DNA of 64,000 nucleotides, taken from NCBI RefSeq assembly GCF_910592395.1, contig NC_088311.1:1490501-1554500 (forward strand), written 5' to 3'. Within the stretch, counting starts at the first letter, position 1. The number at the start of each line of letters is the position of its first letter. This DNA is from Lineus longissimus. Lineage: Eukaryota; Nemertea; Pilidiophora; Heteronemertea; Lineidae. A program made the position numbers and the translations under genes. Positions 1-64,000 of the stretch are shown here, piece by piece. Under the pieces are notes generated by a model, which was not told the origin of the DNA, made no database searches, and saw only the letters and a program-made list of their open reading frames with translations.

Positions 1-134
1 CAGTGTTTCATTCTTAGGGTCAATCTATAGCAGACCAATTAAGGAAAACCTGACACAGGAGGGAGGACAATGTAACATTTCATGAGGGTGACAATATGTA
101 TTAGCATGGTATTTAAGCTCTATCAAAAGGATAC

Positions 135-1521
135 TTTCAAGCCTTCATCACACCATTTCACACATTCTCGAGGTATCTTTAATGCATTCCAACTTTGAGC
201 ACCTAAAATGAAACACAGATATCAATATCTAAAGCAATAAATAACAGTACATGTACATGCAGGGAAGTCACAACAGGGAGATGAGATATGCAACACTATT
301 TAGGGTACCACAGGCACCCCAGTTTAACAATTCACCGCTCTGTCATTTGCCACGTGGCTGTCAGTAATCCTCTTACAAAGTAGATGAATATAGATTAGAC
401 CTATGATAAACAAGACATGAAACTTGCTTGAAGAATCCCTTACCTTTTATGATCGCTTTCATATGATCATGCTTGAACTTGCGAGCAAAAAGACAATCCT
501 TCAAGCACGAGCGATAATTTTCTGAAAGAAAAAAATCAGCCAATTAGCATGACTGTATCTTCTGATTTGATTCCTGGAAGTTGGATTTACTCTGATATTT
601 TCTGGCCAATTCACCAAAGATATGCATTCTGACTATGAGTTAGTGCAAGAATGGAAACACTTACTCAGATACCAATGGCACATGGCTCTATTACAATAGA
701 GAACACAGTTGAGATTAAGGTCACCACACCTCTGCTTGATGCCCTCGCTGTAATGGTCAATGGCTGATCGGTACTTCTTCACCTTGAAATACATGTTGCC
801 ATCTTGTTTGTAGGTCATCGCAAGATCTGAAGGGAGAAGGATACAAGTGAAAATATGACAAAGGACAGATGAGGCTACAATGATTACGAGAATGATAAAG
901 ATGCTGATGATGATGATGATGAGTAAAAAACACAACGATGCACTATCATTATCCAACAGAAGTTTACTGATACCTACCAACTGGTTCATTTTGATCATAT
1001 TTCAGAGCTACCAAAGCCTCCCACTCTGGAGTCATCTCATCAAGAGGAGGGACCTCCTTGGCAAAGAACGGATGCTTCATGAGCTCCTGAAGTACAAAGA
1101 ATATGAGTTTAGAAGATCAGCAATTTTAACAGGCAATGATCGAGTGCTTCATCATGGGCTCCTGAAGGGCAAAGGTTAACAAAAAAACAGTATTTGATGG
1201 CAACCCCAACTCTCATTTACTGCAAAACAAACATGTGAGTCTCTTTCTTTGATCCGACACTGGGTCTGGTGGACTGGAAGTCTGCTGGGAGCATGACTAG
1301 CAAGACAGATTTCCCGCTCCCAATTTCTGCCCACAGAAAGATGCCAGAATCCAACTAAGCATGCCTACCCTCCATTCTGGACCAAGATCCTCCTCTAGAT
1401 CCTCTTCATTCTCACATTTTGCACCAGCATTTTCCTTGGAAGCTACAGGCAATTCTCCCAAATCCAATCCTGCCATTTTGAAGATTTTCTCGGGGAGACT
1501 TCTTTCTGAACTGGGCTCCAT
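135..1521 (-). CDS. TTC4: TTC4, tetratricopeptide co-chaperone (5' half; continues past left edge)
   Basis: TTC4 (yeast Cns1, fly Dpit47) is a TPR co-chaperone that links Hsp70 and Hsp90. Five exons are visible on the minus strand: 1369-1521, 978-1086, 665-826, 444-521 and 135-202. Phases match at each junction (0, 1, 1, 1) and give 190 codons, about half of the usual 385 or so. The start is the ATG at 1521, which gives MEPSSERSLPEKIF; the frame is open further upstream, but that stretch does not look like the family. Exon 2 carries the family signature HPFFAKEVPPLDEM. Exon 3 holds the first TPR (TYKQDGNMYFKVKKY, then NCVLYCNRAMCHWYL). Exons 4 and 5 continue it (KNYRSCLKDCLFARKFK, then VKWCDEGLK). 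The GN pair in the first TPR helix fits a chaperone-binding carboxylate clamp. The last visible exon ends at a GTATCCTTT donor of U12 type. The C-terminal wheel domain lies outside the window. Confidence 0.93.
1132..1176 (-). repeat. Duplicated fragment of a TTC4 exon start
   Basis: On the minus strand this copies the acceptor and first codons of the TTC4 exon at 978-1086. Both have a cttcag acceptor followed by GAGC-CATG-AAGCA. The copy would read EPMMKHSIIAC and then meets a stop. It lies in the intron just upstream of the real exon, so it looks like a small local duplication that has decayed and is not used. Confidence 0.5.
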
Positions 1522-1984
1522 GATGACTAGGTGATGGTGCTGGCACTCGACACTAAACTTGACAATTTTATTGTTTTTTCTACCAGTACGGATTAACACC
1601 TTTACATAGAAATCCGAGTTGTAGTGTAGTGCATTACGTAACACCCAGGCTCACAGCCAACTACACAAACAACACACATTGGCATAAAACCCACAATAAA
1701 ATAAGATCAGTGGATTACAATGATCGAATGACAAGCTCTATTACATGAACTATTGTTTGATATTTAATTGACTCAATAACTTTATCGAATATCCCGCAAT
1801 TACGACGAAAAATGAGTTTATTTATGTAAAATCTGAAATATCATGCTGCTTTCATGGAGGCTACCATGTTGAAAGTTCCCGGATGTACACTCACGTTTCC
1901 GGGAAAAGTGACAATGTCTTGTGGCGGGAAATTCAAATTCTCGACAACCACAGCATTTTACAGCACCGTGATTGCTGAAGCTGT
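1522..1984. other. TTC4 5' flank and intergenic spacer
   Basis: This stretch holds the presumed TTC4 5' UTR and promoter. The frame upstream of the TTC4 ATG stays open to about 1644, which could be an N-terminal extension, but it has no family similarity. No other gene is seen before the tRNA repeat. Confidence 0.4.
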
Positions 1985-2013
1985 CGTAGTCAATACCGCG
2001 CCTTTCCAAGCAA

Positions 2014-2085
2014 TCCCATATGGTCTAGTGGTTAGGATTTCTGGCTCTCACCCAGGAGGCCCGGGTTCGATTCCCGGTGTGGGAA
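2014..2085 (+). tRNA. tRNA-Glu (CTC anticodon), copy 1
   Basis: This 72-nt cloverleaf has acceptor arms TCCCATA and TGTGGGA, the D-arm/A-box GGTCTAGTGGTTAGGAT, anticodon loop CTCTCAC (anticodon CTC) on a TCTGG/CCAGG stem, and the B box GGTTCGATTCC. These are the hallmarks of eukaryotic tRNA-Glu. A TTTT run at about 2092 can stop RNA polymerase III. No intron is present and CCA is not encoded. Confidence 0.95.
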
Positions 2086-2346
2086 CGCTCATTTTGCACC
2101 TCGGCAATCGATTTCATCTTTATAGAAAGCACTGGTGGATGCTGGGGAGACGCCCTGATGGTATCTTTTGGGAGTGCTGTTTCTTTCATAGGTTGTATGT
2201 TAAATATTTTAAAAGTATTCTTGAGCATCCTTTTCCCCCAAACCAAGCTGGGGAATTTCTTACTTTCATAATCCCGTTAGTTATGATAGCAATCACAACA
2301 GGAGCACAAGCTGATTACGTAGTCAATACTGCGCCCTTTTAAGCAA

Positions 2347-2418
2347 TCCCATATGGTCTAGTGGTTAGGATTTCTGGCTCTCACCCAGGAGGCCCGGGTT
2401 CGATTCCCGGTGTGGGAA
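2347..2418 (+). tRNA. tRNA-Glu (CTC anticodon), copy 2
   Basis: The sequence is identical to the copy 333 bp upstream, including the CTC anticodon, both internal promoter boxes and the TTTT terminator shortly downstream. It belongs to the second unit of the tandem duplication. Identical genes inside diverged flanks suggest both copies are functional and under selection. Confidence 0.95.
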
Positions 2419-2655
2419 CGCTCATTTTGTACCTCGGCAATCGATTTCATTTTAATAGAAAGCACTGAGAGTGGTGGAGGCTGGGGAGACGCCCTGATGG
2501 TATCTTTTGTGTGACCGCTGTTTCTTTCATAGGTTGGATGTTACATGTTTTAAAAGTATTCTTGAGCATTCTTTTCCCCCAAACCAAGCTGGGAAATTTC
2601 TTACTTTGATAATCCCGTTAGTTATGATAGGAATCACAACAGGAGCACAAGCTGA

Positions 2656-2857
2656 GGGAGGCGCTAATTACCATGTTATGATTGGACTTACTCAAAACGC
2701 CTTTCTTCCTTTTTAACAGAAAGGAGTGAACCGACATCACCAATCACTTAAGTGCTTAATTGGCAATCACAAGCAAGTTGCTACAATGTCAATTATTTAC
2801 CTCCAGCACGTGTCCCAGGTTAGAGGCGACACCCTTGCTCAAATATTTGAAGAGTGG
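2656..2857. other. Upstream region of the forkhead gene
   Basis: This is spacer between the tRNA repeat and the core promoter of the forkhead gene. It contains short open frames only, none resembling a protein family. Enhancer or proximal promoter elements may lie here, but none is recognisable by eye. Confidence 0.4.
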
Positions 2858-2895
2858 TATATAATCTTTGGGAAGAGGGTGACCGTCATCAGTTT
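2858..2895 (+). promoter_or_regulatory. TATA box and initiator of the forkhead gene
   Basis: TATATAAT at 2858-2865 is followed by an initiator-like TCAGTT whose A is at 2891. The spacing of about 32 bp is what a focused TATA promoter uses. The predicted 5' UTR is about 52 nt and leads to AAGATGG at 2943. A second TCAGTA initiator at 2901 is possible. Confidence 0.6.
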
Positions 2896-2942
2896 ACAGT
2901 TCAGTATTGAAATAATCACAAGAGTTTATACACAAGTCCAAG

Positions 2943-4565
2943 ATGGTTGATATCAACACGACGAGTTCGATGCCGGGATATCCAGCTTACGCCTCCAATC
3001 TCTACAGCCGCCAGGACTACCCAGCCATGCAGTCACCTTACGTTGGGTATTCTCCCATGCCGGTCATGCCAGGCCTCCAGGACAGCACCGGACAAGTCAG
3101 CTACAGTTACCTGCCTCCTCCATACCCGTACAGCCGAGAAATCAGGCAAGACACCTTCAGGCAAGACACTCCTAAGCCATCCGTCTGGTCTCCTTGGGAT
3201 AACCGCCAGCAGATCGAACGCCGCAGTCCCCAGTACTCATCGCTAAACGTACCAAGAAGCGAGGAGAAGACCTTGAACCGATCAAGAGAATCAGAGAATT
3301 CGTATATCAGCGCCGGCAGTCCTGAGCAAGTCACCCTCTACCACCATGAAGGGACACCGCCCGGTGTGAGAGGTATGCTGAGACAAGACGACGTGGGAGA
3401 CAAACTCGACCAATCCAGTGGCAGCTCCATCTCAGCCCAGGGGAAATCCGACGAAGACAGTCACAGGTACACGGAGAAATCACCTGAATCCCGCAGTGAT
3501 GACAGCGTCGAGGAGGACAAACCGAAACGTCGCCGTGAACGCAAGCGAGACATCCGGGGCAAGCCGCCGTACAGCTACATCGCCCTGATCGCCATGGCTA
3601 TCGCCAACTCATCCGACCAGAAGAGCACCTTGAATGACATCTACAGCTTCATCGAAGACCGGTTCCCGTACTACAAGGAGAACAAGAAGAGATGGCAGGG
3701 CTCTATCCGTCACAACCTCACCCTGAACGAGTGTTTCATGAAGCTTCCACGTCAGCCAGGCTACAAGGGGCACCACTGGGCCATTGATCCCGCCTTCATG
3801 GACATGTTCGACGAGGGAAGCTTCCTCCGCAGACGATACCGATTCAAGAACAAGAAGAATGGCGGCAAACCGCAGAGTCCAGCAGAGCAGCAGACGACAG
3901 CCATCCGTAACAGCCTCATCAGCATGTCCGCAGTCGCACAGACCAACGCCGCAGCCAGTGCCCTCGTCCTCTCACGCCTTGAAGTAGCCGCCATGTCTCA
4001 GCCGAACGAGATCCTGGATTCGCCACCAGCACACGAATCTGTCGACACCTTTACCAACATGATGGACCAACCATCCACCAGCTCCACATCTTGCTTCCAA
4101 ACGGGAACTTACGGCATGCCAAAGGACACACGATCCGACTTCGGACAATACGCTCTTCCTCATCCGACATCGTTTTACTCGGGTTGTAACACGACTGTTC
4201 CCTCTCCTTCCGGATTACCGTACCCCGTGCCGTCCGCTGGATTACCGTACTCCGTCCCTTCTACGAATGGATTATCGTACTCCGTCCCTTCTACGAATGG
4301 ATTATCGTACTCCGTCCCTTCTACGAATGGATTATCGTACTCCGTGCCTTCTACATCTGGATCATCGTACTCTACTGTCCCTTCCACTACGTCTGGATTA
4401 TCGTACACGACTCCCGGATTATCCCTCTCGAACCTCACGCAGTCCGCTCCTCATTCGTACAGCAACTCGTGGATGTCTTACCCTCAGCGAGTCAAGCTCG
4501 ACCTGCAACAGGATATGACAACACTCCTCGATGGATACGCTAGCACATCCCTGACATCGTTATAA
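2943..4565 (+). CDS. Forkhead (Fox) transcription factor, FoxE-like, divergent, single exon
   Basis: This is an intronless 540-aa nuclear DNA-binding protein. The start sits in a good context (AAGATGG) just downstream of the TATA promoter. An N-terminal low-complexity half rich in Tyr, Pro and Ser ends in a basic stretch ([10 protein letters not shown]). The forkhead winged helix follows at about residues 207-300, beginning [17 protein letters not shown] and ending [14 protein letters not shown]. The best subclass resemblance is FoxE (IANS, RHNLTLN, GSFLRRR), but it is not a clean match. Two oddities: recognition helix 3 reads [12 protein letters not shown], with Gly253 where nearly all Fox proteins have Asn, and wing 1/2 is shortened ([10 protein letters not shown] lacks about two residues of the usual PGRPGKG). 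The C-terminal half carries 10-residue tandem repeats of the form [10 protein letters not shown]. Single-exon structure is usual for several class I Fox genes. Confidence 0.92.
4224..4370 (+). repeat. 30-bp in-frame minisatellite within the forkhead gene
   Basis: Three identical 30-bp units (4251-4280, 4281-4310, 4311-4340) are followed by a diverged fourth copy and preceded by a partial 27-bp copy. Each encodes ten residues, roughly [10 protein letters not shown], in the C-terminal low-complexity region. Length variation between alleles would keep the frame. Confidence 0.9.
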
Positions 4566-4667
4566 TCATGAACGATGGACTCTTGAACATTCATGAACAA
4601 TAGATACTATAAACAATACGGAAACTAAGACTGTGCTATTACGTAAGACAATCTTGACACCAAACAG

Positions 4668-4785
4668 AGTCACTCTCACTGCGCCATTTTCTCAAAAACA
4701 AAGCTTCCAAAAACCTTTTGCACCAACATAACACTTTCAAATTTGAAGCTTTCTAGTTTTTGAGACATGGCGTAAAGAGTACAGC
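4668..4785 (+). repeat. Inverted repeat in the forkhead 3' UTR
   Basis: The arm at about 4681-4711 (CGCCATTTTCTCAAAAAC, then AAGCTTC) is repeated inverted at about 4743-4772 (GAAGCTTTC, then GTTTTTGAGACATGGCG). Weaker pairing extends outwards. The transcript could fold into a hairpin with a loop of about 30 nt. It may instead be a small inserted foldback element. Confidence 0.65.
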
Positions 4786-5153
4786 TGTGTGGTGGATGTG
4801 CTTTACAAATCAGAATTTCATCGAACTTGCTAAGGACTAAACGCTGATATAACTTCGAAATAATCGTCTACATTTGATAATGCATGACAGTGTTACATGT
4901 ATCGTCCAATTGTTGCATCGTGCAATCATTATGCGTATGATCTATCGCACTACTTTGTACTTTACGAAGTACTTAATCCTGTTCCCTCATATCAAGATTG
5001 GTAGCACTGCTTTCTTTTTATGATCAGAGCATTATTAAAGTTGTGAATGCCCAGAGGAAGATGATTGAGATGATAATGTGGGTCAATCGTTGAATGTATC
5101 AACTATATCTTGATAAAAGATTAGATAAATACATGTACCTTCTTATTGTAAAT

Positions 5154-5159
5154 AATAAA
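5154..5159 (+). terminator. Poly(A) signal of the forkhead gene
   Basis: AATAAA lies about 590 nt past the forkhead stop codon in AT-rich DNA. It would give a 3' UTR of about 610 nt. An ATTAAA near 5032 is a possible earlier signal. Confidence 0.5.
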
Positions 5160-5218
5160 AAAGATTCTGTTATATGAATGTTACTCTATTTTGTGACCAA
5201 TCAATCAGCGGTTATTAG

Positions 5219-6917
5219 TTATCTCTCCCCTCGCTGCTCATCAGAGGCTGCTTCACCACCTGTCTCACTGGGAACAGTTGATTGCTGGTCGAGCAGCTCA
5301 TCGCGAGACGCTTCATTAACTGCGACATCTCCTCTGTCCAGCTGCGATCATAGTGTTCTCCGGCTCAGTGAGGTGAAAGAACGAGGAGCAATATGATGGG
5401 TGTGCCAGGCAGTATTCTGTGACTGCACCCGCGACATTGGAGTCAATGTTTCCGATATATTTCCGTTAGTTTATGCTAAGTAATAAGAGGAGGTTGCAAA
5501 CGCTCAACTCGGGTTCATCATAACAGGCTTTAAGTGAGTGTCTTTTAGATACGATATAAAGGCCTGGGAGGATAAATCGACTACACTTTTCAGATAGGAC
5601 TCCGGATGTCGGATTCTCGACACAGAGGGCTGTAAGCCTCGACTGTTCAGACTGCTTGGCTCTCCCTGGGCGGGGATCAGGGACCAGTCTATCAGATCCG
5701 CTGTCAGTTCCGTGTGAATGATGATAATTCCACCAGCGAAGATTAGCAACGAGATGCGTTCAGTGTACGTTGACGGTGAAGATCAATACTAGGATTTCAT
5801 TCCGGTATCTCATTCTAGTTAATATACATATAGTTGATGTTGTCAGGAATTACAACTAGGGGCTACTAAGTGAGGCGCGGAGCTTTCGACAAAATAACCT
5901 TCTCTGGTTCTGGAACAATTTGCTGTTCGTTAAACGCTTTGAAGATCAGTACATGAACAGAGAAGTGTTACTTTTCAGTTGCGTTTATACCTTCTCGTGA
6001 ATGCCTTTTGGGTCTGCAACAACTCACTCACTGTTGACTGATAGCTAAGAACAGTGACTGTTCAGTTGCTGTACAGTTGTTAGGGATTTCCCCTGCGGAG
6101 CGCAACTTCCGACTAGATGCCTTGTCAGGTCTTGCCGTACAGGAACTATTCCCCTGGGCAATTCCTTTGATCACCTCTTGTTGGTTGACAGTTTCATAAG
6201 ATCAATGGCAAGATACCTACCAGGATAGCGATATGTATAGCGCTTCATTTCCTCTGCTCTTGTCAGACAGCCGATCAGGAGCAAAAACCTTAAGTCTGTT
6301 AGCAACGAAGACCAGTAAGATGAACGTTTGGATGATGTCATACTCCGTGTCAGTGATGGACCAATCATAAGAACTCTTCGCTGGAATGGTAGCTTTGATT
6401 GCCTCTAGTTCCGATACTTACCAGAAACCATAGACTACCACTAAATACTGTTTCTGGTCTCGGTTAACAGAATATAGCCTGTCAGGAGGGAATCATTACC
6501 ATTGACTGTTGGCATGGTTATAAGGCGGTAGCCGCCAAAATTCAATATATTGTAATTCATTATACGTGCTTACTCTCTGAAAGAAGCACCAATCTTCAGG
6601 ACGTCAGTGTAACTAAAAGTTATTATATAGATCATTTAGGTCACCTCATCCTGAACGTACGGAAAGATGTTTAACCAGGAAGAGGACGGATAAACTCAAC
6701 CGTGTTTCCATGGTCTCCTGGATTACAACTATCTGTGATGCTATCATAGCTGTTAGTAATCAATGGATAGCCTGGGGTGCCATCAGATAATCGCCAGTGT
6801 TTAGTGCGCTGGAACCTGCAGCCTCGAGGTGCCGCTGCCACTGAGAGTCGCAACCCATTGATCGTATACGCAACTTCCCTGCTCTTCCCGGAATACTGCC
6901 CGCAGTTAGTCGGTTGT
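5219..6917 (-). CDS. Cluster of minus-strand coding-like segments; unrecognised gene or relic
   Basis: Several minus-strand segments look like real protein, with codon use unlike the AT-rich surroundings. Segment A (6895-6676) contains LRLSVAAAPRGC, then HWRLSDGTPGYPLI and GNTVEFIRPLPG. Segment B (6612-6574) reads YTDVLKIGASFR. Segment C (6478-6422) reads LYSVNRDQKQYLVVVYGF; B and C join in phase 2 at a GTAAGC donor and a gacag acceptor. Segment D (to 6221) contains DWSITDTEYDIIQTF and ends at GTAGGT. Further segments near 6153, 5940-5880 and 5750-5504 (with LLIFAGGIIIIHTEL, a possible membrane helix) follow. A last segment at 5341-5219 encodes an acidic tail ending DEQRGER and a stop. Junctions A/B and C/D do not keep frame with the obvious splice sites, so this may be a decayed copy, or I have boundaries wrong. 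I recognise no domain. Ectodomain, helix and acidic tail would suit a membrane protein. Confidence 0.38.
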
Positions 6918-7077
6918 CAGAGAGACCTACACTGACCACGTGTCGCTCCGTTCACTCGACGAAGTTCTAAACTTAGTGGTCGAAGTCGCTGAGATCTCAG
7001 GATACTGTTATTGCCGGTATTGGTTTTTCTGAATTATTCTGTGTTGGATTATGCCTGAGGTTAATTAGCAGCTAACG

Positions 7078-7110
7078 ATGTCATACAAGTACGCAGCTCC
7101 GAATGCAGGT
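7078..7110 (+). other. Candidate first coding exon (MSYKYAAPNA), phase-1 donor
   Basis: ATG with A at -3 opens ten codons and one extra base, directly followed by the strong donor GTAAGTTG at 7111. Its phase-1 end matches the phase-1 start of the TIR exon at 50650 and the exon at 52560, so it could be a distant first exon of that gene. Short ATG-to-GTAAGT runs also arise by chance, and a 43-kb intron would be required. Confidence 0.25.
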
Positions 7111-9224
7111 AAGTTGTTGGCTCTTTGATATCAGGTATTGATTTCATGCGCAGAATGATTTAGGTGTATATATATGTTGTTATGTGTATGACAATGCTGC
7201 TCACGAAGTAATGATACTTCATCATTGCATAACATATGTCGAACCGATAGTAGGCCCTATTGATACAACAAGTTTGTATTGGTAGTTGTCACAAATTATT
7301 GTCTGATATGCAAAACCAATACTTATAGTTAGTGCTCACTGATATTCTCAGTGACATTGGAGGAATACTTTCTCTAAGCCTTTATAAACAGATAAAGGTG
7401 CAACACAGTAGGGTATGAGGATTGGGGAACTGAAGTAGGCCTACTCGACCACCTGTTTCAATACATAACACCTGTTTGATCTTGAATTCCCAACTCGAAA
7501 CAGCTATGTCAGCCTACCATGGACACCTGCAGTTTCATTATGTGTTGTATCTATGTGTTGTATCAAATATTGGTGAAATATTCAAGAAGAATCTCTTGGT
7601 TTATCTGTATAACACTTTCTGCAAACAACCAATACGCTTTTATCAGTAGCTGACCTGAGCACTATTGAACATGGAAAGGGTGGACTATTGCAAAGCCAAG
7701 GGCAACACCATTCCAAATGAAGCCCAATCCATCAAATTAATTGGGATGCTCTGGCGTTTCCTTCAATGTATTGTTGCCAGTTCGTCTGTTATTGGCAAAT
7801 GAAGTATGATGGCCTCACTGTCGAGTTACATGAAATATTCATAGCGTGGCAGGAACTAAATGATAAACAAAAGACACCAAGAGATGCCTCTCTGGCATAA
7901 CTGATCGGATGACAAGACATAGCTTTCTTTGCTTTGGCAAGTATCTATCACATACTCCATGGTAAATGACACTTTGTACAGAACTGGATTCATGGAGTTT
8001 CTGGATACTTGTTTCTTACCAGCTTGACTTTTGCTCCCATGATTGGTTGAGAGTTGGTCCAGGAGGGGTGGTTCCCTTCTACCATTCTCTCAGACATCAC
8101 TCATAACCACTGAAATAGATCTGCCACTTTCTAGTGTCCAGACAGCTAAATCACCCAATATTACATTTTAACTCAAATGTGAAGACTTGCCAATCATAAG
8201 GATACGTGATAAACTTGTTTTATGGCAGAAATTGACATCCATATCTGACATCAAAGTATTTCGCAGTGATGAAGATTGTCAGAGAATCAGCCGATTCAAA
8301 TTGAATGTCTTCATATACAATGAGCAACGTCAAGTTTAAAAGATTTATGAATTAATTTCGATAAGTTGATCATCAGCTGAATATGACCTGTGGTGTACAG
8401 AGGTGAAACTAACATCTGTGGTAATACAACGTATAACATGATAAACCCTGTCTGCTGATTCAATTTGCAGCTGGGCCAATATTTCATAGTGTCATTGTCA
8501 TTGCTTCTTTATTTCATGAGTCGATTCTCTGTTGTATGACAACATGGCACCTGATCAACAAGGTAACAATGTTTCTGAAAATGTTGACAAAATGGTGACA
8601 GTGTTCACAGAGCTTTAGGAATCATGCATTTCAATGGTTTCAACTTATTGGTTTGAAAAATCCTGCCGAACTGCATAAAATGGATGAATGAAGCTCTCCG
8701 GAAATCCTCTTAGTGTGCATTTCAGGGGGTTCCTTGATGATTTGGTCATGTGTTGTAAAAGGCATACCATGGAGACAGTCTTGGACAATATCTTGTCAAA
8801 ATGAAATAAAACCATTTCAAAAAGCTGATAATGAATCTCCTTGTCACAGTTTATTGGCTTCACATCTTGTAGAACCTAATAAAGAGACATCACTGGCCAA
8901 ATGAGGTATAGATCTGTAAACCAATGACAAAAAGTGCCGTTCAGTGGTCAAGAATTGAACGAATACTGATTCTCAGTCACACAGGGAATCCATATTTCAT
9001 CTCATGCTCTCAGTTCAAGCTCAGAAGTAGGTGTTTCAAGAATTATGGTTCTTGCGACGAGATAAGGGCTGGTCTCCATGAGCCGATGAAGAAGTAATAT
9101 GTTATAGCCATTTCTATTAAAAAAAAGTTTCTCTTTATGAGGCTGCCTGGTGGTGAAATGCTCAGCCATAATCCTGTTGTCATGATCACAGATGAAAAAC
9201 ATTAGAATATTAGGTGATGTTCTC

Positions 9225-9264
<40 letters not shown>

Positions 9265-9293
9265 CGTCGTCGTCGTCGTCGTCGTCGTTGTTG
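9225..9293 (+). repeat. Compound microsatellite (TTG)13(TCG)8(TTG)2
   Basis: This is a pure 69-bp trinucleotide run that changes unit from TTG to TCG and back. The TCG block is consistent with one T-to-C change in a TTG unit that then spread by slippage. It is non-coding by context and likely length-polymorphic. Confidence 0.97.
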
Positions 9294-12200
9294 TGGGTTT
9301 TGACCTAGACATCATGCTCCTGTGGTATCAAGTTGCATACCTTTATTTCCCTTCGAGCTCCCTATGAAATTCAAATGACACCTGCCATTGTCAACCTCCT
9401 GTGGCTTTATATAAAATCCTTTAACAGCCCTAGATTGGACTAATGAAGATCCTATGATCCCAGGAGGAAGGTATTATGAGATTAAAGCAAGTCAAAGCAG
9501 ACATTCCCTCAGGGTGCTCTGCGAACCTCTGATTGTTTAAATATGGAAAATTTATTCCAGTTCTGAGACAGGATTTCTTAAACATGGTTTGGTGCGATGG
9601 TTTGGTGGGTCTGGCATTTCTGATCTTCTGGGCGCATTTTTTATGGCAGTGTTGAAATCTACGTCTGTAAATACAAATGTAGATGCACTCAGACTGTAGA
9701 GTTCTTTTTATAACCAGATGGTCATCTGGTTTTGGAAATCGATTCCTCTGTGCCTGCAAATTGACATAGTTTTCGTCTGCATGGCGATGCATGGCATGGC
9801 ACATTTGCCGAAACATCTTCAGTCCACGTCCATATTGTGAGACACACTTTTATTCTGACCATGCGCAGTGCTAACAGAAATGTACAAGCCTGACATAACT
9901 AAACGATCAGCGTCGATAAATTATGTCATTGCGTCTTCCAGCTTCCTGTGTCACAGTTTTAGCCGATTCCTTGAATTCACTTCATGTCGTCCGACGCTGT
10001 CGGTGTCGTGGCAAATCTGACGGTTTTTTCAGTAGTTGGTCTTATCAACCTAGAATAGGCCGTCTGGGAGTCGTTATTTTGCGATTCTTTCACCTCACAG
10101 CATCAGACGCTTAGCTGAATCTGGCTCATAACGTTAGGTCAGAGTATTGCATGGAGTCCAAATGTGTCATGGAAGAAGGATTGGCTACAAGTAGCGATTC
10201 TTATCGATGTCTAGCACTACTTTGGCTAGTACAAGTTTGTGGTTGCTGGTCTCTCTACGCATCTTCCATGACATTTTGACCTTGAGCCGACCTCTCAGCA
10301 GCCGTTCGATTGGCCAACCAAGATCTGACCATGTATCAAGAGCTTACCCCAGCCTTGGAATGAGAGGAAGCCATATTCTTGGTCGTGGTTTAGCAGTCAC
10401 GCCAAGTTATAGGACAATTCTAACCTCGAAGCAGCAGAGAATTCTTCAAAGACAAAAACGTAGTTGAAAAATGCCCTTTCTTGACCATTTTGATTGTAAC
10501 TAGAGATGAGACAACAAGACTTTTGATTGGTGCGATAGCCTCCGGTTGAATTAAGTAGATCTCGAGCATATGGTAATAAAATGCCGTTACTGTTCCCAAG
10601 AGGAAAAAAGTATGTGCGGGCAATATGTTTCTACCAATGGGATCCTTATTGCCACTTTGGTTGTCAGGATTGCTCTATACAAGATTCTCGATGAGACACT
10701 GAACAGTTTGCTTTGTCATCTAACAGTGCTTTAGATGCTCAGCCTGCTGACAGAATCCAGGATGATACTGTTGTCAATATTGGGTGTAATAACGGTCTCT
10801 AATAAACCATAAATCAAAGGGGGTAGTCAGGCAGAGGAGGGCCGTCCATAGATATTGATAAATACTTCATGATCACAATATCATCTGGTGATCACATATT
10901 CTTTTTTTTTTGGTGGTTTAATTTCATTTGTCAATGCTGTTGGTGATGATATGACTTTCCATCCTGTATCCATTTTTTTGAGTGCATCGTTGAAGGCATA
11001 CGATATCCCAGAGTTGAAGTGGCTGGGTCCTCTTGTTAATAGCACGGTGCAGAAGCACCCCATTATCAGCATAGAAGGCAATATATCAGAAAACATCGTC
11101 ACTTGAAGATGACTCGTGTGATAACAGTTTTCTAGTAATGTAGCTAATAACCCGGGGAGTGCCAATATCATATGTTGCTTGAAAACAGTTGAAGAATGTT
11201 AGCTACTGAAATGAATCAGGAGCTTACTGGTGTCACTTAGCTACCATAGATCGTTTCTGTGGTTAACAATGCCAAGTATGGCTTTCGGCTGATTGCGAGA
11301 ATTGCTTGGCTGGAGCATTGATTTTGCTCACAAGTGGGGAAAGTATCACTTCGGCAAATTAACACGAAAACCTGTTACATTTGAAAGGTTCTTTTTTGCT
11401 TGGACTGGGTAGATGGCAAAATGATGCCTATGATGGACAAGTTGTTAGGCGCAGTACTTTTGAAGGTCATATACTCGGTCCAATTCATAAATCTCTGACA
11501 TCTCCGTAGTCTGGCATGTCCAATATCGTGGTATCTAGAGTCTTCAAACCTTCAATAAAATTGTCCAGTAGACAACTATTGGTAAGGATGACCTGATTTA
11601 ATGGGCCTATTAGATCAACGTCGATAGTGTGAGTTCCATCTTTATTGCATGTTATTAGAAACCATCTGCTACTGTATGGTCCGGTCTTGTATATTCGCCG
11701 AATTCGTGTTAGTGATGCGCCACACCCAGTGCATTGTTGGCCATTGTTCCACCTCACCTGTAAACGTTATTGACATTCTTATCAAATGGTTGTCGGAGGA
11801 TCCAATATGTCATGTCCTCAGCGGAAGCAGAGACCAGCGGAGTAGTGTGTACCAAGTCCGCCTAAAATATCAATTTCTCGCTCATAGCTCGGGTTATTGG
11901 TCCCGTTGGACTTACACAGGATGAGAAGCTCTCCATTACTTTGGTTCAGTTTTCCTAATACCTGGTATAGATTTCCTTTAGGTGGCTGCTAGTTTGGGTC
12001 TGCCCGATCATTGATTAGTGGTTCCTGGTCAATACAATATGGAAGACCATTTCTTATCTATGTTGTGGTGATGACTAACTGTTCAAATCACTGGCAATTT
12101 GTATTGAAATGTCAGGGGAAATCACAGCCCTAGTAGATGGAAGCTTTCCAAGAGTTTCCCCTTTATTGAATGAATAATGATACGGCTCTGAATCGGGCCA

Positions 12201-14097
12201 CGCTGTCACGTCATCACACTTCTGTGATCCTTCACATCATTCCAACACAGCAATGCCTTTGAGGTCGAGAGACTTGTCAATCTAGCTGTCTCACTGGGAT
12301 ATAAACACTGTTTCTGAGCTCATTCTGTGGCTCAACTACCGCAAACAGAATCTGCATTTGGGACCTGCTGCTCGTGTTAATTTGGGATGTATGTCTTATA
12401 TCTGGTGGACTGCTCCAACTGTCAATAATGATAAGAGTGATCTAAATAATTAATCAATTCCGATACCTGTGCCTGACCCAAGTGTGTCTTGAATCTAGAA
12501 CCGATATTCTTGGACTTCAAAATCACGGGTCCATTATTGCACTTCTACCCCCTGGAGTAAATACTACTGACGTGACTGGTGCCAAGTTTGGATATTAAAT
12601 GGTTGAGAAGCGGCGTAAAAGATATGGCTGCAATCACTGTGTGAATTCATAATCAAATGTCTTGAATGAAATTGAAGTAACATTGTGGTATATAGCTTTG
12701 TGAGCTTTGAACTAGACATTCCTTTTCGTTTCCTCTGTGATTCATGGTGTATACCATCCCGTACAAAACCTCTTTAAGCCCAACGTCTTCCACAAATCCT
12801 TATAAAGATTAACGTATATCTATGAAATCCCTGATGATAATTAATTTAAAAGTAACGTGGTCTACGTGATTTAACTGCTTGTGTTGAACGTGGCTGTTCT
12901 ATACAGATTAATGCGGTTTACTGGAGTTCCTGTGATTACCCTGGTTGAACAGCTAATTCGACAGTACAGCTTGTAATACCTCTTTGCGTGTACTGATCAC
13001 ATTTCGGAGCAGCAGACCTTGTCGATGCTGTTTACATATTAATTTTTTTCTGTAGTTTGCAGCGATGCTATGCTCTGATATTCAAGTATGCACATCATCA
13101 GCCCTTCAGAGCAGATACTTTCTCTTTCCTGATGTTTTGCATATTTTTGTCTGCATGTCTGGAGATGATCATCCTACATATTCTTGAATGGTTTGCAGCA
13201 ATCCAAAGCTCATTGTTGCTATTAGGTCAGGTTACCAGTCTGGTGTTAAGTTGGGATAAGGTTGGAATCCATTTCTCCAGACAATCTATTTGAAAATCAT
13301 AATAATTTGATATTCTGCTGTGGTAATAGTGTTCCATCCATGGCATTCTCATGCTTGCTCTGTTTCTGTTGAGCAGAACCAATCAACAAAACTGTTTATC
13401 TATATGTGGTTGGAACCTATCATGCATATTTGTGTTGCTTTTTCACACAACAATATACTTATCACAATATTAGTCAAAGCCAGTCATGCATCAGTAAGTG
13501 GTCCAGCTCAGTCCCAAGCGAAGCTAAAGTCAATCTTCCCGACCACATTTATCATTGCTATGATTGGCCTTGGTCCAAATCGTTGAGTCGGCCAGTATAT
13601 AGAACCAATGTTTATGAACAGCCAACCATAGGCGACCAACTCTGAATCCCCAGAACCAATCATATCCATAAGACATTTATCTTTCTGATATCAACCTTAC
13701 CAAATCTTGGACTTGGAATCTGCCAGCATCGTATCAGTAACTTACTTCGTCCTGATTTCATTAATCATTCATGTCCCCTTTTTCATCACGGAAAACGATG
13801 AAGGATAGCCGGATACCGTAGCTGCGATTTTAGACACATGGGACTTTGAAGAGCATGATGCAGACAATCATTAGATTACAAGTGTCTATATGGCCGCGTA
13901 ATAATATAAGTTGGTTGCAGCATGTCCTACCCTGCCAAGAGTGACCAGCCTTGACCTGCTCACTGAAAACGAATTTCCCCTCACAACACTGATTTGGCAG
14001 CATATGGAAATTCACAACAAATATTATCCAGAAGTATTAAGGTAGCAGAAAGGGGTGGGCGTTTGTGGTTTCTGAGCGTGAAGGGGTATAAGGGTTT

Positions 14098-14138
14098 CTG
14101 TTGACTGTGCTTTAAGAGAGACTAAGCACAGTCAACAG
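14098..14138 (+). repeat. Perfect 15-bp inverted repeat (hairpin)
   Basis: CTGTTGACTGTGCTT at 14098-14112 is followed, after an 11-nt spacer, by its exact reverse complement at 14124-14138. The structure could form a stable RNA hairpin or a cruciform. It is shorter than a typical microRNA precursor and flanking pairing is poor, so no RNA gene is claimed. Confidence 0.8.
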
Positions 14139-17100
14139 ACAACCATGCCGTCCCGAGCTTGGGCGATATGGACCATTCTGGGAAAACTCAATGAGGAAGG
14201 TATGCTCATTAGCATAATCTATTATTAGCCCCTGCTCGAGGTAATCTTGCGCACTGTTGCTTCTGCCCACATACATCGTGCTGGGCCAGACTAATAAGTA
14301 AAGAACTTCTGGCTGCACGAGACTACTGTGATAAAAATGACCATTGCAGAGACTCTGTGACGTAGGCATATATTTTTACGATCAAAAATGCTCTCAAAAG
14401 ACGATATGGAATGATTATTTATTAACATTTCCTGAACTATATACCTTCTAATTATCACTTTACATAAATAGGTCGGCGTTAAGTCGCATGCTTTTCTTTC
14501 CTCTTGACAATATACAGCAAAATAGTTACAACCCCATAGGTGTACCAGCATGGCCACTATCGTCAATGATAGGCTAAACATTGCTTTTATTTTCTACAGC
14601 TCAAATTCCATGAATAGTCGCTTGTCCTCATGATGGTTTCATTTAGTTAAAAGCTGCTATCAGTACCACGCCATCTCAACCATGCACACTAATGGAGATT
14701 GAATTGTATAATTGATCGTCGAGATTCAAATCGATAAGATTCTTCAAGACAAGCAGAAAAACTAATTTAAAACTAAATTGAAATCGATTCCTTCCTAATT
14801 TTTTCATGAGAAAGATTGACGATTTGACGGATTAAATGATGTTTGGAGTGAAGAGTGAATTTCATCATGGTGATTTATTTCTGAGCTTTTTCCTGAATGG
14901 TACGTTCAGATCATTGTCGTCGGGCTATTTCCAGGGGTAAGGTCTGTCCTAGATTGATCCAGGTTTTTCGACCCTGCCATTATATCTGACCGGCGCATCT
15001 TTATAAAAGTACATTAAGGTTTGTGATGGCAGGCAGTAGTTCAGATTGTGGCTTGTGCTTATTGATAAGGCAAACGTCTCAGGTGATTAGATGCCTGATA
15101 TTAGACTTTTGTTACAGTTTGCCAAAAGTTACCGTGAAGGGTCATCAACTTATTTTAGCCACTCAAAATGCTCAGATAAGAAGCGATGGGGAAACCATCA
15201 AAAAGATTAATCAGGTGCCAGTTTCATCGGTTTAGTCTGCCCGCCTTAACCTCAAGTGCCGATACACTAACACTGATGCCATACCATACCCTCTTGGATT
15301 GGTGCAGTGAAACTAAGAACTTTAAAATCTTCATGAAAACAGACGGGTAATTTAATCGGTCATTAAGAAAGCATAAAAGAGAGAGAGACGATGTAACAGG
15401 AAGCCTTAATGCTCCACTCCAAATTGTTATTTGATGAGTTTGAAGTTTTAATCTGCGCGTCTACTAGGTTTGGTGCATCACTCTTCATTTAAAATGCTGA
15501 ATATCTAATCGATGGAAGTGCTGCCAGCTTGCAAACTGTTTGCTGTTGCTATTCCCTTTGAAGCTATTCATGATTGATAAAAGCAGTGAAACCTGATGCA
15601 AAATGCTTAATGAAACTGAACTTCACAATCATGGCATTCGAATGCAATCATTGGTTTTGACTTTGGGGACTGTTATTTTAATCTCCTGTGGTCTCCACAC
15701 TGTCGGGCAAAACAAAATATAAGATTAAAATGTTACTGATCAATTTTTCATTGCCACTGCCAGATTCACTTCTATCACTTCTATCCTTCCAGCCTTAAAT
15801 TTCAATCCTCCACCTTTCTGGTCACCAGTAGTTGTTGCCTAAAGAGTTTTTATGATTTAATCAAAAAACTTTCTGGTTCATTTCAAATCCCTTGGGGTGT
15901 ACTTTAGAATGAAAAGGATGTAGCGAACCAGCTGCCAGACATTTGCCAGATAGATCTAGATTAGTCAGATTCTAATACTGTGTCACATCTTAGAATTGTA
16001 TGTCCATCAAAAATTCGCTAAACAGTGTTCTTGATAACTGGAAGTATTCAGCTTCGCTTGTCTTTTCCACACGATTCATAGTTTGACCATGAAATGCCTT
16101 GAATTTCAGGTAAAAAACATATGATGTGCAGCCCATTAAATTCTTCTAGTAGGTTTCATTTGAATGTAGATAACATAAGTTTTTTAATGATATACTCCAA
16201 GGCATGCGAATTTGATCATGGATGGTTTTTATAATGAACCTAAGGAATGCCATGTGATGAGGCAGAAGCGGGCGAGAGTGCATAGAAAAATATGAATAAC
16301 TATTAAAAAGCTCTCCACAAATGTATCATATTCGTAGTTACAACCGAAGATATCTCGTTTGCAATGGTCATTGCAGGTGCGTTTGACAGTCATAGCATTG
16401 ATTATCATCACAGGTTGTAATAAAAATCTCGTTTTTGGATGTTGTAGCGGGGCAGTTAACACAGCTGAGAGTTAACAGGCAATCTGCTGTTGTGTTGATG
16501 AGTAGAAGATCTTATCAACTACTTCAAGTAGCTCAAGAGGTACCTGATGAATGTAGCAAGCAATCAGGCTTCTTTCTCATTCGTGCTCTCGGGATACAAG
16601 CGTAGTGAGGGAGAAAAACTTCATGCCATTTCATCTGTATATCCACTCACTCTCAATAATCGTTCGCCAAATCATGTATGCTGCACATCTTCAAAGCGGC
16701 ATCTCCCGGCTTACCGCATCTCACACAGTATAAAACCCTCAAACATATACTCTTCTTAGATAAAAAATGCTGAGTGCTGATATTTGACTAATGAGCAAAC
16801 ATCAGAAAGACGGAGATGTTCAGCCTTGATAGATTACCCCCTCTTGTGTAGCCATGGGTTCAGACAGCCGCGAGGTTATCATGAATGTGACAGTTTTTTT
16901 AACAGACTTTGAGATTAAAAAGATTTCTCTCTTACTGTGTGAGATCGGCGATGCCTTTGAATGTGGTGTAATGTTTCTTTTGAGAATTCGGATGGCAATT
17001 TAGTTTCATTGCAGACGCTGTTGAGACCTTTGGGATCGGGGATAATGCATTTAAAGAGTACTAACATTCGTACATGCAAAAAATTCTCAACATTTGTATG

Positions 17101-19893
17101 TTCACAGTGGAATACGCTACGCATCAACTGGCAAGCAACTGAGATGAAAGACTTCAAAGTAAGCTGGAGTGTTTGCAGTACATTTGGTGATTGCAGAAGT
17201 GTAGCATTGGCGGTGTAGACGCCAGCCTTTTCAACACTAATCATACATGTAACCCATTAGAACCCATTGGAACACATTGTACTACTTGTTTGGAGCTAGA
17301 TCACCAGATGGATAGTCTGTAAAGTGTATCAAGGTTTGAAAGCGGCTTGGGAACGATTCGATCCATTCGACTCTTGAACAGATCAGTCCCATGTGATATG
17401 GGTTTACTAGCTCCTCATTACCAGTGATGCAGGATTTAGGCAAATGTCATCGATCATTAACACCCTTGGCGGGGATCCAAGGAATCGTGGTATAGTTGGT
17501 TACATGGTACCCATTACAGCGAGCCCAGGCTGGGTGGACATGACTGGCATGGTTGAATCAGCGGGTATGAATGGCAAAAAAGCTTGTTTGGGCTGCATCT
17601 CGCCCTTTGGCATGTTCGAACGTCCTTACGTGACTGCTTACCCTTGATGAAAAACATCTAATGGAATCTAGTGAAAATCAATCGGTTATTTGATTGAACA
17701 ACGATTTCAGATGAGAGACGAATTCCATGTTGTCAGAGTACACGTATCATTACCAGTACTGCAGGTGTAATTGGCTCAGCATTCAGATTTCTATTGACAT
17801 ATGCGACATAGGAGTAAAAAAAGCCTGAAATCAGGATGTTTCTAATGTATCACCGCGTTTTTTGTGTAGGAAATGTGTTGACTGTGAGCACGATATAATT
17901 GCTTTTGTGTGGAATATGTTTAGATCCTAAGCAAGCTAACTTGGCTCTTTTTCAGTCATCCTTGCTCTTTTCTGTCGGGGAGTAGCGGTTCACTAGTTCA
18001 TCATGAACCTGGCAGCATCGATTTTCTGAAGGACAGCTGTGATGGTTTTCTTATCAACTTCATTGTTGCTGCAGGCAGGCTTCTTATCTTCATGATGGTG
18101 AGACTCGGCGGTGTGATGTGATGATGCAGTCTGTTGTTTCACTGTGAGTCTTGTGATCTTCTGTTTTGAGAAGATCGAAGTTAGAATGTTGCAAATATGT
18201 ACCGTTCAGAATACTTCCCTTTACTACATCCATATCGTCATCATTATTCATCCACGACGCCTGCAGGAAAGCAATAAATTAAAAGTATTTTCTTATGATG
18301 GGAGTTTATTTGTATCCGATGTCTTCCGGGGATTATGTGTTGAGAAAATGGCCTACACTTCTTATATCTTGCATATCATGCATGTATGCTGAAATGATGA
18401 CAAATGGTACCAAATATGTTAGCATCGGAGATTTATGCCTCGAAACTGTTGGTCTCTAAATAATGAATTTAACTAAAATGAATGTTTTCCTCATTTTGAA
18501 AACATTTCTTGGTGAACATCTCAGTTGAAGCCTAGAAAAAGTGGTGTGTTGCCACAAGGCACAAAGAGAGGAATGTAATGAAATAAAACAACAGGCGTGG
18601 GAAACGAACAGATTTTGTCCTGGAGATGCCAGGCTGATTTCTAGAACCATCTATGATGTTAGAAAACTATATATCACACCTTCTGGCTCAACAAGTATAC
18701 TTAGGGAGGTTGTTTCATCAGTTCGATATGATTGCCTCCAGGCGGAGATAGAACACGTGACAAGAAAACAAGAAATCGAAGGGTTGGAAAACCGCCCATT
18801 TGCATCTGGTGGGTCATCATTAGCCTGACAAACTGGCCGCTTCTTTCTTCCTCCTTTTCGTTAGATTTTCTTTCCGTCTCGTTCGTTGACGTTATCGATC
18901 AGCATGCATACCTGGCGTTATCGACGGGTCTAATCCCCTGCCATTAATTGGCAAATTGTTAAACTAAATGACTTCCCTCTCATCATATTGATTGCTGGCG
19001 GTAGACAGGGTCGGTTTGTGTACGTCCAGTATTGAGTTTGAAAGGGCAGTCAGATCGGGTATCATACAAGGTAACATAGCACTAGTGGACACATCTCAAT
19101 ATGGACAGCGTCACTAACCAAATCTCGGCGTTATTTCCGATGCCAAGGATGCTCATTTGCATCGAGTTAGTCATGAGATTTGCCAGTCCTTTGGTAGTTT
19201 CACAAGGAAAGTTCATTACTGTTGAGGAGAAGTGAGTTAGATGAGAGTTATTGAGTTTAGCACCATAAGGGTCTTCTGTCTGCATGGAAATTCTCCCGAT
19301 TGGTTTCCTCTTATCATTGTCACTTCATCAATCATCGCCATCACGTTTTTTAAAGCTGTTGCTCTCTGCAGATTAAGTCAGTCGTTATTTGTAAATGCCA
19401 TCCTACCTGTAGTTATTGGCTCAGTTTCTGTGACCAGGATTTTGTAGCATATTTCCCCTCCATTCCTGATATATAGTTTGAAAAGGTAATGCAATGCGTC
19501 TCCAGATACAGACTGATTACCTGCAACATATTTCCTCAAAGAACACGGACGTGTTTCAAATTTGATTCAGTTCGTCACCAAAGTGAAGATTTAATCTAGA
19601 CACTTCTTTCTCTCTCTGCTAATCTGTAGCAAGTTAATCAACAATTTTCCACTTTTAACTCCCCTTGGATCTGCTGAATCAATTAGGTCACACTTTTCGC
19701 CTATTAGGTCACATGGAGTTGATTACTCGCAGGATGAATTTGGTTTACACATTCTAGGTTTGCTCTTTCAAGCCCACACCCTCTCCCCCTTAGATGAGCT
19801 CTTACTAGCTGTCAGAAGAAATTCTTTTTCCAGTGAAGCCAGATGTTCAGTCTGTTGATTCAGTAAGAGACGATTTGTATGTGACATCGGAAG

Positions 19894-20018
19894 TATTATC
19901 TACCCATTACTAGCTGAGTATCATCTACCCATTACTAGCTGAGTATCATCTACCCATTACTAGCTGAGTATCATCTACCCATTACTAGCTGAGTATCATC
20001 TACCCATTACTAGCTGAG
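19894..20018 (+). repeat. 25-bp minisatellite, five copies
   Basis: Five head-to-tail copies of a 25-bp unit (TATCATCTACCC, then ATTACTAGCTGAG) fill exactly 125 bp. The first copy differs by one base (TATTATC) and the others are identical, which indicates recent expansion. No coding role is apparent. Confidence 0.97.
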
Positions 20019-21589
20019 TTGGTGAATGAATATTGAAAAGATAAGTCAATGCTCTTAATGTTATTTACCGGTAGCTCTATTTTTACAAAGTGAAATCAAC
20101 AGATGGCATTTCTGTGAAAGCATTTACTGGTCGTGATTCATATCAATCATTTATTATTTACACACCTCGCATCTTTTCCACGGTCGTCTTCCGTCTGTTG
20201 AGAAGTGTAGGCCTAATTGATCAACAAATGTAAATAATACAACTTTAAAACAGGTTACCATGGTTTTAGTCTTTTATGCCCCACTTCAACCTTTCAGTTT
20301 GAAATCAATATTGTTGCTGGGGACGGGCTTTGACTATCTTCAAATGGTCACAATTCATATCTTTGGGCAGTAAAGCAATCTTGTCTGGCTTGCCATAAAA
20401 GCCAATGTTGCAGCCATTATGAGAAAAAGGAAACACTCTTGTCTTATTTCTTTGCGTGCTATACCAACTCAGTTAGCTTTACCCTCGGCTGATTCATTAT
20501 GCCCGATTCCCAAATGTCACATTTATGACCCCGTTCCTTTCCCATTCATTCGAATGGTGATGAGAGAATTGAATTATGTTCACAAATTAGTCGACTTCCT
20601 TTCATCTTAGGACGGAGGTAGAATGCTTTGTTTCCGCTGATTTTCTTTTGCATCAGTGATTTCTAGTCAAGGGTGATCAGCCTCTTACTTTGGTACCAGT
20701 ATCAGTTATCTATTCTCTGACATCCCCGTTGTCTCTTAATTTATAACTTTGGGATGCTTTTATTGTATCACTGTAAAACCAGTGCCTATCTGATTGTTCT
20801 GGTTTTACTCAGCCTGGGAAACACTCGGTCTGACCAGCATACTTCCCGTAGACATGATTGCTGTCCATGTCCATAACTATAAAAAGCGAATCCTTTTTTT
20901 TCAGTATGTGGCCAGTAGTTGAGGATGTCATTTCTTGGGAACACTTGTGCATGGTCCCCGGCATAATTAACGGCCACTATCAGTGGTAAACCAATTTCAC
21001 AGATCGTAGTCGGAAATAACGCCAAACTTGCAAATTGCGCCAGTGGTTTTTTATCCAGAAGGTCTATTTACTTGGACTGCTTGTGCAATTAGTGAAAGCT
21101 TTAGCTCTGCAGATCCAGAAACGAAAATCAAATTTCACTATTTACTGGTTTTAGATTTTCGATGGTTTAAGTGTGCTGTAACTTCAGAACTACGATAAAT
21201 TGTATCAATCTCCTCGTGCGTAGCGATGAATCTGTCGAAAGGTTTTCCAAATATATTTAGTGTGTGAAGAGCATGCCTAACTTAATCTTTGAATCTACAA
21301 GACAAACATGGTTGCAAATTCACCCACTTCCCTCATCCTTTTATGCTCATTAGAGACGGGTTGCCCAAAGCTATCGCTAATGACGCCAATTTCACCCTCG
21401 CTTACATTCTAACAGAGTCAGAGAATTGTACGAATCAGCTTGTCGTGATAGACGCGGAGGGAAATGGTGATTGTGGACTGTTGGGACAAGTGCCAGTCGA
21501 TTCGAGGTGGGGAGTGACTGGTGGTGTTAAAGTCACTCCTCAATGTATTTCACTCCCCATGTATTGTATCAATCATTTTGGTCCTGTTA

Positions 21590-21815
21590 AAAAGAAGCCG
21601 GCTCTGACATTGGGGCTGGTCCTGATAGGGAGAAATAGCTTGGTTCTGACAGGGCGAGCAGGGGTGGTTTCGGCACGGAGTGAGGGGGCTGGTCCTGATA
21701 GGGAAAGAGCGTCTGGTCCTGATATTGATAGAGGGGCAATGGTCCTGACAGGGGGAGAAGGGCTTGTCCTGACAGGTAGAAAGGGGCTGATCCTGACAGG
21801 CGGCTTGGTGTGTAG
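21590..21815 (+). repeat. Degenerate minisatellite, about 30-bp period
   Basis: Imperfect repeats of a GGTCCTGACAGGG-like core recur at about 27-50 bp spacing. They keep an open frame with LVLTGR-like peptides, but no family is recognised and the frame opens mainly because of the repeat. I treat it as a non-coding degenerate tandem repeat. Confidence 0.7.
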
Positions 21816-22420
21816 CTTTGAACTGTTTTACTGTAGTCTGTAGCACCAATAGAGGCTTCCCTGTGGGAACGGCATTAGCTTCTGGATGTCTCGCGGAAAG
21901 CATAAATAGCTTGGGAGCAGGGAGAACATCATCAATCACAGTAGAATTGCTGAAACCATGCATGGATCATCAATATCCTGTTTGTTGAGAGAAAACCGAA
22001 TAAAAAGCATATGTTGTTAGCGTTCTGGTATGTTTCTCCTCCATTACTCCTTGACAAAAGGACGCACCGCGTTGAAGCGAACCCAACATGCCCAGTGGTC
22101 TCGTACATCATTCAAGCCGAGTTGCACCAAGAGTGTTTCCTTTGACGAACCACTACCTGAAAAAATCTTCATTGAAGGCAACAAACCCAAGTCCAGAGGG
22201 GCCATGCATCATTCATGGCCTGTCATATACTTCTTTTTGCCTCGGTTGATTTTTGATCTACCAAACAAGGAACCACAGTGGAACCGCCCGGTAACATGAA
22301 CACTCATGGGACCGAGGTTGAAATAGTCACGTTACTGGGGTGGTCGCGTTAGTGAAGTCCTCTTGGTGCTTCCCTGCTATGAGGGATAGATGGCATCATT
22401 GATTCTCTGACAGTTAGCTA

Positions 22421-22482
22421 GCCTCGCTAGCATAATGGTAGATGTCTCTCCTGTCCTCAAGTGGTTCGATTCATGGTCGGTG
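22421..22482 (+). pseudogene. tRNA-Asp-like relic (pseudogene or SINE head)
   Basis: The stretch resembles eukaryotic tRNA-Asp(GTC): CCTCGCTAGCATAATGG matches the 5' part and A box, CCTGTC the anticodon region, and GGTTCGATTC the B box. Several stem bases are missing and the acceptor ends do not pair, so a functional tRNA is unlikely. It could be the head of an old tRNA-derived SINE. Confidence 0.5.
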
Positions 22483-24961
22483 TAAGAATATCGATCACTC
22501 ATGTTGGTAAAGATGTCTCTGTCATAGCGTCACTACGCTCTATACCAGAACTCATGCCCAGGGACTGATGGTACAATGCATTCTCTGAACATAATCAATT
22601 AACTTGTAGCTCTGCTCAGAAAAGGTTATCGTTGTGGTCACTCCATTGGGTGGGTGGAAGGTCGGATGCTTCAGCTCCCCTGGCATGACCGCTGAGGAAA
22701 GTGGAAAGTTTTGTCCATTGTTCTCAGCTAGTCAAGAGAAGCAACAGATATATTCAGAAGTCTTGGTGACTTTCAATATTCAACCCAAGGATGATTCTGG
22801 ATTTCTTCAAATAATGTAATGAATTCTTGTTCTTTGACCGATGCTCGATTGATCCAACACACGACCCTGGACGTTCCTCACGTTTTCTTCAATTTTGTCA
22901 GACAGCCACTGATTGCTTAAGAACATCTCAATTAGGCCTAATGCGTAGAAAATCGTTATTATTAAAGTTTCTTCTTTGAAACATATTCAATTAAGACGTT
23001 GATATCCTCCGTGAATGTCAATTTCTGGTCGACTGTATTTCTTGTCAAAGCCCCCCGGAGCACAGGAAGGAACTCTCATTAAGGCATGGTGATCTTCATC
23101 TTCTTACTACTCCTTTGTAATCAGACCTTAATGATTCACTACTTGGGTGGTGACGGTATCGTGACAATAAAATAAGGTACGCTATAGCGATCAAAGCGAG
23201 CTCGCTGGTGATACTTTGTGATGGTAAAGTGGGCTTCTAAGAGGGTGCACTCAAGGGGCACAAATGGTAACTTATTCATTGTTTCCTTTCTTGCTGAGAA
23301 ATGTTCAAAGCTATTTCGTAATAGGCAGGTTTTGCAAACGACAAAGTAGTTATGCAGATCTGTGGTGGCATCAAGTCCTGTGCTAATTCACTTATGCAAC
23401 AGTCGTAAATCATTGTTTATACCTATTTTTCGGAGGAATCGAGGAAAATTCTAAAAAAAATCTTCGATGAAATACAATTTCAGTTTCTGACCTGATGAGA
23501 AGGCTGTCTAATAACTCTGAGAATGGGACCCAGCTCAACTTTGATCTATGTTGACAATAGTTTAAAGAGGTAGATGTCCTCAGGTTTCTTATCCAGGGAT
23601 TAGGTTTTATCTGGATTCGTGTACTTGCTGCATAATACTTACCAATAAGCCTTTGAATGTGGAAGAATTCTCCATCAGGTCTATTTGTGAAGCTGCTGTA
23701 GTGCCAGTTAATGGAGGTGTCAAATCCCTTTGTAAATGCAGAAATTGATCCCTTGATGCAGCCAGAGTCTCCTTGTTATATCTATGTTGGTATTCACTTT
23801 CATTTGTATCTGCAGTCAATAGGTTTGTTGGGAGTGTTTATGAGAAAGTACCAGACTTAACAATTCATTATGTTCACCACCAATTTGGCTAAAACTAGAA
23901 ATCCTAAAGCCATTTGAACTTCTTCTAAAAGAAGTGAATACCAATTTCAAGGGTGGGAGACTGTTCTCTGAAAAAAAACTGTCTTCCACCCTTGGGCATG
24001 TGCATGTAGGTTTGCATTTGTCCTTTAGCCTCTTTCACAGCCCTGCTTTGCCTTGAAGGGTGGGGTTCTCTCTCTACCACAAAAGCTAATCAGACGTTTA
24101 AGCAAGCTTCACCGGATCTGGTGCTTGACACGTCTTCTTCAATTAGAGAATAATGTTAGAAGATGATTGTAGTAGCCAGGGACTGGTGCCAGCAAACCAG
24201 TTCCATTTCTGACAGGGAGTGTCGATGTTAGGTCCCTTTCAGTCAGTATCTAATGTATAATGTCCTTGAGACCTTTACCTTCTTCAAGCAGGGTAGATGA
24301 CTCCTGTTTGGTAATAAAGTGAATAGCTCTATGTCTCTTAAACTGTGCCATTGCTTATCAGTTTCTCGGTTTGGACCCTGATTGCATGTTGTGGCGGCGC
24401 CTTGGATCATTTCAGTAAAGGGTTAAGTACTTGCTAACAAGCCTAGGTCTGTTCAGGTAGGCCTTTACAGTGATACCAAAGCGGAACTGAATACTCGAGT
24501 GAAAGAGTCTACCTTGGCATCACCTTGCAACAGTTGCGTGAGTGATTCGTCTCAGTAACTGGATGGTAGCCATGTTGTTCTGAGGGTCTGTGACTACATT
24601 CCATGCTCTCAGAGGTTAACTTTGTACATGACAAATCTTAAACACAGTAAGTATTATTTTCTATATGATACAGCTTTGGCCTTTGGATACCATGTACCAT
24701 GCTGGCTCTCTGACACAGAATTCTAAATTGCGAGCTTTTGACCTTTGGACATGTGGCACATATTCTACTGAACGAGAGAGAAAGTGCATGAAAAAGGCAA
24801 ATTTTGTAATACCTTGCTCAAGATGCAACAGCGTGCAAATTATCAATGACAGTGATAGGCATGTCTTCTTTAGAGCAAAAGAGATCCCCGTGTTCCTTCA
24901 CCTTCTATTTCAGACACAACAGGCAATTTTGTTGTTACAGTGTTTTTTCTGATTGAAAAAA

Positions 24962-25166
24962 GCCGTATTGAACCCGGTGTAACATCTGTGGTTGTTCCCC
25001 ATGTGTCAGTGTTTCCAAACAATAGGCAGCTAGAGAGACCACGACTTTTCAATAGGGGGGATACACAGAAAAACTTGTCAATCTATTTTTGAGCGTTCCC
25101 AAACAATGAGGGGAAACACTCAAAAACAGAAACACTCAAAAACATTACACCGGGCTTGGAATAGCC
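24962..25166 (+). mobile_element. Inverted-repeat element, about 205 bp (MITE-like)
   Basis: The left end GCCGTATTGAACCCGGTGTAA and the right end TTACACCGGGCTTGGAATAG are inverted copies with few mismatches. Inner AAACACTCAAAAAC blocks (twice) pair weakly with a GTGTTTCC block on the left. There is no coding capacity. A related shorter element with CCGGTGTA termini lies at 57490-57626, which supports a non-autonomous family. Confidence 0.55.
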
Positions 25167-28100
25167 CTATCGAGTCGATGGGGCTGAATTAGACAGTTTG
25201 AATCACAAAAGAAATGAGAATTGGACCGATGGGAGCATGTTTATTATCTTATCTACCTCGCAGCAACTTCAAAATGTCTTGCTATGTTCCTGATTAACAG
25301 TAATTTGGCTAATTCAGTTAAGACTCAAGTAATGCTTGCCTGAAGGACCGGTGAAATCACCCTACAAAACGGACATGAAGCACTTTTAAACCAATTAACC
25401 TATAGAAATTGCCTTGGGTGAAGGTAATTATCACTCTGATTCCAGCCTCAGTCTTCAGAAGTCAGTGATGTAAGATCTTGCATTATATTTTGCATTACCA
25501 TATGATTATCCTCAGAGCAATTTGTCACTATGCAAACCTGGTTGACCAAATTTGTAAAGTCATTCATTGAAAAAGTACCAATTATACGAAACGTCTGAAT
25601 AGACTGGAGTCGTTGCATTTGTTTATTTAAACCCAAACTCACCATGCAAGCTTCCTCGTCATAAGGCAAGTTTGCTCATTCTTGATTCTAAAGTGATTTC
25701 TCTAATCTGACCATGGCCCCTCCAAGAATTGACAAACAGTTCTTAGCAGTAGATAAGCAACCCCATCAGTCACGTTCCCACGTCTTTTACGAACACTCTT
25801 CATCTATACACAGTTTATCAAAGGTTGATTTGAAGTCGCTTTTTATGATTGCATCTAGCATCCACTTTGAAGTCTCTAAGCCATTGTGTTGAGCTACTTG
25901 CAGGATATTTTCCAAAGGAGATTTTTAAAGCACGTCTGTTGACTCGCTTTGTTTAGCCAACGGGCAGAGGAGTAAAGTATTTATAGCTGATCAGGAACAA
26001 CATGAAAGTCACGTTCTTATACTTACCCTCGAAGTTTGTTCTGGCAGCTGCTCAGTATCGACTCTTTGTCATTATGGTGAAAAGCGCAACGATTCAAAAT
26101 AATGGCTTACAATGTTACAGGGTCTGTACTTTAGGTACTGCATCCAGTCTTTGCACCACAAATACCTTGCAAATGTTAGCGTCAAGCTAGTCTCGTGGCT
26201 GAAATTGGCCAGGAATGTGTTAAGGGAAAGCTGATGTATTGAACTTCCACTAAGTTGAGAGGTGATGCTTGGTGGTGCATGGTCTCAATTGTTGTCCCAC
26301 TCTGACAATTTCACCCCCGATTCAATCCAGAGGGGAGTAGCATTAAAGTAGGCGTGCCACTATATCTGCTGACCATCAGGCGAAGTGTAAGTTTTAGTGC
26401 TGAGGGTGCACTTCATGTCCAAAGTGTATGTTGACAATGTCCAAAGTACATGTATTGTGGCACATTTTCTTAAATGCTTTAGTACCATCAGCTGTACAGG
26501 GACTATGTAACTATGGATTAGTGAGGGTTGCCAGAAACTCGCGTTACTCGTTCTTTAACTGATCGGATGTCGATGGCAGATCAATGACACTTCCACGTTG
26601 GTGATGGCTGTGTCTTCTGCTCGACTAGCCTCGGCATCCGACCCTTATTGTGTCCGCTTGAGCGGCAAGGTCACCAGGATCCATACCAATGAACCGAGGG
26701 ATGCTTAGTCAACTCATCTGGTCTTGTTTGGTGCATTGTTGACCCTCCTGATTGGTGTTGCAATCTGATGTATCCTGATTGTTTTTTGATGGCCAAATCA
26801 TGGTTCAGTCAATGTTAAGCCCCTGGATTTGAATGAATGGAAGACAGCGTGAGAAAGCTTTGCGAACCTAAACTTAGTTGGTATTAGAAAGTTAAGGATT
26901 CTCTTTATGGTGTTGTATCAAGATGTTATGTTGATCACATAAAAGTTACCACAAATGATTACTTTTCAAGTGTATGCATTACCAACCATAGTCCATTTGT
27001 CATCCGTTTTTATTATTTCAGATATTCCAGCTGAAACAAATTGGTCTTCTCCCATGTCTCTCCCAGGCAACATATCATTACCAGCCTGTTAATTTTCCAG
27101 TGCACTCATGAGTCCAATTTTCTTTTCGCTCTGATCAGCTACAAATTACAGATTGAAATGTCACTTACTTTCTATTTAGTCTTAGCGGGTAATAACGGAG
27201 GTCTGGGATTTAATCATTCTTAGCTTTTAAACTATTAATACGATGGAAGCGATTCATGTATTGGTATGTCATGTCAAAAAGTGCTAAGCGGCTGTGGGGA
27301 AAAGTTCTACCTGGAGTTTCTTCCGTGTGTTCGGAGGCTTTCAGAGCAGTTGGAAAGAGCCAGCTGCTTCTCTGCTGGCGGGAAGCCCTTTGGCAAAGGC
27401 CATACAGGGCCTGGTCATTGGGATTTTTAAAGCAATAATGTATGAATGCTAAATCCCACGGAATTTGACAAATAGAATCATGATTGACAACTCCCGGTAC
27501 CCTCATAAGAAAGGTAAATGAACCATACCGTCCAACATGAAGATGAATGAACAAAGAAAAGTGATATACTGGGTTACCAAGTCTGGTTGTTTCAGATCTT
27601 GATGGCTTTAACGTTGATCAGGACCAATTTTCTCAAAACTGTGGAGATCTATTAGCATTTTCACATAGACTTTGTATCCTCTCATCGCTGGCATCTGAGA
27701 GACTCTCACAACTTGCACCTCCATAGATTTTTTACTGTATCTGTTTCGTCAGGCTTGGAATGATATTTTCACAACCCTCTAATGGATGTAGGGTAATAGA
27801 CACCTTCACTTCCCCCGTTAATGGGTTTCTGAAGGTTGCCATGTTTGGGTGATACCAGGTTTCAGTATTCATCACTGTTGAGCCATGGTGATCACAGCTA
27901 TAACTTGCATATCATGCTAGAATCGTTGCTGCTTCTCTCCTCTAGGGAACTAGAAATACTATTAGTTCGATTTCTGATAGCAAATGACGATAAACAAGGG
28001 CGTCTGCTACCATGTTACCATTTAGACTCTAAAGAGATACAAACTTACAAGGTGCCTCGCTGACGAATGATTACTCGCTTCAACCTGTGACCAGGTTTAC

Positions 28101-31100
28101 CAACAGACGAAAGATCATTTTGTCGAGCATAGCAACGATTGACATTGCCGATTGCAGTAAAGAAATTGCTTGATTGTTTGTTTGCTGTAATGATGACTAT
28201 GGAGGAAAGAAAGCGGTCTTCGTCATTAGCAAACTTTCAAAAGCCTTGTCACATTTTTTCCCAAAAATATTCTACCTGAACTATTCCTGGAGAATGTGGA
28301 GCAGTTGGTTTGAAGGTGGCAACCTGTGATTTGTTTGATGGGCCTTTTACACTTTCTTTGCCTAACACTGCATCAGAGATTGACTCCTTTAATCATAAGA
28401 ACATCAGCTGGTGTAAGGTAGACCAAAGCATGCTGCTAATGGTAACACCTTTGGTTACACCATTGTACTTGAGGTTACTAACCAACTTGTCGCCACGTAT
28501 CTTTAAAATGCTACCATAATTATAATTGGGGTAGTGGTGGTTTCCTTTTGTACTGTGTATCAAAGTCAATCACATAGTTTTTTCAGAGCTGATCTCGTAG
28601 ATCAAACACTTGCTTAATACTTTGTGTGGTGAACTATCAAACACAAAAAGTGTCATCGTCAGACTTGTCTCAAACTTTTTCAGGCCAGAATAGGCTGTTG
28701 GAGATATTCACACTTCACTCGGCCCAGTCGTTCAAAATAAGTCAATTGCTAACTCTTTTGCTGGGCATTCAGTCAGTTAAAGTCAACATCAGTTTTGAAC
28801 AAGTGGGCCCAGGCTGCAGGTTCGGTCTGGGTATCTGCCTCAGTTGGAGTACCAGACGATTCATGCGCTTGATACCAATGTCAGGTCAATCATATCCTTC
28901 AGCGTGGCGATATCAGAGCCAGTCAGGGATGTTGGGTATCAAAGATAACCTTAAGAAATATTTGATGACAAGCTGCAATTTGAAATGCATTTTGGGTATT
29001 TGCAAGAGGTACCAAACAGCGAGCGAGCAATATGCGAGCCGACTTCTTAATCTGGCTATGAGTGTTAATCAGGCAGTTGATCTTGCCGTATTTATGGGTT
29101 CTGGTGACAAAAACTGGAGCACGGTGGCAGGTGTCCATTAAGATATCGTGTTTAATGCTGGAGAGCCCCAAGAGGTAATTACCCAACTGGCATGGGTGGG
29201 ACGCTATAAACGAGAGTGTGTAGCGGTTGAAAGGCTTCACCACCTATTAGAGGTTCGACTTTCGATATTGTAACTTAAGATTGTTTTTTATAGCTTTTTC
29301 TGATCCCAATTAGTTAGTTGTGCCGACATTTGAAGCCAGTGATGTACACAGTTTGCTTGATCCAAAATCGAACCCAGTGGGTTGCCTCTCTTGTCTGAAC
29401 TCTCACCCAGGGAGCTTCTAGTTGTCTCGCGGCTTGAACTATACAGTGAAATAGAAGTGACTTTCACCAATGAGAACACTTGGTTGTCATCTCTATTCAA
29501 ACACTCTGTCATGCCGTGGCCAATATTGAAATGAGTTTATTTCATATTGGACGCAACCTTGTATATGATACTAAACCAACAATTATGACAAAAATGTCGA
29601 TATCATTACATGGGTGTCTCCAATATAAATTAAATGGAGGAAAATTGAATATATGTTTTGAGATATTGCATTCAAGCGACCTCTGAGATGTATAGTGTAT
29701 GGTCTCTTCTTTCCCCTGTGGTTGCATTACTCTTCAAACAAAATACCTTTCCTAATTCTCTTGCTTGTGATAATAAAGACTCCATCTGATCATGTAAGCT
29801 CTGAGTAGAACTAAAATTTCATGTCACGATTCATAATTCACCTTTCAAATTGTCATCATGCTTTAGAATCACGTTCCATTCGAATTTATTGTGTATTGAG
29901 TCTCAGGAATCCTGGTAGCTGCAGCACCACGTGTTAGCTTAGATTGCATGCTGTGAGTTCTTATGCATCAGTTTACCAAAACCTCACCTGAGAGGTTCTA
30001 GTTGGAGACTCCTCGAAGCCAGCTTTATCTCTGAGCTGGTTGTTGAGACATAGTTCTAGTCTTCACATAGCAGTTCACCTGGGTTTTACATTTCTTTGTT
30101 TTGAAATACCTCAAAGCCATTGTCTAACAATTCGTTTGCTTCCACAACAAATGATAAGAATTCCAGATTGCGAAGAAAATTCTGAAGTGTACATCTTTTA
30201 AAGTGCCAACATCAGTACCTGTGAGATCACAGTATTGCTAGTTCAACCAATCTTCCACCTCTTCCTCATCAAAGTTCACATTTCTCACTTCTCAAATACT
30301 TTAGTATCCAATGGTTCAATATCTTACTGCTGGCATTGCAACTTAGTCAACTGTCAGTTGTTTTGTATCATACAACAGTTAGTCCCTAGGGGGGCATATT
30401 AGGTACTAATAAATCACTTTGTAATCAGAGATTGTTCCTTTCAAATTCAAAGTCTAAGTCAGTCAATTGATCCATACCTGCATGTTTCACCTTTCAGTGA
30501 TCCAATGGTGTTATCTCTGAGCACGATACAAGCGTTTCAACATCCTAAAGTTTCACAAGTTTGAAATTCTAAGTCCGTGGGAGGTAGATCAAAGGTTGTG
30601 TTTCGCCTTTCATTGATGAAACTTTTATCTGGTGAACATGTGAAGCAGAATGTAATAAATTGCTGATGGCACTTTTTTCTTTATTGTGGAAGTTATTGAG
30701 CTCTAGGATGAAAACCCACATGGTGTTTCTCCGGTATCATCAGCAGAGTCTATGTTGCAGCTTTCACCCAAGCCTAAAAATATAATCAGAAATCTCACCA
30801 GGGCTTTATGTTGTAATATTGCTCAAAACCACTGCCATCATTTGATTGATTATTTTTGTCTGGCTTATTAGATGCAGTATTGATAAAGAATAATTCCCAT
30901 GTTTCTGAAATAACCGATTATTCACGACAATATTGATACCGAGTTACCTGTTTGCCATACAATAGAAGTTGTTAGTCTGTGACATTCTGATTACGCGCAT
31001 CCCTTGTGATCAGTCATCGATTATCTTCTCCATTGATTGATAAAAACTCAATGTTATTCAAATAAGAACAGTTTCTACTCATTCTATTCTATCCGAAATC

Positions 31101-32583
31101 TTTCAAAAACTTTCATAGACATTGACAGAGATCATTGTGGTCGGTTTCCTTTTGTTCCTCTACGAAACCAGACCAAGAACCCTCAAGAAAAATATCAAGT
31201 TGGATATGTCTTCTCGCCCTATGCTAACTCAAGATGGAAATTGACTATGCATGTAAAAAGAAAGATAAGATGCCTGAGGTGATTCCGCCATATGACAATT
31301 CAGCGTAATTTCGAATGATAGGCATTGATTGGTCATGCCTTTGGTTTCATCTTGCCCAGTCTTTGATGGGAATTGACGGAAATCATGATGTGTGTAGGGG
31401 AAATGGCACGTAGTGGCTGATAAAGAAGGTATGACACCTTACTGTAGATGCATGTTTCCCGACTTTATGTTCTGTTAGTGAGGGTATTGACATTGCTCTG
31501 TCGTGGTATGAAGTGATGTTGCCAAAGTTGCGCTATAGATACCACTTGTCATCCTAGTACTGATGTGTTACAGGCGTTGCACGGTGTTAAAGGACTACAC
31601 GAAACCATGGGTACATATATAGTAAAGATCTACGCATGGACAGGTGGGACCTTGGATTGGTGGAGCCAGTTTGACAAAGATGTGAAAGAACCAAACTGTT
31701 GTTGGAAACTGTGACCTGCGATTACGTATGGGACACTTTGCTAGAACATGACCATGCTCTGCCGACTCTGCTAAACGTTAAGTTGACTATAGTGTAGCCG
31801 ACACCTTCTCCTCCATCTGCACTGAGCACGTACTGCAATTAAGTCTTCATTGATTTCCGGCGCATGGGATAATATTTCTATCGAGCAGACTCAATTCCCG
31901 CATGAATGACCAAATTCCAGGAACATCATCTCTTGCCTGAGTGCAATTATAACTCTGCCTCCCAAGCCGAAATTTCAATCTGGCATCAATCTTGACTCAA
32001 TTGATTCACTCAACTCAAGTCCATTTCATAGATTTGAAACTGAATTACAGCATTGATAGTTTCCATTATAAGAACGATTTGATCATTATAGAACCTGTGT
32101 GCGTTTTGGTGTATAATCGAATTTCTGCCTGCGTACAGCACCTGACTAGCATACTGATAACGGCTGGCATAGCGAAGGAGACTGCCAATGATAAAGCACT
32201 GTTGGCTATCCAATGGCATGAGAGGCACACAAGTAGCGGTAATGAATTCAATCGCATAACGCGGGAATAATCGCCCATCATATATGAGCCATTTCTTGAT
32301 CGTGCAATCAATGCTAACGTCGGTTGTCGTTCTGAATGATCACCACCAGCGTCTGTTGACGTTTTGATCGATGCCACTGTTAAAGATCGTTATCGGCAAT
32401 AGCCAGGCTCCGAGCAACACGATTGACTTCACGAGTCACATGTTGGATTCATAGAACCATATTCAGGGAAGTAGGAAGTTCGCACGTGCTCGCGTATGCG
32501 CATGTGAGAAAGTGATTTATCATGATCGGGAATAACGGGTGGATGTGTTTTGCATTTCCCTTTACTGGACAGAAGGATTAGTC

Positions 32584-32620
32584 ATGTCTGATCGGGAACG
32601 ATTACTCAAACACATTGGCT
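32584..32620 (+). other. Candidate first coding exon (MSDRERLLKHIG), phase-1 donor
   Basis: ATG with G at -3 opens twelve codons and one base, ending at the strong donor GTAAGTAC at 32621. The phase suits splicing to the phase-1 TIR exon at 50650. A hydrophilic N-terminus of this size would be reasonable for a cytosolic end. Chance occurrence cannot be excluded. Confidence 0.25.
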
Positions 32621-35600
32621 GTAAGTACCCAATCATTCCTTGACAACTTCCCGTTGGTTACAGAGGTGGACATCTCGGCTGGCTTCTTTAAAGCTCTTAA
32701 CCACAAACTTGGTGTTAGTTGTAACAAATTTTTACTAAATGGGAATGCCAGGGTTAGTAACCCACATAATCAGGCGCAAACAAGGTCTTGGGTGGGATGG
32801 CTCCAAGTAGTTGTCCCACTATCCGTCACTATCTGGATGAAAGATAGGGGTTATGTCAGCTGGGTTTTTGTAATCTTGATCGTCTGCGGCACCAAGTTAT
32901 ACATTAAAACACTGAGTAGATTACTTTTAACTGGTTGTCTGTTTTTCTTTCTGATTCAGTTGCTCACCTCTGTCATGTATTATTTAGTTTTTTGCTCTTG
33001 TGTTGTCCTGTTTGCAGAGGTCAAATTGAATGGAAAGGACCAATTTGGGATCAAAATCATTGTCTTCAAGAGTGTGACCTGCCTACCCTTTCAGCATCAG
33101 TCGGCCTGCACTGAGTATAGCATTTCTGTGTGTGCAACACGGCTGTGTGTTCCGCAAGAGAAGCCTATAGATATTGATTGTTATAATGTCTAGACATCAA
33201 CCTAGGCTTTTTGCAGTCAGTAAATTTTTTAAGTGACAACGAGATTTTTTTCAAAGACATTGCTGTATGAGCAGTACAAATCACTTGTTTGAAGTTATCA
33301 ATGGTTGTCACTTTGTATTGTCATGGAGCTCCTGTGTGGAGGCTACTTTCACTTTTGCCTTTGAAAATGTAAAAGTTTATCCAATTGCCAAAGTTCAACA
33401 CTTTTGTCAAACTTTTGTTGTTTTTGTGATTTTTACTTGCCTGTTTGTTTTAACTCAAACAAATGGGAAAATTTCATCGTGCCATTATCATGATGATTGT
33501 ACGCTGGCTGGGAAAGGTCATCACATGCTGTTTTTCTTTCAACATGGAAAATATTTTTTCGGAAAATGTCTCTGTCGATCGAGTTATTTATCTCGAGCGA
33601 TCGAGATAATAGGTCCGTCGATCGAGATATTTCCGGAAAAAAATTTCATGTGGAAAAAAAATCATGTGATGTCCTTTCCCAGCCACCGTATGAATGAGTA
33701 AGTTCAAAGTATTTCTTGTTTGAACTATGATACCTTTGTTTTCATTTAAAGTTCAAAACATGAAAAAATAAGAGTTATTTTTTAAAAGTAAACGCTGAAA
33801 AACACCCTGCAGTATGTGCCTACAGTCGAGCAATTTGAGGAGCACGCTGAGAAAAAATGAAATGAAATACAAGATTTCTCGTAATTTGATTTTGTTGAAT
33901 ATCTTCAGCTTTAAGTCGGTTATTCAGCATCATTCTTGTGCAGTAAGCTAAAAGTCAGCACTATGCAAAAGTACAGGAATACCTCAGCATATTTTTTGTT
34001 GAATATCACTTTGTAAAGATAATGCTATTGCTGATAACACTCCATCTTCCTGACGTATGTTTGCTCTGCTCTCAACTTTAGACAACTAATGTTACAAAGT
34101 AGATGCGCAAACATGTTTAAATCGGTGTCTTTACCCTCTTGGTTATTATATTAGCTTAATGAGCTCTTGCACTCACAGGTTTTCTGTCGCCTCCCGTCCG
34201 ATAGCAGGGCACGTTTTGGCTGGAGCTATTGAACTGAAGTCTCACGTAACCCCCTACGTCAGACGACCTCAGACTCAACATTTCGTTCCAGTCTGATTCT
34301 TGACTTGGCCACCAGGGGGCCAAAACTGAAAACCCAAAAAGTGCGATAAAACTGCCATGACTGTTAATCAGGTATTTCTTTCAAGGATTTAGTTTGATGT
34401 CACAATCTGCTAAGAATTTGAATTTCTTCAATTTTGTTTTAACCAGTTGATTATGCACAAAACAATATCAATGTAACATGAAGAATATCTTCTGTATTAC
34501 CAAGTATGGATTAAGTCTCATATCTATGCTTGCTATCACTTGTGAGTATCAAAATGACGCTCATTCAAAACCAAATTTCCTGTTTTGTATAGCTTGATGG
34601 AGAATCGACCATCAGTGCATTCAGCTTGGACTGTTTACAAGTTAGTTCAGTTTTTAGGTTCTTCTGGATGCCATTCGTCTTCTAGTTTTTCATTCTCTGG
34701 TGAACCGTATGGCATTTTAAAAGGGTAAAGTGCTGCTGCACAACATCATAAATCCTTTAGATCCATCCTAGACTTAATGTTTTTTTCTCCAGTACATTTG
34801 TGATAAAGCCTGACATGGCTAGAAGAACAGTATGACAACACGATAATAACATAACAAAGCTTGCTGTCAAGTACATGTATTACGTTTCCATAAAAACAGG
34901 CCTGTACTTCAACATGACTTGTAGCGGTTTGTAAGCTTATACTACCTCCGTAAATGATGAAAGGTTTATAGGTACTCGACTTTCATGGGCATAAAGTAGG
35001 AACTATTGATGGTATATGTGGACACAGGTGTTCTAAGCTTGAGATGAGAATGGTTGTTGACCTATCATGAACATCAATTGTGACATCCCTATCTGTTGTT
35101 CTTTCAACAATCTCCAAGAGTGAAAACAATCGTTGGCTGAAACATTTCTTATCGTTATTTTTCTTCCCACTAATACCACATCCTCAGTCCATCATTTAAG
35201 AGGTCTTTACCATTTTTAAGTGCCCTAGAAGCTTTTCAAGATCTTGCTCAAAGACAATGGTTCCGGCATCTACTTGTGAATACTCGATCGACCTTCGATA
35301 CTAAATCCTGTCGGCTCAAATCCAATCTTCTGACAAATGCTGTATGAGAGAACCCAGAGTCGCCCAGCTATAAAGCTGTCATGATGAAGAAGATATTGAT
35401 GTTTCAACTGGTGTCTGTCATCAGGGAAAAGGTATCCCTTTTGATCAATATTGTTGAATCAAAGTTCAATCTTTCTATCGGAGGATATATTGTCAACATT
35501 AATCAATATGGGTGGTGTGTGATACCAATTATGCCGGCCATGGTCTTTTCTTGAAAACATTACGCTGATGATGGATCTTTTTTCGGCTCAGCAACCGAAG

Positions 35601-38600
35601 TGACATTGACAGAAAGGTTTGCAAATAAGATTAGGAAGCAGGGCCGGGTGCTCTCTGGTCTACAAAGTCATTCTGCTGTCAAACACCCACACACCAAGTT
35701 TTAAGTTCCTACATGTAGATGTCGGGTTGGAAGAAGGACAATCTCACAGTACATCGAAATTATTGTATAAGGAATATGTCTATCATCGAATCAAACATGA
35801 CCTAGCCCCTTAACATATCAGTCACCGAAGACCACCAGCACCACCCAACAACCCAAACCCTGGCTGTGTCAAAGTTTTTGAATTTCTCTCCTGAGAGATA
35901 TGATTAATTTCATTGCATTTTAAAAACAGAAACTCTTTGGGTTCTTTTTGCTGTTTTTGCCTTATTCAATTATCAAACAGATCTTTGGTAATTAACTTCG
36001 GATGAGCTAATGAATCCTGCAAGTCATTATTTGAACAGATTCAGAAACCGTAGAAGCCTTGAATGGAACTGATCGCTGGGGAAATCGATTCATCCATTGA
36101 TGACATCCAGTGCACATCGGTTCAGGATTAAATTATTTATTTCATGGCATGTGCAGCTACAGTTTCTCCATTATGGTAATTACGGCTGTTGAATGGTTCG
36201 TCTCATCTCCATCCGGAGTCAACTCCTCCTTGTTTAGTCGTGTGTTTCGTTTTGCGATATTCATCAGAAATTTTGAAATAGTTGAAACATGACAAAGTAT
36301 AGATAAAGTATTTTCCTCAAACGCGTTGCTATTCTAATCCTGTATATCTTGAAAGAGACTTCTGGTGATTTCGTAACACAGTCACCCGAAAGGTCAGACA
36401 GGACTGACAATCTGATCTTTATAGGTATTTCTAATCTGGCTTCCTCTGTCATTGTTTGTTACAAGAGCACTTATTGGATTATTGGTAAATGTTATTACCA
36501 AATCATGATGAACTCCTATGGTATCTTTTATACATAATATGACATCCAATTATAAAAAAGCTTCTCCATTATCCTATATATCGGTAAACAACAACATAAA
36601 AAAATGATGTAACCTTTGTAAGAAGAATAGCACAGCGCAACATACGCAATGAGAACTTTTGCAAACCAAAAAATTCTGTCTTCAGGCGTTGTTATCTTGC
36701 TTTGATGAATATGACATTCCCAATCGGCTAAAAGCTAGTCCCATACTTCGCTTGGTTTGTTGCTGTATACGTATTCTGGTACTAGCGTTATCATTGTTGC
36801 CAAGAGCAAGAATGATCAATACGAATGCTTTTACTAAAATCAATACCAGGACGAAAACACGCCGATGACTTGGATACAAAAAAACTCTTCCTAAAAGCTC
36901 TGTTTATTTCTTGATATTTTGATGTGTTGACTTATCTGTCTGGCCAACTGGTGAAATGCATCCATTTCCAAAGGATCATTAAAGCTACTGAGAATCAAAA
37001 TACCATGAGTTCTTATTAGACTGCCAAAGCTAGTTTTCTACAACCGATGTCATATCCAAGTTCTGATCAGTTCTCTGCGTTCCAGATGAACAAAATTGTA
37101 ACAGTATTAAGCAAAACTTTTTTTAACTTTTTTTTCACTTTGATGTAGACGTAACTTGAAGTGTTCTACTTCGTAACAACACACGTGTCTGTGATAGCAA
37201 GGTCTCAAATCGTCATCCTAAACAGTTGTCAAATCTCACTGCTGTTCATGGTCACTTCCAACTGAGGAAAAACTAGTTATAGTTGGTAATGGATAAGCTT
37301 GCAAAATCTTGACCTACACAACAATGAGCGTAGTCATCAGCGTGCTGCTTGATACAGGTTTCGTTCTCCCAAAAAGTTGTCCTCCACACCTGCTCTGAGA
37401 AAAGCATGGGTGACTGTTACATCCTACTAGGAGATGACTGTCGCCTAGAGCACCCACACTTTGACCGCTGGTCAAGCCCTTGACAGCCAGGGTAGACAGA
37501 TTGTTATCTTGTCATTCCTACTGTTACTGGTAGGTTATGAATGGCGTGATCCTTTGATTCTGGCTGACGATATCAGTGTAAGTTGTTAACCTATCATGCC
37601 TATTATCTACCTCTGTGTGTCTTGTTATTAGCGATATTCTTATTCCGGTTTGTTGTTTCTTACATACTCTGAAAAGACAAAGGTTCCGGAAAATATTGGT
37701 TTTATCTCTCAATATTTTTTGTCACATCAATCCACGGCATGTCTTCACAGTTGACTATTTGTTGCTGAAATTCATCGCTATTGGAGAATTATCTAAAAAC
37801 GGTGCTTGGAGTTAAGATAATGTTGTTGATATGATAAAATTCAACTGATTTATTCTTCATTTCATGTCTTAACTATCTTTAATCCCTCTATGGATTCGAG
37901 AAAATTTGGTTTTGTCTTTAGGTGGGGGAGGTCACATAACATGAATCAGAGAGACTCGAGACTGCATGGTTAAGCTGAGATAGTATAATGATCTCCTTTT
38001 CCTTTTCGGAGTAAATATCATGATGGCTGGATATGAAAACGTCAGCCAAATCCCTTGAAAAATCAATCTGGTGTCAACATCCTCCCTATCAAACGTCTCA
38101 TAATGTCCATTCCCTGGCCTAGTATTACCAATGCTTGCTGACATAATTCTTGACCATTATTACCCAGCATCTCTTTTCATGTAATGTCAACTTCCTTCTT
38201 TTCTAGCTGCCAAGTAATCCTCTACGACCTGAGAACAAGACCAGAAAAATGAGATTTGCAGCAATCTTGTCACTCTCCATACCAGTGGAAAATACGGACG
38301 ACATATCAAGTATTCTCAGTGAATTGTCTAATCTACTACTAATAGAATAATCCAAAAATGTTCTTTTTGATGGGGCCATTAAGTTGATAAAAGGTTTAGC
38401 TGTTTCAGCAGTTGTTGCAAACATGTTGTTGCACTCCAGTGTCAGCATTGTCTTACATGAACATATCTCATTGTTAACCTCTCTTGTTGGTGTGAAGAGG
38501 GGCTGAAGCAGTTGCGTGCTGACACATTATAGTGCAAATGCCCTATTTGTACTACAGTCGATATCTGATGACCAAGAGCATCAGACCAGTTATGACCTTG

Positions 38601-41600
38601 CAGTAGTTCATGTTAGTCTTTCTGATGCTGCAGCTTTTAGGATGCAAACTGTCAAGCCACACAGCAAGTCCCTTGATGGTTATAACCACAGTGATTAGAA
38701 TACCAACAGCCTAAATGGGTAATTCAATCAAGTGGACCGATCAGCTAATGGCCAGCAAACACGGAGACAGCATTCTGGTGTTGATAACACATACTGCAAG
38801 TTGATAAAACAACTCATTGCATATCCATCTGACTTGGTCATAACACCTTCAAACCTGGCCTTTGGCTTCGAGTGTTTTTTCACAGTGAGACTGTCGTGCT
38901 ATCTCTGGATGACATAACACACAATACTATTTGGTCTTTGAATTGCTTACTCTTGAAACCACGTGGTAGGTTATCGCACCAAAACGTATCATTCTCATCA
39001 ACTCGAGTGAAACTCAAGTGTCATTTCGAAGGGACGGTTACCAGCCGAGGATACAGTAGCTGATGAGAAGAACCTGAGCCTCCACACAAAAAAGTAACGA
39101 GTAACTGAGTGTAATCCTTAAGGAGTTGAACTCGTCATCCCAGCTTACGAGTCCACTCCAATATCTTCACCAAAAGAAAGGCTGACGCTGCTGCTAGTAA
39201 TAAGATTGTGTGTGGCTAGGAGCAATGGCTCAGCTGTGGAACTCATGGATTGGTAAGGCAATCATGAAGTCGCATCATCAGCTTCTTTTGTTTTGTAGTA
39301 AGTTGTGAGCTCAGCTGCTGCACACATTTTTCTGCCAGCATCCGAAAAAGGCATATTCTCACACAAGAAGCTGAGATGCAGCGGACATTTCCTCAGTTTC
39401 CCAAATGCCCATTATATAAAGACGCACAATAATTATTCCTCATAACTGAGAACACGATATGAAAATAGAAAATCTGCTATAAACGCAGCTGGTTGAATTG
39501 CATCCCGGATTGTGGTCATTGAAATGCAATCTCCAGTTATAACTTGTCATCATTGGCCTATTCTGCTGAGGAGCAAACCTGGATCTCTGCTTTGTAAACC
39601 ACGATGCACCTTTCACCAGCCCAATATCCCACCTCTTTAACCTGAACTCCTATTAACTGGATACACTCTCCAGTAATTGCTTCTTCATCACAAGTAATAG
39701 TTCATTATATGTTCTCGTTAACGCGATAACGAGATTTGAGCAGCTGTGGTTGTAAATCTGAACTGATAAAACTTATTTGCTTGGTAGTTATCAATTATTG
39801 TTGAGAATAGAATTCTCTTCGACTACTTTCTGATATGAGAGTGTTATCCCAGGTTTGCCTATTTTGAGTTGTAGGCAAAGTTGAGACCAGAATTCACATC
39901 GATACTATTAAGGTTTTTATTCAGTGAAATAGTAACCTATTATGTGGATATTTTCACTATAATAATAGCTGGTGAAGAATCAATTGTCACCTGAAGTTCA
40001 ATACTTGAAAAATTTTCCTGACTTATTCATGACTTCAACTTTCCTTCCTTGGTGTTGGCATTGAAACTTGTAAATTTCATCAGAAGTTCTTCTTGATAAG
40101 GACATCCTTTGGGCTGACAGTAATCAGAGGGTGAACACTCTGACTTGAGGGGTCAAACTGAGAGGAATCACCATAGAGACTAGAATCAACCTCCTAGATG
40201 GAGAGAGTGTCCTCTGAGGAGATGTGTCCACTTAATGAGAATCTGTCTGGTTGTTGGTGGTCATTTGAGCAAGAAGCAAGTTGTACCCTGGATGGGGCCA
40301 TTAGTCAGTAGAAAGAAGCAATGCTAAGAAGCACTCACGGCTGCATCATGTCACTAGCAGTAATCCAGACCATTAGCATCAACTGGCTATAGAGTAGGAA
40401 GTGGTGACTGCACTAACTAAAGCCTGGAAGAAGCTATGTAAAGAGTGAAGGGATGATATTGTCGTGAAAAACTTGGCGTCTAGTAATTGAAAATAGATTT
40501 TCTTGACAGGGGCCCAAATGGTTTACTTTTTACTTCCTGATTGACGAAAAGTGGCTCGGGCATCACAACACTCCATGACCTACCAGTCTACATCGATGAA
40601 GTCTGGCAAATGATGCACCAACGATTTTCAGTTAATTAATTTTTTTCAATGAATGTCATCTATATATGGAAGTCTTGCATAATGTCCCACTTAAGATGTC
40701 GAGATGAAATTAAAGTTACATGTACTTTTAATATGGAAGTTTAAGCAGATTGGCACTCTCAAGAGAACTCCCATTCAGATGGCGCACGTTTCAGTCACAT
40801 CATTTCTTCTAAAGACATGAAAAGTGTGAATGTCAGAGTGTCAAACTTGGATAATTAGCCCGAGGAGAAATATATCAGCACCAAGCAATCTCAGGAGCCA
40901 TGATTACTCATCCTGTATAATAAAAAACCCTGCTGGAAGGAATATGACTTGACCACAATGATTTCCAGTCACCGCGATGCCTTGAGGACATCTTCACAAT
41001 CTCACCACTTTTTCGTTGATGAATAATAAATGACGTTTGGTACTTGGTACACATCTTAGATAATGTAGAATGCATGTTTGCATTACCAATAGGGTAGTGG
41101 TACAGTGGTTTATAGAGATGTGACTTGCCATCAAAGGTTTGAGGGGTCAAGCTCTGCTTTGTCCTCCCTGGACATGCCAAATGATTCCATGTGTGGACAG
41201 TTTATACTTAAGAGTTCCTCTGCCATTGAGGAGATCGATTATAATGTAACACTTGTAGCACTATGAGATAGACCGTGCTTGATATGAAGATCTGGGTCAA
41301 TTCAAATTCCCTCTTTTCAAATGTGTGTTGTGAAGCTGTAACTTGCTTTGAAACAGACCTTTGGCAGTTTATACCTGCTAATCAAAGCCAACGTCACTGA
41401 AAAAAGAAGGCTGTTTAAGGTTGTTTTCAATTAATTCCAACAATTTCTTTGTAATGTCGTTTTATTGAAACATTTTGAACTGCCAATCATTTCCCCATGA
41501 AGAAGAAAAACCTGGCATTGAATTACAGACTGTGGGCGGTTGCTAAAAACGGTCTGTTGACAGGAAAGTGAAACTAATTATCATGTAGCTTGCAGCAAAG

Positions 41601-44600
41601 TCTCTTGAGAGGGCGTGAAATGAAAGTTTCGATGAAAGACTTCTAAAATCTTGGATAAAATCTTTCTGTGACTTTTACACTTCAGGTAATTAAAGCGAAT
41701 GAGCTGAGATAAAAAATAGTTTCAATTACATGAAACTTCGAAAGTTTGAATAAGTGGTAAAATAACCTACGCACTTTTGAAAACTTGATATGTCGCTATT
41801 TTTAATACGACCGATCAGGATATTTGTTAAAACCATTTCCTTCCGCTTCCGAGATCGAGACTTTTTTCGTTGACGGGGACATACCGATTTGCTGCGATCC
41901 CTTGCCGCATTGACATTGTATAACTGTCCGTGGTTTTATGATTGATGAGTGGTGGTTGGTGATGCTGAATACATCGTCGAGGATGAATGGATGAGTTCTT
42001 GTCGAAGGTATTCACGATGAGTGGAAATTAATGTTTCATCCCCAAGCAACAAAACTACTTGAACACTAAGTTGTTTTTTGCCAGAAGCTAATGATTGCGA
42101 CTGAAGTATGCTCTGTAACTAATTAGGATATGTTCGGCTGTGTATCTATAGTCTGTTACATTTGTGAACTTGTGGCATTGTTTCATTTGCCTTCCTAGCA
42201 TGTTCCCTGGTACAATGGGAATGTTTAATAAGCCAAACAAAGGTTCATTTGTGTGTGGTCAGAAGCAAGCATTGAACAAGGGTAAACGCCATAAGCGAAC
42301 AGTCTATCGTGGATATGCAGTATTAGGCCCACCATGTCTTGTATTCCAGTATGAAGCTGCCTTTTCTGCCTGGAAACTGGTCGGTCGACCCACCCCTGTC
42401 TTATACTCATCAACACCTATATCGATCAGGACAATGCGTGCGCTTGCTGGTCTTTCCACATAGTGAGGAATCAATGAATACAATTTAAATAGCCGTCTTC
42501 GTGATTTGGTTCGACATTCTGTTGTCGCAACATTGTGAATTGATCTGAAGTCATCTCCTCAGCGTTGATTACCCCTTACTGTGGTGGCTAATGAAAGGAT
42601 CGCCACATTGCGGGACTGTCATCAGAGACACCAACCCTGTTGTGATTTATGCTAATGACAGGATTGCACGAGTTGGCATTCGTCCTATTTTGTTAAAATA
42701 CCCGTTGCAACCCAACATGCAATCGTAACACCATGTCATCCTCTGTAAGATGTTGTTAAATCAAATATCCCTCTCTTAAAGATCATCAGAAACTAATAGG
42801 GCCAACTTGTATTCACTAGACAAAAACGAACCTGGATCAACTACGCTCTGCTACCATGTAATGGAGCTTGGACTGATTTCTGGCACAACATTCAAGCCAC
42901 AGTGCTTTGCGATGAATTATGTTACTTTTGACTCTTTTACCAATGGGAAATGACAAATTTGTCAGGTATTCTCAATTTCACTGATATGTACACGTTTTCT
43001 GCCCGTTCGAATGATATCGGAAACTGAATTTGATGAATATATTACTGCATGGCACATTTGGTTTGTCCTATTTTCCATTTTCTTTTTACCTGAGCCCCAA
43101 AAAGTTATTTAACGCAAATCCCAACGCCCAGTTCCTGTATTCATGTTAATGGTTGCCATCCCTAGCGCTGCGACGAAGTGACAAATGCAGTCAAGATGCT
43201 GAATGCAAGCAATCATTTCATGAAATATTCCAGAGGTTTCAACAGAAATTACTTTACTTTTTATCTCTCCTGACAGTTGTAGCTTTCAGTAAAACTAATA
43301 AAGAGTAAAGAGTAGCATTCCCTGGTTGATCGTTACTATGGTTATTGTCAAATGTTGGTCTCGTGGATCAGCGCATGGCTGAACGCACCAATTAAGTGAA
43401 GCAATCATATTTCAAATGCTCGTCATCTGGGACTATGAAATTAATGGACACGTAGAAAGGGGCCTGGCTAATTGTCTCAGCTGAGCAGGCTAATTGTCTA
43501 ACCTCAAAATTGAATAGTACGCATAGATATAGCATCTCTGCTTCTTATCAAGTTCTTGGCTACTCTTGCTTGTGGCGGGGTATTTTATCTTCCTGTATTC
43601 ATATCCTTCTCGCCAACTCTTGTCTTATTCTTGAGGAGCAATTAATCAATATGGTCCTTAACACTGAGAGACACTTCGAGATATTGCACACATCTTGTTT
43701 TGTTATTGTAGAAATAGTTTCTGAAGAAGTGTTGATTTAATGCATGGTTGTTTGAAACATGGCAAATTGTTGGTTGACTTAACTACTTTTCGGTAGTTGA
43801 ACACACACAGAGCAAGTAGTATGAATTCGCCTTCATTTTATCGCCAGTGTTCTCATGTGCCCTGTTTGATACAAAACATGTTGATATTGCTGCCCCAGCT
43901 CTATTTGAGCCATAACGTTCCAGCTCTGTGACAGCTTATCTTCAATAGTTTCTTCCGAGTAGCCATAATGCAATATGGGATATCATTGAGACGTATAAGT
44001 GTCTCTCTCTATCACTAAGAAATAATTGACTTTGCAAACAGATTTGCAAGCAAACTACTGAGGACACAAGTTATGTTAGCGACGGTATTCGTCTTATGGT
44101 CAGCATGGTCTCTATGATGGTGCAAATAGATCAGTTAAGAACCAGAACGTGGTGGACCCTGATAATATCATGACAACCGTTGTAGTATTACAACTAGAGC
44201 ACTGTATCTGCTTATACATGGTCTTCAGGTCCACAAGACGGCATCAGTGGTCGATTGTAGCGCTTACACTTGAGCACAATTATCTGCGTCTTATTACATA
44301 CTCATGGTGGACTGGTCCTCGAGATGGCACAAGTAAATCGGTAACTGACGGCAATCATGCAAGATTAGCCAAATTATAGTGAATTGGTCTTCTAGATGTG
44401 AATATGATCCAATAGCTCACTGCAATGAATGTACTCCATTAGGCGTCTAATTCGTGGCGGTAGCAGTATCCTTGGGGACACATTATATCACTTCCTCCGT
44501 GATGCTAAGGAGTTTGCAGGTAGCCGTGGGTGATAGTGGCACTATTAGGTTATGCCCAATGAATACGGTCTCTGTGGTATTCAGGTTGTCGCTCAATAAA

Positions 44601-46683
44601 GGAATATCATGCAGGCAGTTGCTCGAATGACAATATCGGTGATATTTGATTTGGTGTTAATCCAAGACATGTTCTTTCTCCATGGCTTTTGGCTAGTGAT
44701 GTTGTCAATTGACACTGTCACTAACGTTTTTTGAGCGATTGTTTCTGGCTCTATCAGATGGTCTCATGACCACGCCAATGAAAGATAAGTACAGCTAAGA
44801 TTAGTCTGTATTTATGTCAAAGCTAAAAGAAACATCTACTTGTGAAAAAAAGATAACATTTCAGCTGATATATCCCAGCATCGAAAGATGAACGCTGGTC
44901 TCCCAGATCTGATGAGTGGATCCTAATCCTTAGTGTGGTTGTCATGTACAGATGACAGGTCCCCAATCATCCATAGATCATCTTCACCTTCGGTTATAAT
45001 GGGACAAAAGGCTGGTGATGACCTTTTCCTGTCAGTTATATAGACAGACAAAAGTCTCTTCCGGTTGATCATCGCCAATTTCCTATCGTGTCCTGTCAAA
45101 CATCAGACTCATTTCCTAACCTTTATATTGCGAGAGATATCTTTTTAGCTGTTTATGAAGCTAAGCTGTTGTCAGACATCAACAGGTTGGGTTTGTCATA
45201 CGAACAATGTGAAAGGAATGATTGTCCTCGGCAGAGATGGCCTAACTACAAGAGACTTCTACTGCAACAGATTTGGTCTGGGTCGGTAACATCAGTGGCC
45301 ATGTTAGTCATAATTCCAAAACCATCCTTGTGCACGGTCAGAACAGGAATTGAAAAATAACAGTTGTTTCGTGGTCTGAGGTTGCAATAACTGTAAAAGC
45401 AATTCCATTTCTGCCAATAATATCGTATCATTAGCTATGTACAGAAGAAGATTTAACGGACAATAAGCTGTAAATTGGCATGCTGCGATAGCAATGTAGG
45501 CGTTGCATAAAGAAATGGAAACAGAAAATGGCTGAGAAAAAAATCATACAATAATTGTTTTTCTCTTAACGTGTTGGGTATGGATTTAAAATGTATCTGA
45601 TTACTTAACCTATGTTTTCCCTTATTTGGGCATAACAACATCATGCCTTCTTGGTATATTTTTAATCGACTGTCCTCTAACAAAGCCTAGCATGCTAGGG
45701 TATAGCGTGGGATTGAGAATTATAACTTTGTGGGTCGCCATGGGGAACTTCCTTTCTCAAACTTGCTCACCATGGTGACATTGTTGTCTTCCTCAATGTG
45801 CAAAGAGAGAATTGCAAGGTGTTACTTGCATGATCTATCTCCATCTCACCATTGGCAATAGTCTGATCATAATGGACAAGAAGGAAACACATAAATAGAT
45901 CATTGATAAGATGTATGTGGGTGTGAGTTGCTGAGGGGTGGTTCCAGGTCTTATCAAATGCTCATATAAACCTGCTCCAGTCAGATGGTTTCAGATATCA
46001 CGGCGAGTTTCACCCTGCACATTCACAAAGGAAATTGTACTCAATCCCCAGCATTTGTCTACTGTGTCAATTTCAAATTAATAAATATCGGGAGAATCAA
46101 TTCGGAGCTAGATAGAGGTGCCTGACCATATCAGAGGCTTGGGTCCTGCATCTTGTATAAGGATATCACATCAGAAAAGGTTGCTGCTATCTCCAGGTTG
46201 AATCATGCTGTCACATTCGCCTGATCTTGGACCTGTTCCTTACAGGTTGCTGGTGTCTCTAATGGAGGCTGGCATGCCACACTGAGTGGAGAGGCAAGGT
46301 GAGGCAGGGGTGCAATTAGACAGGTCATAACTTGGATGCTGCTGTCAGACGAGCAGAGAAGCAATTAGTTGGACTGGGATGCCATCAGGAGGTGGCAGAT
46401 CTTTATGTCCTTGAGTACAAGGAAGTATAAAGCTATGGTATCAGCATCATACAATTTATCGGCCGACTTGGATCGTCCCTAGTAGTGATTGTCGCTCTGG
46501 ATGCTGGGAGATACTCTGTAGAACCGTAACAGAACTTGAGGAATAAAAACTTGGTCTGGGATTAAAAGTTGAAATTTCGGGTCCAGTCAGGTAAAAGACA
46601 ATAAAAGTGTTGTTATCATACCTGAGCTTTCTTCCCTCTCTGTGGCTTGTTGCATGAGCAGGTAACTCTTTGGTCCTCTAACT
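32621..46683. other. Region without recognisable genes
   Basis: No convincing exon is seen in about 14 kb apart from the listed MITE. The longest frame (about 32615-33193, 192 codons) is T-rich, starts without an ATG, and looks like chance. An 87-codon ATG frame at 42200-42463 is free of stops but matches no family. Probably intronic. Confidence 0.45.
33502..33688 (+). mobile_element. 187-bp MITE with terminal inverted repeats and TA target duplication
   Basis: The left end CGCTGGCTGGGAAAGG and the right end CCTTTCCCAGCCACCG form terminal inverted repeats that extend about 60 bp inwards (CATCACATG, then TTTTTC). Both ends are flanked by TA (33500-33501 and 33689-33690), the target site used by Tc1/mariner-type transposases. 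The core has three TCGATCGAG motifs. No transposase is encoded, so it would move only in trans. Confidence 0.75.
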
Positions 46684-46729
46684 ATGGATAAGTTAGTGAG
46701 TTCGAAATATTCAGCTTGTGACACTTCAG
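46684..46729 (+). other. Candidate first coding exon (MDKLVSSKYSACDTS), phase-1 donor
   Basis: ATGG with A at -3, close to the Kozak optimum, opens fifteen codons and one base and ends at CAG|GTAAGT, a consensus donor. The phase-1 end fits the TIR exon 3.9 kb downstream. It is the nearest and best-looking of the three first-exon candidates, since the TIR exon itself has no usable start codon. Confidence 0.35.
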
Positions 46730-49700
46730 GTAAGTTACCTTAACCAAGAATTGATAAATACTATTCTTGCTTTTACTTAGTTCTTGATTCTTGCAACACT
46801 TTGGATAAGGTTTTGTAACTTTTTGAATTCTTTTCACTTAATACACTTCCGGTATTAAAGTCCTTTCTATAATTGTTTGTAGGCAGCGGGATTCTCAGCA
46901 GTTACTTCTGGGATATACACCCGTATGAGCAAACATACTCATCATGATCAAACCCAACTTGACCTTCAATGCGTACCTAAGTAATGCAAGTAATAGATTG
47001 ATTTCTGCTGCCATTTGTGATTGAATACGATATGTCATGTAGGCCTCAATCTGATGTTAGACCATTTATTATTATTGCATGATATTCATGCATGGCGTAT
47101 CAGCATGAGGTGCCTCAAGCCGTTCTGCTGCCATCCATTAATATTCCGAATAGATCGTCCTTTATATCTGTTTCAGTCCGCTAAGCTGCATGCAAATGTT
47201 TGTGACATTTGTGCGTACACGCAGCCAGACATTGTTGTCTGTTATGAGCATCAAGGGTGGTAGATTAAGGTATTAACCCATAAGGACGCAGCCAGATATT
47301 GTTGTTAGGTATGAGCATCAAGGGTGGTAGGACCAAAAGGTTATTCTTATCACCACATGTTGTGGAGTGGTGGAGTGAAGACTCACCACATCTGATGCCA
47401 AGTTTGACAAGTCATCATCAGTTTTGGATTCAAAAGGGTTTGATGTGCAAAATACGGGTCCATCGCGCAAACTTTAATACTAAGTGTGAAAACCCTCCTC
47501 AGATGTTGCGTTCATTACGAAAAGAATGCCATGACCTGTTTTTCATCTCACCATACTCTTCTTCAAAGTCTTCATCAACAAATATGCGAGAGTAGCCACA
47601 AGTCATTCACATCACACTTTGAACTTCCTTCTTGTTCTTTTGGAATCCTCTTTGTCGTGTGATGAAATGGCCTGAGGTTCCTGCAGAAGCCTTTGATGTT
47701 CCATCCAATGCGATTCCATAACACACTAAGTCTCACCCATACTTTTAACATAGGACCTTAGCACATTGTTCGTGGGGAAAAATAGCTCCTTTCAACTTCT
47801 GGCTCTAATCTGAGATAGTAAGTCAGCAAAAGGACCATAGGGATTTGGCCAGCAGTACACCACAGTGTGGCAAGTCTTTGGAATATACAGATTTGGTGGC
47901 TTCAGATTTGAATTGAACGGGTGCACCCAGCTTTGTGGATTTCAAACTGATGATTTAGATACCAGTGTGTTTGGTTGCTATGATTCTCTCCAGAAATGAC
48001 TGCCTTTAGATATGTGAGTTACCATTCTTTTAGAGGTATGTAGAATCTTCTGCTTCTTTGTCAAGGTTGCTCAGGAATGTGTCTGTACTTGCGTCCTCTT
48101 CTACAGTTTGGGATTATTCAGAATTTCACATTGCATTTAATACCTCAGGTTTCCCATTTGTCAGTTTCTACTGCATCTCTTCATACAGATCTTTGCAACT
48201 TTCCATCAAGTTGAAAGCTGTGAATGACTATCATACCTCACTGACAATCAGCCCTTCCCAAAGAATGCCAACTTTCAAAGTTACCATTCTTTTTGCACGT
48301 TAATGGCCTTGTCATTAAAATGCCTCATGCAAGAAAACACGTGCATGACTGAGTCAAGTAATAAAAGCCTTTGATAATATCAACGATGGTTGCTTCACGA
48401 TATCACTCAATTTCAGCTCCATGCTGCGATAAAGTTCTTGTGGTGCTTTGCGAGAGATGATGATGATTGTTCTTATTTGTGTGGATACTAGGCGGTACTT
48501 TCGAGCCAATATCTTGACATATACATATGCATGGCTTCATTTTCAAATTGATGGTTCGTCAAGAGTTTGGCAACGCTACTGCTATAGCACTCTTGTTCAA
48601 CTTTGCAAACACCAATCAAGTTATCAATCTTCTTATAGAAAAGTTTTTGCCTGCTTCTTATAGGAAACCAATAAGGTGGCGCCCAGCTCACCGTTATTAC
48701 CTGCCTCCTATATTGATCCATGAATTGGATCGCTGACGCACCCTGACTGGCTTAATAACTATGGCTTCTGGTTACAATCGTCATAACAACAACAAAAACA
48801 TGTCACTAAATCCTTATGAATTATGAAATCTCATGTGAAATGCTCTATTGATTTCCTGTAATGTACAACATTTGATCATTAAATCAACTGAATGTCATGT
48901 TTCTAACATAATCCTTTTAGAGGAATGAAATATGTTTCAGTTGTCAGTGCTGGTTGACATCTCCTTACTGGTTTATGAGCCAATAGTGGTAAATGGTATT
49001 GGCCCGTGATCGGCTCCAAATCCGTGTCTCCTCCTATCCCTTACAGGCTTTACTCGCAGAGTTACCACTGGAGCTGGTTTGACTTGCATGAGCACTCGGG
49101 TTTTTCGAATAGTTAGTGTGAAAGCTATTGCTAAAGAAATGTCTGCACGCGAACAAAATATGATCAGCCAGAAATGATATTCGTTGTGTCCAGTTGGTGC
49201 ATAAGAAACTGGGTCTTTATTGAAGGTCTATTAGCTGTGAAGGCGGTCGTTTTTGCGGCTGAAAGTGTTGGATGGTTTATGTGATGAATTGTTCATTGTG
49301 ACAGTTAAAAACTCTCCCATTTGCTGTTCTCGAACAGATAAAAAGTTCTCGGCTTCATCATTGGGTCAACCTGGACGTTATGAGTTTCTAAAGGCCAATC
49401 AAAGATATGAACGTTATGTATACATGTACAATGGAGCACCATTGGGTGAACAACTACATAAGGCTGAAGAACAGGCATATCATAGGATCAGCAAACATTC
49501 GGAGTAAATTCTCTGCTGTCGTATTCTTGCCTGTTATCCTTGGTGTTTATCTTGTCTCTCCTCGTCTTTAAGAGTTTGATTTTGGTACTACATGATCAGT
49601 AGCAAGTATCTAGGGATGGAGCTATCTTGCTTGCTTAGCCTTGCACCCTTGAGAGTACTGTCAAAGCCGAAGGATACAGTGGATTTTGCTCATTATTCAT

Positions 49701-50649
49701 CAAGGCACTGGGGCGTTTGAAGCTCCCAGGGTTGTTCCGTTGATATCTTTATCATTTCATAGCAATATGTTTTATTGCTATAAGAGGAGATGATAGCCAT
49801 TTGAAACTTATCTGCTGGGGTTAAATTGGTTGGAAGCCGATGTGAAAACTTACTGTTTGTGAAACGCTTTGAATATTGAAGCCCATATATACATGCAGTT
49901 GTAGGATCTTTGAATAAGCTTGTTTTACACTTAAAACACGTTCATGATTATTGTATAGAATTTCAGGTTTCTGCCACCTTTTGACAATGAAGTATCTCAT
50001 TAGTCGTTCATTCCTTTCTCAGCTCCTTTATAGAAGGGAACCTATGATTACAAGCGCATCACTTTAGCCCTTTCAACAAAGCTGATCAAAGATCAATTTC
50101 AACATACAGATTCTATTCTTCACAAAGGGTTCTTCTTCAAGATCAATTTCAATAACAAAGTATTCTCGGCTTAACAGACACAAACTACTTAGGAACTCCT
50201 TTAAGAGTCGAGATAAAAATCAATGGTTTTAAACTTAGTCCACATGCTAGAATTCCCATGGTAGAAAAATGCTAAGAAACAGTGACAGGTGAATTGAAAT
50301 GGTTATCACTGACAAATTTCATTTGTGTCCCTTAGCCTATGTTATAGAAAAGTACAGAACAGCTCGTTAGGTGAGGTCAGCGGGTAGTCTATTCTATTGA
50401 CGCCGACAAAACCATACATGCTGAATATTGTTTTTTGGGGTTCAATGAGACTGACTCTTCTTTTCAGGCATGAATGAAGTACATACCTCGTCAGAAAACC
50501 CCAATTTTAGTTTCAGCTGCAGATTATAAGAAACAGTGCACAAAACTGAATTTCAGTGAGCTCTTCTTAGGTCACCATATCAAACTCGTGATTGGGCCTT
50601 GTTCATTTTGGAAGTGAATATTCATCCGTCCTTTTCATTGTTTTTGCAG
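46730..50649. other. Probable intron upstream of the TIR exon
   Basis: Nothing recognisable is seen on either strand. Open frames such as 49253-49507 lack family motifs. The end of the segment (TTGTTTTTGCAG) is a good polypyrimidine acceptor for the TIR exon. Confidence 0.4.
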
Positions 50650-53600
50650 ACACTGCTGTCTTGGTGGAATGTGAGGTTCACCAAAACAATGCACTGCAAG
50701 CAAACCATGAAGAAATATCTCTCGACGTCCAACCATGTTCTCTGGAGAGGTCAGAATTGGGAGACCAGCAATCAGAAGCCAACGGACAACTGGCAAGTCC
50801 AGAGGATATCTCAATAGAGGATTTACAAATCCCGGCACATAGACTGGATGATAAATATCGATATCATGTGTTTGTTTCATACAATGCCAATGACAGGCAT
50901 TGGGTAGAGGACGATCTTATACACAGACTAGAGGCAGAACCGCACAATTTCAAATCATGTTTTGACCAACGAGACTTCGACAAAAACGTGTCGGAAATTC
51001 AAAACATTGTGTGTTCAATTATGCTTAGTGAAAGGATTATTATCGTTCTGTCACCAAGTTATGTTGAGAACTCATGGATCCAGTATGAAGAGACGATAGC
51101 TCATATCACGGCAATATCACAACATAAACAACGCGTGATTGTTCTTGTCCTTGAAGACTGTGAGATTCCGGACGCTCTTAAAATGTTGAACTATATCAGT
51201 GTCCACAGCAAGAACTACTGGAATAGGTTGCTTCTCTCACTGCAGCATGGTAAGTGTTGATTTATGTCTATTGAGAGTCGAGATTATGAGCAAGTGCTCT
51301 GAATCAGATTATCCTGGGAAAGGTAGGGAACAGATCATGAATTGTGCAGGATGCGGGAAGGAGACTTCCCTTTTCCCTGCTCCATGCTTTTAAGAACCGT
51401 ACCTAAGAATAGTGACTGAATAATGACAGAATAGCTGTCTGAAGCCTTGACAGATCTACTAGTAACGAGTAACGTTATTCGTGTTGTTGACGTCGCTTAG
51501 CCATTGATTGTACCTCTAATCACTCTACCTGTCTCCTCAGGTGGAAATGAATGACAAGCCTCCGATCATTGAGAAAACCATCACTTAAACCACATCACAG
51601 TTGGCAGGGCCGGTACATATAAGCATCCCATCAATCAGGCAGCGGAACCCGTTTTCACGATGTTGATTTATCCCACTATTGCATTGGTTCTTTTAGCATC
51701 GATCCTTCATAAATACACACACTTAGACAAACCATTTAATCAGGCATACTATCGCCTCCCTGAGTCAGATTTGCATCCTGTGAAAGCATTTCATCGATTT
51801 CTTTGCCTGATGGATTAAATGTGTGTTTGTATCATAATCCTCGTCTCATGGGACATTCAACAGGATCTCATGGAAGGCGCGGGTACGGTGACCGCAACTT
51901 CTGTCATTCCAGTATATTTACCGCTATGCTCACTACCTTCTGCTTGCTCAATCAGCATTGGGGCCCTGACCATTAAAGACATCTGTGTTCATTCAAGGTT
52001 TGTGTCTCGTTATGTAACAGAAAAATGCATCAAGAAGGCTGCCTGATTGAGATTCTAAACTGAATTGAGTTTCAATATTGAACTCGCTTGATTGGTAATC
52101 CGGTTTGGCTCAGAAGGTTTCCGATCTTTGATGATAATGTTACTTTAATGATGTTGAATATTTCTGGTGGGTTGTGTGTATTTTTCACAGATTAGATTTG
52201 TTCATTAGGTGCACTGATTGCAGTAAAAAAGGAAATGATTTCTTTCGTTACCTGTTGCCTGGTTAGTAGACAAGAACTGGAAGCTGGAATGACCCATACA
52301 TCCATGAATACAAGTTAAAAACCAACCAAAGTTTTTGAAAAGATCACTGCAGTAGTTTCTGTTGTGGTTGAGATGAAGAAAATCGTGCATCAACAGTAGG
52401 CTAAGTCTCCATGCTATACCAAATGTATAAATGAAAATGACATATTTTCTATTTGTGAGACCACTGGAAAAATGCAACATCTTTCATCTGATTCCAATCC
52501 AAATGATGGGCAGATCCTCCGTAGATTGTGTTCTTATAAAATGTGTCCTTCCATTTCAGATGGTGTTCATGCAAGCGAGTCAACAAGTACAATGTGGTCT
52601 ATAGTGTCTTCATCCCCTGGTGAGTACCCTGACCACCCTTTTTAAAAATGATCGGGAAAAAACCCTTTTTTGCAAATTATACATTAATACCTGCCCGTGA
52701 CCTCTCTATGCTCCATTGCAACTGAAGCATATTTCATTGAAGAGATTGATTGTTTTTGCAGGCTTTAGTAATGGACAGGTTCTATCTAATGTGAGTGCAA
52801 GGATTGAGGGATGTTGGAAGTCCTGTTTAATCTTTGACCCAGAGGAAGTGCCTAATCCGTTCTTCAGCCAAGAGATCTCAGTGAGTATCACGTATCCGCT
52901 GGCTGGTTGACAACATATTGAATTAACCTAATACCATATTTACCGTCTTGTTATGTCACTTTTCACCTTCTACCCAGTTGCATACAAGCTATTCTGTTGA
53001 TTTGAGTCCTTGATGGATTGTTAAGGGCTGGTCATGCAGTAAGGATTCCAATCCAATCACGTATATATAGTTGTCAATTATCTAATTGCTAATGAGGGAA
53101 CTGCCATTTCGTATTTTGTTTCTAATCCACATTCATAGTAATTATGGATTTAGTCATTGATTGTAATACCTCCATGGTTCACCTAAACAATTACTTATAC
53201 ATGTACTAGACGTACTTCATATTTTGCTGTGATTTGGTGTAGGCCCTACCAGTAATCGAATCCATTAACCATTAACATTTATGTCGCCGAAAATTCAATT
53301 TGCATTCGGTCCTTTTGCATTTGTTTTCATGTACAGTATGCTGAAATGCTTTCATTGCCTGATTTCAGATCTCAGGCAGTGAGTATGCAGAGCTAATTAA
53401 GATGATTGGTCGGGAGGAGTATGGACAGAAGATGCCCTGGATCTATTCAGCCGTCCCCACCATCGTCCTCCTGTCTTTCTTCGCTTCCTGGTGCATTGCT
53501 TTCATTTGCGTGATCGTCCTCTATCCTGATAATACTCCTGGTAAGTAAGACGCCTTGCAGACAGGAGACATACTTCAACCTGTGATAATCATCACTGCGA

Positions 53601-55933
53601 TTAGTGAAAAAAAGATTGCATTGCATGTCTGCTGAGAAAATTAGTCATCGCTTGGTTTGTTATTTCAACTTTTGTTGCATGCGATAATTACGGCAGGTCA
53701 CAGGTCACAATAGGAATTGGCTGTCTGCAGGGACTCAGGGTCTGTATCTATGAGATGTTCGGGATGATCCAAAAACTGTAGATGAAGAAGAGGTTGTTAT
53801 CTATCAGTGTCAACCAGCTGCCGTGAACAGATTGTATGAGATTGGTGATTAAGTTGGTACCATTGAAGGGAAACAGCTATCAGTGTAAATAAAGAACTAC
53901 ATTGTATTTGATCATTGATGACGTGATAGAAAGAAAGGGACGGTGACATGTAGATCTTGGTGTCAATAATAAGACGTTAGAGATATACCGAGGTCATAAC
54001 AAGGAAATCGAGATCCGAGTTGTAGATAACAAGCTGTAATTGGATTCTCAGTAAATGAGACAGTCCAGCCATCTAATAGCAGGACATAAACAACACATGA
54101 ATCTGAATAAAAGGTGCTCTATCCTTGGTCTCTAAGCCACCTAAAGGTTCTTTTTCTTCGGTTGCCGTTCCATAAAGATCTTGCCCATCTTTCAGGTACT
54201 CTTCCTGTGCGCCTGTGTGTGTTTGTCCTGCCAGCAATAATGATAGTGGGGGGCTGCTTTCTTCGATGGCGAGCAGTAAAGATAGGCAAGGAAAGAGTGA
54301 GTACAGGCGTTGCTTCATGGCCCATCTGTATGCACCCAACGCACAGTTGAGGATGCTTCCTGATTCCCTGTTCCAGTTTGGCCAAGTCCATTCAATTTCA
54401 TTTCACACCTCGTTTCTCTTAAACACATGATTTGTAAAATAACCATGTCTTATAATGATGACATTATGTCTGACTTTATGTGTCATAAAGGCTTTTCATT
54501 CGTTGTGACTTGATGCAAGCTGTCGCTATATTTTCAATGTTTTCCCTCTCTCATTTACAGTATTCAATAGCAATGTTCAGTCGGAGCGTCCAGTCAAATA
54601 AGGAGCTTTTCAAACGAGCAAAACCTGTGATAGTCTCAACAGCAAGAACAAAAGATGACTTTTTCAATGTATCCTTTATCGACCAGTAATAGGCTGGATA
54701 TGCCATCGCCATTCATGTACGATGCAGCTATGAAATGACTTTAACTTCTAGTTAGTTTTAACTTCGACTTTAACGTCAAACATGAAGAGACCATAAAATA
54801 CAGTTCATTCCTTGACTTCAGGACAGATATACTTTCTTTATTATCAGCGACAGGAATGTATAGTAAGTAATCGGTGGTCCCGATCAACGTGTTAGCACAT
54901 TAACGGTGCCTGGTCACCGTCATGAAAACCCAAAATTCTTGTGTTCCTCCTCACAGTATGTAAGCCACCGTAATTGGTAAGCTGTTGCTCGTGAGTGTTT
55001 AACGGGATGTTGATCAAAACTCCTTGAAAGATCATTTCGGTAAATCGTCGGCGTTGAAGAAGCGTTGAAAGACAAGTGACATGGAGCTGGTGATAGCTAG
55101 ATCAGAATGCACAAAGTTCACTTGTTGTAGTCACAGTGAGTTTAACTCGTGATAGAGCTTTTGGAACTGGAGGAACTGGAGGAGGTACCCAGTTCAAAAT
55201 CCGGCAATGGCAATATATGTTTTTAGTTATCTGAATATTTCCCGTTCCAGGAGCACATCAACTTGTTTCTCCATCATTGTACGGATCGAGACATTATCAA
55301 GTTATCCCGGTTGATTGAAGTCTACACATCAAGTTCAGGATACTTAGAAGGGGTGAGTATAGAACAGAAACCTGTATTAGTGCCCAGTTGAAAGACTGTG
55401 TGAGGGAGGGTTTTTTATTCTTGCCTCTGTCCCAACCGACAGTCAGATGACAAAAATTGGTTCTGCATTCATTTTGTTCCATATGTTACCACAACCATAC
55501 AGTTTCTCACATTTGGTTGTATTTCATTGCCTCCCCTGAAGGTAGCTAGCACTGAGGCTGTTGCTGGTTCTTGCCTTCAATAACGAAAGTTGCAGATAAA
55601 ATATGGCACTCATGATTTGTCTCAGGTGTCAACTTTTCCTTTCAGACGAATATAGCTGAGAGGCTTGCTGTGATGTTTAGTTCTCCCTATGCCATCCAGA
55701 TGGTGTTCAAGAAGCTACCCCACCCGCTGGAGCAGCGCCATACACGACGACGACAATGCTTGTGTCAGTTTGTCGAGGAATTCCTGACGGCTTATCTTCC
55801 ATGTCTGCGCCACGAGGGGGCGTTTGACGTCCGACACTTACAGATTCTCTTCCTACGCTATCTGAACTGTCAATTAAAACCAGATCCTATCATTATGCAC
55901 ACATTAGGAATCGGACTTTCTCATATTCTATAG
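50650..55933 (+). CDS. TIR domain fused to a TMEM268-like two-pass membrane protein (5' end not determined)
   Basis: Eight exons join in frame: 50650-51249, 52560-52619, 52762-52880, 53369-53540, 54196-54296, 54561-54668, 55251-55352 and 55646-55933. Junction phases are 1,1,0,1,0,0,0, giving 515 residues plus an unseen N-terminus. Exon 1 begins with about 70 acidic, disordered residues, then a TIR domain: box 1 YHVFVSYNANDRHWV, box 2 SCFDQRDFDKN, the helix with SWIQYEE (Trp and Glu spaced as in active TIRs), and a box-3-like KNYWNRLL. The rest aligns with vertebrate TMEM268: FSNGQVL near the start, two adjacent helices (TIVLLSFFASWCIAFICVIV and CVFVLPAIMIVGGCFL), and a C-terminal segment with AERLAVMF and LEQRHTRRRQCLCQFVE. 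Both ends probably face the cytosol. No ATG precedes the TIR in its exon, so an upstream exon must exist. The donor after 54668 is GTATCCTTT, U12-like. TIR domains mediate homotypic signalling or NAD cleavage; the TMEM268 role is poorly known. Confidence 0.85.
51660..51818 (+). CDS. Possible small ORF, 52 aa, signal-like N-terminus
   Basis: The ORF lies in the intron after the TIR exon. It starts MLIYPTIALVLLASILHKY, which resembles a short signal peptide or anchor, and ends at TAA. A CATATAAG motif sits about 45 bp upstream. No family is recognised and a chance frame is the likelier explanation. Confidence 0.15.
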   Translation: MLIYPTIALVLLASILHKYTHLDKPFNQAYYRLPESDLHPVKAFHRFLCLMD

Positions 55934-57489
55934 TTTGAAAAGTGGAACTCGTTTCCTTTTTGACAAGTTTTTTCTGGTATTTATTTCTGCCTGAAGATAT
56001 ATATACAACTTTAAGGCATTTATGGCACGATCTTGCCCTTATCAACCAGGTACGGAGATCTCCTTACACCTTTCCAAGGACCTTCCATGAAGAACTAGTT
56101 CTTTGGCCAAGACACCGGCAAACTGAATGAGCAAATTGGGTCTGGGAGAATGGTCATTAGTCATAGGCCACAGGTTGGTCATGGATGGCCCTTCGGGGTA
56201 TGTTGCACTTTGGAAACTTCTGTCTTGAAGGTTGCAGCTTTGATCTATGCAGGCATCTTCATTTTCTGATAAAAATCAAATCATTCCTCCTCGCTCTTTG
56301 GAATATGCACTTTAGTTGTAAAGCTCATCAACCTAACTGTATACCAAACTCTAGTGCGTAATGTTGTTGCAGTTAGAATGATTGCAATGCCATCTCTTGG
56401 CATCGATTAGTTTCCCATCAGTTTAATCGGTCCGTCATCTCTTGTCAATAAAAAAGAATGCTCTAATGTTAATTGAATGCTGTTCGTGTTTCGTTTCTTC
56501 GCCTGTGCCATTGTTTTATACACCAGTATGATTGATTGTTTAACACTTTCATTGCAGGATTTGTTTCAAACACTAGTGTTAATTTGAGTTGCTGGAACAA
56601 AACAATATCCAAATTAATCGCGTGGTGATAGAATCTTCATGTTGTATAACTTTGGAACTAAAAGTCGAACATTTAGTTGAAGCATTGTTGCATTTATTTC
56701 ATTGTAAGGTTGAATGTTTACGTTTGTCATTAGTGAATTGTTGAAGTGTTTTCATTTTCTTGCGAGTTTTCTAAAGGTCGGGTTTTGAAGGATGGAAGAA
56801 GTGCTGGCACTAGGTGCTGAGAGGTAATCTGTCAGAGATGTCTGATTGTACATTTAGTGAGTTTCGAATTGAGGAGTCTCTAGGTATGTGCCTGACTGGT
56901 AAATAACAAGTTAAGATATCAACGAAATTTGGGTTCAGAGAAGTTGCAATGGAACCTCGCTTATTAGTCCGGAAAGCTTTCTACTAATACCATGAATAAA
57001 TAAATAATAATGATGTATTATTCATGCTTATACACCATTAGCGTCTCAAGGTATCACTGTACAGAAAGTATATTTTGGCATCTGGGTGCTCTTAATTTGT
57101 TGTTTATTCCTTCACCTAATAGCTGCATTATATTGTTATTTGTGTCTTGGCAAGTCAGTGTCGATGTGACTACCGGGATGTACCATTTTGCGGATGTTCT
57201 TAACTTCCCTGTCTGAAACCTCAATATTGTTGGACATTTTGAATAAATTTGACATTTCTGGAAATTCTTGTTTTTGTATCTTATCATCACACTCCGGACG
57301 CAGTGGACCAGCCTCGTTCCTCCCCCTAAGGAGACCCAATTAGGATGACGCAATGGACTGCCCAGGGAGTCTACTTATTATAGGCCTGCATAGCAATGAG
57401 TGATCCTCTGACAGATGGCTCCATGATGTGGGACAATTATTGTTTAATTGACTTCATATCTAATTGTGGTATGACTACTCACGGGACAC
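55934..57489. other. TMEM268-like 3' UTR and intergenic DNA
   Basis: The first 500 bases or so are probably 3' UTR up to the AATAAA at 56447. Beyond that no gene or structured RNA is seen. Open frames of 60-99 codons on both strands lack motifs. Confidence 0.45.
56447..56452 (+). terminator. Poly(A) signal of the TIR-TMEM268 gene
   Basis: AATAAA lies about 510 nt past the stop codon, in TTGTCAATAAAAAAG, with a GT-rich stretch downstream. It is the first AATAAA I see after the stop. Confidence 0.55.
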
Positions 57490-57626
57490 AACCGGTGTAG
57501 CAGTCTTAAATGTCCTCCTGGTAAAAAGTCCATACCTACTTTTTTGTGACGGATGGGTTCTACTTACCAATATCCTTGTCCCCGAAAAATCCAATCCTGG
57601 GACACTCAAAACTGTTACACCAGGTT
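57490..57626 (+). mobile_element. Short inverted-repeat element related to the one at 24962
   Basis: AACCGGTGTAGCAG on the left and CTGTTACACCAGGTT on the right are inverted, and the right side carries a GACACTCAAAACT block like the copy at 24962-25166. It is degenerate, about 137 bp, and without coding capacity. Confidence 0.4.
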
Positions 57627-58439
57627 AAGAGTAACTTCAACCCTTCAGTCTCTTGTATTCAGTAAATGGGATTTGGGGTTTAAACCATGTGTCTTGAAAG
57701 ATGCTAGGCGGGTGTCTGCAACCCATACAGGGTATAGGAAGTATTCAAAGTGTTTGATTATACATAACACTGAACGTGTTGTGACCTCCGCTTTGGGAAA
57801 GGATGACGGAGGAGGAGATGTTTGAGATGATACCACAGGCAGACATGGATGGAGATTGACAAGGTAAAGACCTATTTCTGATAGTGTCCAGCTTATAATG
57901 CTGTTGGTTGTGACACTGTCATAGAGGAAGAGTTTCCAGATTGTGACCAGCTGCGTTGTTGGTTGTGACAACATCAAAGTAAGATCCTTTACGACAGCAC
58001 AGTCAAACATCTCTTTTTTATCTGGACCCATCCATGGTTGCAGTTACTTTGCATTTCGTAAAGCCCAAGTGGCCAGCAGACCAGAGACCTAGATAAACCA
58101 TGTCCTTCAGTGGGCACTTCTTGACCAGCAGGACACTACCTATGTTTAAAGGACAGCGTTCCTGGTTCCAATTAGACAATTTCATTCAATGTCCCCATTG
58201 AAATCAGACAATGACAGAATGTGTGGCCACTGGAGGATGAAAAGGGGCACAGATCGGGCCACCACTGTGGGTCATACCAGTGGATCAACTGTGGTTATTG
58301 TCCTCCAATACCAGTGGGCCACTGGGGGGCTGCTACTAGCTCTCGCTCCTCTCATTTGCCACCATTGCCGACTGATGCTGGCTGCCTGAGACTACCTCCT
58401 GCTTCACCAGCGTGGGAGACAGCTAGGAACCGGGCTTTT

Positions 58440-59060
58440 CGATGTGCCATCTCTACTGGGCGTGATATGTCTCCACTGGATGTTACATGTCTATACAGAG
58501 TGTGATATGAAGCTACAGGGTTGCACTATGTCTCGTTCGGATGTACTTTCTCTCGACATGGTGCACCATTATGTCTTCAGGGTGTGACAGGTCTCTCCTG
58601 GATGTGCCATCCCACACGTGAGTCTGTCATGTTCTGCTGGGTACCACATCTCCACTGGATAACCTATAGTATGATGTGTTATGTCGTCTGTACATGGTGT
58701 GCCTTGTCTCGACTGGATGTGTTATGTTTTTGCTAGATTTGCTCTGTCTCTATTAATCGTGCCATCTCCCTATATATGGTACACCATGTTTCTACAGGGT
58801 GTGCCAAGGCTCTACTGGATGTGCATGTCTCTGCCGGATGTGTTATGTCTCTGCTTAGCGGGATCTGTCTCTACTTAATGTATCATCTCTTTACATGGTA
58901 TACCATGTTTCTACATGGAGCGCCATTCATGTGAATGTGCCTCTTCTCTCCGGCCAGGGTCTGACTGGTCTTCCCTGGATGTGCCATGCCTGGATGGAGT
59001 CTGTCGTGTTCCATAACAGGGTGTAACATGTCTCTATAAGATTGATGTGTCATGTATGGA
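58440..59060 (+). repeat. Degenerate tandem repeat, about 20-bp motif
   Basis: A motif close to TGTCTCTACTGGATGTGCCA recurs many times with substitutions and uneven spacing over about 600 bp. It is an old, decayed minisatellite. Open frames across it are by-products of the repeat. Confidence 0.75.
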
Positions 59061-59539
59061 AATTATTGATTACCGTAACTAAGCTAGACATGACAGACCA
59101 ATGAATAGACCAATAAATAGTCATGCATGGTAAACTGTGCATGTCTGCAGGCTACAACATGGTCTTCATTGGCCATCAGGTTATGTCTTCTGTCGGAGTT
59201 CAGTCAAGCAGCAACTTGATTTAGAGCCTAAGGGTTTGGCATCATCTTGGGCGTGGTGCAACAAAAAGGTTTACAACAGTACCAGTCGTAAAGAGTTAAG
59301 ATTGATGCTATAAGGACAATACGTCGAAAAAGACTGGCCTAATTTGTCACTGAACAGTCGGACAGCACACCCCCATACATCAAATTCCCTACATGAGAAT
59401 GCGTGAGACAATGAGAGATAGAGCAAAATAAGAAGTCCCAACTAGACAGCGGGCCGGCCAACTATGCCCGGTATGTTTGTTACTGCCTCATCTCTCCAAG
59501 CATGTTGGCAAGATGGTGGGACGGTGAAGCCTGATTCGG

Positions 59540-59870
59540 TAAGGTTGTGATTATCTTATCTCTTGCACAGTTTTGACAACGCAGTACAGTGAAGCTATAG
59601 TAGAGCTGCCAACTTGATTCCATTTAGCCTGGTTGTGACTCTCCCGTCTCTCTTGCCGTTTTGAGGACATGCTAGAGCTGCCAGGCAGTTGGTCCGGTTG
59701 TGACTGTCTCATCTCACTCATTGTGTTGACAAGACAAGTTTCGTCCAGTTGTGACTCTCTAATCTCTACAACTGGACCAAGCTCACTGTGTTGCGAGGCA
59801 GTGGAGCTGCCTGGCCTGGTCTGCTTGTGACTATCGACTACTTTGACTCTCTCATTGTGTCATTTTTACA
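59540..59870 (+). repeat. Degenerate tandem repeat with GTTGTGACTCTC core
   Basis: GGTTGTGACTCTCTCATCTC-like cores occur at about 59544, 59632, 59695, 59748 and 59824, separated by 53-88 bp, with recurring GAGCTGCCA and TGTGTTGACA blocks between them. It is a second decayed repeat array, distinct from the one just upstream. Confidence 0.65.
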
Positions 59871-60169
59871 AAAATAAACAATATAAACTCCGATATTAGA
59901 AAGAAGCAATTTATATACGACATAAAATGTATTACACTTCAGATGATAAATGCAGCGTCCCACTTGTACAGACAGTCATTGTAGAAAGAAACCAACAAAA
60001 AGTATTTCAGTCCTTGGATATCACTAAACAATTGATCCTTTCCTATCATCCAGGCACAGTTCATTCAATGAATGTCCAGAACCAGCATATTCAATGATTG
60101 ACTAAAGTAGTTCTCACAATAGTGTTCGCAGGTTTCAAGTCTCCAACCCGACACAGGTGTTCCTTGCCC

Positions 60170-61615
<1,446 letters not shown>

Positions 61616-61620
61616 GTTGT

Positions 61621-62030
61621 TGCACTCAACAACGTCTACCAGCGTCCACCAGGTTTACAAGCATTTTTCAAGTCATCAAAATAAAATCTAATGGTCATAA
61701 AAGAAATAAGCAGTACATTTTCCAAATTTCCTGATTGTTTCATGACATTTGTGTGCTAGATTAGCTAGTTGTTGTCTAAAATGTACCAGCATCCAACACT
61801 GAATCGGCGGCCATGTTGGATTTGGAGGAAAGATAGGGCTTCCCAATCTCAAAAGGAGCCCTGTGATTTTAGATAATATCTCCTTTATCTAACACCCAAA
61901 TGTCATGAAATTTTCAGGAAATGTGTTTTATGGTGTACTTTTTACGTTTATGCTACCCAATTTTATTTTGATGACTTTATACCCGACTTTAAACCTGGTA
62001 GACGCTGGTGGACGCTGGTTGACGCTGTTT
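61621..62030. mobile_element. Long foldback (inverted-repeat) element at the POLR2D 5' end
   Basis: A left arm from about 61621 to 61785 is repeated inverted from about 61865 to 62030. Matching blocks in order are GTCTACCAGCGTCCACCAGG / CTGGTGGACGCTGGT, AAGTCATCAAAATAAAAT / ATTTTATTTTGATGACTT (a perfect 18 bp), TTTCATGACATTTG / CAAATGTCATGAAA, and TCTAAAAT / ATTTTAGA. The spacer is about 80 bp. The outer end is six bases from the start codon, so the element supplies the 5' UTR or promoter. No transposase is encoded. Confidence 0.7.
61806..61818 (-). promoter_or_regulatory. YY1-like motif upstream of POLR2D
   Basis: On the minus strand this reads CAACATGGCCGCC, close to the YY1 consensus AANATGGCGGC. 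The same 13 bases occur across the POLR2D start codon (61607-61619), 199 bp away. A related CCAAGATGGCAGC lies at 62113-62125. YY1-type sites near transcription starts are common in animal housekeeping genes. Confidence 0.35.
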
Positions 62031-63382
62031 AGAATGACCGATGTTGTTGATTGAATCTCCACTCGCAAGGTTCGCAAAGTGCTACTAACTGCTTAAACCT
62101 TTGTAACGGGTGGCTGCCATCTTGGTTCAAAAACCACAAATTCATACTTTTTAAGACTTTTCCTGGAATAATAGATTTGTCTGATTAGTCTTTATGAACA
62201 CATATTTACCCTAACTATTAAGTGCTTATATAAATTTTATAATTTTCACTTGAATATCCGTGCATTTTGTTAAAATACGATCAAAACTTGAGAACTATTT
62301 GTGTATTGGCAGTGAACTGGCCGGAATATTCATACGTTCGTAAGTCGGCAGAGGTGCCCTAAACGATGTTACGTCGGTACCCAACTCCTAACTAGCCGAA
62401 AGTTTCTCGGATTGAGCCGGGAAACAGTCTGCTGGTTGTCTGGTCAGGTTGAGAAGACATTGACACAACCTTCAAAGGGTCTTTTAGCTGTACAAGACAA
62501 CATTACACTTGCGTTCTACATTGGTGATACAAGACAACTGATTAGGTTGGAAGAATTTCCTAGCCCAGAGTCGCAAAACCCTTAGAGAAGCAACGAAATG
62601 AAGAGAAGCTGTTTAGGGAACATTTGACCCAAATCCCTTCAAGAAGTGAGACACCACTTCGGGGGAACGAGTGTGATGGTCCAAGATAGTTGGGGTCACG
62701 ATATGAGTATCATCTAAATTGGTCTTGGAAAAGAAGTTATTTGCGTCGCTAACTTTTACTTATTACTGTTTTACCAACCACAGCGCCGGACAATGATATT
62801 GATGCGTCACCATACAATTTAAATCTCATCGGTCACCGAATAATGGTATAATCGGAATGTCGTTTTATTTCTTGTTATTTGATAGCGTCACGCAAGGGAT
62901 AGTTCTTAAACATTGAAAGAGAAGTAGTTTACAATGTGGTTTATAGTTGGAGAACATTGTGCTTGACATAGTTCAGTGGAAATGCAGTGTTGCGCGTCTT
63001 GTCCTCTCTCATTGGCGGAGGAGATGGTAGTTGGCGCGGTATCAGGGTGTTACAGTGAGACACGTGGTCGCCATTCATACCGGGGCATTCATCTTTTACC
63101 CTACATCAAATATCATGTCTACTGACCAAACGCGGCTTCAACTTCAAAAGTAGCCTGAAAGTTGATATTTCGTTACTTGGGAGCGACAACTTGGAGAGGT
63201 TGTAGTGTACAAAGCGAGCTGACACAATACGGGAGCGAACCGACTTCTGTTGTTGAGTTGTAACACGAGCGTCACCCGATCAACGAAGGGATTTTCTCAA
63301 ATCGTAGCCACCCTGGTGCGCCTACAAATAGGGAGGGATATTCCTTCGGACCTCATAACGCAACTTGTAAGGACGGAGTAGC
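62031..63382. other. Intergenic region with promoters of POLR2D (leftward) and the next gene (rightward)
   Basis: No coding region is seen. A minus-strand CCAAGATGGCAGC at 62113-62125 is YY1-like. The right-hand third is presumed 5' flank and UTR of the signal-peptide gene starting at 63383. There is no TATA box at a sensible distance. Confidence 0.45.
63011..63040 (+). promoter_or_regulatory. Possible CCAAT and E2F-like sites upstream of the right-edge gene
   Basis: ATTGGCGG (an inverted CCAAT core) at about 63011 and TTGGCGCGG, close to the E2F consensus, at about 63031 lie 350 bp upstream of the ATG at 63383. Both are short motifs and may be fortuitous. Confidence 0.25.
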
Positions 63383-63505
63383 ATGCCAGGAGAAAAGACT
63401 GCCAAATCGACCATCATGAAGTGGACCGCAGTGATCCCGATCCTCGGCTTGTTCGCCCTGGCCTGCACAGTCACGCAAGCAGCTCCTGCACCTACACATA
63501 CAACG
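63383..63505 (+). CDS. First exon of a secreted or membrane protein (runs past right edge)
   Basis: An ATG in GTAGCATGCC opens 41 codons ending phase 0 at ACG|GTAAGT. The peptide has a basic start (MPGEKTAKSTIMK), a hydrophobic core (AVIPILGLFALACTV) and a small-residue cleavage region (TQAAPAP), which is a typical signal peptide; cleavage after TQA is plausible. The mature part begins with a Pro- and Thr-rich stretch. Too little is visible to name the family. No second exon is evident in the last 495 bases. Confidence 0.65.
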
Positions 63506-64000
63506 GTAAGTCGTCTCATTTAGTGGCCATTAGTAGTTCGGAAAAACTTTTTTAAGAGAGTAAGAACAAACAAGGCCACATTTTAACTTGCCTTATTTTA
63601 ATTATATTAGTTTTAAACAACTTTCTTAGAAGTCCCTTTTAGCGGACACTGTCGACTTGTCGGAAGAGAGAAAAAACGAGTTCTTGAATGAGAAAAAAAG
63701 GTATTCATCTGATACAGGAGTCAGGATATCGTCCTGGTAATAAGGACGTACCTTTAAACGTCGAACCAAAGGACGTTTTTTACAGTCAGAGAATGGTATA
63801 AGTTGCGGGACTGGTCCAATGAGTCTAACCCTTTCTTTGCTCGGTGTTACAAAGTTTGTTACAGCTTGTCATTGCGTGATACCAGTACATTCATCGCGGA
63901 CATTCATCGTCCAAGAAGCTCAGTTAAATTATTTAAGAATGCGACTATAACACTTCAAATCCCATGTTAGGACAAGTCCGACAAACTGATTTTGAAATAA
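63506..64000. other. Start of intron 1 of the signal-peptide gene
   Basis: AT-rich sequence beginning with the donor GTAAGTCG. No exon, repeat or RNA gene is seen up to the edge. Confidence 0.5.

Follow-up and report, generated by a model that had tools for sequence, protein, structure and literature searches.

Does the TIR exon of the Lineus longissimus gene LOC135487228 encode the front of a TMEM268-like membrane protein, and, if so, what would a TIR domain anchored in this way do? The gene lies in a 64,000-nucleotide stretch of DNA (the window), and its 540-residue product is labeled uncharacterized in databases. The first-pass annotation had read the two parts as joined in frame. Its coordinates and phases proved correct from the TIR exon (50650–51249) through 55646–55933, with the frame open throughout; at the junction 51249|52560, a GTAAGT donor follows the TIR exon and the next exon runs from phase 1 to phase 1. 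A phase match at one junction has a one-in-three probability by chance and so, alone, proves little. Stronger evidence of fusion is the concatenation of the noted exons, which matched P0001 (LOC135487228 isoform X2, 540 aa) with 100% query coverage and 98% identity. The eight exons originally noted were retained, but a coding exon at 32584–32620 and a microexon at 54827–54862 had been missed; with the latter included, the match to P0001 is exact over the TIR exon and everything after it up to the stop. The ten coding exons (Table 1) total 1,623 nt, that is, 540 codons plus the stop. The N-terminus of P0001, when back-translated, has a sole plus-strand match in the window, namely the first of these exons, and the match was still single when up to two substitutions were allowed in the last nine codons. 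A similar peptide opens the Tubulanus protein.

Table 1. Coding exons of LOC135487228 (positions counted from the start of the window)
Feature	Position	Strand	Remarks
First coding exon, 37 nt, MSDRERLLKHIG plus first base of next codon	32584–32620	+	Phase 1 out; GTAAGT after
TIR exon, 600 nt	50650–51249	+	Phase 1 in, 1 out; CAG before, GTAAGT after; TIR profile matches
Linker exon, 60 nt	52560–52619	+	Phase 1 to 1; equivalent residues 214–233 missing in Pinctada P0008
Start of TMEM268-like part, NGQVL motif	52762–52880	+	Open frame, hydropathy, profile alignment
Predicted transmembrane helix 1	53369–53540	+	Hydropathy peak 2.77; model helix 300–323
Predicted transmembrane helix 2 and onset of basic stretch	54196–54296	+	Hydropathy peak 2.35; model helix 329–381; flank net charge +5
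TMEM268-like exon, 36 codons	54561–54668	+	Phase 0 to 0; counterpart is a 35-codon exon of the second TMEM268 gene (C17)
Microexon, 36 nt, IYFLYYQRQECI	54827–54862	+	Exact P0001 match
TMEM268-like exon	55251–55352	+	Open frame, P0001 match
Last coding exon, RHT..CLCQF motif and stop	55646–55933	+	Open frame; best DUF4481 stretch is P0001 residues 447–489

The C-terminal half is, as proposed, TMEM268-like, and is best described as a divergent homolog. Aligned by hhalign with 12 mammalian TMEM268 proteins, the fused-protein profile (A6, from which P0005 and P0009 were excluded because exons are lacking or the C-terminus is aberrant) matched over 245 columns with a probability of 84%, an E value of 7e-6, and a score of 47, against 28.5 for the best of 30 column-shuffled controls, 15.3 for the reversed profile, and 11.1 for the fused TIR region. 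P0001 scored 23.5 bits with the DUF4481 family (PF14800), just under the Pfam cut-off of 25; among the other seven fused proteins, P0005 scored 25.0 bits, five scored 16.7–23.5, and P0009 had no match. The same C-terminal end of the DUF4481 profile was matched by seven of the eight members. A search with a TMEM268 bait, in which scoring was confined to the 7,998 candidates with the most words in common and which is silent on invertebrate TMEM268, gave 193 matches, the best 120 being three fused proteins and 117 carrying PF14800, with the named ones from mammals. For Claudin_2 (PF13903), P0001 reached 18.7 bits where the cut-off is 29.1; this match, seen in two of eight members, was taken as chance similarity arising from the helices. 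Two strong adjacent hydropathy peaks occur in all six fused proteins examined, with weaker peaks elsewhere in each, while the same region of two mammalian TMEM268 proteins has three overlapping peaks. These helices were predicted from hydropathy and a weak structure model (too weak for reading the TMEM268 fold), and a basic flank follows helix 2 in all eight members. The predicted pattern, adjacent hydrophobic helices and then a basic stretch, fits the suggested topology of two helices with cytosolic ends.

By sequence, the fused TIR is TLR-like. P0001 scored 61.2 bits with TIR_2 (cut-off 28, E 1.8e-16) and 45.6 bits with TIR (cut-off 21.3, E 9.1e-12), and TIR_2 was over its cut-off in the other seven fused proteins too. 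The best solved relatives of the TIR exon are TLR10, TLR1, and TLR15/TLR2, and at E 0.01 this exon matched 27 solved sequences, among them TLRs, MyD88, TIR-STING, Hydra TRR-2, IL1RAP, and SIGIRR. Likewise, the best Foldseek matches of the predicted model are TLR1/2/6/10-type TIRs; the TIR of TRAM is also among the fold matches of this weak model, and the best 50 entries of each PDB comparison all contain TIR or SEFIR domains. In a tree, one branch with 100/100 support separates the eight fused TIRs from nine other Lineus TIRs. The genome has 31 TIR places, one of them in the window, and the 19 regions fetched hold 22 of the other 30; the nine domains are those of at least 85 residues with E < 0.05 to the fused-TIR profile, and multi-exon and divergent TIRs are missing from the tree.

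Eight database proteins from two named phyla, including P0001, combine TIR and TMEM268: two come from nemerteans, five from bivalves (five species of four genera, among mussels, scallops, and pearl oysters, the last with one), and one, P0003, lies on a 1,892-base contig. The profile that found TIR in all eight was built from four fused proteins, and this result may partly mirror the query. P0003 is an intronless 579-residue frame with both domains and 41% identity to the Lineus protein; its contig is probably a transcript, the nearest thing to cDNA evidence. Between Lineus and Tubulanus, the TIR and the TMEM268 part are equally conserved, at 74% each (identity values were taken for selected pairs only). 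Where Mytilus P0005 and Pinctada P0008 have gaps, these lie no more than one residue away from Lineus exon boundaries, with the stretch equivalent to the microexon missing in P0008 and those equivalent to both the microexon and exon 54561–54668 missing in P0005.

It could be objected that a predictor, or the assembly, merged a TIR gene with a neighboring TMEM268 gene. In its favor, the Lineus and Mytilus galloprovincialis entries bear names (isoform X2) of a form usual for predicted proteins, and introns of 18 kb (upstream) and 1.3 kb flank the TIR exon. Against such a merger, the same domain order recurs in seven other proteins, one of them on the 1,892-base contig, the linker exon and microexon are conserved in frame, and the TIR exon ends in a clean donor. 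Nor does this exon read as an independent gene, with no ATG before the TIR in its open frame and an acceptor site at its start. We consider an artefact of prediction or assembly very improbable on grounds of conservation; because eight database proteins share the fusion, it appears to be a real, conserved gene and an annotation slip is unlikely.

A second Lineus TMEM268 gene, on another chromosome (C17), matches the fused gene in exon boundaries and phases. No TIR was detected there, where three exons were read in 9.5 kb and small, split TIR exons could escape. Given these matching boundaries in a gene with no detected TIR, the fused gene is most likely a TMEM268 duplicate to which a TIR exon, symmetric in phase (1 to 1), was added, and the occurrence of the fusion in both nemerteans and bivalves suggests a gain before the two lineages split. 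A further DUF4481 match, on C9, scored 22.7 bits and has three stops inside.

As to function, we lean toward a membrane-anchored TIR protein, composed of a TMEM268 copy and a TIR exon, that works as a scaffold or adaptor at the cytosolic face and not as an NADase. The helical hairpin would keep the TIR on the cytosolic side of the plasma membrane or of endosomes, close to integrin-type receptors like those that mammalian TMEM268 binds. There, the TIR may couple adhesion or phagocytosis receptors to TLR/MyD88-type signaling as a scaffold or adaptor, through TIR-TIR contact instead of NAD hydrolysis, and skipping of the symmetric TIR exon could yield a TIR-less isoform. The protein may have a role in innate signaling, one of two suggested by the first-pass annotation. 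The other, NAD metabolism, was weakened: the Glu retained in Lineus and Tubulanus at the position that we take to be that of the SARM1 catalytic Glu is missing in all five bivalve proteins.

A membrane-tethered NADase or cyclic-ADPR-making TIR enzyme, restrained by the TMEM268 part, is rather improbable. This Glu is present in P0001 (E159), P0002, and P0003 (the keepers being Lineus, Tubulanus, and P0003), and Arg or Gln replaces it in the other five of eight, all bivalve, which weakens NADase activity as a conserved function; since TLR10 and TLR1 also carry Glu there (three alignments shown), the position is not diagnostic. When the weak model was compared by fold, the NADase TIRs of SPARTA and SARM1 were matched with Z values as high as those of TLRs, but SARM1 is missing among the 27 solved sequences at E 0.01. 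There is precedent in a preprint: in an amoeba, a TIR protein is reported to act as an NADase and to carry a membrane helix at its N-terminus, and toxicity results when this helix is removed (PMC13142454). With the Glu kept in three of eight members and in none of the five bivalve proteins, it seems likelier that the protein serves as a scaffold or adaptor than that it hydrolyzes NAD. Alternatively, the protein might be a decoy or brake that, in the manner of SIGIRR-type inhibitory TIRs, sits in the membrane and engages the TIRs of TLRs or adaptors but relays no signal. The RDFxPG motif is missing from the BB loop in all eight members, the loop is not conserved in bivalves, and no Death domain or kinase was matched in profile searches at E 1; however, the TIR is as well conserved between the two nemerteans as the TMEM268 part. 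We regard a brake as unlikely, while no result here separates it from an adaptor.

Mammalian TMEM268 also speaks for the preferred adaptor reading. In a 2024 study, mouse TMEM268 binds CD11b and supports phagocyte integrins and anti-infectious immunity, and without it both the clearance of bacteria and phagocytosis are impaired; raised cytokines were associated by the authors with enhanced TLR signaling, a link they left as a hypothesis (PMC11169502). Residues 104–342 of human TMEM268 are reported to bind ITGB4 (PMC6748091). Integrin binding and stabilization are known for mammals from these two sources. More tentatively, the fusion is possibly a membrane TIR adaptor of ancient lophotrochozoan origin, through which phagocytic or adhesion receptors of integrin type are physically coupled to TLR-type signaling, an idea made testable by the role of mouse TMEM268 in phagocyte integrins and anti-infectious immunity. 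If true, covalent fusion does here what mammals do by crosstalk between TMEM268-stabilized beta2 integrin and TLRs, and it reveals a TMEM268-TIR signaling link that may also exist in vertebrates. More generally, a gene that unites a TMEM268 copy with a TIR in two phyla offers independent evidence, from evolution, that both may share a pathway. The first-pass annotation knew of no such architecture; our literature search found no paper describing it, but the main bivalve TIR survey (Gerdol 2017) lay outside that search. No TMEM268 fusion is named in the available portions of PMC6321704, PMC6836662, PMC5549309, PMC9334734, PMC13142454, and PMC8609888. TIR-TMEM268 seems to be an old membrane-bound signaling protein, apparently undescribed, and would add a type of membrane-anchored TIR protein.

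Set beside known systems, the fused protein shares with TMEM268 (C9orf91; PF14800, DUF4481) the 245-column profile match, the NGQVL start, two adjacent membrane helices, and an RHT..C.CQ motif near the C-terminus, and differs in its N-terminal TIR, its longer C-terminus, and, in Lineus, a score under the Pfam cut-off (23.5 versus 25). TLR1/2/6/10 provide the best sequence and Foldseek matches of its TIR. In contrast to a Toll-like receptor, none of the eight members matches LRR families at E 1, the TIR stands before two helices and not after one, and its BB loop lacks RDFxPG; unlike MyD88, none of the eight has a Death domain match at E 1. At the position compared with the catalytic Glu of SARM1-type NADase TIRs, P0001, P0002, and P0003 have Glu, as do TLR10 and TLR1, and the other five members have Arg or Gln. 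TIRAP/Mal and TRAM also hold a TIR at the cytosolic membrane face, as predicted here, but are attached by binding lipids or through a lipid anchor, where the fused protein has a predicted integral hairpin; TRAM has an N-terminal Met-Gly myristoylation site, whereas P0001 opens with MSDRER. Metazoan TIR-STING (oyster, 6wt6/6wt7; match 1.6e-6) is likewise an invertebrate TIR joined to a non-receptor immune protein, although its partner is STING rather than TMEM268. The ecTIR-DC families, described in the available part of PMC6321704 (citing the Gerdol 2017 survey) as TIR proteins of invertebrates that are neither TLRs nor MyD88, share with the fused protein this position among invertebrate TIRs.

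The window is from the heteronemertean Lineus longissimus and corresponds to C4:1490501-1554500 in its genome. The product of window 50650-55933 matches P0001 (isoform X2 of LOC135487228, 540 aa), and the exon junctions proposed in the first-pass annotation are right and in frame. These junctions keep the frame to the TMEM268-like C-terminus, but that gene model lacked a microexon whose inclusion gives an exact match to P0001 from the TIR exon through to the stop; the start is supplied by a coding exon 18 kb upstream, also missing from that model (table). The coding sequence totals 1,623 nt in 10 exons, with nine introns inside it. Like the 60-nt linker exon, the 600-nt TIR exon runs from phase 1 to phase 1, so that skipping either one leaves the frame intact.

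Features located in the window and elsewhere in the Lineus longissimus genome (G000)
Feature	Location	Strand	Remarks
First coding exon of the fused gene	window 32584-32620	+	37 nt; carries the start
Microexon of the fused gene	window 54827-54862	+	36 nt
Long single open frame	window 2916-4562	+	contains a forkhead domain (2.1e-33)
Tandem repeat	window 4238-4406		30-base unit; inside forkhead open frame
tRNA-Glu (CTC) genes (n = 2)	window 2014-2086, 2347-2419	+	equal Rfam scores; starts 333 bases apart
Open frame	window 636-1001	-	tetratricopeptide-repeat match at 26.8 bits, cut-off 27.8
Three exons read of second TMEM268 gene	L014 (G000:C17:16262000-16271500), about 5641-5745, 5944, 7510
Four TIR places	G000:C4:5631732-5870321		within 240 kb; same contig as window
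Three TIR matches	G000:C5:4658837-4660234	-	each in 640-residue open frame, apparently one frame; possible triple-TIR protein
Weak DUF4481 match	L010 (G000:C9:14049768-14050052)		22.7 bits; three stops inside; chance or dead copy

Sequence searches indicate that the TIR plus TMEM268-like architecture is conserved. With the joined protein as query, six proteins were recovered at E 0.001 (among 4,180 candidates), five of them combining TIR with a TMEM268-like part and the remaining one a Toll receptor covering 31% of the query. A profile of the TMEM268-like part, built from four of the fused proteins found in this search, gave eight matches among 3,914 candidates, all eight with a TIR. These eight, nemerteans and bivalves among them, comprise P0003 and the proteins of Lineus longissimus, Tubulanus polymorphus, Mytilus coruscus, Mytilus galloprovincialis, Pecten maximus, Pinctada imbricata, and Argopecten irradians. 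Identity between Lineus and Tubulanus is 74% in both the TIR and the TMEM268-like part, and between Lineus and M. coruscus 36% and 28%, respectively. In P0003, the 579-residue frame sits within a contig of 1,892 bases, which fits a transcript because the Lineus gene has nine coding-sequence introns. Since the stretch absent from Mytilus isoform P0005 coincides to within a residue with Lineus exon 54561-54668 plus the microexon, and those absent from Pinctada P0008 with exon 52560-52619 and the microexon, the comparison suggests intron positions common to nemertean and bivalve genes, the bivalve side being proteins, perhaps predicted isoforms.

By profile comparison, the TMEM268 half proves homologous but divergent: fused regions (n = 6) aligned with mammalian TMEM268 (n = 12) over 245 columns at 21% identity (probability 84%, E 7e-6). 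This alignment scored 47, whereas the controls gave at most 28.5 (30 column-shuffled profiles), 15.3 (reversed profile), and 11.1 (fused TIR region). DUF4481 (PF14800, the TMEM268 family) matched seven of the eight members at 16.7-25.0 bits (cut-off 25), always at the profile's C-terminal end; the Pfam search found no DUF4481 in P0009, whose C-terminus is aberrant, perhaps through misprediction. Two strong adjacent hydrophobic peaks occur in all six fused proteins examined. Net charge is +3 to +8 after the second peak (8/8 members), 0 or -1 in the short loop, and 0 to -2 before the first peak, so that under the positive-inside rule the C-terminal side would be cytosolic and, with two helices, the TIR too. 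The two helices with cytosolic ends described in the first-pass annotation fit this pattern, with the caveat that Mytilus P0004 has an additional peak at 432-457.

Besides the TIR-bearing TMEM268-like gene, Lineus carries a second TMEM268 gene, without a detected TIR (three exons read). The latter, near C17:16.267-16.270 Mb, matches DUF4481 above cut-off (44.2 bits), was the single place found with primate TMEM268 at E 10, and outscores the window's gene in both comparisons; none of the 31 genome TIR places (E 0.001) lies on C17. The exons read there (one of 35 codons with phase 0 start and end, one starting LHFIYF, and the last) correspond to the 36-codon exon, the microexon, and the last exon of the fused gene, all starting between codons. 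The fused gene most plausibly arose as a TMEM268 duplicate that gained a TIR exon. Among the 17 TIRs placed in a tree, a 100/100 branch separates the eight fused from nine other Lineus TIRs, which fits a single fusion event within a narrow sampling, the nine having been picked with a profile of fused TIRs and long branches flagged by the program. Of the four TIR places in C4:5631732-5870321, the three included in the tree form one group (100/99), so that stretch is probably a local TIR gene cluster.

Database entries call the fused proteins uncharacterized or TIR domain-containing, one (P0005) with both Pfam labels. In the literature searched, no paper combines a TIR domain with TMEM268 and none mentions PF14800; the main bivalve TIR survey lay outside that search. 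Among membrane TIR proteins, TIR-TMEM268 appears to be a new combination of domains, with earlier mention under a family number possible.

According to PMC11169502, mouse TMEM268 binds CD11b and keeps it from being degraded by the endosomal-lysosomal route, and without TMEM268 sepsis is worse and the bacterial burden higher; raised TNF, IFN-beta, and MCP-1 were associated by those authors with enhanced TLR signalling, for which they state that further evidence is required. Human TMEM268 binds ITGB4 via residues 104-342 (PMC6748091), and if the worm protein retains such contacts, its TIR would sit next to integrin-type receptors in plasma or endosomal membranes. That the fused protein acts as a brake seems unlikely to us, and that it is an NADase slightly more so. 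The most likely role, to which as a whole statement we give slightly better than even chances, is that of a TIR scaffold or adaptor beside integrin-type receptors at such membranes.
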